A stretch of DNA of 64,000 bases from the NCBI RefSeq assembly GCF_900128965.1, contig NZ_FQUL01000001.1, forward strand, positions 47,932 to 111,931, read 5' to 3'. The notes beneath the pieces are model-generated. The model was not told where the DNA came from and did no database searches. It saw only the letters and a program-made list of their open reading frames with translations. This DNA is from Ferrithrix thermotolerans DSM 19514. Its GTDB lineage: Bacteria; Actinomycetota; Acidimicrobiia; Acidimicrobiales; Acidimicrobiaceae. A program made the position numbers and the translations under genes. Below, piece after piece: positions 1-64,000 of the stretch; positions within the stretch are counted from its first letter, which is position 1; every line of letters begins with the position of its first letter.

Positions 1-332
1 AGAGGGTGTCCTCCCATAGATCCATAGAACCCTGCATCTCCAAAGGTAAAGATCCCTCCATCGGACGCTACCTCCTCATACCCAGGAGAGTAGGAAGCCG
101 CCGCTAACGACGACGCAACCCTTGCGACCGGAGGTCTCACGACCTCCGGTCGGGCCGCTACATACATAATCGAAGATAACGTTGCAAGGGAAACCAACAG
201 GCCTCGCCAGAGAGTCTTTTTTATCAACCCACTAAAGTGAGATCTACCGTTGAGACTATAAGCACTAGGTATTTGAGATCGCAAGGATCGTGGGATAAGA
301 CGAGTTCTGATCCCGTCAGATTTACGTTCCAT
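1..332 (-). CDS. Secreted/anchored repeat protein, N-terminal part (runs off left edge)
   Basis: The frame is open from an ATG at 332 to the left edge, giving 110 codons with the C-terminus missing. A charged N-terminus of about 40 residues is followed by a hydrophobic segment (about residues 45-63, LWRGLLVSLATLSSIMYVAA), which looks like an uncleaved signal or membrane anchor. Near the end of the visible part the protein reads DGGIFTFGDAGFYGSMGG. This glycine/aromatic repeat is recurrent in large secreted proteins of Acidimicrobiia, usually in tandem copies, so more copies are expected to the left. A purine-rich AGGAG lies about 12 bases upstream of the start. The function is unknown; an extracytoplasmic beta-rich repeat domain is inferred. 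Confidence 0.72.
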   Translation of the reverse strand, partial: MERKSDGIRTRLIPRSLRSQIPSAYSLNGRSHFSGLIKKTLWRGLLVSLATLSSIMYVAARPEVVRPPVARVASSLAAASYSPGYEEVASDGGIFTFGDAGFYGSMGGHP

Positions 333-480
333 CGGCGCCTCTTAACTCCTATCTTACCCAACGGTTAAGTTGACCGTTATCTAAAGCAAACTACCACCGT
401 AACTCCAATCGGCGCATCTAGAATTCTCTCCTCCCAAGAACTGCCTCTCAGCGCCCGATCGTAAACCCTCCACTGATGTA

Positions 481-503
481 GTCGATAATGAATCGTTATC
501 GAC
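481..503. repeat. Inverted repeat, 8-bp arms
   Basis: GTCGATAA and TTATCGAC form perfect 8-base arms around a 7-base loop. No T-run follows on either strand, so it is not an obvious intrinsic terminator. It lies about 150 bases upstream of the minus-strand repeat-protein gene and could be an operator. Confidence 0.5.
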
Positions 504-542
504 TCATTCGAGGTTGCACTTTAGAGTGATGCAGGGCCTAAC

Positions 543-568
543 TGTATCGCATGACACCATGCGATACA
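543..568. repeat. Inverted repeat, 11-bp perfect arms, 4-base loop
   Basis: TGTATCGCATG pairs exactly with CATGCGATACA across the loop ACAC. An 11-bp perfect stem with a tetraloop is well beyond chance for so short a region. There is no adjacent T-tract. Its role is unknown: RNA hairpin, protein-binding site or remnant of a mobile-element end. Confidence 0.6.
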
Positions 569-1690
569 TCTCCACCTGTTACAGCCCATTTCACCTCCTG
601 CTCTATCTGTCCAGCGATGACCGATGAGATAGAAACAACCACCAACGAAATACCGCTACAGAGGTTGACTATACACAACGGAGTTGAAACCGCTTCCTTG
701 GGCTTCTTGTAAGAACTCCCACTCTCCAAAGATAGTATCGAACTGATGCTCTGGCTTTAGGCCTCGTTGCCCTACTTTATCGTACTGACGAGCTATGGGC
801 ACAGTTGCTAAGTTAACACTGCTCCGCTTCCCCCTAAGTGCACGCTAGGATCAACACTAAAAACTCCTATTTGGCATCTACTGATGCTCCCCTAGCACCG
901 CTTCGAAACGGCCATGCCGAACTACCTAGTTACCTCCCTTTACCTAAAGTCACACTCCTCCTATCACTATTCACCAGTACTTTTCGATCAGCTCTATCAC
1001 CCATGCTTATCTTTAGGGGCGACGGTGCGTAGATTAGCGTTCTTTGGGAAAGGGTGGTCCTTCATCGATCAACCGTCACATACACATTGGCGTCATGGTG
1101 TCTCTAGGGCGCCTGTGCTATCGATGAGTAATCGGCGTCGGGTCTTGTGAAGATCTTTATATCATATAAGAGTGCCCTCGGCCCATAGTGTCGCCATCAA
1201 CTAAGGCAAATGGAACGGCCGCGCGCTTTGACGATCTGGCTCCTCGGAAAAGCAGTGCCAAATGCTACGAGAATTGGCTAAGGCCTGAGTTACCTAGTCC
1301 TTGGACGGGAAGGCTCGAAGTCGAAGTCACAAATATAGGCGCTGTCTATCTATGCCTTATCCGACCCCAAAACATCCCTAAGTGGGTTACTAGGGCAGAC
1401 GCAGCAAGCATCGTGTGCACATCCGCTCTTCGGAGCTTGGACATAAGGGCCTACGAATACCCCTACCCCAAGGGTCTCTATAACCCTGGTGAGAGCCTTC
1501 ACAGGAGACGGTGGTCCAACGCGTCCGGATACAACCAAATCCTCCCGTAAATAGCGCCCTCACTCCGATTTGCTCCAACAGGAAAACGAACAAGATCCAG
1601 AGGTAGCCATAATCACGACAACCAAGAAATCGAGACTCACAGGCAGCAGATCGTTTAGGGCAACCTAGATCATCTAACCGTTTACGGCGT

Positions 1691-2965
1691 TTACCTCATT
1701 CGCTCAGTTCTGCTTCGTTCGATCTCCAAGGCAGCTCGAGACTTATAGTAGGGAACTAGCTCCACCTCTCTAAGACCTCTCTTTGGCTCACATACGATGG
1801 CTCTTTCTGGAGCAATCCATGCCAGTCGATGAGGTTCAAGCAAAGGAGACTCTTTCAACCTTATCGAACGCGAAAGCGCGCTCCTGCGACGATCCCTCTG
1901 GTCGCTGAAGGAGTACTCTTTGCTAACTTTTATACCTGACAGCGCCGAGAGGTTCCTAAGCGTCTCAACGTCGGCCACTCCTGGAAGAAGTACGGTGGTT
2001 CCAAAGAGAGTGAGAAGACCCTTCGATAGCTTTGGCCATCTGGCTTCGGCTTGGGAAAGGTCTTGTAGACAAGCCATAAGAGACATGTTCTGACTTGCGC
2101 CCTCTGAAAGAATCGAACCCAGATTGGGAAGAGGTGCAATGTTCGCCATCTCATCTAGGAACAAGGCAACCCTGTCTGTTCTACCTTCGTTGCTTGAACG
2201 GAACGCTTCTTCTCTTATGCGATCGATTAGCGTGACCACTAAAGGTGCAACTACCTTTTGAATCGCAGAGGGCGAGACGATAAAGAGGGTGTCCGTCGAA
2301 GATACGAACTCCCTCGGATCGAAGTTGAAGTCATCTCCAACATCTAACGCACCATCGTACCTATACATCGCCAAGGCACCAGATGCAGAAGAGAATATTG
2401 CAGAACGTTCACGTTCCTCACTCTGCTCCACGCTAGAGAGTATCTGCAGAGCCCTATAAGCGGAGTGCGCGCTCAGTATCGCTTTAGGCTCCTCTAGAGC
2501 CCTTACGTCGATCCACCCCACCACGTCAGAGATAGGCGCTCGTGCGTAACTCGCCGCTAGAAGCAGCGGCGCCAACAGCGCCTTTGACCGTTCCGACCAG
2601 TGCCTATCCGCACCAGTTGCGACCCCTAACGCAACGTCAACACATACATCTGCAACCTTTACGGCACGATCCAAGGTATCAGACCCTTCCACTGGAGACC
2701 ATCGAGCCTCCTTGACCCCCTCAACAACCTTGATAGAGCGGGAAGGATCGAACAACCATACAGTTCCCACCCTTGATCGATCTTGCAGAGCAGCCCGCAA
2801 GACGTCAGGTTTGGTCGATGTAACAACAGCGGGTCCTTGAAAACCGATCAGGTTTGGAATAATCAGGGAAGACGTCTTCCCTGACCGAGGGGGACCCAAG
2901 ACTAGCACATGCGACTCGGGGTCACTAAAGACAGCATCGGATCTGCGGTTACCAAGAAAAAACAT
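1691..2965 (-). CDS. VirD4/TraG-like (TraM-recognition) ATPase without membrane anchor
   Basis: A 424-residue RecA-like ATPase of the type IV secretion coupling-protein (VirD4/TraG/TraD) superfamily. The Walker A motif GPPRSGKTS is at about 24-32 and Walker B with catalytic acid VALFLDEMAN at about 266-275, followed by the C-terminal half-domain with conserved Q and FG/TT motifs (QDLSQ near 301, FGTT near 321). Classical VirD4 proteins carry two N-terminal membrane helices and a Walker A near residue 150; here Walker A is almost at the N-terminus and an in-frame stop lies about 24 codons upstream of the ATG, so the membrane part is absent rather than mis-annotated. It starts 20 bases after the racemase stop codon on the same strand. 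No relaxase, VirB4 or pilus gene is in the window. A DNA- or protein-translocation role is inferred from the family only. Confidence 0.82.
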   Translation of the reverse strand: MFFLGNRRSDAVFSDPESHVLVLGPPRSGKTSSLIIPNLIGFQGPAVVTSTKPDVLRAALQDRSRVGTVWLFDPSRSIKVVEGVKEARWSPVEGSDTLDRAVKVADVCVDVALGVATGADRHWSERSKALLAPLLLAASYARAPISDVVGWIDVRALEEPKAILSAHSAYRALQILSSVEQSEERERSAIFSSASGALAMYRYDGALDVGDDFNFDPREFVSSTDTLFIVSPSAIQKVVAPLVVTLIDRIREEAFRSSNEGRTDRVALFLDEMANIAPLPNLGSILSEGASQNMSLMACLQDLSQAEARWPKLSKGLLTLFGTTVLLPGVADVETLRNLSALSGIKVSKEYSFSDQRDRRRSALSRSIRLKESPLLEPHRLAWIAPERAIVCEPKRGLREVELVPYYKSRAALEIERSRTERMR

Positions 2966-2985
2966 TACGCCCCAAGGGAACAGTG

Positions 2986-4149
2986 TTAGGCCACCACTTG
3001 GGAGTTGTACAACTCCGATACTTGCTCTTTAGAGTAGCCTAACTCCTTCAAAATTTCAGCTGTTCTAAGAGATGCTCCAACCAAATCCTGGACCTGCTCC
3101 TGTAATTTATTGTCGAAAAATCGCGGGGCAGGAGCAGGTTGGGGCACTCCGTCCACAGAGACGAACGAATCCCTTGCGAGGTTGTGGGGGTGACACTGAG
3201 CCTCGTCTAGTGTCAGCACGGGAGTCACACACGCATCCTTATCGAAGAAGACCTCCTCCCACTCCTTGCGGTCTTTGTGACTGAACACCTCTGCGAGTTT
3301 TGCTTCCATCTTTGGCCATTGCGACCTGTCGTACTGACTTGAAAAGATCTCGTCATCATCAAGACCGAGCGTACTAATAAGTTCCGCAAAGAACTGGGGC
3401 TCCAAGGCTCCAACACTTACGAACCCGCCGTCTTTGCACCTATATGTTCGATAAAAGGGAGCGCCCCCATCAAGCAGGTTAGAGCCCCTTGTGTCTTGCC
3501 AAGAACCTTTAGCCCTAAAGCCGTGAATCATCGTTGCAAGAAGTGAAGAGCCTTCTACCATTGAGGCATCCACCACCCGCCCCTCCCCACTTCGTTGTGC
3601 ATAGGCCAAAGCCCCAAGCACTCCAATTAGCAGAAGCATGGCACCGCCGCCAAAGTCACCTACGTAATTAACTGGTACAGTCGGAGCTCCATCTTTAGTC
3701 CCGATAGTTGAAAGGACACCAGAGATCGAGATGTAGTTGATGTCATGGCCGGCTCGACTAGAAAACACCCCTTCCTGCCCATAACCAGTCATTCGACCAT
3801 ATACCAAAGTCGGATTTAACGACATTGCGTAAGACGGACCGTATCCGAGCCTCTCCATGACACCAGGGCGAAAACCCTCCAACAAGACGTTGGACCGCCT
3901 TATCAACTCATCTACTACACCATTTGCCAAAGGGTTCTTTAGATTGATCTCAATGATCTCCTTGCCTCGTAGGAATGGATCACCCTTCCTAGCCTCCCAA
4001 CTACGCCCCATGGACGCACTGGTTCCAACTCTCTCGACGGTTATCACCCTTGCACCCATATCGGCAAGCACCATTGCGGCAAATGGGCAAGGCCCGATTC
4101 CAGCAAACTCAAGTACCGTCACTCCGTTCAGAACCTTATCCACAGCCAC
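2986..4149 (-). CDS. Alpha-methylacyl-CoA racemase (CoA-transferase family III)
   Basis: A 387-residue protein of the CaiB/BaiF fold most like alpha-methylacyl-CoA racemase (AMACR/Mcr), which epimerises 2-methyl-branched acyl-CoAs before beta-oxidation. The N-terminal LNGVTVLEFAGIGPCPFAAM motif and the racemase catalytic pair are visible: His135 in SRAGHDINY and Asp165 in NYVGDFGGG, the positions used by the mycobacterial enzyme. An alternative GTG start two codons downstream (4143) has better spacing from AAGGAAG. It is cotranscribed-looking with the alpha/beta hydrolase upstream and the VirD4-like gene downstream. The true substrate is unknown; formyl-CoA-transferase-like activities are less likely because of the His/Asp pair. 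Confidence 0.88.
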   Translation of the reverse strand: MAVDKVLNGVTVLEFAGIGPCPFAAMVLADMGARVITVERVGTSASMGRSWEARKGDPFLRGKEIIEINLKNPLANGVVDELIRRSNVLLEGFRPGVMERLGYGPSYAMSLNPTLVYGRMTGYGQEGVFSSRAGHDINYISISGVLSTIGTKDGAPTVPVNYVGDFGGGAMLLLIGVLGALAYAQRSGEGRVVDASMVEGSSLLATMIHGFRAKGSWQDTRGSNLLDGGAPFYRTYRCKDGGFVSVGALEPQFFAELISTLGLDDDEIFSSQYDRSQWPKMEAKLAEVFSHKDRKEWEEVFFDKDACVTPVLTLDEAQCHPHNLARDSFVSVDGVPQPAPAPRFFDNKLQEQVQDLVGASLRTAEILKELGYSKEQVSELYNSQVVA

Positions 4150-4197
4150 CTTCCTTGACGTGAGAGACCGTCGAGATATGAAGTTGAAGCAACTCCC

Positions 4198-5070
4198 TTA
4201 CCTTTTCGTCTTGGCGTTCTTGATAATCTCGTCCCTAATCAACGGCCAATTATCGGCGTTCACCTCATGGCCCATACCCGGGATGATGAACAGCTTAGAC
4301 CCTCGAACTGCCTCGTGAGTTGCTACGCCACCTGAGACGTCGACCACTGGATCACTGTCTCCGTGGATCACGACGGTCGGAATAGCCAATCTCTTTAGCT
4401 CCTGCGTTCGGTCACCACTTACAAAGATCGCAGCTAGCTGCCTCAAGATACGATCCATACTCGGTACGATGGCGGTCGCCTCTTTTAGATGGTCTCTTAC
4501 GTCTTCGATGTCAGCCTCCACACCTAAGACGTAAGGAGTCAAAGAAGAAGCCTCATTTTTCGATGCCTTGCCCTTTACCATCTCCGGAGCTATCCCATTG
4601 AGTAAGGCCTCAACCACCTCCTTGGAAGGCTGACCGACCGACTTCGAACCTGTCGTAGACATAATCGAAGCTAACGACAGCGCCGAGTCAGGATAAGAGA
4701 TACAGAACTGCTGTGCCACCATAGCACCCATGGAGGCACCGACCATATGAACCTCCACGATCTCAAGGTGTTCGATAACCGCCTTTACATCCGCCGCCAT
4801 ATCCATAAGGGTGTACGGAGCCGCCGCCTTGTTCCCCAAGAATGCAGAGATTATATCGACGGGCACCTCTACAGTAGAAGACACTCCAGAGTCCCTATGG
4901 TCCACTCTAACCACATAGAAGCCCGCACCAACTAGCTGTGACACAGCCTCGTCGGACCAGTCCCTCATCTCGCCCCCAAGACCCGAAAGAAGCACCATGG
5001 CTTCGTCTTGGTCGTCTCCGAACGTCTCGTACCCTATCCTGAGACCCTTTACATCTACGAACTCTACCAA
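4198..5070 (-). CDS. Alpha/beta hydrolase
   Basis: A 290-residue single-domain alpha/beta-hydrolase. The nucleophile elbow GASMG places Ser113, with the acid Asp240 (HGDSDPVV) and His268 (GMGHEV) completing the triad; the oxyanion-hole region is LLSGLGGEM near 28-35. It resembles the aclacinomycin-methylesterase/epoxide-hydrolase-like group, but the substrate cannot be read from sequence. It uses a TTG start preceded by AGGTGA. It sits 48 bases upstream of the AMACR-type gene on the same strand, which makes a fatty-acyl or ester substrate plausible but unproven. Confidence 0.8.
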   Translation of the reverse strand: MVEFVDVKGLRIGYETFGDDQDEAMVLLSGLGGEMRDWSDEAVSQLVGAGFYVVRVDHRDSGVSSTVEVPVDIISAFLGNKAAAPYTLMDMAADVKAVIEHLEIVEVHMVGASMGAMVAQQFCISYPDSALSLASIMSTTGSKSVGQPSKEVVEALLNGIAPEMVKGKASKNEASSLTPYVLGVEADIEDVRDHLKEATAIVPSMDRILRQLAAIFVSGDRTQELKRLAIPTVVIHGDSDPVVDVSGGVATHEAVRGSKLFIIPGMGHEVNADNWPLIRDEIIKNAKTKR

Positions 5071-5144
5071 ATCTCACCTACCTTTACATCTCTCAAGCTA
5101 CCACCGCATCTTTAGATACACTAAGGCGTGGGCTAAGAGGTGGC

Positions 5145-5846
5145 TTAGTTAGCTGAGATCGACCCCTGATCGCTTGGGTCTATGTGCAAAAGTCTGTCTT
5201 TGGCGACTTGGAACTCTCTTTCTGTGAGCATCCCCTCCTTGAGAAGCAGCGCAAGCCGTTCCAGGTCGTCCACGAGTCCACCCGTCCTCGGACCAGAGCT
5301 ATCCGCCTGAACAGTCGGAACCACAGCCGCTTTTGGTGTCTCCTTGGTCGAAGCTGTCGCAATCGTGGATCTCACGGCCAAGGGTTCAGGTACACAGATG
5401 ATCTTCTCTGACCCACTTAGGTTGGCTGAAGCGATCTCTATGTTTCCATAGTGAAAGATCCGACCAAACGGACTCTGTTGACATGAAACGTTGTTGATCT
5501 TGTTCAACGGAATCTCTTTAGTGCTTCTTGTAAAAACTCCCTTTTCAAGTACCACCCGTTTGGAGGTGATGATCATAAACTCATCTTTCCAAAACAGCCA
5601 GTTGTAAGCAAAAAACCCCGATCCTAAGACCAAGACAGCTAGAGAAAGAACTGTTCTATAGCCAAGAGACAAAGGCAGATAAGCGGCTATCACGAGAGCC
5701 ATCAAAAATGCCCCTAAAAGAACCAAACCCGGGCGCAGCAACTTAACCCATTTCAGCCTAACTACCTGAACCAGATCCTCGTCTTCTTGAAGTGTCTGCT
5801 TGAGCAAAGCCCGGTATCTGCGGCTGCCATCAACTTCGGCGCTCAT
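5145..5846 (-). CDS. Membrane PH-domain (bPH2-type) protein with C-terminal SHOCT domain
   Basis: A 233-residue protein. Two adjacent transmembrane helices (about 38-57 and 63-83) precede a bacterial pleckstrin-homology-like domain (about 85-150, containing DEFMIITSKRVVLEKGVFTR and NKINNVSCQQSPFGRIFHYG), the YdbS/YdbT arrangement. After a Pro/Ala/Thr linker comes a SHOCT-like helix pair (about 192-222, DDLERLALLLKEGMLTEREF), often found at the ends of bacterial membrane proteins. Envelope association is expected; no enzymatic motif is seen. It follows ddl by 19 bases and is probably in the same transcript. Confidence 0.82.
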   Translation of the reverse strand: MSAEVDGSRRYRALLKQTLQEDEDLVQVVRLKWVKLLRPGLVLLGAFLMALVIAAYLPLSLGYRTVLSLAVLVLGSGFFAYNWLFWKDEFMIITSKRVVLEKGVFTRSTKEIPLNKINNVSCQQSPFGRIFHYGNIEIASANLSGSEKIICVPEPLAVRSTIATASTKETPKAAVVPTVQADSSGPRTGGLVDDLERLALLLKEGMLTEREFQVAKDRLLHIDPSDQGSISAN

Positions 5847-5865
5847 AATGGCTCTGGTTGGATGC

Positions 5866-6981
5866 CTAGGCTAACTTCGAAGCTACCGATGAGGCCGACC
5901 GTAGCACGGTGCCGTCCGCTCCGGCGGTCGTGGAGTAGGTCGAAGGGGAACTCTTTGCCTCTTCTAGATAGATCATCAACTGATCACCAAAGCTAAGCTT
6001 AGGCTCTATCCACAGATAGTGTGACAGAGACCCAGGGATAGTATTTACCTCGTTTAGGTAAAGCTCGTCGCCTTCAGAGGCTAAGAAGTCAACACGAAAG
6101 ACAGAGCGCACACCGATTACCGAAGCTACCTTGTGAACTATCTCAGATACCTTCTTCTCCACCTCGTGAGAGACTTTCGCCGGGAGCTCTCGGGGTGCTG
6201 TCGCCATACCCTCGCCAGCTATGTACTTGTCCTTGTAGCTAAGTATCTCTCCGGCAGTCCCACGCTTCATAGGTCTTTCAAGTGGTGACAACGTCAGCTC
6301 AGGAAACGACCTAACCGCTAGCTGTAGATCGAACAGATCCGCTCTGTAGGGCTCTACAACCGCTCCATAACGCAGGTGGACGTTTGCACTAAGTCTCATT
6401 TTCGCCGTTGCGAGATCTTCAACTACATCTATACCCAGAGATGAACCTCCATAACGAGGCTTTACGATATAGGGTCCCTCGAAAGGCAGGGTCTCGGTCG
6501 TAGAGTCGAGGTTGGCTCTTTGAAGAACAGGCACGCCAAGGTCTTTCATCAAAGACCCAAACGAAAGCTTATCCATTCCAAGCGCAGCTGCTCGTGCGGT
6601 GGGTCCGGTATAGGAGATGTTGGCCTGATCAAAGATACCTTGAAGTGTTCCGTCTTCCCCTGGACCACCGTGGCAACAGTTTACTACTATATCAACATCG
6701 ACCCTCTTCGACTTCGACAACAGGCCGCTTGCTCCTTGATAAAACCCAGGCTCGGACCCTAACCTTAGATAGATCGGTGACGCCTTTGGCGGCAGACCAT
6801 TTGCAAAGTCCTTAGCCTCAGCCTGCGAATCGATCAGGTAGAACTCTCCCTGCTTACTCCAGTAGATCGGCACAACAGGGACCTTCTTGGAACTCAGCGC
6901 TCTTACCGCTTGAAGGCCGGTGAGAATGGATATATCGTGCTCGGGCGAACGACCACCGAATACTACCCCTATCAACTCCAT
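5866..6981 (-). CDS. ddl: D-alanine--D-alanine ligase
   Basis: A 371-residue ATP-grasp ligase that joins two D-alanines for peptidoglycan. Recognisable landmarks are the N-terminal GVVFGGRSPEHDISILTG (about 5-22), the HGGPGEDGTLQG loop (about 103-114), the ATP-grasp core YIVKPRYGGSSLGI, and the C-terminal metal-binding and substrate motif LYLNEVNTIPGSLSHY. A GAGG ribosome-binding site lies 7 bases before the ATG. It follows the murF-like gene (51-base gap), so dipeptide synthesis and its ligation to the precursor are encoded together. The last 30 residues are a Ser/Thr-rich tail beyond the usual family end. Confidence 0.95.
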   Translation of the reverse strand: MELIGVVFGGRSPEHDISILTGLQAVRALSSKKVPVVPIYWSKQGEFYLIDSQAEAKDFANGLPPKASPIYLRLGSEPGFYQGASGLLSKSKRVDVDIVVNCCHGGPGEDGTLQGIFDQANISYTGPTARAAALGMDKLSFGSLMKDLGVPVLQRANLDSTTETLPFEGPYIVKPRYGGSSLGIDVVEDLATAKMRLSANVHLRYGAVVEPYRADLFDLQLAVRSFPELTLSPLERPMKRGTAGEILSYKDKYIAGEGMATAPRELPAKVSHEVEKKVSEIVHKVASVIGVRSVFRVDFLASEGDELYLNEVNTIPGSLSHYLWIEPKLSFGDQLMIYLEEAKSSPSTYSTTAGADGTVLRSASSVASKLA

Positions 6982-7032
6982 AGAACTACCTCGTCATAAC
7001 TAGAAAACCACGCCCTTTATCCTAAGGCTTGT

Positions 7033-8625
7033 CTAGGGAAAGTGATCTGGTAAGTCGTTCTCATACAAAACGACGTCACGATCGCTTAGATGCTCGCGCA
7101 CCCAAGCCACAGCCGCCTCTCTTGTTCTGACCTCCACGATCTGGGTAAGGGTGGCGTCGGGTCCTGAAGCCCCCTCTTTGGCACCCCTTCTCAGAGCCTC
7201 TTGGTTAGTTCGACCAACGATAATAAGGATAGAGGCAACCTCTGCGATAGCCCTTGCGAACCTATAGTTCTCGATAAACTGCTTATGACCTAGTTCTATC
7301 ATTCCAGGGGTGACCACCACCCCGCGCTTTCCAGTATCCACTCTTCTCTTTAGAGCCGCAAGAGCTCGCCTAGCCCCCGCAGGGTTGGAGTTGTACGTAT
7401 CGTCGAGCACCTCCACTCCCTGTTCACCGGCGACAACGGCGTTGAGTCTGTTCGGCGGTGCCTTTATCTCCGATAAGGAGTCCGCTACTGCACTCTCTGG
7501 AACACCCACCGCAAGCGCAGCGGCCACTGCGCACGCCAGATTACCAGGAGAGATATCACCTTCGTCGACCGCACCGATTCGTCGCTGCTCCAGGTAGACC
7601 ACCAACTTGCCTTCATCGTCACTCTTCACGCTAACGAATGCTGAGAAGTCCTTTTCAGAGACCCGGTACACCTTCTTTCCTGCCTGCTCGAGGTCGTTTG
7701 CAGCTAGAGCTAGCTTTGGGTAGTCGACATTGACGATAACTACGTCACAGGCGTCAGTGACCTCAAGTTCCGCCTTTAGGATCTGGTCCTCCGAGCCAAA
7801 TCGCTCCAGATGGACCGGTCCAAGAGCACACATAACCGCTACGTCAGGAGGAATCCAGGTGCAAAGACTCGCTATTTCGCCGTGCGAAAACGTACCCATC
7901 TCAGCTACGAAGAGTTCAACTGAATCTTCTAGGTGCTCGTTTATCGTTCTAGCCAGTCCAGCTCTGTTGTTGTACGAAGCAGGAGAGGCCACGACCGACA
8001 TAGAGCTTCGAGCCAACGTAGCTATGTAGTTCTTGGTCGTTGTCTTTCCAAAAGATCCACTTATCGCCACGATCTTGGGCTGCGTTCGCTTTAGCTTCGC
8101 CTCTGCCTTGGAGACGAACCTCGATAAACCTCTCGCCTCGATAGGTCTAGTAATCCAAAGCGCAACTTCCACTAAGACAGGCATCAACAACGGGACTAGG
8201 GCTAGATAGAGATACTCAAATTCGAGGGCAAGCGACACTCCAACGCCCAGTAGATACACAGCGGCTAAAGCCACCATAAGCCTCTTCATCCTCGCAGTCA
8301 CGGCTAGCTTAGATGTTCTGCCTCTGAGCGAGAGCCCGAGCGGGAACACTGCCACCACAACTAATACCACCCCGACAACCAGGTCTTTTAGAGAGAGGGG
8401 TAGATCGTTGCGACTCTCAAAGCCAGCTAAGAGGTACGCAAGCACAAAGACGATCGAATTAATTCGAGCTGTCTTGTAAGACCACCATCTAATAGCGAAT
8501 CTCGTGGTGTATCCGACGATGTAATGTTCTCTCTGTGCCACCCGGAGCCACTTGATCGCTGAGACCACCGAAGCTCCAGTTCCGAGCACAATTGCTACGG
8601 CCAGTACGTAGTCTCCTGTGCTCAT
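7033..8625 (-). CDS. murF: MurF-like Mur ligase with N-terminal membrane domain
   Basis: A 530-residue protein. The first 160 residues hold four or more hydrophobic helices (for example SLKDLVVGVVLVVVAVFPLG, LMVALAAVYLLGVGVSLAL); residues about 165-530 are a Mur-ligase core with the P-loop GSFGKTTTKN, the NNRAG and AEMGTF metal-binding region, and the MurF-type DDTYNSNPAGARRAL motif. MurF adds D-Ala-D-Ala to UDP-MurNAc-tripeptide. Its position directly before ddl supports MurF rather than another Mur ligase. The membrane extension is not in the E. coli enzyme but is known in some actinobacterial, chloroflexal and Deinococcus relatives. The ATG overlaps the stop of the upstream hydrolase by four bases. 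Confidence 0.85.
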   Translation of the reverse strand: MSTGDYVLAVAIVLGTGASVVSAIKWLRVAQREHYIVGYTTRFAIRWWSYKTARINSIVFVLAYLLAGFESRNDLPLSLKDLVVGVVLVVVAVFPLGLSLRGRTSKLAVTARMKRLMVALAAVYLLGVGVSLALEFEYLYLALVPLLMPVLVEVALWITRPIEARGLSRFVSKAEAKLKRTQPKIVAISGSFGKTTTKNYIATLARSSMSVVASPASYNNRAGLARTINEHLEDSVELFVAEMGTFSHGEIASLCTWIPPDVAVMCALGPVHLERFGSEDQILKAELEVTDACDVVIVNVDYPKLALAANDLEQAGKKVYRVSEKDFSAFVSVKSDDEGKLVVYLEQRRIGAVDEGDISPGNLACAVAAALAVGVPESAVADSLSEIKAPPNRLNAVVAGEQGVEVLDDTYNSNPAGARRALAALKRRVDTGKRGVVVTPGMIELGHKQFIENYRFARAIAEVASILIIVGRTNQEALRRGAKEGASGPDATLTQIVEVRTREAAVAWVREHLSDRDVVLYENDLPDHFP

Positions 8626-9419
8626 AGCCCCGTCCTAAGAAGCGATGCCGCTTTATCCAATACTATCTCTGCGAGCACCTTTGGAGCCTCTACAGGCAGG
8701 AGGTGACCCACATCAGGAACGGTAACTACTTTGGCATCTGGCATGAGACCTTGAGCTACCTTAGCCTGCGCCACGGATGTGACACCGTCTCTTTCTCCAA
8801 AGAGTAAAGTAGTGGGACACTTTATTATCGGGAAAAGTTCCTCATAACTCTCGTTGACCGACCGGACCAGGATCTCTCGCATAACCCCTGAAGCGTTACG
8901 GTAGTCCTCTGAACCGTATCTCTGTCTCATCTTTTCCATCTTTGCATCGCTTAGAAGACCCAGAGAGTGCAGCTTTCTGGCAACCTTCACAGAGGGACTT
9001 ACACGCGCCTTTTTCACATCTCTTATAAGTGGGGTTCCCACCAGAACCATATGACCGACTCTCTCTGGCATCTTTTTAGCTGCTAGCGAGAGCGCTACTC
9101 TTCCACCAAATGAGTGTCCCACGATCAGCACCTTTTCATCCTCACCCCGTCCCCCAAAGAGTTCATCGATCATCTCAGCGATCAGATCCGCATACTCCGA
9201 GGTTGACAGGGCAGAGCCGGGTACCGGTGATGAACCAAAGCCAGGGAGATCCACACGCACGGTCTTTAGACGCTCAGACCCCGCCTCACCGATCATCTCC
9301 GCCACGGTTGGAGCGAAATCCTGCGAGCTTCTACCCCAACCGTGCATCATTACGACCGATAGTTCGCCCTCGCCCTCGATGTGAGCAAAGACCTTGCCCT
9401 CACAAAATCCTTTTAGCAA
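8622..9419 (-). CDS. Alpha/beta hydrolase
   Basis: A 265-residue alpha/beta-hydrolase. HGWG at about 26-29 forms the oxyanion hole, GHSFGG near 100 contains the nucleophilic Ser, FGERDGVT carries the acid and VGHLLPVEAP the catalytic His near the C-terminus. The TTG start has GGGAG eight bases upstream. It overlaps the murF-like gene by four bases (ATGA), so it is translationally coupled to cell-wall genes; a role in envelope metabolism is only inferred. The closest general resemblance is to 2-hydroxymuconic-semialdehyde-hydrolase/BioH-like esterases. Confidence 0.82.
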   Translation of the reverse strand: MLKGFCEGKVFAHIEGEGELSVVMMHGWGRSSQDFAPTVAEMIGEAGSERLKTVRVDLPGFGSSPVPGSALSTSEYADLIAEMIDELFGGRGEDEKVLIVGHSFGGRVALSLAAKKMPERVGHMVLVGTPLIRDVKKARVSPSVKVARKLHSLGLLSDAKMEKMRQRYGSEDYRNASGVMREILVRSVNESYEELFPIIKCPTTLLFGERDGVTSVAQAKVAQGLMPDAKVVTVPDVGHLLPVEAPKVLAEIVLDKAASLLRTGL

Positions 9420-9510
9420 AGCGAACTCTCCCTAGTAGTAATCGCACAAAGACCCTGCGATTCTATCACCGAGAAAGTTTATACCGAAGCAAACAGGTGC
9501 CCTTCGCTAC

Positions 9511-9714
9511 CTAATCCCCTAAAGCGTTGCTGTCATCTGTGTGCGATGAAGATGAAGTGAAGACCTCGTCTTCATCGTCAAGGTACGCCAAACACCACGA
9601 GGCGTGGCCTTCCTCGGAGTCCCCCCCGCACTCCTCACATCTAACCTTCGGTTCGATAAACGCTCGCTTGGCCTTTCTCGCCTCTTCAAATTTGCGGTGG
9701 CGTCCTTTTTTCAC
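9511..9714 (-). CDS. Small Cys-containing charged protein, unknown function
   Basis: A 67-residue product starting at GTG with a good GAGGAG site 6 bases upstream. The N-terminus is strongly basic (KKGRHRKFEEARKAKR), the middle holds CEEC plus one more Cys and a nearby His (a possible incomplete zinc ribbon), and the C-terminus is acidic with a serine run. It lies 91 bases upstream of the hydrolase gene on the same strand. A plus-strand open frame overlaps it antisense, but has no ribosome-binding site. Confidence 0.55.
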   Translation of the reverse strand: MKKGRHRKFEEARKAKRAFIEPKVRCEECGGDSEEGHASWCLAYLDDEDEVFTSSSSHTDDSNALGD

Positions 9715-9893
9715 GAGCAGCTCCTCGAATAATTAGACAACTACATAACATATTAGAGCCTAGTCTGTAATCGAACACCTAGACCAGGCTGGAGATATGC
9801 ATTTCATATCTATTCGTACAACCCAACTGAACCTTGAGTTATGCCCAGATCGCGTCAGATAACGCCTTGCATCCAACTAACGTTTTTCTCATT

Positions 9894-10121
9894 ATGGACG
9901 AGGTTTTTGAACCACAAGAGATGATCGATCGTTTCAAGCTCAGAGCAGAAGCGGTAAAGGCGCGACAGATACCACCGGTTGAAGGACAGGAACGGAGACT
10001 CTTTGTCGAACAAGCAAGGCTTGACTACTTTGACTTCTCCATAATCGCAGACGGCGAAGCTACCCTCGAAGACGGAGTCTTGACCATTAGGGTCGATCTG
10101 CGTCCCAAGCAGGAGAGCTAG
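9894..10121 (+). CDS. Small acidic conserved-looking protein, unknown function
   Basis: A 75-residue frame from ATG 9894 (in frame also from TTG 9834), with the amino-acid make-up of a real protein: MDEVFEPQEMIDRFKLRAE, then RRLFVEQARLDYFDFSIIAD, then a C-terminal beta-like strand pair ending DLRPKQES. No Shine-Dalgarno site is visible, consistent with leaderless expression. The end overlaps the convergent HIT gene by 35 bases. The antisense frame 9855-10136 is Cys/Trp-rich and less protein-like. No family recognised. Confidence 0.55.
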   Translation: MDEVFEPQEMIDRFKLRAEAVKARQIPPVEGQERRLFVEQARLDYFDFSIIADGEATLEDGVLTIRVDLRPKQES

Positions 10122-10515
10122 CGATCCTATAGGCAAACTCTTTTGCCTCGTGCGCTTTGTAGGTTACATGATGCCAAGATCTCCAACCGATCGAGTCTCC
10201 TCGGTCTCTAGGAACGACATGAAAGTGAAGATGAGGAACCGACTGGCCTACGACATTGTTATTTAGCAGCAACACACCTTGACTCAAGCAAGCCTCCTTC
10301 ACAGCCGCTGCTGCCCGTCTCACGACTTCAAAGTAGCCTTGAACCTCTTGCTTTTCGAGGTTGTATATAAGTTCTACGTGGCGTCTGGGGACGACCAGGA
10401 CGTGCCCTTTGGCGACTGGACTATGGTCCAGGAACGCCAACGTCGAGCTGTCTTCATAGACGAGATATGCTTCGAGCTCCTTTGAGACGATCCTACAAAA
10501 CACACAACGACACAT
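10087..10515 (-). CDS. HIT family hydrolase (histidine-triad nucleotide-binding protein)
   Basis: A 142-residue histidine-triad protein. It begins CRCVFCRIVSKE, typical of the HINT branch with a possible zinc CxxC, and carries the HLHFH catalytic triad (His95, 97, 99) followed by VVPR. HIT proteins hydrolyse AMP-linked amidates and similar nucleotides. The start at 10515 is chosen because a perfect AGGAGG lies 5 bases upstream; the longer frame to 10740 would add 75 unrelated residues and overlap the divergent RNase D gene. Confidence 0.9.
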   Translation of the reverse strand: MCRCVFCRIVSKELEAYLVYEDSSTLAFLDHSPVAKGHVLVVPRRHVELIYNLEKQEVQGYFEVVRRAAAAVKEACLSQGVLLLNNNVVGQSVPHLHFHVVPRDRGDSIGWRSWHHVTYKAHEAKEFAYRIASSPAWDADRP

Positions 10516-10572
10516 AAGCCTCCTGTAGGCCTCGGACCCCAAGACGCAAGCATAGCGCCAAAGGGTTGGGTA

Positions 10573-11805
10573 GTGCCTAAAATAACACCTATAGAAATCG
10601 ACAGATACACATATAACATAGGTTCCACGATCGATGGGCGTAGCACCAAAGCTTACTGGATCGACACGGACGAGGCTTTGGAGCGCCTCGTCTCTGTAAT
10701 CTCCCAAGACGACTCCATAGCGATAGACACGGAGTTTCACAGGGAAAAGACCTACTATCCACGTCTTGCTTTAGTCCAGCTTGCGCGTTCAAACGGAGAG
10801 GTAGTGCTAATAGACCCTTTCCGAGTGCGCCTACGGGCTTTATCGACACTTTTTGAAGGTGATATAGAGTTTATTTTCCACGCCTTTGATCAGGACCTCG
10901 CCATCTTGGAACGTAGCGTAGGAACCATTCCAAGACGTCTTTACGACACACAGATATCCGCTGGATTTCTTGGAACCGCTCGGGCGGGACTGGGAACTTT
11001 GTTAGAGAGGTTCCTTGGGATAAAGCTTCAAAAGGCCGCCAGATTCTCCGACTGGACCGCAAGACCGCTTACAAAGAGTCAGGTTGACTACGCGTGTGAA
11101 GATGTGGTCTTTCTCCATTCTTTAAAAGACGCAATCGACGCTTCACTTCGCAGGTTAGGCAGGGTACCTTGGGTAGAGGAAGAACTTGCGCGCACTTTAG
11201 ATCGAATGGGCAAGAGCGTCGAACCTGATGCCGCTTGGTTGAAGATCAAAGAGTGTAAGGGGCTAGACGAACAGTCAAAGCGAGTGGCTCGTTCGCTAGC
11301 TGCGTGGCGAGAGACAACTGCTCGTGAGAACGACATACCTTGCCGCTACATCCTGTCAGATCTTGCGATAGCCACTATATCCCACGCCAAGCCGCGTTCA
11401 ATGGAGGTTCTTCTCAACCTACGTGGTGTTGACGCTGGAAAGCTTAGTCAAAAGACTCAGAACGAGATCATGGAGGCGATCAAAGAGGGGCTTGCCTCTT
11501 CGAAACCGACCGAGTCTCCCTACTACGAGGGAAACAACTACCCAAGACATCTTACCCCTCTCCTTCAGCTCTGCCAGGCTTGGGTAGCCGCAGTTGCTCA
11601 AAGGGAGCAGATCGACTCCACAATAGTAAGCTCAAAGGACGACCTTCAAGACCTGATCTCTAAGAACGAAGAGTCTCGTCTAAAAAGCGGTTGGAGGTAC
11701 GAACTTGTGGGTCGTGACCTTGTAAATATCGTAACTGGACGCTACGGAGTTGCAGTCGATGCTGGCGACGCCTTGGAGATAGTACCTTTGGATCACCGGC
11801 GGTAG
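10573..11805 (+). CDS. rnd: Ribonuclease D
   Basis: A 410-residue 3'-5' exoribonuclease of the DEDDy family, acting in tRNA and small-RNA 3'-end trimming. The exonuclease motifs are present: Exo I IDTEF (Asp52, Glu54), Exo II HAFDQDL around 103-109, and Exo III YACEDVVFL. An HRDC nucleic-acid-binding domain lies at about 230-305 (SLAAWRETTARENDIPCRYIL) and a second, weaker repeat follows. The GTG start is preceded by a purine stretch. It is divergent from the HIT gene with 57 bases between the chosen starts. Confidence 0.92.
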   Translation: MPKITPIEIDRYTYNIGSTIDGRSTKAYWIDTDEALERLVSVISQDDSIAIDTEFHREKTYYPRLALVQLARSNGEVVLIDPFRVRLRALSTLFEGDIEFIFHAFDQDLAILERSVGTIPRRLYDTQISAGFLGTARAGLGTLLERFLGIKLQKAARFSDWTARPLTKSQVDYACEDVVFLHSLKDAIDASLRRLGRVPWVEEELARTLDRMGKSVEPDAAWLKIKECKGLDEQSKRVARSLAAWRETTARENDIPCRYILSDLAIATISHAKPRSMEVLLNLRGVDAGKLSQKTQNEIMEAIKEGLASSKPTESPYYEGNNYPRHLTPLLQLCQAWVAAVAQREQIDSTIVSSKDDLQDLISKNEESRLKSGWRYELVGRDLVNIVTGRYGVAVDAGDALEIVPLDHRR

Positions 11806-11928
11806 TGGGCTTCGTCCCTAATCGACGATCCAACGACTTAGCCTCTACAACATCGACGAAACTCCAAGTAAGTGGTCATTGGAAACTCTGCCCGGACATC
11901 TCTGCCAATGTCTCTGCGGCTAAGCGTC

Positions 11929-13194
11929 TTAGATCACCCGCACCAAACAGTAGTCCTTCTTGCCACGCCTTAGAACTATCAATTCATCGTGGATTAGATC
12001 CGCATCTGTGACAGCCTCTCCCTCTGATCGTTTTCGGTCGTTGACATAGAATCCACCTTGTCGAACCGTGCGGGCGGCCTCACTTTTGGACGACACAAGC
12101 GGAGTCTTAGATAAAAGGTCAACCGGATCGATCGCAAGAGTCTCCTTTGCTATCTCGATCTTTGGCGCTTCGGTAAGAGCGAGCATCAATATATCCTTAG
12201 GAGCCTCGTCTAGTCTACCCTGGTACAACAACGTGGATGCTCTTTGAGCCTTTATAGCTTCTTCCCTTCCGTGTACAAAAGCCGTTACCTCAAAAGCTAA
12301 CGCACCATGGGCGCTCCGTCGCTCTGGATGGGTCTTCAACTCTTCCTCGAGCTCTCTAATCTCCTCCAAAGACAACAAGGTAAAGTAACGCAGATAGGTT
12401 CCCACCATCTCGTCTTCTGAACGGATAAAGAACTGATAGAGCTCATAGGGGGTAGTCTTTTTCGGGTCAAGCCAGACGGCGTTGCCCGCAGACTTACCGA
12501 ACTTGGTTCCATCGGACTTTGTGACCAAAGGAGTCGTAGCGCCAAAGACCGTCTTGCCCGATACTCGTCGCACATAGTCGACTCCCGCCACGATGTTACC
12601 CCATTGATCCGAACCTCCAAACTGAACCCTGACTTCATAAGGCGGTAGAGACAGCTGATAGAAGTCGTACGCTTGAAGCAACATGTAGGAGAACTCGGTA
12701 AAAGACAGGCTCTGTTGATCACCTAGACGACTGCGAACGGAGTCCCTCTGCAACATAGTCGACACACTAAAGGACTTGCCGACGTCCCTTAGAAACTCAA
12801 GCAGTCCCATATCTTTAAACCAAGTGGAGTTGTTGACCAACAAGGCGCTACTATCTGAGGACTCAAAGTCGAGGTATCTAGAGAGCTGAGAAGATACGCA
12901 AGCCAAGTTGTAGGAGATAACATCTTCACTTAGAAGGTTTCGCTCTGAAGAGCGGCCAGAGGGATCTCCAATCATTCCGGTTGCGCCGCCAGCAACAAAG
13001 ACTGGTCGATGTCCATACAGCTGTAGCCGCCTCATGGTGACGATCTGGAGCAGATTCCCCACCGTCAACGAATCAGCTGTCGGATCAAAGCCCACATAGA
13101 TAGATAGTTTCTCGTCGTCTAACGCTCTCTCCAACTCTGGAGAACTCACCTGATAGATTACGCCACGTTCTTGAAGTTCGCTAAAGACACCCAT
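11929..13194 (-). CDS. tyrS: Tyrosyl-tRNA synthetase
   Basis: A 421-residue class I synthetase charging tRNA-Tyr. The HIGH region is PTADSLTVGNLL (about 39-50), the KMSKS loop reads KFGKS (231-235), and the tyrosine pocket includes the FSYMLLQAYDF and GGSDQWGN motifs. The C-terminal S4 RNA-binding domain is at about 350-415. The ATG is preceded by a weak GAAAG. The 99 bases upstream, up to the PLD-like gene, are too short for a T-box leader and show none. Confidence 0.96.
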   Translation of the reverse strand: MGVFSELQERGVIYQVSSPELERALDDEKLSIYVGFDPTADSLTVGNLLQIVTMRRLQLYGHRPVFVAGGATGMIGDPSGRSSERNLLSEDVISYNLACVSSQLSRYLDFESSDSSALLVNNSTWFKDMGLLEFLRDVGKSFSVSTMLQRDSVRSRLGDQQSLSFTEFSYMLLQAYDFYQLSLPPYEVRVQFGGSDQWGNIVAGVDYVRRVSGKTVFGATTPLVTKSDGTKFGKSAGNAVWLDPKKTTPYELYQFFIRSEDEMVGTYLRYFTLLSLEEIRELEEELKTHPERRSAHGALAFEVTAFVHGREEAIKAQRASTLLYQGRLDEAPKDILMLALTEAPKIEIAKETLAIDPVDLLSKTPLVSSKSEAARTVRQGGFYVNDRKRSEGEAVTDADLIHDELIVLRRGKKDYCLVRVI

Positions 13195-13293
13195 CTGACA
13201 CTTTCTTTCGTCCGTTTTGACTCAAGACACTATAGAGACTCTACAGCACATTTTGTTAGAGGCACAGTGCTACCAAGGCGGCCTAGATCTTTG

Positions 13294-14706
13294 CTACTGA
13301 GATCGCTGGACGTAGACAACCGTGCCGGCACTCCCAAAGTACACCGTACCACCGGGGTAGTACCAGGCGGTCTCGGGGTATCCATCGTAGGTAGTCGTAC
13401 CGGTGGAACTCGGTTCTCCCCAAAGATCTATCACTTGAGCTTGGCTGTCCCCGTAAGGGATGTAGGGATAGCTCGAAGTTTGACTCACCACCGTAGTCGA
13501 CGGGGTCGAAGGCGGCGAGGAAGTCCCAGATGAGGTGGGTAGAGACTGAGTCGTTGTCGCACCAGCTGGAGTTTGAGCCTGTGACCAGTAGAAGTTGAAG
13601 AGTGCAAGAGCAGAGGTGTAGACCGTTGGATTGGAGGTTATTACCCCGACCTCACGGTTGTTGTAAAGGGAGGGTTCCGAGAAGTTTTGGGAGCCAATAA
13701 AGGTCCTAGAACCAGCGACTATTAGCTTTGCATGCAGATAAGGTGTGCTAATCTCTCTAATTTGAACGCCGTAACTCATCAACTGGGACACATAGCTTGT
13801 CTCACCGGGACTAAGCGTCGAAGGTACAAGCATCCTCACCTGCGGTCCCATCCCTTCGATAGCTTGATATATCGATGGCGTGTACCCAAGCTCCTCTGTC
13901 ATGATCTCAATTGGACCGCCTCCTTGAATCAACGAGATAAGCTGAGTCGCTGAACCAGGAGAAAGCACTAGGTAAGTACGCGCCTGAGGACCAGCGCTTA
14001 CTCCGCTCCAGTCTGCACGAAACACGTCGTAAAGAGCCGACACTATCTGTGGATCAGAGGTCTCAAGATCGTCTTCTATGTTGTTTCCATCGAAGGCGCT
14101 GGCCGTAGCGTTAGCCGATCCAAAGATAGCTACGGCGTCTCTTTGCAAAGGATCGACCAGGAGGTACTTTGCGTGATCGTACGAGTACGTACCCTCAAAT
14201 CTAGAGGGTGCCACCTTTATGTGCACCTTGGTGCCGTTAAAGATATTGAGCGTCTGAGCAGATGCATAGCTCTCTCCAAAGGGGTTACCGTCTATGATCA
14301 CATCTACTGTCACTCCTCGGCTCGCTGCAGAGATAAGTGCCGATTCAACTGAAGAGTCAGTCAACAAATAGTAGTTTGCGTCAATCTGAGAGGTCGCTGA
14401 CGATATGGCGTTGAGCCAGGGCGACTCTCCGTCTTTGGGTTCAGAGAGAAACGTCATCGACGAACCAGGAGAGCCAGAAACTTGCGAAGACTGCACTGTC
14501 TGGCTAGGTGCTTTGGTAGTTTGAGCAGGAACCTCAGTTGAAGTGGTGGTGACGGTGGTCTTCACCGCCGTCTCTTTGACATTGGTCTTTGGCACCCCAG
14601 CTCTCGCTGCAGGGGCGCCACAGCTGGAGAGTAAGAGAGCTGCGACCAAAGACGCAGTAAAGTTTTGATACAAAACTCCAAAGATAAAACGTGTTAGAGC
14701 CTTCAT
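13294..14706 (-). CDS. Phospholipase D-like lipoprotein with two HKD motifs
   Basis: A 470-residue exported protein. A hydrophobic leader ends in LLLSSCG, a lipobox with Cys29, followed by a Thr/Ser/Pro/Val-rich linker (about 40-85). The catalytic part has two HxK motifs of the PLD superfamily: DHAKYLLVD (His178/Lys180) with IFGSANAT, and LHAKLIVAG (His325/Lys327) with IGSQNFSEPS. After another Thr/Ser-rich linker (about 370-405) comes a small domain (about 410-470, SQAQVIDLWGEPSSTGTT, then YPGGTVYF) like the SmpA/BamE-type lipoprotein fold. It could be a cell-surface phospholipase or nuclease; the sequence does not discriminate. Lone gene upstream of tyrS. Confidence 0.85.
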   Translation of the reverse strand: MKALTRFIFGVLYQNFTASLVAALLLSSCGAPAARAGVPKTNVKETAVKTTVTTTSTEVPAQTTKAPSQTVQSSQVSGSPGSSMTFLSEPKDGESPWLNAISSATSQIDANYYLLTDSSVESALISAASRGVTVDVIIDGNPFGESYASAQTLNIFNGTKVHIKVAPSRFEGTYSYDHAKYLLVDPLQRDAVAIFGSANATASAFDGNNIEDDLETSDPQIVSALYDVFRADWSGVSAGPQARTYLVLSPGSATQLISLIQGGGPIEIMTEELGYTPSIYQAIEGMGPQVRMLVPSTLSPGETSYVSQLMSYGVQIREISTPYLHAKLIVAGSRTFIGSQNFSEPSLYNNREVGVITSNPTVYTSALALFNFYWSQAQTPAGATTTQSLPTSSGTSSPPSTPSTTVVSQTSSYPYIPYGDSQAQVIDLWGEPSSTGTTTYDGYPETAWYYPGGTVYFGSAGTVVYVQRSQ

Positions 14707-14867
14707 CGCATTGACAGTACCACAGAGAAGTTACACCTCTGTCACCTCAACGCCAAGACATAGAGTCTTCTTAGGGCCGGCGACTTCTAGCAAGGACCCA
14801 TAAGTCCATTGCGTTAGCCATCTCCCACTTCATCTTTGTAAGCCCAACTACCCGAATTATCCCTGCG

Positions 14868-16289
14868 TTATGCGAAAGAGCTCTTTGGCGCGTGCACCAT
14901 CGACAGCTTGTTCCTTCCCGTCTCCTTTGAGAGGTAAAGAGCCCTATCAACACTTTCGAGTAACTCCTCTGGGGTATCTGCACCATAACCACCAAAAGAG
15001 AGCCCTCCCAAAGAGATCGTGACGTTAATCTCTGTGTCACCGTATCGTATCTTTTGCGTCTCAACGTTCATGCGAATACGTTCCGCCAACGCCTCAACGT
15101 CGCCGTCCCCGGCTCCTGGAGCAATAATTAAGAACTCCTCCCCACCTACTCTTACAAGCACGTCGCCTTCTCGAAGGTTCTTTCGAACCGCATCCGACAC
15201 GGCCTTTAACACTCGATCGCCGAAGAGGTGACCATGGGTGTCGTTGACCTTTTTGAAGAAGTCGATATCGAATGCGATGAGTCCTAGTGGTGCCTTATCC
15301 CGAACGGTTCTGGAAAACTCCTCACCGAGGCGTCCCATACCAAAGCGGCGATTGTATGTACCGGTCAAGGGGTCAACAGCGGCCAGTCGTTGGAATCTCT
15401 CGTGACTAATAGCGTTGATCAGAGTGACGGAGATCGCAGGCTGCAGGGCCTCAAGCAGACGAGTATGTCTAAAGGAGAGTCGGCTGTTACAGGCGAAGAT
15501 CATCGCTCCAAGGGCTTGGCCCCCTACATGGACAGGAACGACCACGATAGATACTGGGCGAAAACTCAGCAGTGAGGTCACTACGACAACCTCTCTCGGA
15601 AGATCTAGTATCTTGATGGCAGAGGACTCAATGGCAGTTTCGATCAACTTTAGACTATCTAGGGCACTAAAGCGGATGTTCTGACCCTTCACCAGCTCCG
15701 TCGAGCCGTCCCTTACAACAAATAAGGCTGAAGCGTCAGCTCCGATCTCACTAGAGAGAAAAGAGAGTGTTGCAGCAGCGAGTTCTTCGAGATCAAGGTA
15801 TTCAGCTAGCCTACTGCTAAGTGAATAGATCAAGTTTTCAAAGCTATGCGCTTCCTCCAGCGCCAGCACAAGGGCGTTGAACGCTTTGGCTGACTCTCCA
15901 AACTCGTCAGCAGAGTCGACATCCAAGGCGCAGAGATCTGAAGAACATCCGCTCCAGTCGCCGGTCATCTGCGCGTGCTCCAAAGATCTCGTAACCCCGG
16001 TCATTGACGACGCAAGCCTCTTTAGTCTCGCACCTACCACCCGATGAGCCAGCAGGAAGTTGACCGTACCGACACTAACCCCAGCTAGCACTGAGAGGGT
16101 GAAGAACCAAGGATTTAGTACTGCTTTGCCCTGTGGTAGAACTAAGGTAATCGCAATCGGAAACGTCAAGCCTGTTAGAACTCCAAAGCCACCCATCCAC
16201 AGGGCGAGGTCCCAAAACACCCTCTTGGTGATGCGTTGACGTGAAACACCATCTTCAGTAACTGAAACACGCTGTTCAGGAAAGCTCAT
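14868..16289 (-). CDS. Membrane GAF-GGDEF diguanylate cyclase
   Basis: Predicted c-di-GMP synthase of 473 residues from the ATG at 16289 (a longer frame from TTG 16373 adds a poor leader). Order: two membrane helices (about 25-50 and 62-83), a HAMP-like linker, a GAF domain (about 155-295), then a GGDEF domain (about 305-465) with DPLTGTYNRR, DIDFFKKVNDTHGH and the active-site GGEEF. An RxxD inhibitory site (REGD) sits five residues before GGEEF, so product feedback is expected. The helices are close together, leaving little extracytoplasmic sensor; the GAF domain is the likely input. No EAL domain and no c-di-GMP partner is nearby. Confidence 0.93.
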   Translation of the reverse strand: MSFPEQRVSVTEDGVSRQRITKRVFWDLALWMGGFGVLTGLTFPIAITLVLPQGKAVLNPWFFTLSVLAGVSVGTVNFLLAHRVVGARLKRLASSMTGVTRSLEHAQMTGDWSGCSSDLCALDVDSADEFGESAKAFNALVLALEEAHSFENLIYSLSSRLAEYLDLEELAAATLSFLSSEIGADASALFVVRDGSTELVKGQNIRFSALDSLKLIETAIESSAIKILDLPREVVVVTSLLSFRPVSIVVVPVHVGGQALGAMIFACNSRLSFRHTRLLEALQPAISVTLINAISHERFQRLAAVDPLTGTYNRRFGMGRLGEEFSRTVRDKAPLGLIAFDIDFFKKVNDTHGHLFGDRVLKAVSDAVRKNLREGDVLVRVGGEEFLIIAPGAGDGDVEALAERIRMNVETQKIRYGDTEINVTISLGGLSFGGYGADTPEELLESVDRALYLSKETGRNKLSMVHAPKSSFA

Positions 16290-16455
16290 GCAAGGTGTTC
16301 GACATTTAGCGCGTAAAAATTTAGTTAGTGAACCATACTGTGTTATCACGAGAGACGCTGGGTTAGGTCTCAATAGCCCCTATTCGATGAAAACGTTGAA
16401 AGACGATCTCCATTTATCTGATATATGGACCAGAGTCGTGAGTACGACTTGAGAT

Positions 16456-16767
16456 CTACTCGAGCGACAAGATAGCCCTTACCCCAGGCACCCCTGAGCT
16501 AGATATAGAGTTCATAGCCAACGAGGAGAGATAAAGTGGTGAAGCCCCATAAGACCTATATACATTAGGGCTGATAGATGTCTTTTCAATTTGGCCACCT
16601 ACAGCGACAAAAGATGACTTTAGCAACGCCTGCAGGTTACCCTGGCTTCTTTGAATGGTTCTCTCTTCGCTTCTAATCTGAGCCACCAGAGACGACATCA
16701 TGCAAAATACAACACCACCAGCTAGAACTGCTCTCGCTTTCTTGCTACCAACGCCAGTACCGAACAC
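16456..16767 (-). CDS. Small membrane-anchored or secreted protein, unknown
   Basis: A 103-residue product from a GTG with GAGGA eight bases upstream. A short basic N-terminus (GSKKAR) precedes a hydrophobic segment (about 12-30, AVLAGGVVFCMMSSLVAQ), then a Ser/Gln-rich region. It looks like a type II membrane or exported small protein. No family recognised. It lies upstream of the diguanylate cyclase on the same strand. Confidence 0.55.
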   Translation of the reverse strand: MFGTGVGSKKARAVLAGGVVFCMMSSLVAQIRSEERTIQRSQGNLQALLKSSFVAVGGQIEKTSISPNVYRSYGASPLYLSSLAMNSISSSGVPGVRAILSLE

Positions 16768-17172
16768 CTATAAAATCCTCTCTTTCGACTCAGATACAGT
16801 TGATAAGACGCACGACTTACCACCTTGGTTCAATTATCGCGTGGATAAAACAGCTATCGTCTCAAATACCACATAATTTCGCCTTCGTTCTCCGGTTCAA
16901 GCCAGATCCAACTACCACGAGGTGTCGTCTGCGGAGATGAATTCTGCCTAAAGCGTGTTGATCCTTTGACTATGGCCCCGCAACGCTGAGGGCTGGTAGA
17001 TGGTGATAGTAGGTTGTGCGCCGTAGAAGGCAACACTCCACCGATCGCAAGGCTCACTACTTTGAAGTCGATAGGGGTGGCTTTAGAGGCCGGAGATTTT
17101 GCCCTCCTATAGGATCCTTATGGCTATCGTTAGCTACATAAATAACTCCGAAATATCGCTTGGAGCCATGGA
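16768..17172. other. Non-coding stretch between menD and the small membrane protein
   Basis: About 400 bases. A strong AGGAGG sequence stands on the minus strand near 17101-17106 but no start codon follows at the right distance. A 67-codon frame (16854-17057, minus, GTG start) has no ribosome-binding site and is not called. Nothing else is recognised. Confidence 0.4.
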
Positions 17173-18987
17173 TTATCCAAAGGTACGGTCTATCTCACCA
17201 GCAGCCAGGGCGTAGAGGCGGTTGTGTTCTTTCAGGTTCGCCTCCCTATCACTTGAGACCAGACCCACGAAGACTTTAGAGGGGTTGTCCCTACTAAGGG
17301 AGAGTACCCTCTCGATGTCACTAAGTGAGTTCAAGGTGTCGACTTCTATATCCATCCCTCCTATTACGGAGCGCAGATCGATACCCTGAGGTGTACCGAA
17401 GAGACGCTCAAACTCTCCTCTTTCGAGTCTCTCGTGCTGGGACAAGAACGAGAAGATAGCGCCTCCTTCGTTGTCGGTCACAAATATCACTCCCCCTTGA
17501 CCCTTTGAGTATAAAAGCGCAGTCAGATCATACAAAAAGGCAAGGTCTCCGATCAAAAGCACACTAAGACTCTTGGATCTCTGTCGACTCCAAGCATACG
17601 AAGCCCCAAAGAACGATGAGATTACGCCGTCGATACCGTTTGCGCCTCTGTTAGCCAATACCGAGACGGTGTTGTCTTTCATATCGGCAAAGAACTCTAC
17701 GTCCCTAATCGGCATAGAAGACGAAACAAACAGCATATCGTTTGAGGTAAGTTGTGACACAACCTCTCTAGCCAGGTGCGCTTCACCAAGCGGGAGGGAG
17801 CTCCTCCGAGCCTGTTCAAGGTCAGCGTCCAAAACTTCTTGCACAGCTTGCTCACCTTTTTGCCAAAGCTCGATCCAACTGCCATCCTTCTCCTGGTTTT
17901 CCATAGATTCAATTGCATTGCACCAGCTGATAAGCGTTGCCTCTGGGTCACCGTCCAAAAAGACGCTTGTGTCTCTACCTGGATCCACTCTCACCCCCGG
18001 AGGCAACAAAGCGACGGTCGTAGCACAACCTCCTCTGGAGATAGAGGATCGGGACAAGAACTCACTTACAACCTTGGAGGCCTGAGGTTCTCCCACCTTT
18101 AAGATCACGTTCGGTACAGCCTTCTCAGCGAACACTTTTGATCTAAGCAGTAGATCTCCTCCGCGCACAAACGTTACTCCCTTATTTTTGGCCCCAAATC
18201 TGTGATCGATCAAAACAGGCCATCCAAGCAACTCAGAGATACGACAAAGCGTCGCCTCAGATACGAACGATCTGCCACCTGCTACTATCAGACCCCTTTT
18301 TTTTGGGTTGATCTCCTCTTCGACGATCTCCAGAGGAATCACCCCCCTCTTCTTGTAGGTCCTTGAAACTACGGTCTTAGTTAACAATGCTTCTAAGGCT
18401 TCTGACTCCCCTTCTTCTTGGTCGTAGAGGGGTTCAGCAAAGGGAAGGTTCATATGAACGGGACCAGCTCCTAAAAACTCATCGGTTGCACTTGCAAAGG
18501 CCTGTGCCGCTAAGGAGGTCCAGACCCTTATATCAGCGACCGATGGTGCCGAGAAGAGGATCTTTGAGTTGCATACATCGTCAAAGAGAGTGATCTGGGA
18601 GATGGTCTGCGGAGATGCTATACCTTGCAGCTCTGGAGGCCGATCCGAAGTCGCCACTAAAAGAGGGATCTTTGAGTGAAAAGCCTCCGTTATCGCTGGC
18701 CTTAGCTCCGTCGCTGCGGTGCCTGAGGTAGTGATGAGTAGCGTCGGACGCAGCGACACCTTGGAGATGCCCAGAGCGTAAAAACCTGCCGACCTCTCGT
18801 CTAGCTTCACATGAAGCGCAATCCTTGCCTCTCGGTTTGTCGCAACGGCCATCGGAGTAGAACGGGATCCAGGCGATATAACGGCATCGGTCACGCCGAG
18901 GGACGCAAGGGCAGAAACTAGGGTTGTAGCGAGAGCCATATTGACCCCATCGATAGACAGGACGGACTCTTTGGCATCGTTTGACAT
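17173..18987 (-). CDS. menD: 2-succinyl-5-enolpyruvyl-6-hydroxy-3-cyclohexene-1-carboxylate synthase
   Basis: A 604-residue ThDP enzyme that condenses isochorismate with 2-oxoglutarate in menaquinone synthesis. Signatures include the N-terminal VISPGSRSTPMA (about 37-48), DERSAGFYALG (about 63-73, with the ThDP glutamate), TTSGTAATEL, SDRPPEL and a C-terminal GDLAFLYDL, the Mg/ThDP-binding GDx motif. It is divergent from the menH-like hydrolase, with overlapping 5' ends, and close to menA, menB and menE, so all known pathway steps here are in one cluster. AGGAG lies 12 bases before the ATG. Confidence 0.95.
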   Translation of the reverse strand: MSNDAKESVLSIDGVNMALATTLVSALASLGVTDAVISPGSRSTPMAVATNREARIALHVKLDERSAGFYALGISKVSLRPTLLITTSGTAATELRPAITEAFHSKIPLLVATSDRPPELQGIASPQTISQITLFDDVCNSKILFSAPSVADIRVWTSLAAQAFASATDEFLGAGPVHMNLPFAEPLYDQEEGESEALEALLTKTVVSRTYKKRGVIPLEIVEEEINPKKRGLIVAGGRSFVSEATLCRISELLGWPVLIDHRFGAKNKGVTFVRGGDLLLRSKVFAEKAVPNVILKVGEPQASKVVSEFLSRSSISRGGCATTVALLPPGVRVDPGRDTSVFLDGDPEATLISWCNAIESMENQEKDGSWIELWQKGEQAVQEVLDADLEQARRSSLPLGEAHLAREVVSQLTSNDMLFVSSSMPIRDVEFFADMKDNTVSVLANRGANGIDGVISSFFGASYAWSRQRSKSLSVLLIGDLAFLYDLTALLYSKGQGGVIFVTDNEGGAIFSFLSQHERLERGEFERLFGTPQGIDLRSVIGGMDIEVDTLNSLSDIERVLSLSRDNPSKVFVGLVSSDREANLKEHNRLYALAAGEIDRTFG

Positions 18988-19789
18988 TAAAAGATCAAGC
19001 TCCTTTTGTCACATAGACTTCCTAGAAGTCGCTAGGACCAGTAAAACCACCACCACTAGGCTGGTATTCCTTCACGGCTTCTCCCAGCAACCCCAAGTAT
19101 GGATGGCAACCGCACTACAGCTCTGTGATAAGTACCCAGCACGAGCGGATCTTGTATTTCTCCCAGGGCATGAAGGTTTAGACCACATGGCGACCAACAG
19201 AGAGGTTTTCCTCTTTGCGCTCGCAAAGTTTATAGGCGATGCACACGTTATCGCTTACTCCATGGGAGCAAGGCTTGTTCTATGGTCCCTGTCTCTCGCG
19301 CCTCGGATCGCAGAGCCATCCTCACTAACCCTTCTTAGTGGCCACAGTGGCCTGCAAAGTACTCATGATAGACCAAAGAGGTACAGCCAGGATCTGTCCC
19401 TTGCCCTTAGGCTCATGGAGATGGACAGGGATAGTTATCGTAGCTTTCTTATTGAATGGAACAAAAATCCAATCTTTGGCGAGCGAGTCCTCACGGAACG
19501 TGACCTCGACCTCAGAACCAGAGCTCACCCTCTCGGAGTCGGAAGCGCCCTGGCAGAGTACTCAACGGCGCTACAGCCAAACACGCTGTCGGCATTTAGA
19601 GAACTTGATTGCCCAAAGCACCTCTTCGTAGGGTCAAAAGATGAGAAGTATAAGATCATCGCGAACCAAATGATAAAGGCCGACCCAAGGGCCAAAGTGG
19701 AGGTGGTACAGGACTCTTCGCACGATGTTCTAGCAAGCGCACCAAGAGTTATCCTCTCTCATCTGGATAGGTTGTTGCATGAAGTCTAA
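18971..19789 (+). CDS. menH: Alpha/beta hydrolase, MenH-like (SHCHC synthase candidate)
   Basis: A 272-residue alpha/beta-hydrolase beginning soon before the strand TTTRLVFLHGFSQQ. AYSMGARL gives the nucleophilic Ser in the Ser-Met-Gly context used by MenH, LFVGSKDEKY the acid and QDSSHDVL the His. MenH eliminates pyruvate from the MenD product; its location beside menD supports that role, although divergent orientation and alternative family members leave doubt. The start is uncertain: TTG 18971 has AGGA seven bases upstream and overlaps menD by 17 bases, while TTG 18941 would overlap by 47. Confidence 0.72.
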   Translation: MASFDIKRSSSFCHIDFLEVARTSKTTTTRLVFLHGFSQQPQVWMATALQLCDKYPARADLVFLPGHEGLDHMATNREVFLFALAKFIGDAHVIAYSMGARLVLWSLSLAPRIAEPSSLTLLSGHSGLQSTHDRPKRYSQDLSLALRLMEMDRDSYRSFLIEWNKNPIFGERVLTERDLDLRTRAHPLGVGSALAEYSTALQPNTLSAFRELDCPKHLFVGSKDEKYKIIANQMIKADPRAKVEVVQDSSHDVLASAPRVILSHLDRLLHEV

Positions 19790-19807
19790 AAAAGACTCGA
19801 ATTCACT

Positions 19808-20698
19808 CTAGAGAATTACCTTAGACAAAACGACACCGAGAGACAGCAGCATCGACACGTAAAGCACAACCTTTGAGGTACCGCCCAAGACAGCTATGAG
19901 GTCTTTCCCCATACCACCTGAACGCACAACCTTTACCGCAGACGCAGCAGCAGGGATAGACACAAGAGATAGTAACGCAATAGGGTACCTAAAGGCCAAG
20001 GCGACGCAGAGAAGGTAGGACACCACCACTAAAGTAATGTAGAACACCCTGGTCCGAGAGTCGCCAAGACGAACCGCCAACGTCAACTTGTTGGTCTCTT
20101 TGTCAGTAGGAATATCTCTCAGGTTATTTGCGACAAGGACGGCGGTTATAAGAAGCCCCTCGACAACACCAGCGGCTACGACCTCTAGATCTACGGAGTT
20201 TGCCTGGACGTAAAAGGTGAACACGGTCTCTACGAGGCCAAAGAATAAAAAGGTGAAGACCTCGCCAAAGCCTAAGTACCCATAGGGCCTTTTTCCTCCC
20301 GTATAGTACCAACCTGCCGCAATCGACGCCATACCAACAAAGATCAGCCACCAGTGACTAAGAAACACAAGGATTAGACCAAAGACCGCCGCAACAAAAA
20401 ACGATATGACCGCTGCGGCCTTTACGGATCTGGGTTCAAAGGTCTTAGAGGCCACAAGCCGCTTGGGTCCATTACGGTTCTCATCGGTGCCCCGAATCCC
20501 ATCTGAATAGTCGTTTGCGTAGTTCGTCCCGATCTGCAGGAAAAGGGCGACGAAGACCGCAACAACCTCTTTGAGGAGATCGAAGTGTCCAGACCCATAG
20601 GCTAGAGCACCTCCAAGCACAGCTGGACCAACAGAGGCCGGCAAGGTACGAGGCCTCGAACCTGCCACCCAGTCTTTGAGATCTTGCCGAAGAGCCAT
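19808..20698 (-). CDS. menA: 1,4-dihydroxy-2-naphthoate polyprenyltransferase
   Basis: A 296-residue UbiA-family integral membrane prenyltransferase that attaches the isoprenoid chain to DHNA. The first Asp-rich motif is NYANDYSDGIRGTD and the second is NNLRDIPTDKETNK; the opening WVAGSRPRTLPASVGP is typical of MenA. About eight or nine hydrophobic helices fill the rest. The ATG at 20698 is four bases after the menB stop; a longer frame to 20809 would overlap menB and adds a Cys/Lys-rich stretch unlike a MenA start. Translationally coupled to menB. Confidence 0.95.
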   Translation of the reverse strand: MALRQDLKDWVAGSRPRTLPASVGPAVLGGALAYGSGHFDLLKEVVAVFVALFLQIGTNYANDYSDGIRGTDENRNGPKRLVASKTFEPRSVKAAAVISFFVAAVFGLILVFLSHWWLIFVGMASIAAGWYYTGGKRPYGYLGFGEVFTFLFFGLVETVFTFYVQANSVDLEVVAAGVVEGLLITAVLVANNLRDIPTDKETNKLTLAVRLGDSRTRVFYITLVVVSYLLCVALAFRYPIALLSLVSIPAAASAVKVVRSGGMGKDLIAVLGGTSKVVLYVSMLLSLGVVLSKVIL

Positions 20699-20702
20699 AA
20701 CT

Positions 20703-21545
20703 TTAGGGTCGTCTAGGGAACTTAGAGAAGTCAGGACGTCTCTTTTGCACGTAGGCGTCTCGACCTTCTTGGGCTTCTTCGGACATGTAAAACAACATTG
20801 TGGCGTCACCAGCTAACTGCTGCACCCCAGCTAGTCCCTCATCAGCCGCGTTGAAAGAGGCCTTCAGCATACGAAGAGCGATAGGCGAGAGCTCAAGCAT
20901 CTCATGAGCCCACTTTATGGTCTCTTCTTCTAGTTTCTCTAGAGGTACGACCGCATTTACGAGGCCCCACTCATAGGCCTGCTGTGCGTCGTACTGCCGA
21001 CAGAGGAACCATATCTCCTTGGCCCGCTTAAGGCCGATCGTCCTGGCAAGAAGACCTGCTCCGTACCCACCGTCGAAGCTTCCGACCCTTGGACCTGTCT
21101 GACCAAATCGAGCGTTGTCAGCTGCGATAGTTAAATCGCATACCAGATGGAGAACGTGACCACCACCAATTGCATATCCAGCCACCATAGCGATCACCGG
21201 TTTTGGCAGACGGCGAATCTGTACCTGGAGATCAAGAACGTTTAGTCGGCCTACACCGTGGCGCGCAACCTCATCGGACCCTATGTAGCCGTCGTCCCCT
21301 CGGATCCTTTGGTCTCCTCCAGAGCAAAACGCTAGTGGTCCTTCTCCTGTAAGGATAACCACACCCACAGAGATGTCGTCCCTAGCGAGACGGAATGCGT
21401 CTTCAAGTTCAAAGAGAGTCTGTGGCCGAAAAGCGTTCCTAACCTCAGGTCGAGCGATAGTGATCTTAGCTATCCCGTCACCGGACACCTCGTACCTTAT
21501 GTCTTTATAACTTTTCACACTAGACCACTTCACAGAGTCAGACAC
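20703..21545 (-). CDS. menB: 1,4-dihydroxy-2-naphthoyl-CoA synthase
   Basis: A 280-residue crotonase-fold enzyme closing the naphthoate ring. CSGGDQ at about 74-79 (the MenB form of the oxyanion-hole segment), AGYAIGGGH (about 122-130) and GSFDGGYG (about 155-162) are MenB-specific, as is the C-terminal [14 protein letters not shown]. Followed by menA after four bases and divergent from menE. Confidence 0.96.
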
Positions 21546-21672
21546 CTTAGATCAACCCTCACTTTCGGTAGAGGTCGCAACGGCCAGATCTCTTGGAGCC
21601 CCGCATCAGAGGCTGCTTCTTTGTTATGAGATTTACGGCGAAAAGCGCTCTACTCCTTATAGCTTCAACTAT

Positions 21673-22815
21673 GTGAACGAATTAGTAGCCATATTACTTC
21701 CAAGAAGCGACATACTAGTTTCGGCGATCGACTCGGTGATGCAAAGCGGAGATGCCTTTTGTGTGATCGATACTCGGTATCCGAAAAAGCAGATCGAGAG
21801 ACTACTTAGCACGGCCGAACCCACCCAGATAATCGACGACCCTTCGCTCCTTCGAACGAGGCACGCTGGAGGGAGAAAGGTCGAGAACAAAGACGCCTAT
21901 GTGGTATTTACCTCAGGGACCACGGGCGAACCCAAGGGGGTGGTCCATACACTAGATTCCATGCAGGCTTCCGCCAAGGCCACGAACCAGAGAATGGGGG
22001 TAGATCCTAGTAACGATCACTGGATCTGCGCTCTGCCTCCTAGTCACGTCGGAGGGCTCTCAATTATAACCCGTTCGCTTCTAAGTGGAACGAGGGTCAG
22101 CGTAATAGAGGGGTTCGACCAGGACGAGATCAAAAAGAGGCAGCGTGACGGCGCAAACCTCATCGCTGTCGTAACCTCAGCACTTAATAAGATTGAACCA
22201 AAAGACTACAAAGTCGTGCTACTTGGCGCTCAGGCACCCCCTTCAAATCTTCCCGATAACTTCCTCGTCACCTATGGAATGACAGAGACGGGATCGGGTG
22301 TGGTCTACAACGACTACCCTCTCCCAAGCGTTACGGTAAAGGAGGCTGAGGACGGTGAACTGCTAATAGATGCTCCGATGCTGGCGCGCTCCTATCGAGA
22401 CGGAAGAGAGGTAAGAGGCGTAGATGGTTTCTATCGAAGCGGAGATGTAGGCTCCGTTGCTCCTGATGGACGGGTTAGTGTTGTTGGAAGAAGATCAGAG
22501 ATGATCAACTCCGGCGGTGAGAAGCTGTTTCCAACACCTATAGAGCAGTCGATAGAGGCCCACCCTTCTGTGAAAGAGGCGGCGGTATTTGGCTACCCAG
22601 ATCGCCGATGGGGAGAGGCGGTAGCCGCCGCTATCGTGCTAGTGGAGGGCACTAGAGCTCCCACGCAGGAAGAACTAAAGGAGCTCGTCTCAAACGACGT
22701 GGCTCCTTGGGCCTATCCCAGATACATCTTCTTCGTCGACTCCATACCAAGAACCCCTCTCGGAAAGATTCAGCGACGCGCTTTGGCCGAGTCTCTAATA
22801 GACAAGTCGCAGTAA
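21673..22815 (+). CDS. menE: o-Succinylbenzoate--CoA ligase
   Basis: An adenylate-forming enzyme of 380 residues from the GTG at 21673. The core motif VVFTSGTTGEPKG is at about 77-89, YGMTETGSG and the hinge SGDVGSV follow, with the C-terminal lysine motif PRTPLGKIQRRAL. It activates o-succinylbenzoate for MenB. The start is doubtful: the same frame stays open about 54 codons upstream and reads like coding sequence (LLLCYEIYGEKR, then STPYSFNY), yet has no ATG, GTG or TTG. The short N-terminus resembles mycobacterial MenE. It is divergent from menB (127 bases between starts). Confidence 0.9.
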   Translation: MNELVAILLPRSDILVSAIDSVMQSGDAFCVIDTRYPKKQIERLLSTAEPTQIIDDPSLLRTRHAGGRKVENKDAYVVFTSGTTGEPKGVVHTLDSMQASAKATNQRMGVDPSNDHWICALPPSHVGGLSIITRSLLSGTRVSVIEGFDQDEIKKRQRDGANLIAVVTSALNKIEPKDYKVVLLGAQAPPSNLPDNFLVTYGMTETGSGVVYNDYPLPSVTVKEAEDGELLIDAPMLARSYRDGREVRGVDGFYRSGDVGSVAPDGRVSVVGRRSEMINSGGEKLFPTPIEQSIEAHPSVKEAAVFGYPDRRWGEAVAAAIVLVEGTRAPTQEELKELVSNDVAPWAYPRYIFFVDSIPRTPLGKIQRRALAESLIDKSQ

Positions 22816-23249
22816 CCGTGGAGGTCACCACCGCATAAACACCAGAGACATAGCCAAGGTATGTCTCTTCAGATCCAGTGTTTGTAAAGACTGATCAATA
22901 GCTGTCGTTATCGTAAGAGTTGCTCATCGCCCGAGAGACATCTCGCCTGAAGGCTACATCTAGAGGCTCAGGCAGGAGCGGTATACATCGATATGGTAGT
23001 TGAACGATCCTCATAGGCAGGTCTTTGCAAGAGATACATCTTGGCCGTAGCTCCGAGAGAACCATCGTGGAAAATCCAAGACATCCATTGACATTTGCAG
23101 GTGGGGAGATGGATGAGGCTGGGTAGCCCAGCGACTAGGGGAACTATGGAGTTTAGGTGAGAATTAGTACTTTAGATCCAGATACAAATCACGTCTATGG
23201 CCTCTGCGCAGCTCTATCGATCTCCCGACCCCCATCTTTAGCATGAGTC
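22816..23249. other. Non-coding stretch between menE and the SDR gene
   Basis: About 430 bases with no supported gene. Two short minus-strand frames (about 22900-23090) read somewhat like protein in parts but lack ribosome-binding sites and family motifs, so they could be gene remnants. No terminator or RNA structure is recognised. Confidence 0.35.
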
Positions 23250-24008
23250 TCACACAAGTAGGGCTCCGCCATCGACCACTAAGTTGGCTCCCGTAATCCA
23301 CTCAGACAGCGAGGATGCCAGGAACAAGGCAGTGTTTGCAATGTCAGGAGTCTCTCCTATTCGCCGAAGTGGCAGAGTTGAGGCTAACGCCTCTTCGTAG
23401 CTGTCGACGAGCACCTTGGCCATATCTGTCCGTACAAGACCGGGAGCGATCGAATTCACCCTCACCTTAGGTCCCATCTCTGCGGCTAGCTGTTTGGTTA
23501 GGTGGATGACCGCCGCCTTAGAGACGTTGTAGAAACCGATACCGCTTCCTACCGACATCCCACCTATCGAGGCTATGTTAATCACCGTTCCACCTGTGCC
23601 GTCTTTCCAGTGAAGATCCCAGACCGCTTGCGTCCAGCGCATCAAAGAGACTACATTCACCGTCAGAATTTTCTCCATCTGTTCTTTGGAGACGGTGAGG
23701 ATCGGACCATAGTGAGGATTGGTCGCAGCGTTGTTGACAAGGATATCGAGCCGTCCCATCTCAGAGATCACCGACTCTACGACAGAAAATGGAAGATCGA
23801 GGTCTGAGGCGTTGCCAACCCTGTAACTTATCCTCGCAAGCGGAGCCACCTCCAAGATCTCGTCTCGAGCTTTGATGAGAGACTCTTCTCGCCTGGAGAA
23901 GATAACGACGTCCGCTCCGGCAACAGCAAAGGTCTTGGCGATCTCGAATCCTATTCCTCGTGATCCACCGGTTACAACTGCCACTTTTCCAACTAAAGAG
24001 ATGTCCAT
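23250..24008 (-). CDS. Short-chain dehydrogenase/reductase
   Basis: A 252-residue classical SDR with cofactor motif TGGSRGIG (13-20), NNAA (92-95), catalytic Ser147, Tyr160 and Lys164 (YNVSK), and the C-terminal GANLVVDGG ending. An Arg pair after the second strand (FSRREE) suggests NADP(H). It resembles 3-oxoacyl-ACP-reductase-like enzymes, but the substrate is unknown. Upstream of the ATG, TACACT lies six bases before the start, which would fit leaderless transcription. Confidence 0.9.
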   Translation of the reverse strand: MDISLVGKVAVVTGGSRGIGFEIAKTFAVAGADVVIFSRREESLIKARDEILEVAPLARISYRVGNASDLDLPFSVVESVISEMGRLDILVNNAATNPHYGPILTVSKEQMEKILTVNVVSLMRWTQAVWDLHWKDGTGGTVINIASIGGMSVGSGIGFYNVSKAAVIHLTKQLAAEMGPKVRVNSIAPGLVRTDMAKVLVDSYEEALASTLPLRRIGETPDIANTALFLASSLSEWITGANLVVDGGALLV

Positions 24009-24099
24009 CGGACTAGTGTAACCAAGCTAGCAGAGCTTCTCCCGTCACCCATGAACAGTATCTAAAGCAACCCAAATGATGGTCTATGAAAAGCGACGT

Positions 24100-24423
24100 T
24101 CAGATACTTCCATCTCTCTCCACGACAAGCACCTTTGCCACGCCCTCGGGATAGGCAACATGATGGGTCCCTTCAGATGCAAAAAATATATCTCCTACGC
24201 GTAGTTGCGCGACCTCTTCCTTATCATGGTCTATCTAGTGCATGTTTAGAGCACCTTTTAGGACCACAAAGATCTCATCGCTGTAGTTGCCATGTTAGAC
24301 ATAAGGAGCGCTTGGATAATGGAGTTTCCTAGACGCAGCGTTAGTCACGGCGATGGGAAGTGATCCCTAAGGATTAGCTGAGCTAAAGTCACTGATTCGT
24401 ACTGTTTCCAATCTCTTCCCCAT
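24100..24423 (-). pseudogene. Cupin-domain protein gene broken by three in-frame stops
   Basis: One reading frame runs from ATG 24423 (MGKRLETVRISDF) to TGA 24102-24100, 108 codons in all, with internal stops TAG at 24369-24367, TAA at 24297-24295 and TAG at 24237-24235 and no frameshift. The frame still encodes a cupin: DEIFVVLKGALNMH, then VAQLRVGDIFFASEGTHH, then AYPEGVAKVLVVERDGSI. The context of the last stop (MH-stop-IDHD) suggests a former Trp codon. The gene is clearly decayed by point changes only. It lies between the SDR gene and the YyaL-like gene. Confidence 0.85.
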
Positions 24424-24549
24424 CGACAGATACATCTGCACGCTTTGGACTGAAGCGAAAAGCTGAACCAGAGCTTCAAAGCTACCAAAGTCCGCACATC
24501 TCAAAAAGCTCGCAGCTAACGATCGCAAATTATCATCTAACCTTGAACT

Positions 24550-26565
24550 ATGCACGATAACGACCAGCCGCAGGGAGCTTCCGCAAAGAGATTAGAGGGG
24601 GCTTTGTCTCCCTATCTACAGCATCATGCCCACAACCCAGTTGACTGGTGGCCGTTCTCCGATGAAGCACTACTAGAGGCAAGGACAAAGGATCTACCGC
24701 TATTTATATCGATAGGATACTCATCGTGCCACTGGTGTCATGTCATGGAGAACGAGTGCTTCGAAGACATCGAGGTAGCGGCTCTAATCAACTCGACCAC
24801 TATTCCGATAAAGGTCGACAGAGAGGAGCGGCCGGACATCGATGCGATCTACATGGAAGCCTTGCAAGCGATGTCCGGCTCTGGGGGTTGGCCCATGACC
24901 ATCTTTGCCACCCCCGATGGAAGGCCCTTCTTTGCAGCCACATACCTTCCAAAACACCCCAGAGGCTCTATGCCCGGACTCATGCAGATACTCGAGGCGG
25001 TTTCAAAAGCTTGGAACGACCGACGAAGCGAGCTAATAGACGAAGCAGAACGGATCACTAAAGCCATAAGAGCTCGTTCTACCTATGCCGGCGCATCCAT
25101 AAAGGTCGACGAATATAACGATCCTTACGAAGCGGTGCAGAGATCCGTCTCTGAGTTCCTAAGCGTATACGACAAAGAGTGGGGCGGCTTTGGACGAGCC
25201 CCAAAGTTTCCCCAACCTGCCGTTGTTGAACTCCTGTTGAATCACTTCAGGGTAACAAAAGACCACACCGCCCTAGATGCAGCGACGCATACTCTGGACA
25301 AGATATATCGGGGTGGAGTCTTTGACCACATAGGCGGCGGGCTTTTTCGCTACTCGACTGATCGGTTCTGGATAGTACCACACTTTGAAAAGATGCTATA
25401 TGACCAGGCGGGCCTTCTGCGAGCGGCCACCTCTCACTACCTTCTAACCAAGGATTTGGCCGACCTTTACGTAATCAACAGGATCCATCACTACGTTTCA
25501 CAGACCCTTTATCGAGGCGATGGGGCCGTCTACTCTTCGCAGGATGCAGACTCTGAAGGCGAAGAAGGAGCCTACTACCTCTTTAGGGAGGCCGAGATCG
25601 AGGAGGTGCTCGGGGAAGATGCCGCTAGCTTCATCGGGGACTTTGGTGTAACCAAAGCTGGAAACTTCGAGGGAAGCAATATCTTGCACCGTGGTCCCGA
25701 CGGACCGATGGTACCTTCAGAGGCGACCGCTAGGTCAATTGCGCGTCTTGAGCAGTACAGGCGACTCAGAGTGCCTCCCGAGATCGACAAGAAGGTGTTG
25801 ACGGAGTGGAACGCTATGTGGGCAGGTGCTTTGTTTTACGCTGGCAGAGCTTTAGGGCGTCCTGACTTCATTAAAGAAGCCACAGAGGTCCTTCACTTCC
25901 TTCTTGAGAACCACTGCAACGAGAGCTTCAGCCTTATACACTCCTCTTACGAAGGAAGTAGCTCACCAGGCGGTTACCTTTCAGACTACGCTCATATCTC
26001 GTCGGCTCTGCTTGAGGCTTTCTTTGCGACCGCCGAACATCGATACGTAGATCTGGCTAGCTCTTTTGTTCGCTTCGCTATCGATCACTACTACGACACC
26101 GATGAAGGTGGATTCTACCTAGCAGATAAGGAAACCACGCTAATCGCCAACCCTAAAGAGATTCTCGATGGAGCAACACCATCATCTAACTCAGTACTGC
26201 TAAGAAGTATCGTTCGTATCGCCAGAGTCACAGACGATCCGACCCTGAACTCCGTCCTTCAAAGCTGCATAAGTTGGGGCAAGAAGGTTGCTCAACACTC
26301 AGCGTCAGGAACCGCAACCTTTGCACTGGCCGCCTATGAAGCTGAAGGAGGGTTAAACGAGCTTGTGATAGGAGATCAAGCCCCGAACGACCTGATCGAG
26401 TCGGTAAAAAAGATGTATCTCCCAAATACGCTGCTGTGTATAGGATCCTTCGGAGAAGGTCCTTTGTACGAAGGTCGTGACGAAAGGTATGCATACCTAT
26501 GTGAAGGATACTCCTGTAAACAACCTACACAGGACTTAGACGAACTAGAAGGGATGTTAGGTTGA
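24550..26565 (+). CDS. Thioredoxin-domain protein of the YyaL/DUF255 family
   Basis: A 671-residue protein. The N-terminal DUF255 thioredoxin-like domain carries SPYLQHHAHNPVDWW, a CHWC redox motif (Cys60-Cys63) in SSCHWCHVMENECFE, KVDREERPDID and SGGWPMTIF; the rest is an alpha/alpha toroid, with PHFEKMLYDQ and SQDADSEGEEGAYY characteristic of the family (relatives of human SPATA20). The biochemical role is not established. Its stop overlaps the TTG start of the next gene by four bases. Starts at ATG 24550; the upstream 130 bases contain only the cupin pseudogene 5' side. Confidence 0.93.
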   Translation: MHDNDQPQGASAKRLEGALSPYLQHHAHNPVDWWPFSDEALLEARTKDLPLFISIGYSSCHWCHVMENECFEDIEVAALINSTTIPIKVDREERPDIDAIYMEALQAMSGSGGWPMTIFATPDGRPFFAATYLPKHPRGSMPGLMQILEAVSKAWNDRRSELIDEAERITKAIRARSTYAGASIKVDEYNDPYEAVQRSVSEFLSVYDKEWGGFGRAPKFPQPAVVELLLNHFRVTKDHTALDAATHTLDKIYRGGVFDHIGGGLFRYSTDRFWIVPHFEKMLYDQAGLLRAATSHYLLTKDLADLYVINRIHHYVSQTLYRGDGAVYSSQDADSEGEEGAYYLFREAEIEEVLGEDAASFIGDFGVTKAGNFEGSNILHRGPDGPMVPSEATARSIARLEQYRRLRVPPEIDKKVLTEWNAMWAGALFYAGRALGRPDFIKEATEVLHFLLENHCNESFSLIHSSYEGSSSPGGYLSDYAHISSALLEAFFATAEHRYVDLASSFVRFAIDHYYDTDEGGFYLADKETTLIANPKEILDGATPSSNSVLLRSIVRIARVTDDPTLNSVLQSCISWGKKVAQHSASGTATFALAAYEAEGGLNELVIGDQAPNDLIESVKKMYLPNTLLCIGSFGEGPLYEGRDERYAYLCEGYSCKQPTQDLDELEGMLG

Positions 26566-27221
26566 TCCAGCAGAAGCCAGAGGCCGACAAAAAGAGGTCT
26601 GGGGGTGGCGAATATATATGGCTATCTTTGATAGGCGACGAGCACCTTCTCCTAGACAAGGCTGGTTCAAGGGTCGTACGGGTTTACCTGACGCAACGAA
26701 GTTTCGATGACTCTGTTTTAGGTACAGGTTCGCTCGTTGATCTTGTAGACATCAGAGACGACACCATAACCGACCAGGCCAGACCAGAGCTCATAACGGC
26801 CCGGGACTTTTTCTTCTACGATAAAAAACCTCTATCTATGCGTAGACTGAGGAAGAGTCTTAGGTCTGTATCTCTTAGTACCTCAAGTCCCCCGCTTTGG
26901 CGTCATGGACTTTCCACCTCATACTCTCTGTTCGATGGTTCAACCCCTTCGGTCTGTGTAGTACATCTTGAGAACAAGGTTGCAATCTTTAAAGACGGCC
27001 GGGACAATAAGGATCATATCGGCTTTAAATGGAACGGTGTCTTTCAGAGCTACCCTCTCTCTGAAACTTTAAGATCGAAGCTCAAAGTAGAGGTTGTGGA
27101 CCGCATGATCAGCAAGAAGCAGATAAAACTGCTCTTAGGTTTTTATCCATCCTTCCTCGTCCTAGCCTATACAACCCCGGAGGAAGGGTACTGCAAGAAA
27201 CTAGCCGTGGCACTACTGTAA
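26562..27221 (+). CDS. Unknown protein, translationally coupled to the YyaL-like gene
   Basis: A 219-residue product starting at TTG within the stop of the YyaL-like gene (TTGA overlap), so it is very likely real. The N-terminus is Lys/Gly-rich, the rest alternates beta-like stretches (YIWLSLIGDEHLLLDKAG, RVVRVYLTQR, SVCVVHLENKVAIF). No catalytic motif, signal peptide or membrane segment is seen and I recognise no family. Coupling suggests a function linked to the YyaL-like protein. Confidence 0.72.
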   Translation: MIQQKPEADKKRSGGGEYIWLSLIGDEHLLLDKAGSRVVRVYLTQRSFDDSVLGTGSLVDLVDIRDDTITDQARPELITARDFFFYDKKPLSMRRLRKSLRSVSLSTSSPPLWRHGLSTSYSLFDGSTPSVCVVHLENKVAIFKDGRDNKDHIGFKWNGVFQSYPLSETLRSKLKVEVVDRMISKKQIKLLLGFYPSFLVLAYTTPEEGYCKKLAVALL

Positions 27222-27282
27222 GAGTAGGTCATCTCATATCTTCAACTAACCTAACTACCGCACAAGAGAGATTAGCCCAGCG

Positions 27283-28890
27283 TCACCCCTGTGATATGAT
27301 CTTTCGAGAAAGTTCGATGTACATCGAAGAACCTCGGCGAAATAGCCATATCGTTACATAGATCGCCACACCTAAGACCCCAATGAGCGCTACTGCCTCG
27401 GCATTGACCCCAAATACAGCCGCCACACCTAGGACCGATCCAACTACCGACACTGCAAAGAAAGGTAGCAGGGTTCCCCAAATCGTAACCCGGCTTGACC
27501 AGCTAATTGGGTTGTCTCTTGGAAAATACAGGACTCCCGCTATCGCAACGGTTCCCACTACATAACAAGCAAGTGCTACGGAGGCGCTTCGAATCAGATC
27601 GGAAAGAGCACCCACGTTCACAAAGACGACAAGGGAGATGACAGATCCAAATAGGGATGTTACCGCCAGCCAAAATACAAAGAAGTATGCGATCGCCCCT
27701 GTACCTATCGGTGTGAGGATGAGAGTCGGAGTCAGTCGAAAACTCCACAAAGACACGCTGCGCAGAAGGGATATCGATGAGAACAAGGCCAGAAAAAGCT
27801 CAGGGGCGTCAAGCGGCCGAGAAAGGCCAATTATCAGCATCAGCGCCAGCGGGGAAAGGTAAGAAAAGGCCACAGACATACCGACCGGATCCCGGACGAT
27901 CGATCGCAAAAAAGCGCTGAGCTGTGCAGCAAAGCCCTCTCGGCGGCTCATTACCTCCAGAATCAACGAGCCGGGGTTTACAGCAGTGGTTACATAGGAG
28001 GAGGCTGAGTTTCGTCTTCTTGTAGTCCTTTGCTCAGTCGGCTTTAGAGTTGCTCGACCGAGTTTGGACATCGCAACCTGAAGAAGAACAACCGCCACCG
28101 ACAGATGTAGTAGCGCATAGAGGAAGGTAAGCCAGATCGGACGACCCATAGCGATCGATATCAGTGATCCCTGAGGAAAGAGACATAGCCATGTGTCGTA
28201 AGGATGGAGATAGGCACCCAGCCTTGTAAGAGCGACTCCACCTCCCAAAGACCCTATCGTTGCCCCATAGATCCCAAGTAGGGGCAAAGTAAGCAGTGTT
28301 ATCAACAAGCTTTGGATCCCACCTTTTGTGTGCCTTATAACAGCCACACTGAGCAGGATTACCACTGCCAAGCAGCTAGCTACCAGGGACAGCGTTTCGC
28401 TCAAAACCAAGACATAACCATAAAGGGGATCTCCAATCTCGTAGAGGAGATAGACTCCGATTGCAACTGAGATAGTAAAAGATACCAATACAGGATTTAG
28501 GGTTGCTCCCAGGAGATAGGCTAGGTTGAACCTTCCCCGATGGATCGGCAGCAGCTTAGCCACCATGGAATCCTGACGCATCGATACCACATTTACAACG
28601 GTTCGAACCGCCGCGATCAAGTTGGCCAACACCGATAGGTCTACAAACACCACGTATGCAACGCTACGTTGAGTCAGACCGTGAAAGTTTCGGCTTGGCT
28701 GCGAGACAACGAAAGAGACGATCACTAAAGCAAGCACTATCAGCAGGCCGAGAGAGATGAAAAACCGGATGGCTACAGATCCCGTCCCACCGTTAGTCCT
28801 ACCGCCCCTTAGAGTCGAAACCACCACGGACTGAGCAAGTAGCCAACTCGAGTAGGTACTAAGCGGCGCCTTAGTCCCCCGTTGGTACAT
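27283..28890 (-). CDS. ABC exporter permease
   Basis: A 535-residue membrane protein with about a dozen hydrophobic helices spread over two halves separated by a basic loop (about 280-330, ATLKPTEQRTTRRRN). It overlaps the ATP-binding subunit gene by 20 bases and completes a two-gene ABC-2-like transporter. The substrate is unknown. Confidence 0.82.
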   Translation of the reverse strand: MYQRGTKAPLSTYSSWLLAQSVVVSTLRGGRTNGGTGSVAIRFFISLGLLIVLALVIVSFVVSQPSRNFHGLTQRSVAYVVFVDLSVLANLIAAVRTVVNVVSMRQDSMVAKLLPIHRGRFNLAYLLGATLNPVLVSFTISVAIGVYLLYEIGDPLYGYVLVLSETLSLVASCLAVVILLSVAVIRHTKGGIQSLLITLLTLPLLGIYGATIGSLGGGVALTRLGAYLHPYDTWLCLFPQGSLISIAMGRPIWLTFLYALLHLSVAVVLLQVAMSKLGRATLKPTEQRTTRRRNSASSYVTTAVNPGSLILEVMSRREGFAAQLSAFLRSIVRDPVGMSVAFSYLSPLALMLIIGLSRPLDAPELFLALFSSISLLRSVSLWSFRLTPTLILTPIGTGAIAYFFVFWLAVTSLFGSVISLVVFVNVGALSDLIRSASVALACYVVGTVAIAGVLYFPRDNPISWSSRVTIWGTLLPFFAVSVVGSVLGVAAVFGVNAEAVALIGVLGVAIYVTIWLFRRGSSMYIELSRKIISQG

Positions 28891-29632
28891 CTTCAGGATC
28901 CGTTAGAGCAAAGAAAACCCTTTCAAGATCAGCCTTTTCGTCTACGGAGGCCTGATCTCGAAGGTCGTCGAGTATTCCAGAGCCGATAACCCTTCCAGCT
29001 TTCAGAACAGTCACCCGATCTACCACCGACTCCACCAACTCAAGCAGATGGCTTGAAAATACTATTGCAAGACCCTCCTCCTTAAATTTACACAACAGAT
29101 CCTTGACTTTACGTATCCACATCGGATCGAGCCCTACTGTAGGCTCATCCAGAAGAAGAACCTTTGGGCGTGCGACTAAAGCTAGAGCAAGAGCCAGTCT
29201 CTTCTTCATCCCCCTCGACAACTCTTCAACTCTTGAATCTTTTGTCTCTAAAAGACCGACCAAGGACAAGACCTCCTCTGCCCGATCCTTCGAAGCACGT
29301 CCAAATCCAAAACAACGTGCAAAGAGCGAGGCGTGCTCGAAGGCGCTTAGGTTGGGAATGAAGATCGGTTCGTCAGCGACAAAACCAACCAGCGCTTTGA
29401 TCGACTCGGGTCTGGGCCATACCGCTTTGCCACAAACATAGACGTTCCCTGACTTAGGTGGTACTAGTCCTGCCAATATGTTCAGGGTCGTTGTCTTTCC
29501 AGCTCCGTTTGCACCTAACAAGCCGTGGATCTCCCCAGCTTCAACGTTTAGAGAAAGACCATCTAAGACAACCTTGTCTGCATAGCTTTGATACAACGAC
29601 TCAGCCACAAGCAAGTCGATGGAGATTGACAT
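28871..29632 (-). CDS. ABC transporter ATP-binding protein
   Basis: A 253-residue ATPase with Walker A GANGAGKTT (40-48), a signature motif LSRGMKKR (about 138-145), Walker B LLLDEP (159-164) and switch His195. The signature LSRGMKKRL and the preceding layout are those of ABC-2-type exporters, matching the fused-size permease downstream. No regulator is adjacent. Confidence 0.92.
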   Translation of the reverse strand: MSISIDLLVAESLYQSYADKVVLDGLSLNVEAGEIHGLLGANGAGKTTTLNILAGLVPPKSGNVYVCGKAVWPRPESIKALVGFVADEPIFIPNLSAFEHASLFARCFGFGRASKDRAEEVLSLVGLLETKDSRVEELSRGMKKRLALALALVARPKVLLLDEPTVGLDPMWIRKVKDLLCKFKEEGLAIVFSSHLLELVESVVDRVTVLKAGRVIGSGILDDLRDQASVDEKADLERVFFALTDPEDVPTGD

Positions 29633-29775
29633 AGACTCTACTCTACATGGTAAGGCGGGCGCCGATCAAGCACGTAAAGGAGCAGATCGGTAACCACTTA
29701 CGCCATCTTTACAGCCGTCGTTCCGAGCTGGCAAGATTTTTGGGGGTGCTAAGATGACGAATAAGGGGAGGAGAC

Positions 29776-30348
29776 ATGACAAAGGTACCTTATTGGTTTG
29801 GATCACTACCGACCATCGACGAGGTCGCAGACGAAGACGTAAAAGATACAGTCGTAAAGGTCACCGAGCGATCGGGCTTTACCCCAAATGTTTTCTTAGC
29901 ACTGGCTAGGCGCCCTGAAGAGTTCCGGGCTTTCTTTAGGTATCACGACGCACTCCTAAATGCCGAGGGGTCTTTATCCAAGGCAGAGAAGGAGATGATT
30001 ATCGTCTCGACCTCTGCAGCTAACAACTGTATGTACTGCGTCGTCGCACACGGCGCTATCCTGAGAGTCCGCTCTAAGGACTCTATAATCTCAGATCAGC
30101 TTGCAGTTGACTTTGAGAAGGCGGATATTACAGCACGAGAACGTGTAATGCTTCGCTTTGCACACAAGGTCTCACTACACGCTAACGAAGTAGTTCCTGA
30201 TGACTTTGAACCTCTATACGAACATGGATTTAGTGATGACGACATCTGGGTGATCGGATCTCTCGCAGCCTTCTTTGCCCTCTCGAACAGACTTGCTGGC
30301 TTCTCAAACCTGCTGCCGAACCGTGAGTTTTACGCCATGGGGAGATAG
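29776..30348 (+). CDS. AhpD-like peroxidase-related protein (carboxymuconolactone decarboxylase family)
   Basis: A 190-residue protein of the peroxidase-related branch of the AhpD/CMD fold. The redox motif CMYCVVAH gives Cys85, Cys88 and His92, with the upstream Glu of SKAEKEMIIV. A strong GGAGGAG precedes the ATG. It may reduce hydroperoxides with a thiol partner; the partner is not visible here. Convergent with the small membrane-protein gene, 18 bases away. Confidence 0.88.
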   Translation: MTKVPYWFGSLPTIDEVADEDVKDTVVKVTERSGFTPNVFLALARRPEEFRAFFRYHDALLNAEGSLSKAEKEMIIVSTSAANNCMYCVVAHGAILRVRSKDSIISDQLAVDFEKADITARERVMLRFAHKVSLHANEVVPDDFEPLYEHGFSDDDIWVIGSLAAFFALSNRLAGFSNLLPNREFYAMGR

Positions 30349-30366
30349 ATACACATGATTACTGGC

Positions 30367-30570
30367 TCATCTCAGATACTTGTCTGAGTTGGCGGCACCA
30401 AGACGCTTGGACCCTCGCCTCTTTAGAATCCTATAGCCACCCACAGCCGCCACGGCTATAGCTCCTATCTCAAGGATGTGAAAGGCTAATGAGGCGAATG
30501 AAAGCACTATTGACCCGACAAAGAGCACCACAACTACTGCAGCACCAGCCATAAGAAGCTTTTTCATCAT
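30367..30570 (-). CDS. Small membrane protein, unknown
   Basis: A 67-residue protein made of a hydrophobic stretch long enough for two helices (about 5-48: LLMAGAAVVVVLFVG, then LEIGAIAVAAVGGY) and a basic tail ILKRRGSKRLG. It starts with two ATGs after a modest AGG. Topology with the tail in the cytoplasm is inferred from the positive charges. It lies downstream of the DUF1707 protein gene on the same strand. Confidence 0.62.
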   Translation of the reverse strand: MMKKLLMAGAAVVVVLFVGSIVLSFASLAFHILEIGAIAVAAVGGYRILKRRGSKRLGAANSDKYLR

Positions 30571-30687
30571 TCACTTACCTACTTTCTCTAGAGGCACCTG
30601 CCGATATATCCTTCGTTACCAAAAAAGGCGTGTCGGAGTACTTACGAATAAAGGTTATGGCGCCGGCAATCATGATTCCCGCCAGTA

Positions 30688-31152
30688 CTAGCGATACCAT
30701 CTGCTTCTCCGCCTCGATCTTCTGCCCATACGCAACACCCCAAAGAACCAACCAAATGCAAGCAAAGGGAATGCAAAGTGTAGAGCTGGCGCAGCAGCAA
30801 ACATTAGTGTTGTCAAGATTGGAAACATAAAGATTGCCAAGGCAACCATCGCCACAGAGCCTCCCCCTACGAGCCGCCTTTGCGGCTCGCTTGGATAGGT
30901 AGGGTACATCATGGCCAGTGGTTTCGACTCTGCGACGTACCCACCGAGACGCTGCACCAACTCCTCCCCTTTTGGAAGATCGACCACTAATTCCATAAGA
31001 TCGCTATAGGTCACGGACCGATGCACTCTCTCAAGTCTGTCCTCAAACTCTGAGAGATCTAAACGCCCTTCTCGGTAAGCGATCTGTAGGTGTGCCTCCA
31101 CCTCGACCCTGTCGTCTTGAGAGGCTCTTAAGCTCATCCAATCGTTAGCCAT
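30688..31152 (-). CDS. DUF1707 (SHOCT-like) membrane protein
   Basis: A 154-residue protein from ATG 31152. The N-terminal DUF1707 segment starts LRASQDDRVEVEAHLQIAYR, with GRLDLSEFEDRLERVH and ELVVDLP; two membrane helices follow (about 98-115 and 120-142), ending in a basic tail GRRSRRRSRWYR. DUF1707 proteins are common in actinobacteria and of unknown function. TATATT stands seven bases before the ATG, a layout expected for leaderless mRNA; the longer frame to 31197 would cross that site. Confidence 0.82.
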   Translation of the reverse strand: MANDWMSLRASQDDRVEVEAHLQIAYREGRLDLSEFEDRLERVHRSVTYSDLMELVVDLPKGEELVQRLGGYVAESKPLAMMYPTYPSEPQRRLVGGGSVAMVALAIFMFPILTTLMFAAAPALHFAFPLLAFGWFFGVLRMGRRSRRRSRWYR

Positions 31153-31159
31153 AAGATTC

Positions 31160-31165
31160 AATATA
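31160..31165 (-). promoter_or_regulatory. Likely -10 element for leaderless DUF1707 transcript
   Basis: TATATT on the minus strand, seven bases upstream of the ATG at 31152, with no Shine-Dalgarno site between. If transcription starts at the A of ATG, the mRNA is leaderless. The same spacing is seen at the XRE regulator gene. Confidence 0.5.
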
Positions 31166-31476
31166 GCGAATCGAAAAAAATATTTCATGAGAGTCATCTA
31201 GATCCTTAGAAGAACACTTGGATCTTGATTAGCTACCAGATCCAAGATGGACTCTGTGGCTTCAAAGAAATTAGTACTCTTATACGACAAGCGTGCATAA
31301 GTATGCGGATCAGCTCAGGCGCCACGCGCTATAGATAGCTTCACTTCTCAATTTCTAAGCTTGCAGCGGGAAAACTCAAGTAGAACCAACCATTTGGGTT
31401 AGCGACTGTGGTAGCCTTGAAGTATTCAGGCAACCGAATAACGCAAGTGAGAAGCCTAACCCTGAAAGGAAAGGCT

Positions 31477-31989
31477 ATGGGCAGAAATCCAGATCCAAAT
31501 CGAAAGCGGGAGCTTGTTCAGGAGTCGATTCCATACATTCTTACAAACGGAGTCGCCACTTTGAGTCTCAGGCCACTAGCGGCACATCTAGACACCTCGG
31601 CGCGCAATCTCCTATACCACTTTGGAACCTCTTCTAGACTGCTGCAGCTCATAATGGATGAACTAAAGACACAGGAACTAGAGTCGCTTGCAGAAGTGAT
31701 AGGAGATGCAAAAGATGCTTCGGAAGCATCCCATATCATCGAGACACATGTCAAACGTTACAAAGACACCTTTAAGGCCTACGTCGAGTACGCTCTCTCA
31801 GTTCCCTTTGACACCTTGCACCGACGCAAATACCTCCAGGAGATAGTGAACGTGTGGACCGAAACCCTTAGCATGAAACTGCCTAGATCGGTATCGGAGT
31901 CCGGCTTTGTAGAAGCTGAGATTCGGGCGGTATTTGGGGAAATCCTTCTGTCTTTAGCGCTTACTGAAGATACAGCACAAAACCTCTAG
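31477..31989 (+). CDS. TetR-family transcriptional regulator
   Basis: A 170-residue regulator. The N-terminal helix-turn-helix covers about 8-52 (RELVQESIPYILTNGVATLS, RPLAAHLDTSARNLLYHFG), followed by an all-alpha ligand domain. The start at 31477 has AAAGGAAAGG just upstream; the longer frame to 31408 has none. Divergent from the DUF1707 gene across about 320 bases, which is the most likely target region. Confidence 0.87.
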   Translation: MGRNPDPNRKRELVQESIPYILTNGVATLSLRPLAAHLDTSARNLLYHFGTSSRLLQLIMDELKTQELESLAEVIGDAKDASEASHIIETHVKRYKDTFKAYVEYALSVPFDTLHRRKYLQEIVNVWTETLSMKLPRSVSESGFVEAEIRAVFGEILLSLALTEDTAQNL

Positions 31990-32041
31990 ACGCTTGCACA
32001 TTGATAGGAAAAGAGACGAACCTGCATCTTCGTTGATGTGC

Positions 32042-33904
32042 TCACTTTAACTCAACGCCCTCTTTTATCGAGAAAAACACCTTATCACCCACCTCAAACC
32101 TGGAAGGTGACTCAAGATCTGCAACCACCTCATCGACTAATCCCTCGACTGACAGCAGAACTCTAACTCTTTTGCCCAAGGTCGTACAGAGACTGACCCG
32201 AGCGCTAGCCACGAACAGCATCTCTTTTTGGAACAAACCAGCATCTTTCTCATAGCGCACGTCTATCGCATGGGCCCTTACCCCAAGAGCACGGGTATCT
32301 TCCGCTAACTCACAGGTCACCTCGAAGTCCAAGGTGTCTAGGTACTCACGGGGAAATACGTTATCGATACCCACTACCGCCGCTGTTTCGATCCTCCCTG
32401 GTTCGTCAAACACCTCGCTTGCACCACCAGATGAGACCTTCTCTCCGTTTGAGACACAGAGTATCTCCTCGCAAAGGATGACCGCTTCTTCTGGGTCGTG
32501 GGTAACGAGAATAGAGGAGACACTTCTTTGCTGTAGCCACAGAGCAACCTTCCTCTGGACTCTTTTCCTAAGGGCAAAGTCCAATGCAGAGAAGGGCTCA
32601 TCCATCAGAACAAGATCTGGATACACCAAAAATGCACGGACTAGGGCAACAAGCTGGCGCTGCCCTCCTGAAAGTTGTCTCCCTTCCCGATAAAGAAGGT
32701 CTTTCACGCCAAAGTGATCGACAAGCTCAAAGAGGTGGTCTTGACTCACCCCATTTTCGCGCCTGATCAACTCTAGTTCTTCGTATACCCGATATCCCCT
32801 TGAGAGATAGGAGACTTGAGGAACCCAGCTAACACGGTATGGGCCAAGATATCCCGCCCTGGTCGTTCCTTTTGACTCCCCGATCTGGAGATAGCTTGTA
32901 CTCGACACCTCTTTGAACAACGATGCTCCAGCGAGATACGATATAGCTAGCGACTTCCCTGAACCTGAAAATCCCAAAATAGACAGAGCCGCAGAGCCAG
33001 AGTGCGAGAGCCTTAGCGAAAAACCATCTACAGAGCCCTCTATGGAAAACGAGATGGGATGTGGCGCAGTTGGTGTTGGATCCTTGAGCCTTTTCTTCTC
33101 CCTCTTCATCCTCCAAAGTAAAGCCCTAGGAGATGGGATAGAGAGGAAGAACAACGATCCCAAAGCTCCAAACAACAACGTGACCAGCACTGTGCCCACG
33201 GCGGAAGGGACTCCGAAACCTGAAAACTGTACATAGGTGAAGATCGGAAGAGAGTAAGGGTGATACGCCACCAAGATCGTTGCTCCGAACTCCCCAAAAG
33301 CCCTCAACCACCCGAGTGCTAAAGCACTTCTAAGCTGGGGCCAGTTCTCCACAGACGCAAAGTACAAAAATGCCTTCGTCTTTGAAAACCCTAGCGTCGA
33401 AGCGACGGCCGCCGATAGTGGTCCATCGGCTTTGAACGCTGACCGGGCGATCTCAAAGACGAAAGGCAGGGAGACGAACAACTGAGCGAGCGTAACGGCA
33501 GCAAATGAGTTTACCAAAGACCCATTGAACGCTCTTCCCACCAAGGTGTAGGGACCAAATGCCAAAAGGAGCATAACACCTGCAACCAAAGGAGGAAGTC
33601 CCAGGGGTAGACGGATAAGATTCCCAAGCAGTCTCATAAAGCTCGAGGACGAGGTCGCAACTAGGTACGCCAAAGGGATCGCAAGGACGGCGTCTAATAC
33701 AGTTGCAAGAGTAGTAGCACCGACAGATACATAAGCCGCAGAAGAGACACCGGCAAAGGTGATCTCCCGCCAGTTTGACGCAACGAAGAAGAAAAAGGCC
33801 GCCATAGGAACAGCGATGTAGAGCACCCCAAGACTTGACAGAACTCCGAGCAGACCCTCCTTGTGGCCCAAAGACTGCTTTGAGGTTTTCAACCCTTTAT
33901 TCAA
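32042..33904 (-). CDS. Fused molybdate/tungstate ABC permease-ATPase (ModB-ModC)
   Basis: A 620-residue fusion. Residues about 20-265 are a BPD_transp_1 permease with the EAA-loop motif RAFGEFGATI (about 201-210) seen in ModB/CysT; residues about 285-500 are an ABC ATPase with Walker A GFSGSGKS (311-318), signature LSGGQ (411-415), Walker B LVLMDE (431-436) and His469; the C-terminal about 120 residues resemble the Mop/TOBE regulatory region of ModC. In most bacteria these are separate proteins. The ATG overlaps the stop of the receptor gene by four bases. It imports molybdate or tungstate; the anion is inferred from the receptor and regulator. Confidence 0.9.
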   Translation of the reverse strand: MNKGLKTSKQSLGHKEGLLGVLSSLGVLYIAVPMAAFFFFVASNWREITFAGVSSAAYVSVGATTLATVLDAVLAIPLAYLVATSSSSFMRLLGNLIRLPLGLPPLVAGVMLLLAFGPYTLVGRAFNGSLVNSFAAVTLAQLFVSLPFVFEIARSAFKADGPLSAAVASTLGFSKTKAFLYFASVENWPQLRSALALGWLRAFGEFGATILVAYHPYSLPIFTYVQFSGFGVPSAVGTVLVTLLFGALGSLFFLSIPSPRALLWRMKREKKRLKDPTPTAPHPISFSIEGSVDGFSLRLSHSGSAALSILGFSGSGKSLAISYLAGASLFKEVSSTSYLQIGESKGTTRAGYLGPYRVSWVPQVSYLSRGYRVYEELELIRRENGVSQDHLFELVDHFGVKDLLYREGRQLSGGQRQLVALVRAFLVYPDLVLMDEPFSALDFALRKRVQRKVALWLQQRSVSSILVTHDPEEAVILCEEILCVSNGEKVSSGGASEVFDEPGRIETAAVVGIDNVFPREYLDTLDFEVTCELAEDTRALGVRAHAIDVRYEKDAGLFQKEMLFVASARVSLCTTLGKRVRVLLSVEGLVDEVVADLESPSRFEVGDKVFFSIKEGVELK

Positions 33905-34848
33905 CCTCCCACGATTGAGCGCAGTGCCGCAGGTAGATCACTTTTTGAACCAGAGAGCTTTGGAGCGGTAACCGTCAATCCGACTTCCTTTAGAAGTTTT
34001 TGACCTTCAAAAGAGTACAGGAACTGAATAAAGGACGAGGCCCCGGCACGATGTGGTGACCCCTTTACCACAGTAACGGTAAAGGTCGCGCCAAGGTTCA
34101 CACCGGTCGAGATAGTGGGGATCTTAGCTAGTGCAGCTTCGTTGGAATAGAAGAAGCCGGCGTCTAACTGACCAGCCTCAAGCCGTGACACAAGGGTCTC
34201 CTCCGGAAAGACCTGAGCGGGGTTCTCCGTAGAACCAAGTATGTTGGATGACAAAGAAGGGTCGTGCAACCGTGCTGCCTCTACATCGACCAACTTGATC
34301 GTCAAGACGCCTTTTGGATCAAGCTTAGGGTCGGTTCGACCCAGGAGAAATCTCTTCTCTTGCATAACCTCGTACCATGGTTTGGTCTTTAGCTGTTGCA
34401 CGAAAGAAGAGTGAGGGTTGTACCCAATTACCAAGGGTGCCTTAGCTAGATACAGATACCAGTTAACCCAGTTTCCATTTGCGGAACCCTCTAAGGTCTT
34501 ATCGACCTTGGGAGAGGCCGATATAAACACATCAGCTACCTCCACCTCGTCTTTGATCTCATTCGCCAGTGCAGAAGCACCGCCTGGTAGACCCTGAAAG
34601 GTAAACCCAGTCGCTCTATCGAAAGCAGGGGCAATTACCTTTGTCATAGCTCCTACCAGCGAACCTGCATAGAGGACATCCACCGGACCAGATCCTTTTA
34701 TGATAGATAAACTCACCGGCGCACTGGAACTTGAAGTGGTCGAAGAAGCAGCCGGTGCACCGTTTCCACATGCACTTACAACAACGCCACCAAAAAGCAA
34801 CGAAGACAGTGCCATGAATCTAAACGAAGACAAAGAAGCTAATCCCAC
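33901..34848 (-). CDS. Molybdate/tungstate-binding lipoprotein (ModA/WtpA-like)
   Basis: A 315-residue solute receptor. The leader ends in VVVSACG, a lipobox with Cys27, followed by a Ser/Thr-rich linker. The mature part has the type II oxyanion-binding layout: DVLYAGSLVGAM, PGGASALANEI, ADVFISASPK, APLVIGYNPHS and GRTDPKLDPKG. These match the WtpA/ModA group. The GTG start is preceded by AAAGG eight bases upstream. Cotranscribed with the ModBC fusion; 43 bases after the regulator gene. Confidence 0.9.
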   Translation of the reverse strand: MGLASLSSFRFMALSSLLFGGVVVSACGNGAPAASSTTSSSSAPVSLSIIKGSGPVDVLYAGSLVGAMTKVIAPAFDRATGFTFQGLPGGASALANEIKDEVEVADVFISASPKVDKTLEGSANGNWVNWYLYLAKAPLVIGYNPHSSFVQQLKTKPWYEVMQEKRFLLGRTDPKLDPKGVLTIKLVDVEAARLHDPSLSSNILGSTENPAQVFPEETLVSRLEAGQLDAGFFYSNEAALAKIPTISTGVNLGATFTVTVVKGSPHRAGASSFIQFLYSFEGQKLLKEVGLTVTAPKLSGSKSDLPAALRSIVGG

Positions 34849-34891
34849 CTATCTAACCTTTCAACTATATAAAACGCAATATGCCAAACCG

Positions 34892-35887
34892 CTAGCGGTA
34901 CCCAGACAGAGCAGTAAGCTCAAGTCGGAATCTTCGCGATGAGACGGTCTCCCCTACCTTTTCAACCAGGGAAGGATCCACGGCCTTGGGATCGTAGAGA
35001 AGTCGACTCTTTTGCAGGTCTATGGTTGTAAATTCAAGCGTGCGTGCTTTTGCGGCTGCTAGAGATGTCACTCCAACGTCCGCCAAAGAAAGAGATAGAG
35101 CAGACGCAACCTGTTCGTGATCCTTCAGTGAGAGATACCTTCCAAAGACTCCGCTGGGTTCACAACCATCCAAGGAGGGGTGCATGCTAAGAAAGTCAAA
35201 GACACCCGACCCCTTGGGGCGACCAGCAAACACAACACTTGTACCAACTAGATCTTCAAGAGATCTTCCACCTCTATAACCCGGACGAAAGGCTAGGACG
35301 AGCTCCCATTCAGAGAGCGGGAGCTCACTTAGCCCTTCAAAAGTGAAGTCTTTCGTGCAGGAGTGATGCATCACAGCGAAGTGAGCTTCATGAGAGAGAA
35401 GGCAGGATAGTGCTTCTGTATTAGTCCTATTCATCCAACGATGATGGGTCTTTGTGGTCGTATCTTCTAGGTAGCTCGATAAAAGTCCGAGCACTGGATC
35501 ACAACCGCTAAAGAGGACCGAGTCCCAGCCGGTTGACATGACCTCTCGAATCTCTCCATCTTTTACCACTCCCATAGCGTCCGCACAGGCAGAGAGATCG
35601 CCTAGCTCAACCCCAACCTCGACATACCTTCGCTCTCCCGCTATATCTACCACCATGAGTCTCTTTGCCACTGAGGCTGTAGCGACAGCTTTTTGTCGGC
35701 CGGGCTCTAAGAAGAGTTCTTCCACAGAACAGCCGAGAACACTCGCCACCTTCAGAGCAACATCAACCCTAGGAGTCGCACTTTTGGACTCAATTGCTAC
35801 GTATGCCTGACGCGACACCCCGACCGCTCTAGCTACCTCGGCCTGGGTCAGGCTCAGTCTCTCCCGTCTCTCCCGGATGCTCGTCAC
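34892..35887 (-). CDS. XRE-family regulator with molybdate-receptor-like domain
   Basis: A 331-residue regulator from GTG 35887. The helix-turn-helix (about 2-55, ERLSLTQAEVARAVGVSRQA and ESKSATPRVDVALKVAS) is followed by a periplasmic-binding-protein-like domain (about 110-300: SGCDPVLGLL, FRPGYRGGRS) related to ModE/PBP_like sensors. A longer frame starts at ATG 35944, but that ATG lies inside an operator palindrome, whereas the GTG lies seven bases after an extended -10 hexamer. It heads the operon regulator-modA-modBC. It is likely to sense the anion and repress or autoregulate. Confidence 0.88.
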   Translation of the reverse strand: MTSIRERRERLSLTQAEVARAVGVSRQAYVAIESKSATPRVDVALKVASVLGCSVEELFLEPGRQKAVATASVAKRLMVVDIAGERRYVEVGVELGDLSACADAMGVVKDGEIREVMSTGWDSVLFSGCDPVLGLLSSYLEDTTTKTHHRWMNRTNTEALSCLLSHEAHFAVMHHSCTKDFTFEGLSELPLSEWELVLAFRPGYRGGRSLEDLVGTSVVFAGRPKGSGVFDFLSMHPSLDGCEPSGVFGRYLSLKDHEQVASALSLSLADVGVTSLAAAKARTLEFTTIDLQKSRLLYDPKAVDPSLVEKVGETVSSRRFRLELTALSGYR

Positions 35888-35894
35888 ACGAGAG

Positions 35895-35900
35895 ATACTA
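35895..35900 (-). promoter_or_regulatory. Extended -10 promoter element of the XRE-modABC operon
   Basis: TAGTAT on the minus strand, preceded by TGC (extended -10 TGN). It lies seven bases before the GTG at 35887, so the transcript may be leaderless. No good -35 hexamer is at the expected position, consistent with an extended -10. Confidence 0.6.
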
Positions 35901-35907
35901 GCATTTT

Positions 35908-35925
35908 TGTCAAGCCGACACGACA
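35908..35925. promoter_or_regulatory. Operator copy 2, TGTC-N10-GACA, over the promoter
   Basis: TGTCAAGCCGACACGACA, 18 bp. The outer TGTC/GACA arms match those of copy 1. It covers about -21 to -38 relative to the predicted start at 35887, over the -35 region, a position where a repressor would block RNA polymerase. Its inner bases are only partly symmetric. Confidence 0.58.
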
Positions 35926-35938
35926 GCATTGTCGCTTT

Positions 35939-35956
35939 TGTCATGTCTACATGACA
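35939..35956. promoter_or_regulatory. Operator copy 1, perfect 18-bp palindrome
   Basis: TGTCATGTCTACATGACA: 8-base arms TGTCATGT/ACATGACA around CT. Its centre is 31 bp from that of copy 2, about three helical turns, so both would lie on the same face. It is upstream of the regulator promoter and just after the amidase stop codon (35965). Confidence 0.68.
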
Positions 35957-35964
35957 TATCTCAA

Positions 35965-37338
35965 TTAATCCGCTAGGACTTCCTCCACGTATGAAGCGTA
36001 AGCCATGAGTTCCAGGTCGTAGCCAAACCGACCGACTAGCTGGACACCGATCGGATACGATTCATTTGAACCTCGATAGGGTACGGTCGCAACAGGTACT
36101 CTCGCCATGTTGAAGGGGTAGGTAAACTGCACCCAGTTGACCTCGCTTACCTCTTCACCTAGATCCTTGTCTAAATGAGGCGGGAGTTGGGCGGTAGTCG
36201 GAGTTACTAAGAGATCGTACCCTTTCATCTTTTCTAGCAGCCTCTGGTAGATGGTGCCACATAGGTACTGAGCCTCTAATAGCTGATCAGCCCTCAGATC
36301 GATGACAGATTCAAGCCATCTTCTACTAAGAGGCTCAATCGTCTCCCACCCCAAAGCGTCATCTAAATCACTACGGAGCGATGCAAGCGTATAAGTCAGG
36401 GCCATAGTCATATAGGGATGTACTGGATCTTCTTCAAAGAGGTCTTCGCACCAGGTGACCTCTACACCGTTGTTAGATAGGTCTAGTACCGCCTCTTCAA
36501 AGAGAGAAGAGACCTCCTCCGATACGTTGCCATAACCAAGCGTCTTTGAGGCTAAGACAGATGAGGGCATCTTTCGAGAAGCCCAGTTCATGTAAAAAAA
36601 TCCTTTTGGAAGCGGCCGGCTCTTAAAGTCACGTAAGTCTGGACCAGCTACCTCATCGAGCAGGTACGCCACCTCTTTTAATGTCGATGCCATCGGCCCA
36701 ACCGATGAGAGGTCGCTCCAAGATCCTCTCGCCAAGGCTGTAGGGACCACCCCGATAGAACACTTAAATCCCGATAGGCCACACGCCGCAGAGGGTATGC
36801 GTATAGAGCCTCCACCATCAGACCCTGTTGCGAACGGCACCATCGATGCTCCAACAGCGGCGGCAGAACCCCCAGACGAACCCCCTGCGGAGCGAGATAG
36901 ATCCAATGGACTTCTGACGGAACCAAAAAGAGCGTTGTTAGTCTCGGACCTAAGACCAAACTCTGGAGTATTCGTCTTTCCGACAACGATCGCCCCTTGT
37001 CGGATGAGCCGCTCAACCATGGGGGAAGACGTCTTCGACCTCTCTGTTCTTACATAGAGTCTTGAACCCTTTGTGGTCACAAACCCCTCTGCGTCTTCTA
37101 GGTCCTTTACTCCAAAGGGCAGCCCAAGAAGTCGTCCATAGGCCCTACCTGAAACGACCTCCTCGTCGATGAACCTCGCCCTGTCAAAAGCCCGATCGAT
37201 ATCAAGAGCTGTAAAGGCCTTGTAGGTGGGGTTCCTTTCAGCGATCTCTTTGCCTGCTGCCTCCACCAACTCCCTAGCAGATAGCTTTTTACTGTTTACC
37301 AAGTCGACAAGTTCAACAACGTCTAGTCCTAAGAACAC
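35965..37338 (-). CDS. Amidase-signature hydrolase
   Basis: A 457-residue amidase-signature enzyme. Lys78 (FGVKD), the cis-Ser in AGGSSGGSAA (about 151-160) and the nucleophilic Ser178 in GSDGGGSIRIPS form the Ser-cisSer-Lys triad. Length fits the family. No GatC or GatB gene is adjacent, so this is a free amidase, not clearly GatA; the substrate is unknown. Downstream neighbour is the XRE regulator with its own promoter. Confidence 0.9.
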   Translation of the reverse strand: MFLGLDVVELVDLVNSKKLSARELVEAAGKEIAERNPTYKAFTALDIDRAFDRARFIDEEVVSGRAYGRLLGLPFGVKDLEDAEGFVTTKGSRLYVRTERSKTSSPMVERLIRQGAIVVGKTNTPEFGLRSETNNALFGSVRSPLDLSRSAGGSSGGSAAAVGASMVPFATGSDGGGSIRIPSAACGLSGFKCSIGVVPTALARGSWSDLSSVGPMASTLKEVAYLLDEVAGPDLRDFKSRPLPKGFFYMNWASRKMPSSVLASKTLGYGNVSEEVSSLFEEAVLDLSNNGVEVTWCEDLFEEDPVHPYMTMALTYTLASLRSDLDDALGWETIEPLSRRWLESVIDLRADQLLEAQYLCGTIYQRLLEKMKGYDLLVTPTTAQLPPHLDKDLGEEVSEVNWVQFTYPFNMARVPVATVPYRGSNESYPIGVQLVGRFGYDLELMAYASYVEEVLAD

Positions 37339-37452
37339 AGTCGCTTACCCATAAAAGAAAGAGGTGAACAAGGTCTTCGCGTCAACTCGGCTGAGTCCCA
37401 TGTACATGCAAGTTGGCGATCGAGTCGCACCTGCGACCTCCGGCTTAGTCAA

Positions 37453-38130
37453 CTATCCCTGTGGAGGAAGGAGGCCGTCCGCTAGCTTCTCAGCCATCGC
37501 CCAGCCAAAGACGACCAAAGAGTCGCAGTTGTCGCCGTCTACCCCCTCAAAGAACTGTCCATATCCGCTTAGGTCCCTGTTTCTTAGATCTCCATAGACC
37601 AAGTAACCAACCGCTGAGGCGTCGCCTTTTATTACAAAGGTCTTGTCGTCTAGCTGTGACTCAGCACCGTAACGCTTCGCAAGCCTTCTAGCCCAAGCTC
37701 TCTCCTCGCCGGTAGGCTTGTGCGAGGGTCTGGGGACGATATCTTCGAGGCCACCGTAGAGATCATATCCGTCAGGAGAGACCATTCGCACCCCGACTAA
37801 GACGTCCTCGTCCGGAAAGGCTAAGAGAGCCTTTCTGTACTGCTCCGCAAGCAACTCATAGAGGTAGTCCTTCTCATAGTCACCCTGTTTGGTTACTGAG
37901 AGTCCGATCAAGATACAAGGGGTTCCGCCGATTCTCTCAAGGGTGTAAAAGACAAACCCACAGAGTTCACCATCTTGGCGAATGTAGGAACACAGCACCC
38001 AGTCTTCACGCAGTTTTGAAAGGAACCCTATATCAAAACCAGCTCCCCTAGATAAAGCGAGCTCTGCGAAGCCTGCAAGTTCTGCGTCTCCCACAGTGAT
38101 TGCGTCGCCGGTCGTTACGTCAATAGCCAT
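37453..38130 (-). CDS. Conserved-looking protein of unknown function
   Basis: A 225-residue protein from ATG 38130, with AGGAG nine bases upstream. Visible features: FDIGFLSKLREDWVLCSYIR, the beta-rich CGFVFYTLERI, GTPCILIGL, and SPDGYDLYGGLEDIVPRP. Alternating strands and helices in this order could suit an acetyltransferase (GNAT-like) fold, but no motif confirms it. The longer frame to 38211 adds a weak leader. Between dnaE (upstream, same strand reading toward lower coordinates) and the amidase. Confidence 0.72.
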   Translation of the reverse strand: MAIDVTTGDAITVGDAELAGFAELALSRGAGFDIGFLSKLREDWVLCSYIRQDGELCGFVFYTLERIGGTPCILIGLSVTKQGDYEKDYLYELLAEQYRKALLAFPDEDVLVGVRMVSPDGYDLYGGLEDIVPRPSHKPTGEERAWARRLAKRYGAESQLDDKTFVIKGDASAVGYLVYGDLRNRDLSGYGQFFEGVDGDNCDSLVVFGWAMAEKLADGLLPPQG

Positions 38131-38229
38131 TTTTGAGCTACTCCTATTTTCCGTGAACGTTACCCTCCATGCTACCACTGTTTGCGCTACTTCGCAGTAG
38201 CTAAGGGTCACAATAGGGATATCGATACC

Positions 38230-41200
38230 TCAGGCGAAAGACTGGGCTCCGAATAGTTCCCTTACAGCCCCAACAAAGTTAGGAGAACCATCGACCCAAA
38301 ACTCCTTGTCAAGTAGGAATACCTTGTCGTCGACGCTCAGCCTGAGTGGAATGTCTCCTTTGTGTTCAACGATTAGAGACTTTAGACGCTCCAGGGACTC
38401 TAAAGAGGCCTGCACCTTAGATAGACTTATTCTTTGCACGACCGGTGGGATCTCCTGGTTGAGTTCGAGCACCTTGAGTTCAACAGCGACGAGCTTGGCC
38501 TCTTCTTCACGGGTGTCAAGCTTTCCTTTTACCAAGTACGCCGTGTCTTCTTCAAGAATGTGACTGAACTCGGCCATGGTCTTTGGAAACACAAAGACAT
38601 CGATCTGTGACTCAAGATCTTCAAGTACAAAGTTTGCCATAAGTTCTCCCCGCTTAGTGTAACGTCGAGAGAGTGCTGTCGCAATTCCAGCAACGGTTAC
38701 GATCTCTTCTTTCGATCCCGACTCAACCTGCTCTTTTAACGAATGGATAGTGGTCGAGGCGCTCCGTCTCAACACCTCCTCGTATCCCTTCAAAGGATGG
38801 TTCGAAACGTATAGACCAAGCATCTCTTTCTCATAGGCGAGGAGCTCTTTTTGACCCCATTCTTCCCTTGGAATCTCGATCTCAAGCGTAGGTATAAACT
38901 TATCGTCCTCATCGATTGGATCAAAGAGCGAAAAGACTCCCTTTGCGGCCTGTCTCTTCATATCGAGTGCCTTGGAGATCGCAGACTCATAGACGTTGAG
39001 GAGCCCCTTACGACTAGAGCCTAAAGAGTCGAATGCTCCCGCCTTGATCAAGGACTCTACGGCCCGCTTGTTCAACACCACCGGATCTGAGCGCATGACA
39101 AAGTCTGCAAAGGACTGATAGGGTCCGTTTGCTTCACGTTCCCCAACTATCAGCGAGACGAGGGCTTCGCCTACGTTTCTAATTGCAGCCAAGCCAAAGG
39201 AGATCCCGAGCTTTTCGTCTTGGGTCTTGACAACGGTAAAGTCTGCCATGGAGGCGTTGACATCTGGTACCAGCACCTCTATTCCTTGTGCAGATGCCTC
39301 ATTTAGGTAAAGGGCTGTCTTGTCCTTATCATCTTTGACCGAGGTTAAAAGTGCAGCCAAATACTGGACCGTGTAGTTTGCCTTTAACCAAGCGGTCTGA
39401 TAGGTGACAAGACCGTAACCATAGGAGTGACTCTTGTTAAATGCATAGTCTGCAAATGGCTCAATGATATCGAACAACGCAGTCCCTAGCTCTTCACCGT
39501 AACCGGTATCGATACAGCCCTTCACGAACTTTTCTCGTTCGGCTGCAATTAGAGCCCGAATTTTCTTCCCACAAGCCTTTCGCAGGTTGTCCGCTTCCTC
39601 GAGGGAGTAACCAGCAAAGCGCTGGGCCACCCTCATCACCGACTCCTGGTAGATCATAAGTCCGTAGGTGTCGCCCAAGATCGGCTCTAGGTCTGGATGG
39701 AGGTACTCGATCTCTTTGCGTCCATTTTTCCTATCCGCATAGTCGTTGTGCATGTTTGCGGCCATTGGGCCTGGACGATAAAGGGCTATCAAGGCTGCAA
39801 CATCGCGAAACTCTGTTGGCGCCAAAGACCGGACCAACGTGCGCATCGGACCACCTTCAAGCTGGAACACACCGATAGTATCTGCCCGCTGCAACATCGC
39901 AAAGGTCTTAGGGTCATCTAGAGGTATGTGGTCTAGATCTGGACGGACTCCGGTAGATGCCTCGATTACATCTAGAGCTCTTTCTATCACAGAGAGTGTT
40001 CGTAGACCCAAAAAGTCCATCTTCAACAGACCTAGTTCCTCTACGCCGTGCATCTCGTACTGAGTCACGATCGGGGCTAGCTCAGGATCAACCCCGGGAT
40101 CAGGTTTGCGCTGTATCGGAAGGTATTCGGTAAGTGGTTCGTTCGTAATCACCACTGCTGCGGCGTGGATTCCGTCTTGTCGCCTCAGACCTTCAAGCCC
40201 TTTGGCCAGACCTACGACCTTCGCAACGTCGGGATCGTTGGCGACCATCTCTCTGAGCTCAGCCGCCATCTTGTATCCGTCTTCGTAGCCGTCCTGAGGT
40301 TCGAGACAAGCCGCAAGTGGCGTGTCTCTTCCTAGAATCAGTGGTGGCATCGCCTTGGCTATCTTGTCTCCGATGCTGTAAGGCAGTGCTAGAACACGAG
40401 AGGCGTCCCTCACCGCTGCTCTCGCTTTGATGGTTGAGAAGGTCACGATCTGAGCAACGTGGTCAGAGCCGTAGCGCTCGGAAGCGTAGCGTATCATCTC
40501 CGAACGGAAACGCTCATCGAAGTCCATGTCGATATCGGGCATCTGCTTGCGTCCCGGGTTTAGAAATCTCTCAAATAGAAGGTCGTACTTGATCGGATCA
40601 AGATCTACAATTCTAAGACAGTAAGCCACGCAGCACCCTGCCGCCGAGCCTCTCCCTGGTCCAACCCTGATTCCACTGCTCTTGGCGTGCGCGATTAGAT
40701 CTCCAACAACCAAGAAGTAAGCAGAGAATCCCATATCAGAGATGACCCGCAGCTCATATTCGATCCTATCGAGAACCTCCTGAGGAACTGGGTCTCCGTA
40801 ACGTGCCTTTGCGCCTTCCATAGTTAGATGCCTTAGAAACGCACTCGCCGAGCTTTCGTAGCTATCCGATTGAAACTGAATAGGAACCTCAAACTCAGGG
40901 AGCTTGGGATGCCCGAACTCGATCTCAACGTTGCATCGTTCTGCTATGGCTAAGGTGTTGTCGCAAGCCTCTGGAACCTCTCTAAATAGCTCCCTCATCT
41001 CAAGAGCGGACTTCAGATAGTGTTCTTCACCCTCAAAGCGAAATCTTTTTTCATCAGATAGTCGGGCACCTGTTTGCACGCACAAGAGCGCGTCATGCAC
41101 CACTGCGTCCTCTCTTTTTGTATAATGCGAGTCGTTAGTCGCCACAAGAGGAGCACCAAGTGCTTTCGCTATCTCAATTAGCTGTGGATTGGTTCTTCTT

Positions 41201-41793
41201 TGTTCTATAATCCCATGGTCTTGCAGCTCGATAAAGAGGTTCTCTCTTCCAAAGATATCTTGCAGACGTCCTGCTATCTTCTTGGCACCCTCGAAGTCAT
41301 CCCTTAGGAGGGACTGGAGCACTAGACCGCCAAGGCACCCTGTGGTTGCGATCAGACCTTCATGGTATCGCTCTAGCAACTCCCAATCGATGCGAGGCTT
41401 GTAGTAATATCCCTCTAGATACGCAAGAGACGATAGCTGTACCAAGTTCTTGTAACCGGTGTTGTTCTCGGCGAGAAGAATCAGGTGGTAGTAAAGCTTC
41501 TCACCACCTTCTCCCTCCCCACCGCCATCATCTATCCTGCCGCGTCTCGTGGGGCGTTCACTTCGGTGCTCCTGGGCCATGTACGCCTCGATCCCAATGA
41601 TTGGATTTATACCAAAGGAGCGAGCGGATTTGTAAAAGTCCAAAACTCCGTACATGTTTCCATGATCAGTTATTGCAAGCGCCGGTTGGGAGTCTGCACT
41701 GACCGCCTTCATCAGGTCTTTTACCCTCGCTGCTCCGTCGAGCATTGAGTACTCTGTGTGGGTATGTAGGTGAACGAAAGAATCACTGCCCAT
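38230..41793 (-). CDS. dnaE: DNA polymerase III alpha subunit
   Basis: The replicative polymerase, 1187 residues. The N-terminal PHP domain starts FVHLHTHTEYSMLDGAARV; the polymerase core has GIRVGPGRGSAAGC (about 374-387) and the catalytic PDIDMDF (about 419-425), then the family C-family palm and fingers, and a C-terminal OB-fold region (FVLEDLESQIDVFVFPKTMA). The start at 41793 has GGAG about 9 bases upstream; the longer frame to 41829 adds 12 residues. PHP metal-binding histidines look intact. The divergent region to the NDMA-ADH gene is about 220 bases. Confidence 0.97.
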   Translation of the reverse strand: MGSDSFVHLHTHTEYSMLDGAARVKDLMKAVSADSQPALAITDHGNMYGVLDFYKSARSFGINPIIGIEAYMAQEHRSERPTRRGRIDDGGGEGEGGEKLYYHLILLAENNTGYKNLVQLSSLAYLEGYYYKPRIDWELLERYHEGLIATTGCLGGLVLQSLLRDDFEGAKKIAGRLQDIFGRENLFIELQDHGIIEQRRTNPQLIEIAKALGAPLVATNDSHYTKREDAVVHDALLCVQTGARLSDEKRFRFEGEEHYLKSALEMRELFREVPEACDNTLAIAERCNVEIEFGHPKLPEFEVPIQFQSDSYESSASAFLRHLTMEGAKARYGDPVPQEVLDRIEYELRVISDMGFSAYFLVVGDLIAHAKSSGIRVGPGRGSAAGCCVAYCLRIVDLDPIKYDLLFERFLNPGRKQMPDIDMDFDERFRSEMIRYASERYGSDHVAQIVTFSTIKARAAVRDASRVLALPYSIGDKIAKAMPPLILGRDTPLAACLEPQDGYEDGYKMAAELREMVANDPDVAKVVGLAKGLEGLRRQDGIHAAAVVITNEPLTEYLPIQRKPDPGVDPELAPIVTQYEMHGVEELGLLKMDFLGLRTLSVIERALDVIEASTGVRPDLDHIPLDDPKTFAMLQRADTIGVFQLEGGPMRTLVRSLAPTEFRDVAALIALYRPGPMAANMHNDYADRKNGRKEIEYLHPDLEPILGDTYGLMIYQESVMRVAQRFAGYSLEEADNLRKACGKKIRALIAAEREKFVKGCIDTGYGEELGTALFDIIEPFADYAFNKSHSYGYGLVTYQTAWLKANYTVQYLAALLTSVKDDKDKTALYLNEASAQGIEVLVPDVNASMADFTVVKTQDEKLGISFGLAAIRNVGEALVSLIVGEREANGPYQSFADFVMRSDPVVLNKRAVESLIKAGAFDSLGSSRKGLLNVYESAISKALDMKRQAAKGVFSLFDPIDEDDKFIPTLEIEIPREEWGQKELLAYEKEMLGLYVSNHPLKGYEEVLRRSASTTIHSLKEQVESGSKEEIVTVAGIATALSRRYTKRGELMANFVLEDLESQIDVFVFPKTMAEFSHILEEDTAYLVKGKLDTREEEAKLVAVELKVLELNQEIPPVVQRISLSKVQASLESLERLKSLIVEHKGDIPLRLSVDDKVFLLDKEFWVDGSPNFVGAVRELFGAQSFA

Positions 41794-41955
41794 TGAATCG
41801 CTCCGAAGTCTAAAGGTGTCTGTAACCACAATAAGACCCAGGCTGCGTTATCCACATTTGGAAAGATCCAATACTTGATAAAGAGAGCTTCTAGTCCCGC
41901 TAGAAACACAAAACCGATAAAGCCCTTGCAATCTGGAGCTACATGCGCCTTTCAC

Positions 41956-41967
41956 AATGTCGACATT
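41956..41967. promoter_or_regulatory. Perfect 12-bp palindrome upstream of the NDMA-ADH gene
   Basis: AATGTCGACATT, fully self-complementary, 49 bases before the ADH start. A related sequence, ACATCGACGT, follows about ten bases later. It is a candidate operator in the divergent region between dnaE and the ADH/MftF operon. No regulator gene is adjacent. Confidence 0.5.
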
Positions 41968-42016
41968 TGCGATAACATCGACGTGAAGCGCAAATCTGCG
42001 AGCAATTGGAGGGGAT

Positions 42017-43126
42017 ATGAAAACGCAAGCTGCCGTATTATGGGAGATGAACGCTCCTTGGAGCGTCGAGGAAGTAGAACTCGACGACCCAAAGCCGAAC
42101 GAGGTTAGGGTAAAACTCGCCTCTTCTGGTCTTTGCCACTCCGATGAGCACCTCGTTACCGGTGATCTGCCTTCCCCCCTTCCTATAGTTGGAGGACATG
42201 AGGGAGCAGGAGTCGTAGAAGCCGTTGGATCCGCTGTAAAGAACATCAAAGAGGGTGACCATGTAGTTCTTGGGTTCATACCCTCCTGTGGAAAGTGTGA
42301 AGCGTGTTCAAAGGGTTACCAAAATCTCTGTGAGATGGGGGCTTACATACTCTCAGGGGAGGAACTCGCCGGTGGTCAACGAGTCCACACAAGAGGTGCT
42401 GACATCGGGACCATGTGCTGTTTAGGGACTTTTTCACCCTACGTCATAGCGCACGAAGACTCAGTCATCAAGATAGACAACGACGTGCCGCTCGACAAGG
42501 CGTCTCTGGTTGGCTGCGGAGTAACAACAGGAGTGGGCTCGGCCATATACGCCGGTGGAGTCAAAGCCGGAGACACAGTAGTAGTTGTGGGCTGCGGTGG
42601 AATTGGCTCCAACGCCATCCAGGGAGCGAGGATCGCCGGGGCCGCAAAGATAGTTGCGGTGGACCCCGTTCCTTACAAACTTGAGCAGGCAAAGGTCTTT
42701 GGAGCAACACACTTTGCAAAAGATCTCTCTGAGGTGCAGTCCTTTATGGGAGATCTGACCAGAGGGAAGATGGCAGACGTAGCTATTATAACAACCGGAG
42801 TCGGAACAGGAGATCTCGTCGCACCCACCATGGCAGTTGTCGGTAAAAACGGCACCGTGGTGGTCACCGCCATTGCACCTTGGAGTCAGAACGAGGTGTC
42901 GCTCTCTTTATTGGATATGACCCTTTATCAAAAACAGATCAAAGGATCTCTTTTCGGATCTGCAAATCCACGAGCCGACATACCGAAACTACTTTCGTGG
43001 TACATGTCGGGAGTCTTGAAACTAGACGAACTAGTCACAAAGACGTACTCGCTGGACCAGATAAACGAGGGTTATCAAGACATGCGCGACGGCAAAAATA
43101 TCAGGGGGATGATCCTTTTTGAATAA
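42017..43126 (+). CDS. NDMA-dependent (mycofactocin-type) alcohol dehydrogenase
   Basis: A 369-residue zinc alcohol dehydrogenase of the medium-chain family, closest to the nicotinoprotein NDMA-dependent enzymes, where the NAD stays bound and mycofactocin is the electron acceptor. Catalytic zinc ligands are Cys40, His61 and Glu62; structural zinc ligands Cys91, Cys94, Cys97 and Cys105; the dinucleotide fold carries VVVVGCGGIGSNAI. The N-terminal MKTQAAVLWEMNAPWSVEEV is typical. GGAGGGG stands just upstream of the ATG. The gene following 26 bases later encodes an MftF-like glycosyltransferase, supporting the mycofactocin link. Confidence 0.9.
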   Translation: MKTQAAVLWEMNAPWSVEEVELDDPKPNEVRVKLASSGLCHSDEHLVTGDLPSPLPIVGGHEGAGVVEAVGSAVKNIKEGDHVVLGFIPSCGKCEACSKGYQNLCEMGAYILSGEELAGGQRVHTRGADIGTMCCLGTFSPYVIAHEDSVIKIDNDVPLDKASLVGCGVTTGVGSAIYAGGVKAGDTVVVVGCGGIGSNAIQGARIAGAAKIVAVDPVPYKLEQAKVFGATHFAKDLSEVQSFMGDLTRGKMADVAIITTGVGTGDLVAPTMAVVGKNGTVVVTAIAPWSQNEVSLSLLDMTLYQKQIKGSLFGSANPRADIPKLLSWYMSGVLKLDELVTKTYSLDQINEGYQDMRDGKNIRGMILFE

Positions 43127-43152
43127 TAAAGACGTCACTTCGGATAGGTCTT

Positions 43153-44484
43153 GTGTCAATTAGAGTCAAGGCAAGTCCAGCTATAGAGATTCTGGGGGTA
43201 GGAGACCAAGTAGCCATTGGACTGCGGTCTCTTCCCCTGGGTCTTGTAAAGTCTTTCCCCTACCACTACGAACGACACGTCAAAGATCAGATATCTAACA
43301 CCGAAGCCCGGCTCATCGAGGAGTCCGTCTTATACCTAGAACCCGAATCTGATGGTGCCCAAGAGGACGTCGGTTTCGTGGTTCCGACAAGAGATCCGAA
43401 CCCTTGTGATCTGAAGCGCACGCTCGCTTCAATCAGAAAGTTTTCCACATGTGCGCCACTGGTTGTAGTGGACGACGGATCCAAAAACGGCGACGAGGTT
43501 CTACGCCTGACTCGATCCTACGGCGGCTCGTACGTAAGGATACCCACACCGCATGGACCTGGGTTTGCCAGAAACACTGGCGCTGCAACTCTTATCAACG
43601 ATATTATTGTCTTTGTAGACTCTGACGTGGAGTTTGAGTCCAGACAGCTTTCAACGGTTCTAGCACTTTTTGAAGCACAAGACGTCGTTGCGTCTGCGCC
43701 AAGGATCCTCTCAAAAAGCTCACGAAGCGCTACCGATCTTTTGAGAGATACCCACTTCGAACTCGACATGGGACCAGTCTTTGCATCAGTTCCAAGCCCT
43801 TATGTCCCTTATTTACCAAGTGCAACGCTGTGCGTAAGGAGAGGTGCGTTTGAGGAGTCGGGGGGTTTCGATCCCACGTTGTTTTTGGGAGAAGACGTAG
43901 ATCTTGTCCTTAGGCTCCACCGACTCGGTCGCATCTACTACCTTCCTTCAGCTACGTTCTTCCACAAAGACACGCCTAATCCACTTAGAGCCTTTGAAAA
44001 GTCTTTTCGATACGGTCTTTCTTACTCAGATCTTCACAAAAAACATAGAGATCGCGTTCATACTCTCCCTCTTACCGCAAGAGATCGAGCTATCTTCATC
44101 GGCACCAACCTGCTAATCGGTCCAGATCTAACTGCGATTGTCAAGCTCCTGCTACGACTATTGCGTATCCTTGCGCACGCTAAAAGACTTGGCGTCCACC
44201 TGGATCGCGGGGGTATAGAGATCGCAACCAAAGCTGCATACAAAGATGTATTTAGGGAGATATCTGAGCTGTGGCTTCGGGTGTGGATCCTTCCCTTGGT
44301 CCTGGCGTCTTTATTTTCGACCAGGTGCCGTAGATTCCTACTGCTTTCCGCCTCAATCAAGTACCTTAGGTGGAGGTCAAAGACACAAGAACCCTTCACT
44401 CAGATGATCGCTTCTGACATAGGTTACTCCTTTGGAGTCATCACCTCATTGGTACTCGGTGCTGCACAGGAGATTCTTGCCTAA
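43153..44484 (+). CDS. mftF: MftF-like mycofactocin glycosyltransferase
   Basis: A 443-residue GT-A family 2 glycosyltransferase. Sequence landmarks: VVVDDGS (104-110), GPGFARNTGA (135-144), the DxD motif FVDSDVE (154-160), ELDMGP (203-208), YLPSATLCVRR and GEDVDLVLRLH (246-256), then FRYGLS. The ELDMGP, GEDVDLV, FRYG combination is the signature of MftF, which attaches glucose units to mycofactocin. The C-terminal third has hydrophobic segments. The rest of the mft cluster (mftA-E) is not in this window. GTG start; it overlaps the acetyltransferase frame only in an out-of-frame region. Confidence 0.85.
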   Translation: MSIRVKASPAIEILGVGDQVAIGLRSLPLGLVKSFPYHYERHVKDQISNTEARLIEESVLYLEPESDGAQEDVGFVVPTRDPNPCDLKRTLASIRKFSTCAPLVVVDDGSKNGDEVLRLTRSYGGSYVRIPTPHGPGFARNTGAATLINDIIVFVDSDVEFESRQLSTVLALFEAQDVVASAPRILSKSSRSATDLLRDTHFELDMGPVFASVPSPYVPYLPSATLCVRRGAFEESGGFDPTLFLGEDVDLVLRLHRLGRIYYLPSATFFHKDTPNPLRAFEKSFRYGLSYSDLHKKHRDRVHTLPLTARDRAIFIGTNLLIGPDLTAIVKLLLRLLRILAHAKRLGVHLDRGGIEIATKAAYKDVFREISELWLRVWILPLVLASLFSTRCRRFLLLSASIKYLRWRSKTQEPFTQMIASDIGYSFGVITSLVLGAAQEILA

Positions 44485-44545
44485 GTCTTCACTGTGTGAA
44501 CGAGGATGTCGAAATAGTAGAGTTTATAAATGTAAGGAGGAAAAG

Positions 44546-45130
44546 ATAGCTCATCACACCCACGCCTTTGACGACAAGAGTGAGCTGAAGGGCGAGAATA
44601 TCTACCTTCGGCAACTCTTAGACAAAGACGCCCCCAAGATGCTTGATATAAGGATTAGAAATAAGGAGTTCTTCAAACCCTACGACCCTCCTGTTCCTCC
44701 AAGATACTTCACCTTACAGGGGCAGCTTGAGATCATACGCGAGTTTCAAAGATCTTACACAAACGGTACCGCAGCAGGATTTGGAGTATTTCTAGGCGAT
44801 TCAGACGAACTTATCGGACGTGTCGCTTTGAGGAACATACAGAGGGGAGCTGCTCAGAGCAGCACGCTTGGATACTTTGTAGACCAGCGATACACGAATC
44901 GTGGATATATCACAGAAGCCGCCGGTCTGTTGGTAAAGTATGCCTTTGATGTCCTTGGTCTTCACCGTGTGGAAGCTGCAATAATGCCGAGCAACGCAGC
45001 ATCGATAAGGGTCGTAGAAAAGTTAAAGTTCAGACGAGAGGGACTAGCGAGATGGCTTTTATTTATCGATGACGACTGGAAAGATCACTACATCTTCGCC
45101 ATCACCAAGTCGACATCTCTGAAGAAGTAG
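44546..45130 (+). CDS. GNAT acetyltransferase (RimJ/RimL type), probable ATA start
   Basis: A 194-residue RimJ/RimL-like N-acetyltransferase with GENIYLRQLLDKDA near the start, DELIGRVALRNI, and the acetyl-CoA loop region YTNRGYITEAAG, then AAIMPSNAASIRVVEKLKF. The only in-frame canonical starts upstream lie inside the mftF gene (frame open back to 44432). A strong AAGGAGG (44534-44540) sits five bases before ATA 44546, so ATA is the best start on ribosome-binding evidence; this is unusual. The substrate is unknown; proximity to mftF may be coincidental. Confidence 0.78.
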   Translation: MAHHTHAFDDKSELKGENIYLRQLLDKDAPKMLDIRIRNKEFFKPYDPPVPPRYFTLQGQLEIIREFQRSYTNGTAAGFGVFLGDSDELIGRVALRNIQRGAAQSSTLGYFVDQRYTNRGYITEAAGLLVKYAFDVLGLHRVEAAIMPSNAASIRVVEKLKFRREGLARWLLFIDDDWKDHYIFAITKSTSLKK

Positions 45131-45708
45131 ACACGACGGTCTATAACTACATCTGTAAAGCGGACTCTCTGTGCACATCTAGCGATGCCGAGGGGCTCGC
45201 TACGAAGGACACCTCGACCTAAATAGTTTTGGTTGCACACCAACTCCAACGCCAATTTTCTCTCGATCACCACATCTAGAGTATCAAGGCTTTATAAGAG
45301 CTTCTCCTGGCGACCCCGAAGCGGTCTCAACAGATCTAAAGATGCCACGAAAGATACTATGGGTTTTAGTTATCGAAGCACCGAACCTATCAAATGAAAG
45401 CTCTCTACTGCAAGGCTATGGAAGATATACGCCTAGTGGATAACATAGTGCAGGTAAAGGGCTAGGCAGACTTTGAAAAGTACCCTAGGGGCTCTCCCCT
45501 TCCGATAAGTACTTATATTTGCCTATCCAGGCTTGCTGAACCTATTCCCATATCGTCCAGCAGCTCCAAAGTTAGATTTCGCAGATCTCCCGGCTTAGCC
45601 CAACGGTAAAGAGAACCTCTACCGTCAAGAGTCCGTAAAAAGGCCAACAGGCCAGGAAGATCAGAAATTTACTGGCCTGTTATCTTTGTTGACGTTCAGG
45701 ACGGACCC
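45131..45708. other. Non-coding stretch before the TauE terminator
   Basis: About 580 bases. No supported gene. The last part holds the terminator described next. A weaker hairpin (ACGGTA/TACCGT, about 45602-45625) also occurs. Confidence 0.4.
45635..45681 (-). terminator. Intrinsic terminator downstream of tauE-like gene
   Basis: On the minus strand, AACAGGCCAG and CTGGCCTGTT form a perfect 10-bp stem with a 16-base loop, followed by GGCCTTTTT. It lies just past the stop of the TauE/SafE gene at 45709. Confidence 0.68.
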
Positions 45709-46545
45709 TTAGAGAACCATCACAGACTTGATGGCAACGTAGGCCCCGACAATGAGGAGGAGGACAACGAAGGCTTTTGCAAGTGTCTTGGTAGGTACCT
45801 TATCAGACACCCTTCTTCCAACCAAGGACCCTAGAAGTCCTGCTATCGTAAATGGAATAGCGATCGACCATTGAACGTGCGAGGTGGCGACTCGACCAAG
45901 CAGGGCGATTGCAGAGTTCACTGCTATGACCAAGAGCGATGTACCTACCGCCTCAGGCATGTCGTACTTGAGGGCTAACACCAAGGCGGGGACGATCACA
46001 AAGCCGCCGCCAACACCAAAGAGTCCAGTGAGAAAACCCACGACCGTACCGGTTACAAGCACCAACACGATCATTTTGGTCCTAGAGTCAGTCTTTTGCG
46101 CCACTACTACGCTCGATCCATCCCCATCTGAGGGTAGATCTGCCGAGATACCGGTACCGGTGCCTCCTTCTGAGTCCCTGACTGCCTTTTGCTTCTTTGG
46201 CCACATACGGTACGCTGCAAAGAGAATCAGGAAGGAGAATAAAAAGAGCAAGAGGTTCGAAGGAATCTGCTTGGAGATAAACGCACCAACTAACGATCCA
46301 CCGGTTCCTACGAGTCCAAAGACCAGACCAGGGCCGAGTTTCACCCGTCCAGCTCTGTAGTGAGACAACATTCCACCAAGAGCTGTTGCTCCGACGACCA
46401 CAAGTGAGGTCGTGGTTGCGGCGTGGGGGTTTTGTCCAGCAACATAGACAAGGGCCGGCACCGCGAGGATGCTCCCGCCACCTCCAACGGCGCCCAGGGC
46501 CATTCCTATCAAAAAACCAAGCGGTGAGGCTAGTAAAGCTCGCAC
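45709..46545 (-). CDS. TauE/SafE-family sulfite/anion exporter
   Basis: A 278-residue membrane protein with the family's two homologous halves, each holding a glycine-rich motif (GAVGGGGSILAVPAL near 18-32 and GLFGVGGGFVIVPAL near 175-190), separated by a variable soluble loop (about 118-155). About eight membrane helices. Putative export of sulfite or small organic sulfonates is a family-level inference. GTG start with AGGAG six bases upstream. Confidence 0.86.
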   Translation of the reverse strand: MRALLASPLGFLIGMALGAVGGGGSILAVPALVYVAGQNPHAATTTSLVVVGATALGGMLSHYRAGRVKLGPGLVFGLVGTGGSLVGAFISKQIPSNLLLFLFSFLILFAAYRMWPKKQKAVRDSEGGTGTGISADLPSDGDGSSVVVAQKTDSRTKMIVLVLVTGTVVGFLTGLFGVGGGFVIVPALVLALKYDMPEAVGTSLLVIAVNSAIALLGRVATSHVQWSIAIPFTIAGLLGSLVGRRVSDKVPTKTLAKAFVVLLLIVGAYVAIKSVMVL

Positions 46546-46596
46546 TTAGAACTCCTATATGAGAAAGTCAATAAATCAGTACTCATATATTAGATC

Positions 46597-46620
46597 AAAA
46601 ACAAGTTGTCCGTACAACTT
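46597..46620 (-). terminator. Intrinsic terminator downstream of the mpg gene
   Basis: AAGTTGT and ACAACTT pair with loop ACGG on the minus strand, followed by GTTTTT. It separates mpg from the exporter gene. Confidence 0.65.
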
Positions 46621-46650
46621 TTAGGAAAATGATAGGAACTATCTCCCTGC

Positions 46651-47271
46651 TTAGTCGCTCGTGGGCATTGGTCGAGATACGAGTCTGCGATTTGAGAAGA
46701 GGTACCTCCATGTCTTTTCTACAGCTTTTGTGATGCCAACCCTTGGAGCAGCCATTACTGGCGGTACAGAATCAATTCCTAGATCTCTAAGCCTCAAGTG
46801 AAACCCCTCTAGGTCCGTTCCCAGAGAAACAACTTTGGAGGTGAGCCTTGAGACGAGCAGGTTCGACACCAGATCAATACCACTATCTTCGACACTTAGT
46901 CCGAGATATCTGCCCACCCTTCCTGGACCTAGGACTATCTTACGATCTCCCTCTTCGTCTATCCCGATCCCCGATCGAACAAGTACAGCCCCTGGAGTTC
47001 TATCCTCATGAGCAACCACATTTACGCAGTGGTGCATACCGTAGGTGAAGTAAACGTAGAGGCACCCAGGGTCTTCAAACATCGCTGAATTACGTCTAGT
47101 CTTGGACCTATAGGCGTGAGAAGCCTGGTCGTCAGCGGCGCCATAGGCCTCTACCTCAGTGAGATAAAGGCGTCGTCCGCCAACTTTTAGAACAGACCCT
47201 AGCAACGTTGGAGCCACCAGACTCGGGTGCTGGAAAAGGACCTCTCGCTTTAGTGGTTGGATTTCAGACAC
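46651..47271 (-). CDS. mpg: 3-methyladenine DNA glycosylase (AAG/MPG type)
   Basis: A 206-residue base-excision glycosylase of the AAG fold. Glu41 in LTEVEAYG is the expected catalytic residue; SHAYRSKTRRNSAMFEDPG and LYVYFTYGMHHCVNVV are the conserved segments forming the alkyl-base pocket and the intercalating Tyr region; the C-terminal LGPGRVGRYLGL helps bind DNA. It removes alkylated purines. It follows argH by one base and may be in its transcript. Confidence 0.93.
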   Translation of the reverse strand: MSEIQPLKREVLFQHPSLVAPTLLGSVLKVGGRRLYLTEVEAYGAADDQASHAYRSKTRRNSAMFEDPGCLYVYFTYGMHHCVNVVAHEDRTPGAVLVRSGIGIDEEGDRKIVLGPGRVGRYLGLSVEDSGIDLVSNLLVSRLTSKVVSLGTDLEGFHLRLRDLGIDSVPPVMAAPRVGITKAVEKTWRYLFSNRRLVSRPMPTSD

Positions 47272-47272
47272 T

Positions 47273-48658
47273 CTAACCTAACTCAGCAAAAGCCTTTCTT
47301 TGCTGATCGAGGAGGCCAGAGAACTCAGAGAGTTGACTTGCTACCGCTTCCTGACCCGAGCCACCTGGGGTGATTCTTCTTCGAATAGCACTTGCAGGCT
47401 CCAACAGCAACGAGGCTTCCGCTCCTAGGAGCGGATGGGCACTTACAAGCTCATAAAGCGGCACTCGGCGCTCTATTGAGTCCCTGACGAGACTCCCTAC
47501 CAAGGAGTGTGCTTTTCTAAATGGCATTCCACCTTTGACTAAGAACTCAGCTAGATCAACAGCTACCAGGTACTCAGAGTCTGCGAAAGACTTCATACGC
47601 CCAAAGTCAAACGAGGAGGTTGCTATCATACCGCGCACCGCCTTGAGGGCAAGAGAGACCTGCTTAACCGAGTCGAACAGTCCCTCTTTATCTTCTTGGA
47701 GATCACGGTTGTAAGAAAGAGGCAATCCTTTCAAGGTCGTAAGTAGCGCCATTAGATTTCCGACAAGCCTTCCGGTCTTCCCACGCGCAAGCTCTGCTAT
47801 ATCGGCGTTTTTCTTGTGCGGCAATAAAGAAGATCCTGTCGAATAAGCGTCATCTAGTCGAACAAAGCCAAACTCCTCGGTCGACCATAGAATAAACTCC
47901 TCCCCCACCCTTGAGAGATGAACCCCCAAAAGAGCTATGTCGAATAGGATCTCTGCGACAAAGTCTCGATCAGACACCACGTCCACAGAGTTGGCAAAGC
48001 GTGCGGAAAAGCCTAGTTCAGACGCTACAAAGTCTGGGTCAAGAGGAAGTGTCGATCCACCAAGCGCACCAGCCCCAAGCGGCGAAACATCAAGCCTTCT
48101 ATAGGTAGCCGCAAGTCTATCCAGATCTCTTAGGAACGCCCAACCATGAGCTAAGAGATGGTGAGACAAAAGGATGGGCTGAGCCCTCTGGGTGTGGGTG
48201 TATCCAGGAAGATAAGAGTCTTTAGCAGAACGTGCAATCTCCAAGAAAACCTCACACAGGGATACAACCTGCGTCCCCACCTCAGCGATAACACGCTTAG
48301 AGAACATGCGCATATCGGTCGCGATCTGATCGTTTCGCGACCTACCGGTATGAAGCTTCGCTCCAACGTCTCCAAGAAGTTCGGTTAGCCGACGCTCAAT
48401 CGCTGAGTGTATGTCTTCATCTGACTCCAAGAAGACAAATCGATCGTCTTCAAACTCAGCTGTAATCTTATCCAAGCCATCCAAGAGAGCTTCGCCATCA
48501 TCACTTGAGATGATTCCACTGTGTATAAGTCCACGAACATGAGCCTTAGACCCCCGAATGTCCTCCCTCCATAGAACCTTGTCAAATGAGAGGCTCTCTG
48601 TAAAAGACATCAACTCGCTCGAAGGTCCACTTGAGAACCTTCCCTCCCATAAAGTCAT
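47273..48658 (-). CDS. argH: Argininosuccinate lyase
   Basis: A 461-residue fumarase/aspartase-superfamily lyase giving arginine and fumarate. Conserved blocks: HTGRSRNDQIATD (103-115), GYTHTQRAQP (152-161) and the signature GSSLLPHKKNADIAELARG (275-293), where the usual MPQKKNP is LPHKKNA, an uncommon variant at His281. Its start has GGAGG four bases upstream. Last enzyme of the cluster. Confidence 0.95.
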   Translation of the reverse strand: MTLWEGRFSSGPSSELMSFTESLSFDKVLWREDIRGSKAHVRGLIHSGIISSDDGEALLDGLDKITAEFEDDRFVFLESDEDIHSAIERRLTELLGDVGAKLHTGRSRNDQIATDMRMFSKRVIAEVGTQVVSLCEVFLEIARSAKDSYLPGYTHTQRAQPILLSHHLLAHGWAFLRDLDRLAATYRRLDVSPLGAGALGGSTLPLDPDFVASELGFSARFANSVDVVSDRDFVAEILFDIALLGVHLSRVGEEFILWSTEEFGFVRLDDAYSTGSSLLPHKKNADIAELARGKTGRLVGNLMALLTTLKGLPLSYNRDLQEDKEGLFDSVKQVSLALKAVRGMIATSSFDFGRMKSFADSEYLVAVDLAEFLVKGGMPFRKAHSLVGSLVRDSIERRVPLYELVSAHPLLGAEASLLLEPASAIRRRITPGGSGQEAVASQLSEFSGLLDQQRKAFAELG

Positions 48659-48686
48659 AGAACCTCCAAATTATGCTGCGATAAGA

Positions 48687-49880
48687 CTAAGAGCGTCCGA
48701 GCTGGCGCTTGGCCCATGTCTCGATCCCAAGACCAAAGATCCTAACAAAGCCTTCGGAGTCTTTGTGTGCAAATGCGTCACGAGAGTCGTAGGTCGCCAG
48801 CTCAAAGTCGTACAGGGCGCGCTCGGCCCGCCTTCCAAGCACATAAGCCCGGTTTGGCTCAAGTCCTAAACGAACGTCTCCAGTGACAAATCTCTGAGAG
48901 TACTCACAGAATGTATCGAGGGCTTCCTTCAGTGGCGAGTACCACAGTCCGTCGTAAACAGCCTCCGCCCACTTAGAAGACAGACGCGCCTTTTCGTGGG
49001 CAAGTTCGCGCTCAAGGGTAATGTCTTCAAGCTCGGAGTGAGCCATGATCAGAGCCAAACCAGCTGGAGACTCATAGACCTCACGGCTTTTGATTCCGAC
49101 TCTACGATTCTCCACCATGTCTATTCTGCCAAAGCCGTAAGCTCCAACGACCTTATTCAGCCTGCCCACTATCTCGAAAACCGACATCGAGATGCCGTCG
49201 AGACGCACAGGAACTCCTCGGTCAAATGAGACTACGATCTCTTGCGGCTCCATCTCCGACACGGCTGTCATCTCATAGACGTCTGAAGGCGGAGAAGCCC
49301 AAGGATCCTCCATCTCCCCACACTCAATGGCACGACCAAAGACGTTTTGATCGATCGAGTAAGGACTCTTCTTGGTGGCAGAGACGGTGACGCCGTGTTT
49401 GTTGGCGTACTCGATAGTGTCGTCTCGAGTAAAACCCCACTCCCTCACCGGTGCCTCGACCTCTAAAGAGGGATTTAGTGCCCGAATCGATACCTCAAAG
49501 CGCACCTGGTCATTGCCTTTCCCTGTACATCCATGAGCAACAGCGTCTGCCTTATATCTATATGCAGCCTCCACTAGATGTTTTGAGATAAGGGGCCTTG
49601 AGAGCGCAGAGACAAGGGGATACTTACCCTCATATAGGGCGTTCATCTTAATCGCAGGGACTACGAAGTCGTTTGCAAACTCTTCGCGCGCATCTACCAC
49701 TTCGGCGGCTACCGCACCAGAAGCTAGCGCTCGATCTCGCGCTGCTTGTAGATCCTCACCCTGCCCAACGTCCACCGACAGGGCAACGACATCGTAGCCC
49801 CGCTCTATAGTTAGCCACTTCACCGCAACTGAAGTGTCAAGTCCTCCACTGTATGCTAAGACTACCTTTCGCCTTGACAT
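48687..49880 (-). CDS. argG: Argininosuccinate synthase
   Basis: A 397-residue ATP-pyrophosphatase-type synthase joining citrulline and aspartate. The PP-loop AYSGGLDTSV is near the start, HGCTGKGNDQVRFE is present, and the C-terminal dimerisation region closes with GLGIETWAKRQ. The start at 49880 is chosen because GGAAGG lies eight bases upstream; three alternative in-frame starts (GTG, ATG) lie closer to that site. 28 bases after it comes argH. Confidence 0.96.
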   Translation of the reverse strand: MSRRKVVLAYSGGLDTSVAVKWLTIERGYDVVALSVDVGQGEDLQAARDRALASGAVAAEVVDAREEFANDFVVPAIKMNALYEGKYPLVSALSRPLISKHLVEAAYRYKADAVAHGCTGKGNDQVRFEVSIRALNPSLEVEAPVREWGFTRDDTIEYANKHGVTVSATKKSPYSIDQNVFGRAIECGEMEDPWASPPSDVYEMTAVSEMEPQEIVVSFDRGVPVRLDGISMSVFEIVGRLNKVVGAYGFGRIDMVENRRVGIKSREVYESPAGLALIMAHSELEDITLERELAHEKARLSSKWAEAVYDGLWYSPLKEALDTFCEYSQRFVTGDVRLGLEPNRAYVLGRRAERALYDFELATYDSRDAFAHKDSEGFVRIFGLGIETWAKRQLGRS

Positions 49881-49945
49881 CGTCATCACCTTCCAAAATG
49901 TCTGGCCGACCTATCTTTACACATATAAAGATGTTGATCAAACCC

Positions 49946-50419
49946 TTAGTTGCTACCTTCTATCCCTGCGAGTGAGCTAATCCTCTCAGCCAAGCCAGCT
50001 CCCCCAAGCTTCTCATCCGCCAGTATCAGAACCGTATCGTCTCCTGCCACCGTACCGAGCAGTCCATCCATCTGCGACCTATCGAGTGCAGAAGCGACTA
50101 CGTGTGCACACCCAGGAGGTGTTCTAACCATCACAAATACCGAAGACGAAACCACATCGACAACCCAGTCACCCAAGACTCGACGCAGGTGCTCTTGAGT
50201 CGAGGTTTGATCCTTTGGAAGCTCCGGAATTGCATATATGCTCTGCCCTCCCCCAGACTTCACCTTGATTGCACCTAGTTCATCGAGATCCCTAGACACA
50301 GTAGCCTGCGTTGCAACCACTCCTTCCGTCGCAAGCAGCTCGACAAGTTGCCCCTGGGAGTAGACGGAGTTACTCTGAAGAATCTTTACTATCTTGTACT
50401 GTCTCTGACTCTTCGCCAT
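49946..50419 (-). CDS. argR: Arginine repressor
   Basis: A 157-residue ArgR/AhrC-type regulator. The N-terminal winged helix (about 5-70, LLATEGVVATQATVSRDLDE) binds ARG boxes; the C-terminal domain (about 85-155) binds L-arginine and forms hexamers (VVDVVSSSVFVMVRTPPG, DDTVLIL). ATG 50419 has GGAGAAGGGG upstream; a TTG seven codons earlier is possible. It sits between argD and argG and probably controls the operon via the ARG box at argC. Confidence 0.94.
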   Translation of the reverse strand: MAKSQRQYKIVKILQSNSVYSQGQLVELLATEGVVATQATVSRDLDELGAIKVKSGGGQSIYAIPELPKDQTSTQEHLRRVLGDWVVDVVSSSVFVMVRTPPGCAHVVASALDRSQMDGLLGTVAGDDTVLILADEKLGGAGLAERISSLAGIEGSN

Positions 50420-50445
50420 CTGCCCCTTCTCCGATAACAAACCAA

Positions 50446-51648
50446 CTAAAGACCTTGTGAGACCTTGGTGATAACGTCGCAGGCCTCATCTACCTCTTGC
50501 TTTGAGATCACAAGTGGAGGCGCCACTCTAATGATCCTGTCAGAGAGTGCGTTTAGCACAAGACCCCCTTCCAAGGCTTTAGCAACCAAGGCTTTCGCAA
50601 CGGGCTGCTTCAAGTGCATACCCAAAAGCAATCCCATTCCACTTACCTTTGAAACAATCTCTATCCCCACAAGCTTCTCTCGTAGATAACTTGAGATCTC
50701 CCTTACCTGACTGAGAAGATCAAGGCGGTCAATCTCTGCAAAGACCGCTAGCGCTGCGGCAGCTGAGGTAGGACTTCCACCAAAGGTACTACCGTGGTCT
50801 CCAGGGATAAAGTGGTTAGCTACCTCCGCCTTCGCCCAGGTTGCCCCGATAGGAAACCCATTACCAAGAGCCTTCGACAACGTCACGATATCTGGGTCTA
50901 ACCCAAAGTGTGAGAACGCAAAGAGCGCCCCTGTACGTCCCATTCCAGTTTGAACCTCATCTACGATCAGCAAGATATCCTTGGCCTTACAGAGTCTCTC
51001 CAGTGATTGGAAGTACAGTTGCGGTGCGTCAACGACACCACCTTCACCTTGTACGATCTCAATCATAACCGCTACTACCTGTGGATCTGAAAGCGCAGTC
51101 TCCATCGATGAGATATCTCCAAAGTCGACATAGACGAAACCCGGAGGAAGCGGTTGAAATGGACGTTGCTTTGTCGGCTGTCCTGTAGCCGCCAACGCAC
51201 CCATAGTCCTCCCGTGAAAAGAGTTGAAACACGTCACGATCTTGTACCTCTTGCCGTCTCCGTAGCGTCGGGCAAGCTTTATTGCGGTTTCATTTGCCTC
51301 CGCACCGGAGTTAGAGAAAAACACCTTCCCGCTTCGGTCTCTTGCGACGCGGCTACATATCTCACTTGCCAGCGCTGAGGTTGTAGGGTTTATGAAGAAG
51401 TTTGAGAGATGTCCAAAACTACGCATCTGTTCGGTCACCGCCTGATTGACCGCCTCATTGGCGTGTCCAAGGGACACAACGGAGACCCCGGATAGGAAGT
51501 CTAAGTACTTGCGTCCGGTATCGTCGTAGAGGTAGCATCCACTCGCTCGCTCTATTATGACACCGTAGTCTGTGTAGGTTGGCATAAGCGCTGAACGCAT
51601 ACTTTCCGTCCTAGCCTTATGCTCAAGGTCTGTATCTATGTTATGCAT
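50446..51648 (-). CDS. argD: Acetylornithine aminotransferase
   Basis: A 400-residue PLP fold-type I aminotransferase. The PLP lysine lies in LSKALGNGFPIGA and the Asp in IVDEVQTGMGRTG; FFINPTTSALASEICSRVAR and FFSNSGAEANETAIKLARR are conserved. It overlaps the argB end by eight bases, and argR follows closely, with no room for argF between them. Confidence 0.95.
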   Translation of the reverse strand: MHNIDTDLEHKARTESMRSALMPTYTDYGVIIERASGCYLYDDTGRKYLDFLSGVSVVSLGHANEAVNQAVTEQMRSFGHLSNFFINPTTSALASEICSRVARDRSGKVFFSNSGAEANETAIKLARRYGDGKRYKIVTCFNSFHGRTMGALAATGQPTKQRPFQPLPPGFVYVDFGDISSMETALSDPQVVAVMIEIVQGEGGVVDAPQLYFQSLERLCKAKDILLIVDEVQTGMGRTGALFAFSHFGLDPDIVTLSKALGNGFPIGATWAKAEVANHFIPGDHGSTFGGSPTSAAAALAVFAEIDRLDLLSQVREISSYLREKLVGIEIVSKVSGMGLLLGMHLKQPVAKALVAKALEGGLVLNALSDRIIRVAPPLVISKQEVDEACDVITKVSQGL

Positions 51649-52516
51649 ACAACATCGTTCCTATTCCATGGTCGGTAAAGACTTCGAGTAACAAAGCGTG
51701 TGGGAGCCGGCCATCTAATAGATGGACAGAGGCTACCCCTCTCTCTATCGCTAAGAGAGCGGAGTTTGCCTTGGGAATCATCCCTCCAGATATCGAGTTA
51801 TCTTGTAACATCTCTTTGAGCTCGTCGGCTTTCATCTGTCGAATCAGCGTTGAAGGGTCGGAAGCGTCTCCCCTAATCCCTTCTACGTTGGTCAAAAACA
51901 CCAGTTTCTCAGCCTTTAGTGCACCGGCAAGTTCAGATGCAACAAGATCAGCGTTGACGTTATAAAGCTGTGCCTCTTCATCGACTCCGATAGAGGCTAC
52001 AACGGGTATGCGTCCCATCTGAAGAAGATTTTCAAGAAGAGAGGGGTCAACCCTTACAACCTTACCCACATATCCATGCTCCTCAGAGATCGCCCTACAA
52101 AGCACCATAGAACCATCGGCTCCAGAGACTCCCACACCTAGAGCACCATGAAGATTTATCCTTGAGACCAACAGTGGATTCATCTGCCCTAGAAGTACCA
52201 TCTTGACCGACTCCAAAGTCTCTGCGTCGGTGACTCTCAGACCACGCACGAAAGACGATGCATGTCCCAGGCGTGAAAGAAGAGCGTCGATTTGAGGACC
52301 CCCTCCGTGAACAACTACGACCCTTATCCCCACAAAGTTCAACAACACCACGTCTTCAACGAAGGTGTCCAAACTCTTTGGCTCATCAGATACTGCGTTT
52401 CCGCCATACTTGATGACTACAGTCTTACCCCAGAATCTCTTTATGTAAGGCAGCGCCTCCGTAAGGGTGTGAGCCTTAATCGAAAGCTCTTCGATATCGG
52501 CTTGTGCAGCAGTCAT
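51641..52516 (-). CDS. argB: Acetylglutamate kinase
   Basis: A 291-residue amino-acid kinase, phosphorylating N-acetylglutamate. TVVIKYGGNAV near the N-terminus, VVVHGGGPQI and the C-terminal GGMIPK with later LLLEVFTDHGIGTM are family marks. The N-terminal helix suggests the arginine-inhibited hexameric type. It overlaps argJ by four bases (ATGA). Confidence 0.95.
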   Translation of the reverse strand: MTAAQADIEELSIKAHTLTEALPYIKRFWGKTVVIKYGGNAVSDEPKSLDTFVEDVVLLNFVGIRVVVVHGGGPQIDALLSRLGHASSFVRGLRVTDAETLESVKMVLLGQMNPLLVSRINLHGALGVGVSGADGSMVLCRAISEEHGYVGKVVRVDPSLLENLLQMGRIPVVASIGVDEEAQLYNVNADLVASELAGALKAEKLVFLTNVEGIRGDASDPSTLIRQMKADELKEMLQDNSISGGMIPKANSALLAIERGVASVHLLDGRLPHALLLEVFTDHGIGTMLYA

Positions 52517-53676
52517 GAGGTACCTTTGTTCTCTTCGATGTAACCAGGTCCAAGATCTGTCGTGGTGATCGTAGCTTCGTAGCTGCCTAAAGAGAGATCC
52601 GCTACAACCTCGATCTCACGCTCCCTCATCAAAAGCGCCAGTTCCTTTGAGTCAAAGTCAACCGCGACCCCCCCAGCTGCTACCACCACTCCCTGATAGG
52701 AGACCGAAAGCCGCTCAAGGTCAAATTCGATCCCTGCGGATCCAAGCTCAGAGGCAACACGTCCCCAGTAGGGATCCTCTCCGTAAAACGAGCACTTTAC
52801 TAGTTGCGACTCAGCCACCTTGCGTGCCCCCATCAGCGCCTCACTGTACGAGACCGCCCCTTTTACGCTAACCCTTACCAGCTTTGTCGCACCTTCAGCG
52901 TCCAGGGCAATCTGGTCAGCCAGGGACTTGCATACCGCTTTTAGACCATTCCTAAAGTGTTCGTCTGCTTGACATAGCCCTGAGGACATAAGGACTACAG
53001 TGTCGTTGGTAGATGTGCATCCATCTATTGTTACCAAGTTGAAGCTCTCATCTACCGCCTCTTTCAAAGCGTCGTAGAGTTCTTCCTGGCTCAGAGTCGC
53101 ATCGGTTGTAATCACCGCCAACATGGTTGCCATGTTCGGAGCTATCATCGCAGCTCCCTTTGCCATCGCGCCGATTCGATAGCCGCTTCCTTCATAGGTC
53201 GCAAACTTAGAAAACGTGTCGGTTGTCCGAATTGCCTCGGCGGCGATATCTCCATGTCGAGGTTCCTCCCCAGCCCCTTGTACAAGCTCTGCAATCTTGG
53301 CCAAGGGTTTTTCTACGGGTAGGTCGATTCCTATCAGTCCGGTTGAGCATACACCTACGTAATGGCCGTCTACTCCCAGCTCACTACCTAACGCGTCACA
53401 CATAGAAGTGGCTGCTTGAACCCCTTTCTTACCTGTGGCAGCGTTTGCGTTTCCCGAAGAGAGTATCCAGCCCACCATCAAGTTATTCGACTTTGCGAGA
53501 TGATCCTTTGACACCTGAACAGGGGCGGCGGCTGATCTATTTGTGGTAAAGGTTGCTACACATGGCACAGGCTTACCGTCTGCGGATATGACGACGCTTA
53601 GATCTAAATCCCCGTTCTCTTTGATTCCGCAGGCTAACCCATTAGCCTTGAATCCCCTTGCAAATACTACGCTCAC
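52513..53676 (-). CDS. argJ: Glutamate N-acetyltransferase / ornithine acetyltransferase
   Basis: A 387-residue ArgJ that recycles the acetyl group from acetylornithine to glutamate. The autocleavage region NMATMLAVIT contains the nucleophilic Thr; GVCSTGLIG and the C-terminal TTDLGPGYIEENKGTS are conserved. The GTG at 53676 overlaps the argC stop as GTGA and has GGGAG seven bases upstream; the longer frame to 53739 overlaps argC further and is rejected. Confidence 0.95.
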   Translation of the reverse strand: MSVVFARGFKANGLACGIKENGDLDLSVVISADGKPVPCVATFTTNRSAAAPVQVSKDHLAKSNNLMVGWILSSGNANAATGKKGVQAATSMCDALGSELGVDGHYVGVCSTGLIGIDLPVEKPLAKIAELVQGAGEEPRHGDIAAEAIRTTDTFSKFATYEGSGYRIGAMAKGAAMIAPNMATMLAVITTDATLSQEELYDALKEAVDESFNLVTIDGCTSTNDTVVLMSSGLCQADEHFRNGLKAVCKSLADQIALDAEGATKLVRVSVKGAVSYSEALMGARKVAESQLVKCSFYGEDPYWGRVASELGSAGIEFDLERLSVSYQGVVVAAGGVAVDFDSKELALLMREREIEVVADLSLGSYEATITTTDLGPGYIEENKGTS

Positions 53677-54728
53677 GGCCACACTCCCATCTCTTTCAGA
53701 CCTTCGTCTTCGTCGTAACCAAGCACGATGTTGGCACACTGAACAGCCTGTCCCGCTGCCCCTTTTGTCAAGTTATCCAGTGCCCCTAGCGCTACAAACC
53801 TCCTAGTCCTACGGTCAAAGGTAGCGTAAAGCGCCACGTTATTCGTTCCATAGACACTAGATGTGCCGGGCGGCCTGGTCGAGCATCGAACAAAGTGGTC
53901 AGAACTATAGTGATCCTGATAAAGCTCGTATAGCAGATCTTGCACCTCTTGTTGGCTTAGATCCGAGGTCTCATCCAAGAAACTCTGGGTCGGCTCCAAG
54001 TAGCAAGTAGCAAGTATGCCCCTTTTCATCGGTGCAAGATGCGGAGTGAACAGTACAGAGAGATCGAGATTGTGCTCCATCTCCACTGTGTGGCGGTGTC
54101 TTAGGAGCCCATAGGCTCGAAAGTCCTCCTCCACAGACATCGCCAGGTACTCAGGCTTCAAAGATCGTCCTGCCCCTGATACTCCTGATGCCGCATCCAC
54201 GACAACCCTTTTCCCAACAAAACCCCTATTTACGAGAGGCTTCATCGCTAAGGTTGCAGCTGTAGGATAACAGCCTGGAACTGCTACCAACTTGGCGCCT
54301 GCAATTCCATCTCTGCTCAGCTCGGGCATACCATAAACCGCAGACTTTAGAAGTGTAGGACAGCTATGTTCTTCCCCGTACCAAAGTTTGTACAGCTCAG
54401 GATCTTTGATCCTAAAGTCCGCAGCAAGATCGACAATGTGGTCCGTAACCTCCATGAGCTTCGGCACGAGATTCTGAGACTCACCGTGGGGAAGTGCCAA
54501 AAAGACAAGGGGGACTCGCTCTGTCTCTATTTTTTGAATAAGGTCGTCGATGTCAAGATAAGGAAGTGAAGCAACGTCAGGCGGAGCAGCCTCATAGAGA
54601 TCACCGACAGCTCGGCCAACGGATCCTTTGCCTCCTACGAAGGCGACTGAGATGTTGGGGTGGCGCGCTAAAACCCTGAGAAGCTCTGCCCCTGCGTAGC
54701 CAGAGGCCCCAAATACGGCACATTGCAT
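53673..54728 (-). CDS. argC: N-acetyl-gamma-glutamyl-phosphate reductase
   Basis: A 351-residue NADP-dependent reductase. MQCAVFGASGYAGAELLRVL is the canonical start with the nucleotide-binding GxSGxxG-like motif, and the catalytic Cys is in AVPGCYPTAATL. The start at 54728 replaces a longer frame to 54923 that runs into pheT. An ARG box overlaps the ATG. First gene of the arginine cluster. Confidence 0.95.
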   Translation of the reverse strand: MQCAVFGASGYAGAELLRVLARHPNISVAFVGGKGSVGRAVGDLYEAAPPDVASLPYLDIDDLIQKIETERVPLVFLALPHGESQNLVPKLMEVTDHIVDLAADFRIKDPELYKLWYGEEHSCPTLLKSAVYGMPELSRDGIAGAKLVAVPGCYPTAATLAMKPLVNRGFVGKRVVVDAASGVSGAGRSLKPEYLAMSVEEDFRAYGLLRHRHTVEMEHNLDLSVLFTPHLAPMKRGILATCYLEPTQSFLDETSDLSQQEVQDLLYELYQDHYSSDHFVRCSTRPPGTSSVYGTNNVALYATFDRRTRRFVALGALDNLTKGAAGQAVQCANIVLGYDEDEGLKEMGVWP

Positions 54729-54738
54729 AGATATACAA
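54723..54738. promoter_or_regulatory. ARG box overlapping the argC start
   Basis: TTGCATAGATATACAA, a 16-bp near-palindrome with half-sites TTGCATA and (on the other strand) TTGTATA. It closely resembles the mycobacterial ArgR operator TTGCATAACGATGCAA. It covers the ATG of argC at 54728, so bound ArgR would block initiation. A weaker second site may lie at 54749-54762. Confidence 0.65.
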
Positions 54739-54748
54739 TACAACTTAA

Positions 54749-54762
54749 TGTATAGCCATACA
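54749..54762. promoter_or_regulatory. Possible second, weaker ARG box
   Basis: TGTATAGCCATACA: 5-base arms TGTAT/ATACA around AGCC, centred 25 bp from the first box. ArgR commonly uses tandem boxes, but spacing and similarity here are looser. Confidence 0.35.
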
Positions 54763-54780
54763 CCGATCTTTGAAAAAGAT

Positions 54781-57255
54781 CTACCTCTGTTCCCTAAGAA
54801 CTCCTCCGAGCGACTTTGCAACTGCTTTGGAGGTGCTGTCGATAACGGACTGAACCTCAACTTCACTGACGGCGTGTTCGAGATTCTCCAATCTGAGACG
54901 CACCGCAATACTCTTGTCGCCATGACTTAACTTCTCAGAGCGAAATACATCAAAGATTCGCACCGACTTGGCGATCTCTCCTGCTGCGTCTTGAACCACT
55001 CTTACAAGTTGAGAGGCTCCAACCCCTTCAGGAAGCTCAAAGGCAAGGTCGAGGTCGGTGGAGGTGAAACTAGAGTATGGTTCCGCCTTGTCATCTTGAA
55101 CTGACATAGCCATAACGGCCTCGAGGTCAAACTCGATCCATCCGAATCTATCCTTCGAAAACGGCCTTATCATCTCGGAGACCACGTTAGGCGACAACTC
55201 CCCTGCAACTAGAACGATCTCGCCGTTTTCGTCCCTGACCGCTCCTGTCCTTCCTCGGTGCAACCTTGGAAAGTAGCCATAGCGCGAAGGCGAAGGATCA
55301 CCCACCAGGCCTTCGAAGGCTACTTGATCGATAGAGAAAAACTGCAGTAGCAAAGATATCATCTCCGCAGTCCGAGCGGCGGCGTCTGTTGGATCACTAA
55401 GCAAAACTCCAACCCTCACCCTTTCATTAGGGAGGCCTTCGTATCTCTGCGACCCTTCCTTTGAGACAACCCGCCCTAACTCAAAGAAGGAGATATCGTA
55501 GTTCCGACGAGAAAGGTTATGGACCATCGCCTTCAGATGTCCGGGAAGTAGCGACATCCGAAGCGCTAGTTCGTCTTTGCTGAGCGGATTTGCGACGAAA
55601 AGCGGGTCAGCCAAGATACCAACCGCCTCATGATCCTTGCGGCTTAGCAGCGAGGAGGTCAGTGTTTCGTTTAGACCTCTGTCTCTAAAAAATAATCTCA
55701 GTTGTCGGACTAGCCGCTGCTGCTCAGTGAGGCGTCCTACGTAAGGTGAACGGAGCTCTGTCTTTTTGATGTTGCTGTAACCGTAGTGACGAGCCACTTC
55801 TTCGATTACATCGATCTCACTGTCGCAGTCAGGGCGAAACGTAGGAACCTTGACCTTTAGTGGATCGCCCGTTGTATCCACCTCAAACCCGATAGGTTCA
55901 AGAAGTCTGCTGATGTCAGCTTTGTCCAGATCAGAGACCCCAAGCAGCGAACGCACTTTGTTCACCCTCAAATCTATAGATCTCATAGCTGGGTCTGTAT
56001 CGCCTACATCTGTCACAGCGGTCGGTTCCACCGACAGAAGATCACAGATACGAGCAAGTACCTTCTTGGTTGCAGCTGGATCAACACCCCGTTCGAACCT
56101 CATCGAAGCCTCTGAGCGGAGATTGAGACGCTTAGAGGTTCGGGCTATTGCAGCTCTATTGAACGCTGCTAGTTCTATGAGAACCTTTGACGTACCAGGA
56201 CCTATCTCTGTCTCTTTGCCACCCATCACCCCTGCCACGCCCACGACGGAGTCAGAGGCATCGGTAATCACCACATCACCGAAGGTTCCCTCTTGTCCAC
56301 CTTTTAGGGTTCGCACAGTCCCATCTAGGGTTTGGACTACCTCACCGTCACGAGCTTGGCGAATACGTATGGCTCCCCCATCTAGCTTATCGTAGTCGTA
56401 AGGGTGAGAAGGGAAACCGTACTCTATCATTACATAGTTGGATGCGTCCACAATGTCCGAGACAGAGCGCATACCACAGAGATATAGACGCCTTCGAACA
56501 ACGGCTGCATCTTTGAGTGACACAGGCTGTTCAATGATCGCAACAGTAAGCCTTGAGGCTGCTTCTCGGTCTACGATTGCGCAGTCTTTGATAGTAGAGA
56601 ACGTATCCTCTTCCTTCCCAAGGCCACCCAGAACCCGAGCTGGGTCTACAAACTTGCCTCCGAGCCTTGGAGCTAGATCTCTTGCGACTCCCGCGATACA
56701 GTTTGCGTCCGGACGGTTAGCCTCAATAGCAAGGTCAAATACAACGTCATCGAAGATGCCAAGAGCCTCTTCTAAGGACGCTCCCGTCTCCAAAGCCTCT
56801 GGCAGAATCATAAGCCCGTCGCTATCTTCGGCTAGACCCACCTCTTTGGCGGAACAGAGCATACCGTTTGAGACCACGCCCTTCATCTTGCGTCTGGCGA
56901 TCTCAAAACCGCCGGGAAGAACCGCTCCTACCTTCGCAAAAGGCACCTTGTCTCCAACTGAGAAGTTGTAGGCTCCGCAAACCACACTTACGGGCTCCGG
57001 CTCATCGCAAGATACCATAATCTTGCGGATGTGATCTGCACCCTCTATCTCCTCAATCTGTTGAACCTGCGCGACGACTACATTTTTGAGTCCGGTAGTC
57101 ACCGTTTCTACCCCCTCCACAACCATGCCGAGGTCATTGAGGGCGTCGGTGACATCTCTTACGAACGACTCAGAGAACTCAACACCATCGAAGATATCGT
57201 TGCGCCTCGACTTGAGATCCAAAAACTCGATGAGCCAGGATAAGGGAACTCTCAT
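54781..57255 (-). CDS. pheT: Phenylalanyl-tRNA synthetase beta subunit
   Basis: An 824-residue subunit of the alpha2-beta2 enzyme. The N-terminal tRNA-binding domain (about 40-150, with GAYNFSVGDKVPFAKVGAVL), B3/B4 editing domain (about 215-390), B5 domain (about 400-470) and the synthetase-like core with the C-terminal ferredoxin-fold anticodon-binding domain (about 725-824, SSFTSTDLDLAFELPEGV) are in the usual order. It overlaps pheS by four bases and ends 52 bases before argC. Confidence 0.96.
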   Translation of the reverse strand: MRVPLSWLIEFLDLKSRRNDIFDGVEFSESFVRDVTDALNDLGMVVEGVETVTTGLKNVVVAQVQQIEEIEGADHIRKIMVSCDEPEPVSVVCGAYNFSVGDKVPFAKVGAVLPGGFEIARRKMKGVVSNGMLCSAKEVGLAEDSDGLMILPEALETGASLEEALGIFDDVVFDLAIEANRPDANCIAGVARDLAPRLGGKFVDPARVLGGLGKEEDTFSTIKDCAIVDREAASRLTVAIIEQPVSLKDAAVVRRRLYLCGMRSVSDIVDASNYVMIEYGFPSHPYDYDKLDGGAIRIRQARDGEVVQTLDGTVRTLKGGQEGTFGDVVITDASDSVVGVAGVMGGKETEIGPGTSKVLIELAAFNRAAIARTSKRLNLRSEASMRFERGVDPAATKKVLARICDLLSVEPTAVTDVGDTDPAMRSIDLRVNKVRSLLGVSDLDKADISRLLEPIGFEVDTTGDPLKVKVPTFRPDCDSEIDVIEEVARHYGYSNIKKTELRSPYVGRLTEQQRLVRQLRLFFRDRGLNETLTSSLLSRKDHEAVGILADPLFVANPLSKDELALRMSLLPGHLKAMVHNLSRRNYDISFFELGRVVSKEGSQRYEGLPNERVRVGVLLSDPTDAAARTAEMISLLLQFFSIDQVAFEGLVGDPSPSRYGYFPRLHRGRTGAVRDENGEIVLVAGELSPNVVSEMIRPFSKDRFGWIEFDLEAVMAMSVQDDKAEPYSSFTSTDLDLAFELPEGVGASQLVRVVQDAAGEIAKSVRIFDVFRSEKLSHGDKSIAVRLRLENLEHAVSEVEVQSVIDSTSKAVAKSLGGVLREQR

Positions 57256-58337
57256 TGCACCCCTTTGAACTGAGAGAGGAACCTAACATCATTTTCCAAA
57301 AACACCCGCATGTCTTCAATAGCGTGTTTCATCTGAACCAGGCGATCGATGCCGAAGCCAAATGCAAAACCACTGTAGATCTCAGGATCTACTCCAACTG
57401 AATGGAATACGTTAGGGTGAACCATGCCACAACCACCCAACTCTATCCACCCCGTCGACGAGCACGTCCTGCAACCCGACCCCAAACAGATAGCGCAAGT
57501 AATCTCAAACTCTGCCGACGGCTCAGTAAATGGGAAATACGCTGGTCTTAGCCTTGATTCAAAGTTAGAGCCAAAGTACGCCTTCGTGAAGGTAGATATA
57601 GTCGCACTGAGGTGTGCCATGGTAATACCTTTGTCCACCACTAAACCCTCTATCTGATGAAAGTTAGGAGTATGACGTGCATCTGGAGTGTCCCTTCGAA
57701 AGACCTTACCGGGAATGACCGCATAAATTGGAAGCTCTTGAGTCTGCATCAACCTAATCTGCATCGGAGAGGTGTGTGTACGCAACAACAAAGCTCCGTC
57801 TTTACCCTCAGGAGCATCTATAAAGAAGCTATCCTGACCGTCCCTTGCGGGATGAAACTTTGGAATGTTCAGAGCCTCAAAGTTGTGCCATTCAGTTTCG
57901 ACCTCCGGACCCTCTGCGACGACGTAGCCCATGCCCAAGAAGATATCTTCAAGCTCTTCTCTAGCCTGAGTGACAAGGTGAAGAGATCCAAGCCTAGGAG
58001 TGTTTAGTCGAAACAGGAACTCAGAGAGATCTATCTTCTCCTCTATCTCGGATCTTTCAGTTTCAAGCTGGCGAAGAGCTCTTTGCCTCTCTCCAGCGAG
58101 GCCTTCGATCAGCTTTCTCAGAGATCCTATACGGCGTCCGAACTCGCGCTTTCCCTCTGCGTCGAGTTCTGTGATCTCACGGGACAACATAGAGACGACT
58201 CCGCCTTTCCCAAGGAACTTACGCTCGACTTCTTGGACCAACGAAGATGACCCCGCTTCTTCAACGAGAGAGAGGAACTCGGCCTCGGCTGCATCACAAC
58301 GATCCAAAAGCGCCTTCAAACTCCGTGCATCATTCAA
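57252..58337 (-). CDS. pheS: Phenylalanyl-tRNA synthetase alpha subunit
   Basis: A 361-residue catalytic subunit. An N-terminal coiled-coil (about 1-100) is followed by class II motif 2 (FRRDTPDARHTPNFHQIEG) and motif 3 (GFAFGFGIDRLVQMKH). A CAICLGSGCRTCSSTGW segment could bind zinc. TTG start with GGAGG ten bases upstream. 24 bases after the methyltransferase gene. Confidence 0.96.
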   Translation of the reverse strand: MNDARSLKALLDRCDAAEAEFLSLVEEAGSSSLVQEVERKFLGKGGVVSMLSREITELDAEGKREFGRRIGSLRKLIEGLAGERQRALRQLETERSEIEEKIDLSEFLFRLNTPRLGSLHLVTQAREELEDIFLGMGYVVAEGPEVETEWHNFEALNIPKFHPARDGQDSFFIDAPEGKDGALLLRTHTSPMQIRLMQTQELPIYAVIPGKVFRRDTPDARHTPNFHQIEGLVVDKGITMAHLSATISTFTKAYFGSNFESRLRPAYFPFTEPSAEFEITCAICLGSGCRTCSSTGWIELGGCGMVHPNVFHSVGVDPEIYSGFAFGFGIDRLVQMKHAIEDMRVFLENDVRFLSQFKGVQ

Positions 58338-58361
58338 GCCGCACCCACCTCCCAGTCAATA

Positions 58362-59186
58362 TCACGGCAACTCCACCTTGGTATTTCTTCGAAGGAACTC
58401 GAACAGAGCCAAAGAACCTGCTACGGAAACGTTGATAGATTCTACTACATCTGCCATTGGGATCGAGACCGACCGATGCGCGATCCGGTGCAGATCTCCC
58501 TCTATTCCACCACCTTCAGAACCAACAACGATGCCCAGAGGTTGCATTAGGGGGACTTCAAAGATTGAGACTTGTGCATCTCGTTCTAGGAAGTACAGGT
58601 TCCCTTCCCACTTAGTGATAAGAGAGAGAGCATCAAATAGATCTCCCACCCTTACCACGTCGATCGCTCCTACAAGACCCGCGGAGGCACGCACCGCCTT
58701 TGGAGAGTAGGGATCGCAAGACTTGGTGTCTAACAAAACCTTGAAACCGCCCACCGACACAGCTGAGCGAATAAGAGTTCCCACGTTCCCTGGGTCCTGA
58801 ACTGCATTTAGAACTAACCAGTTACTCGCCGAGCCATCGCTAAGAGTCATCTCCAATACCTTAAATCCCATCTCGGCAAAGACACCTTGAGATGTCCTGG
58901 TATCGCAGACCTGTGCAGCGAGCGACTCGCTCAATATGTAGATGTCCAAAGCTTCGCCAAAGTCTTGGGTAGAGACGGAGTTTAGAAAGGTTTCCGAGGC
59001 TCCGTCGGAGAGGTAGACTCCTCTAACTAAGTCGCTGCGCCTTAGAGCATCTAACACGAACTTGGGACCCTCCAAAAGGTAACTTCTTTCCTTCCAGCGC
59101 ACCTTGGCCGAGGTCCCAAGCTTTTTTAACCTTTGAACCTTTGCATTCTCCTTAGAGGTGATCCGCAACGGTTCCTTTATCTTCAC
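58362..59186 (-). CDS. rRNA 2'-O-methyltransferase (TrmH/SpoU family)
   Basis: A 274-residue SPOUT methyltransferase. Motifs [20 protein letters not shown], then [25 protein letters not shown] and the knot-forming ISIPM-like [19 protein letters not shown]-type ending define the TrmH group. The position after rplT and before pheS matches mycobacterial tsnR. It overlaps the rplT end by four bases, so it is translationally coupled. Confidence 0.9.
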
Positions 59187-59560
59187 GCCTTGGCAGCTTC
59201 TTCTTTTTCGAGAGCTTCCTTCGCAGCCGTGACAACCGCTTTGAATGCATCGGGATCTAAAAGTGCCATGTCGGCGAGTACCTTACGGTCCACCTCAATC
59301 TCGGCCAACTTTAAACCGTGCATAAACCTGGAGTAGCTAAGTCCATGCTCCCGCACTCCGGCATTAATTCTTTGAATCCATAGCTTCCTAAAGTCACCTT
59401 TGCGAGCTCTTCTATCCCTGTGCGCATAGGTGAGAGAGTGCATCACCTGCTCGTTGGCTGCCCTAAAACTTCTGCTTTTGTTTCCGTAATATCCCTTAGC
59501 ACGCTCTAAGACCTTTTTACGATGCTTTCGTGCACCCACTGCTCGTTTTACTCTTGCCAT
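59183..59560 (-). CDS. rplT: 50S ribosomal protein L20
   Basis: A 125-residue L20 with the basic N-terminal extension [25 protein letters not shown] and the globular end; C-terminal [12 protein letters not shown] is an extra acidic tail. L20 assembles early 50S subunits and, in other bacteria, represses its own operon. 63 bases after rpmI. Confidence 0.97.
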
Positions 59561-59623
59561 ATCACTTCACCTTATTTCCTTCTCTAAACAACCGAACACA
59601 GATCAAAGACAGATCTGAAGAAC

Positions 59624-59818
59624 CTAGATACCGAGCTGCTTTTTGACCGTCTTTGCCATGCCGTTTGAGACGTCGTCCATGCGAGACAACCTTCTTGTTC
59701 TCGTAGACGCCTTTTTCTCTAAGAGATGCGACTTATTGGGTTTGCGCCTTCGTATGCGGCCGGTTCCAGTCACTTTAAAACGTGCCTTTGCACCTTTATC
59801 GGTTCTAATCTTTGGCAA
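59624..59818 (-). CDS. rpmI: 50S ribosomal protein L35
   Basis: A 64-residue L35: PKIRTDKGAKARFKVTGTGR, RRRKPNKSHLLEKKASTRTR and a C-terminal MAKTVKKQLGI. Standard length. It follows infC by 34 bases. Confidence 0.97.
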   Translation of the reverse strand: MPKIRTDKGAKARFKVTGTGRIRRRKPNKSHLLEKKASTRTRRLSRMDDVSNGMAKTVKKQLGI

Positions 59819-59852
59819 CTCTCTACACTCCTTAAACTTTCAAAGACAACCG

Positions 59853-60479
59853 CTACGAGGCGGTGCCACCTATACTGCTAGCTGCCTCACCGGTCTCCAT
59901 CACAACTGCGTTGGTAACCTTCGCCTGAGGCGAGTCGCTCTTCGAAGATCCGCCGACCTTCCGATCCGGAGCTAAAACCATGAGCATGTTCCTGCCGTCA
60001 AGTTTTGGAGCTACCTCAACCTTGCCCACTTCAGTGACCGCTTCGGCGATTCGGTCCAAAATATCCTTACCGATCTCCGGGTGATAAAGCTCTCGTCCTC
60101 TGAACATGATGGTGACCTTTACCTTGTGTCCCTCTGAAAGGAACTTTGCAACCTGACGTGTCTTGGTATCAAAGTCTCCAGTTCCTATCTTTGGACGGTA
60201 CTTCATCTCCTTGATCTGGGCTGCGGATGACCTACGTCTAGACTCCTTGGCTTTTTGGGCTGCGTCAAACTTGAACTTTCCGTAATCCATTATCTTGGCA
60301 ACGGGCGGATTGGCCATCGGAGCCACCTCAACGAGGTCCATATCCATACGTCTGGCTAGTTCTAGAGCTTCCTGAATCGGTCTCACACCTAGCTGTTTGC
60401 CCTCTGGATCAACTAAACGGACTTCACGAACTCTAATTCTTTCGTTTATCCGCGGCTCGCTTGATATTGGTGTGGCTAT
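59853..60479 (-). CDS. infC: Translation initiation factor IF-3, probable ATA start
   Basis: A 208-residue IF-3. The conserved N-terminal motif INERIRVREVRLVDPEGKQ lies upstream of the first canonical start (GTG 60386), so the real gene begins earlier. An in-frame TAG at 60482-60480 is followed directly by ATA 60479 (M-ATPISSEPRINER), with GGGAG nine bases upstream; a second ATA is four codons on. E. coli infC also uses a non-canonical AUU that IF-3 itself controls, so an AUA start fits autoregulation. The N domain and C domain (about 115-185, VKVTIMFRGRELYHPE) are intact; the last 30 residues are an extra Ser/Ala-rich tail. First gene of infC-rpmI-rplT. Confidence 0.93.
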   Translation of the reverse strand: MATPISSEPRINERIRVREVRLVDPEGKQLGVRPIQEALELARRMDMDLVEVAPMANPPVAKIMDYGKFKFDAAQKAKESRRRSSAAQIKEMKYRPKIGTGDFDTKTRQVAKFLSEGHKVKVTIMFRGRELYHPEIGKDILDRIAEAVTEVGKVEVAPKLDGRNMLMVLAPDRKVGGSSKSDSPQAKVTNAVVMETGEAASSIGGTAS

Positions 60480-60547
60480 CTAGCATCACTCCCTTCACTC
60501 TGTTTCAGCTACTCGAAAAAGGCAAAGCGAAGCTACGTCACACCAGT

Positions 60548-60577
60548 TATGTACCATGCGCACCAACTTTTTGTCAA
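60548..60577 (-). promoter_or_regulatory. Sigma70-like promoter of the infC operon
   Basis: On the minus strand, TTGACA (60577-60572), an 18-bp spacer and TACATA (60553-60548). Predicted start near 60541, giving a leader of about 60 bases before ATA 60479. Faces away from the plus-strand DUF1844 gene. Confidence 0.6.
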
Positions 60578-60641
60578 TAGTGGCAAGGTGGGAGATTAAC
60601 TCCGCTTAACTTTATCGATCAACCGCCTAATCTAGCAGTTC

Positions 60642-61070
60642 GTGAGTACACTTTGGACACCAAGCGGCGAACACGAGCCTAAAAATAGCAAAAATATCAA
60701 AGAAGACCCTATCGATCCTTCAAAAGAGGAGGAGTTGGAAGCACAACAACGCCTAGAAGACATAAGGGAACAGCTAGCACAAGCTGACGTCAGAGAGTTG
60801 ATTGCGAACCACTGTTACGGGTTGTTTGAGCTTGCTGCTATCTATTTATCGCAGTCACCTCCAAAGCTTGAAGAAGCAACCGTAGCCATCGACGCACTCA
60901 ACGGCGTCGTCACCGCGCTCAAAGGCAGGCTCGGGCCGAACGAACATACCATCACAGAAGGGCTGCACCAGCTCCGTCTTGCCTTCGTGCAAGTGTCGGT
61001 CCTAAAAGACAGAGACAGCGAAGCAGCTGGCGGTCGTTCTGAGCCTTCAGAAAAAGACCCATCGTCTTGA
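60642..61070 (+). CDS. DUF1844 family protein
   Basis: A 142-residue protein with an acidic, disordered first 45 residues, then an alpha-helical core, VRELIANHCYGLFELAAIYL, SQSPPKLEEATVAIDALNGV and LRLAFVQV, like the actinobacterial DUF1844 family often found near infC. Function unknown. GTG start. The stop overlaps the phosphatase start by four bases. Confidence 0.82.
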   Translation: MSTLWTPSGEHEPKNSKNIKEDPIDPSKEEELEAQQRLEDIREQLAQADVRELIANHCYGLFELAAIYLSQSPPKLEEATVAIDALNGVVTALKGRLGPNEHTITEGLHQLRLAFVQVSVLKDRDSEAAGGRSEPSEKDPSS

Positions 61071-61555
61071 TGAAGAAGGTAGCCGATTTGAAGATAGCGG
61101 TGGTCTGTGCTGGCAACATATGTCGTTCCCCTATGGCAGAAGCCATACTCAAAGATGAGATAAACAAGCGGGGCCTAACATGGGAGGTAGCTTCGAGAGG
61201 AACCGGCTCATGGCACCAGGGCGACGGCGCCGACCCAAGAGCTATTGAGACACTGAAGCGACACCGCCTAGATGCAAGCTATCACAGAGCCCAAAGATTC
61301 TCTGACGACGATTTCAGCGTGTTCGACTGGATATTGGTCATGGACAAGGAGAACTTAGAAGCTCTACGATCACGAGCGAAGAACCCAGACATGGTATCCA
61401 AGATACATCTTTATCTTGAGCTAGCAGGATCCAAAGGCCCTCTCCGGGAAGTTCCGGATCCTTACTTTGGGGGGACCGACAACTTCGAAGCAGTCTTCCA
61501 GCTGCTGCGGCGATACACCCCTGATTTGATAGATCGCATCTTGGCCCAAGAGTGA
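61067..61555 (+). CDS. Low-molecular-weight protein-tyrosine phosphatase
   Basis: A 162-residue LMW-PTP. The P-loop CAGNICRSP gives Cys14 and Arg20, and the acid loop VPDPYFGG gives Asp131. It dephosphorylates protein tyrosine or arginine; targets are unknown. Coupled to the DUF1844 gene by overlap. Confidence 0.93.
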   Translation: MMKKVADLKIAVVCAGNICRSPMAEAILKDEINKRGLTWEVASRGTGSWHQGDGADPRAIETLKRHRLDASYHRAQRFSDDDFSVFDWILVMDKENLEALRSRAKNPDMVSKIHLYLELAGSKGPLREVPDPYFGGTDNFEAVFQLLRRYTPDLIDRILAQE

Positions 61556-62060
61556 GGCCCGTACCCATAGGCACTTACCCTGACGTGTCGTTTATTTGCC
61601 CCAGAGACAAAAGGGTAACGCTATCTAGGGCGAGTCACGCAATACGGTTACGGGTGATGGTACAAAGTTACTACCATCGTGAGTCGATGGCACTCGAATC
61701 TAGACAAAAGAGTCCGCACACCCAAAAGTTTTAGAGATGGTTGCGGTGGTCAGACAGCTCACGCCAAGCCACCCACATAGGCAATGCTGGGTCGTAGAAG
61801 TCGTAATATCGATATTCAAAGTGGACTCATGCACACTCTAATCTTTTCGCTCCATAGATCAAAGCAAAGACAAACTCTCGTCTACCAACAATGGGTACGC
61901 CAGGCAGCACTTTCAACACGACCTACGATGCGACCTCAAAATCTAGCCTCTATGGAGTGAACATATCTTCTAACAACTGGCCGCGCTCTTATAAAGACTG
62001 GGGAATTCCTGTGGGTAGACTTGGCTGATACAGATCGACTGTGTTGAGGGTAGTGATGGC
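61556..62060. other. Non-coding stretch before the MFS gene
   Basis: About 500 bases. A 44-codon tail (about 61889-62029, plus) reads like the end of a protein but has no start signal. No terminator, RNA or promoter element is clear. Confidence 0.35.
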
Positions 62061-63365
62061 TTGGTATCTATGATAAACAAGGGGTTAGGTGTTAGAAAGA
62101 ATCTGTCTCAGTTCCTCATCTATAGCGTCATAACTTTCCTTATAGGTTCAGTGATGGGGATTGAGAGGGTGGCGGTTCCACCACTGGCGAAAGATGGGTT
62201 TCACATAACCTCTATCGTCTACGCTGTCTCCTTTCTAAGCGCCTTCGGTGCCGTAAAGGCTGTTATGAACCTAGTATCTGGACGTCTCTCCGACCATCAC
62301 GGACGACGCTCGCTGTTGATCTTGGGATGGCTCTTTGCGGTGCCCTTTGCACTGCTTGTAATCTTTGCAAAGTCCTGGCTCTGGGTGGTTCTAGCTAACC
62401 TATTCCTAGGAGTAAACCAAGGTCTGACTTGGTCAATGTCAGTTACGGCAAAGATCGATCTGGTCGGCCCCAAGGGTCGCGGATTTGCGGTAGGAATCGA
62501 TGAATCCGCCGGGTATTTGGGTGTCGGTGCGGGTTCATTTCTAGCTGGAGTAGTCGTGACCCGCTTTGGACTACGTCCAGCTCCTTATGTGGTCATCCTT
62601 GGAATCTTTTTAGCCTCTATGGTTCTCTCAACCTTCTTCGCCCGTGAGACAAAGACCTGGGCCACCATGGAGGCCTCCCAACTCAACGGCGTGGACGAGG
62701 TCTATCCTCCAAAGTTGTCAAAGCTTGCATCTTATATGTCCTTTAGGGACCGGGAGATGGCTGCGATATGCAATGCGGGATTTATAAACAAGTTCATCGA
62801 CACCCTGATGATAGCCTTCATACCAATTTACCTGATCAGAAGTCATGTGACTATCTTTCACATAGCTCTAGCAGTTAGCCTCTATGCATGGATCTGGGGT
62901 CTCGGTCAAGCCTTTACTGGCCACCTCGCCGATAAAATAGGTCGCAAGACACCCATCGTCTTTGGAACATTTCTCATCTCTCTCAGTATCGGCTCTATAG
63001 CCGCCTTTAGAAGCTATCAAAGCCTTATCGTAAGCTCGTCCATCATGGGTTTAGGAATGGCACTTGTCTACCCTAACCTAATCTCTGCCGTGGGAGATGT
63101 TGCCCATCCGACCTGGCGTGGCGGCGCATTGGGTGTATTTAGGCTCTGGCGCGACGGTGGTTATGCAGTTGCACCTTTAGCCCTCGGAGCGATCTCTGCC
63201 TTACTTGGAGATAAAGCTTCCATCTACATCGGGGCGGTTCTCGCCTTTTTATCCGCAGTCACGCTGTTTTTTCTCTACCATGAAACCGAACCGTCAAAGA
63301 GGAGGCTGCCCTTTATGTGGCAAGTACACCCTGAGTGGGTAAAACCTAGGAGTAGAGCTACGTGA
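62061..63365 (+). CDS. MFS transporter
   Basis: A 434-residue major facilitator with 12 hydrophobic segments. The MFS motif A is SGRLSDHHGRRSLL after helix 2 and again as TGHLADKIGRKTP after helix 8; GFINKFIDTLMIAFIPIYL opens the second half. Substrate unknown. TTG 62061 or ATG 62070 may be the start, after GAGGG. Confidence 0.87.
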   Translation: MVSMINKGLGVRKNLSQFLIYSVITFLIGSVMGIERVAVPPLAKDGFHITSIVYAVSFLSAFGAVKAVMNLVSGRLSDHHGRRSLLILGWLFAVPFALLVIFAKSWLWVVLANLFLGVNQGLTWSMSVTAKIDLVGPKGRGFAVGIDESAGYLGVGAGSFLAGVVVTRFGLRPAPYVVILGIFLASMVLSTFFARETKTWATMEASQLNGVDEVYPPKLSKLASYMSFRDREMAAICNAGFINKFIDTLMIAFIPIYLIRSHVTIFHIALAVSLYAWIWGLGQAFTGHLADKIGRKTPIVFGTFLISLSIGSIAAFRSYQSLIVSSSIMGLGMALVYPNLISAVGDVAHPTWRGGALGVFRLWRDGGYAVAPLALGAISALLGDKASIYIGAVLAFLSAVTLFFLYHETEPSKRRLPFMWQVHPEWVKPRSRAT

Positions 63366-63451
63366 TCGATCGCACGCTGAACACCACTTACAGCTATGAT
63401 AGGATCCACTTCGCTAGACACCTCCTGAGATAACGCGAGAAGGTCTAAGTC

Positions 63452-64000
63452 TTATGGCACAATCTTGGAAAGCGGGATCTCCAAGATATCGCTGGCTCCG
63501 TGATCTTTTAGCGCAGGTATGAGGGTGTTTATAGTGTGGCGTGGGACCACAGCCTCTACTGCGTACCCCAAGTCGCCGTAGAGCTTAGAGATAGTAGGTG
63601 CTTTCATGGAAGGCAGGAGACCGATCACGACATCTAGATCCTCCTCCGCCACATTCAGCTTGACAAGAACCTTTGAGCGAGCGGCTAAAGTACCCTGTAA
63701 GAGCGTCATAAGCTGCTCAATAGCATGGAGCTTGAGCGGATCTGAGACTACATCTTTGTTGGCGATCACCTCGGTATGGGAGACCAAAATTGTGTCTATG
63801 ATACTTAGACCGGCCGCTCTCAAAGCCTTACCTGTCTCTGTGATCTCAACCACGGCATCTGCTATATCGGGCACCTTCGCCTCCGTGGCGCCGTATGAGA
63901 ACACAACCTCCACCTCTACGCCAAGATCCTTGAAGTACCGCTTGGTAATAGAAGGGTACTCGGTCGATACTCTCACGCCATCTCGTAGATCAGAAGGGGT
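63452..64000 (-). CDS. hisG: ATP phosphoribosyltransferase, C-terminal part (runs off right edge)
   Basis: The frame is open from TAA 63452 to the window end, 182 codons, reading VSTEYPSITKRYF, EVVFSYGATEAKVPDIADAV and TLLQGTLAARSK with the ending DILEIPLSKIVP, all HisG. A downstream GTG (63976) is internal, not the start, because codons to the right continue in frame (PSDLRDGVRVSTEYP). It catalyses the first step of histidine synthesis. The C-terminal regulatory domain of long-form HisG is present. Confidence 0.93.
   Translation of the reverse strand, partial: TPSDLRDGVRVSTEYPSITKRYFKDLGVEVEVVFSYGATEAKVPDIADAVVEITETGKALRAAGLSIIDTILVSHTEVIANKDVVSDPLKLHAIEQLMTLLQGTLAARSKVLVKLNVAEEDLDVVIGLLPSMKAPTISKLYGDLGYAVEAVVPRHTINTLIPALKDHGASDILEIPLSKIVP

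Follow-up and report, generated by a model that had tools for sequence, protein, structure and literature searches.

A RimJ-like acetyltransferase gene of Ferrithrix thermotolerans whose likely AUA start codon aligns with ATT in two congeners

The window analysed here is a stretch of 64,000 nucleotides from Ferrithrix thermotolerans DSM 19514 (contig NZ_FQUL01000001.1). It contains a gene for a GNAT acetyltransferase, which is preceded on the same strand by genes for an MftF-like glycosyltransferase and an NDMA-dependent alcohol dehydrogenase. The features discussed are listed in Table 1. Against the RimJ equivalog model the GNAT product reaches about half of the curated cut-off of 190 bits and thus fails it. 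Because of this profile score we call the product RimJ-like only and not a true RimJ equivalog. A search at E up to 1e-20 found GNAT proteins of this type in 183 of the 198 genomes of the order, mostly with about 40% identity, and they have ATG, GTG or TTG starts wherever the start could be judged.

The original prediction had placed the start of the GNAT gene at an ATA codon behind a near-perfect Shine-Dalgarno (SD) sequence. Direct reading of the sequence confirms the AAGGAGG five bases before ATA 44546, with AAAAG as the spacer. From this ATA the frame is open until the TAG at 45128-45130, which gives 194 codons plus the stop. The mftF stop (TAA 44482-44484) sits 61 nt upstream of the ATA, and between this stop and the GNAT domain the window sequence holds no in-frame ATG, GTG or TTG, as had been claimed. 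The first in-frame ATG lies 93 nt 3' of the ATA. The prediction was silent on TTG 44477, which lies further upstream, where the GNAT frame continues open into mftF and also contains TTG 44432 and GTG 44459. With the frame open into mftF and TTG 44477 standing behind an AGGAG, the window sequence alone leaves a longer protein possible.

Table 1. Coordinates of the features discussed, in window positions unless another sequence is named.
Feature	Position	Strand	Basis or remark
MftF-like glycosyltransferase, upstream of GNAT	43153..44484	+	TIGR03965 198 bits, under the cut-off of 280
Alternative start TTG, within the 3' end of mftF	44477..44479	+	AGGAG 44468-44472, 4-nt spacing; equivalent upstream start blocked by stops in both congeners
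Possible 17-codon ORF, GTG...TAG	44496..44549	+	Stop overlaps the GNAT start as ATAG; no SD seen; may be chance
Shine-Dalgarno AAGGAGG	44534..44540	+	Direct reading; GAGGAGG/AAGGAGG equally spaced in congeners G215/G216
ATA start codon, GNAT gene	44546..44548	+	Aligned with ATT in two congeners
RimJ-like GNAT acetyltransferase	44546..45130	+	PF13302 83 bits; closest NCBIfam equivalog RimJ (PRK10809) 95.6 bits
infC (IF3), ATA start 60477-60479	59853..60479	-	ATA directly after in-frame TAG; second AUA gene of the window
tsaD	L177:5602-6621 = G000 C49:85602-86621		ATT behind GAGGTGA, likely start

Two congeners, G215 (contig JAJYHJ010000077.1) and G216, carry the GNAT gene, and the proteins are 66-67% identical. 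The start site reads GAGGAGG-CAGCG-ATT in G215 and AAGGAGG-CAGCG-ATT in G216, with a 5-nt spacing in both. An in-frame stop is found nine codons upstream of the ATT in both genomes, therefore a start further upstream is impossible there. G216 has no in-frame ATG, GTG or TTG anywhere before the GNAT domain, and in G215 the sole canonical candidate before the domain is a TTG nine codons beyond the ATT, which has no SD. From the ATT onwards both genomes encode IKRQQ with only two differences, which are synonymous (AAG/AAA and AGA/CGA), and the two ATT codons may stem from one event. In the fourth congener, G217 (assembly 76% complete), the GNAT gene was not found. G222, which belongs to another genus and shares the MftF-GNAT order, reads AGGAG-ATG within two or three codons of the ATA position. 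The distance from the start to the conserved Asp-Ala is 29 residues in the window genome, 32 in both G215 and G216, and 31 in G222.

Orthologues had been expected to align their start with the ATA, in the form of ATG or GTG. The alignment of the position was borne out, but the expected codon was not, as both congeners have ATT and only G222 has ATG. That the two congeners conserve the non-canonical class rather than ATG or GTG gives the ATA start stronger support, together with the matching SD, its spacing and the upstream stops in the congeners. Judged by this alignment, the GNAT gene almost certainly starts at the ATA. Comparison of the genomes shows both where the start lies and that the AUH class (AUA, AUU or AUC) is conserved, with ATA/ATT/ATT within the genus and ATG outside it in G222; the class conservation spans three genomes of the genus, and the genomes searched are draft assemblies.

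Translation could alternatively begin at TTG 44477 in the end of mftF, which would add an N-terminal extension of 23 residues and turn the ATA into an internal Ile codon. This TTG is in frame, closely follows an AGGAG and is separated from the ATA by no stop. We nevertheless consider it very unlikely as the start, since the in-frame stops of G215 and G216 make an equivalent start impossible there. The stretch ahead of the conserved aspartate would also grow to about 51 residues, versus about 19-34 in the order-level homologues (by eye), and the near-perfect SD at 44534-44540 would be purposeless. The same strong SD would go unused if the gene started at CTG 44585, which is in frame, 39 nt after the ATA and just before the domain, where many GNAT homologues start. 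This CTG has only a weak SD and the equivalent CTG is absent in both congeners, which makes it a highly improbable start. We give next to no credence to a sequencing or assembly error, or to a decaying gene: the assembly is a draft and ATA differs from ATG by a single base, but two separately assembled congeners read ATT and not ATG, and the frames are intact across the whole domain.

Another explanation accepts the ATA and changes the way by which ribosomes reach it. In coupled reinitiation, ribosomes that end an overlapping upstream frame would restart at the AUH codon and tolerate its poor quality. The GNAT start does overlap a stop in all three genomes, as ATAG in the window and as ATTAA in G215 and G216. 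In G216 (L039) the TAA belongs to the MftF-like frame, which extends further there than in the sister species, and in G215 the stop closes a short ORF that has an AGGAG-N5-ATG of its own. An overlap with the MftF frame itself is present in G216 and absent in the window genome and G215. The coupling to mftF is thus not conserved whereas the SD is: in the window, 61 nt separate the mftF stop from the GNAT start, and no SD is visible for the overlapping ORF. Moreover, ATAG overlaps are easily produced by chance. As the main route, coupled reinitiation is a tentative possibility. Programmed frameshifting from the upstream frame into GNAT was also considered and rejected, because no slippery sequence is common to the three genomes and GNAT is equipped with an SD itself. 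Folding of the RNA near the GNAT start yielded no consistent structure in four genomes.

We also asked how often an SD stands before an ATH codon by chance. With both strands counted, the 2.49-Mb genome has 63 AAGGAGG-N4-7-ATH sites, compared to 54 for the reversed control, while AAGGAGG-N4-7-ATG occurs at 51 sites versus 25 in the control and is thus twofold enriched. The lack of enrichment for ATH next to the twofold enrichment for ATG indicates that AUH use in this genome is local and not general. In a given 60-nt gap on a single strand, about 8e-4 AAGGAGG-N4-7-ATH sites are expected, and the GNAT site recurs in the same position in both congeners, which makes chance untenable for it. Nearly all of the 63 sites were inspected, and the only plausible gene starts among them were that of GNAT and an ATC site at C43:155545. 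A coding-potential screen of 630 kb of the window genome found no general shift to AUH relative to control codons; in the comparison genome G032 (69% GC) the screen produced so many false hits that it did not make a useful control. Only one Met-type tRNA, with the normal CAT anticodon, was detected in the 31 stretches scanned, a minor part of the genome, and an altered initiator tRNA may be encoded elsewhere.

Within the 630 kb, the AUH starts seen besides that of GNAT were those of infC and tsaD, and possibly the ATC site. The infC gene is located about 15 kb from the GNAT gene on the opposite strand. Its ATA start, which was part of the original prediction, is confirmed by the in-frame TAG directly before it and is kept across most of the family. 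Among the relatives read, which cover all genera but one, four other genera keep the ATA, a fifth likely does so with a frame that is open further upstream, and one genus uses ATC. The leader GGAGTGATG...ATA around the infC start is conserved in most family genera read, with ATC in one. AUA is evidently usable here, since infC begins at ATA in the window genome and the family uses ATA or ATC for it. The ATA/ATC pattern fits the autoregulation of infC by IF3, which is established (PMC5472188).

The tsaD gene of the window genome has no ATG, GTG or TTG from the upstream in-frame TGA to the invariant GIETSCDET. The likely ATT start shares bases with the stop codon of the gene before it (GATTAG), and the congeners use ATG or GTG. 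A substrate-binding lipoprotein gene (G000 C43:150044-151237) has AAGGGGGAG at a 6-nt spacing from an ATT in all four congeners (L134, L135, L255, L137). Three congeners read AAGGGGGAG-ATTAAR-ATT and have no canonical start before the hydrophobic stretch of the signal peptide, and the window genome reads ATT TCC ATG, so that an ATG follows two codons after the ATT. In the gene of a second substrate-binding protein (L132, G000 C43:155545) a near-perfect extended SD, AAGGAGGTGAACC, is found directly before ATC, with a GTG 39 nt on. This ATC is possibly an AUH start, and it is not conserved in the congeners. Taken together, these cases point to a few genes with AUH starts in the genus and not to an altered code or a generally relaxed machinery. 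A MetF-like frame at G000 C49 ~104662 (L178) begins mid-domain after a stop, which suggests an upstream frameshift or a sequencing error.

ATA and ATT belong to the class of start codons that IF3 discriminates against. We consider it likely (probability about 0.8) that translation of the GNAT gene begins at AUA 44546 by a low, IF3-sensitive initiation held by the SD, where initiation at this codon, its weakness and its IF3 dependence are argued by analogy with other bacteria. The near-perfect SD helix at 5-nt spacing would hold the 30S subunit on the AUA site, and the initiator tRNA would start there despite the mismatch between its CAU anticodon and the third base of the codon. Most of these complexes would be rejected by IF3, so that synthesis of the GNAT protein would be low and sensitive to IF3. 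Reinitiation by ribosomes ending an upstream frame may assist the start in G216 and possibly in the others.

The weak start looks selected, because two sister species use the equally rare ATT behind the corresponding ribosome-binding signal. The non-canonical class is kept although the proteins differ at about one third of their residues, which speaks for selection acting on the weak start itself. Its purpose is probably to hold the GNAT protein at a low level, as in comparable systems. It is unlikely that the genus keeps infC, GNAT, the substrate-binding lipoprotein and, in one species, tsaD as an IF3-tuned AUH regulon. If it did, the level or occupancy of IF3 would set the output of several genes beyond infC. 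If several genes in the genus share AUH starts, IF3-dependent translational tuning could be tested beyond the usual model bacteria. Gene finders admit only ATG, GTG and TTG, so genes with AUH starts are misplaced or dropped. To our knowledge, such starts are rarely documented outside infC, and the GNAT case is of interest for the conservation of the start class within a genus.

The GNAT gene adds one more case to the known class of AUH-start genes and is joined by two more AUU-start candidates in the genus; the mechanism is not new. It shares the AUH start with the infC genes (AUU/AUC/AUA), and AUA is the codon used by infC in the window genome and its family. Unlike infC, which autoregulates via its own product, GNAT is not known to be linked to the selection of starts, and its SD spacing is 5 nt compared to about 9 in the infC genes of its host's family. 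In S. aureus, AUA and AUU starts with extended SDs are functional in infC, ccpN, cvfC1 and citZ; in poor medium the three sites tested reached about 10% of the AUG level, and in rich medium ccpN reached up to 30% (PMC13009471). Like GNAT, ccpN (AUA), cvfC1 (AUU) and citZ (AUA) are genes other than infC with an AUH codon behind a strong SD. These are different genes from a different phylum and were demonstrated by ribosome profiling and reporters, whereas GNAT is known from genome comparison. The ccpN and cvfC1 starts are conserved among relatives, while the start class of GNAT is conserved only within one genus. In Streptomyces, infC starts at ATC and the GTC start of sigR is repressed by IF3 (PMC5472188). 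As an actinobacterial gene with a genus-conserved non-canonical start, sigR resembles GNAT; it differs in using GTC instead of an AUH codon, in setting a sigma/anti-sigma ratio and in an IF3 dependence that is experimental. The pcnB gene of E. coli, with an AUU start (Binns and Masters 2002, as cited in PMC13009471), is, as far as described there, like GNAT an enzyme gene limited by its AUH start, but it encodes a poly(A) polymerase and was tested experimentally.
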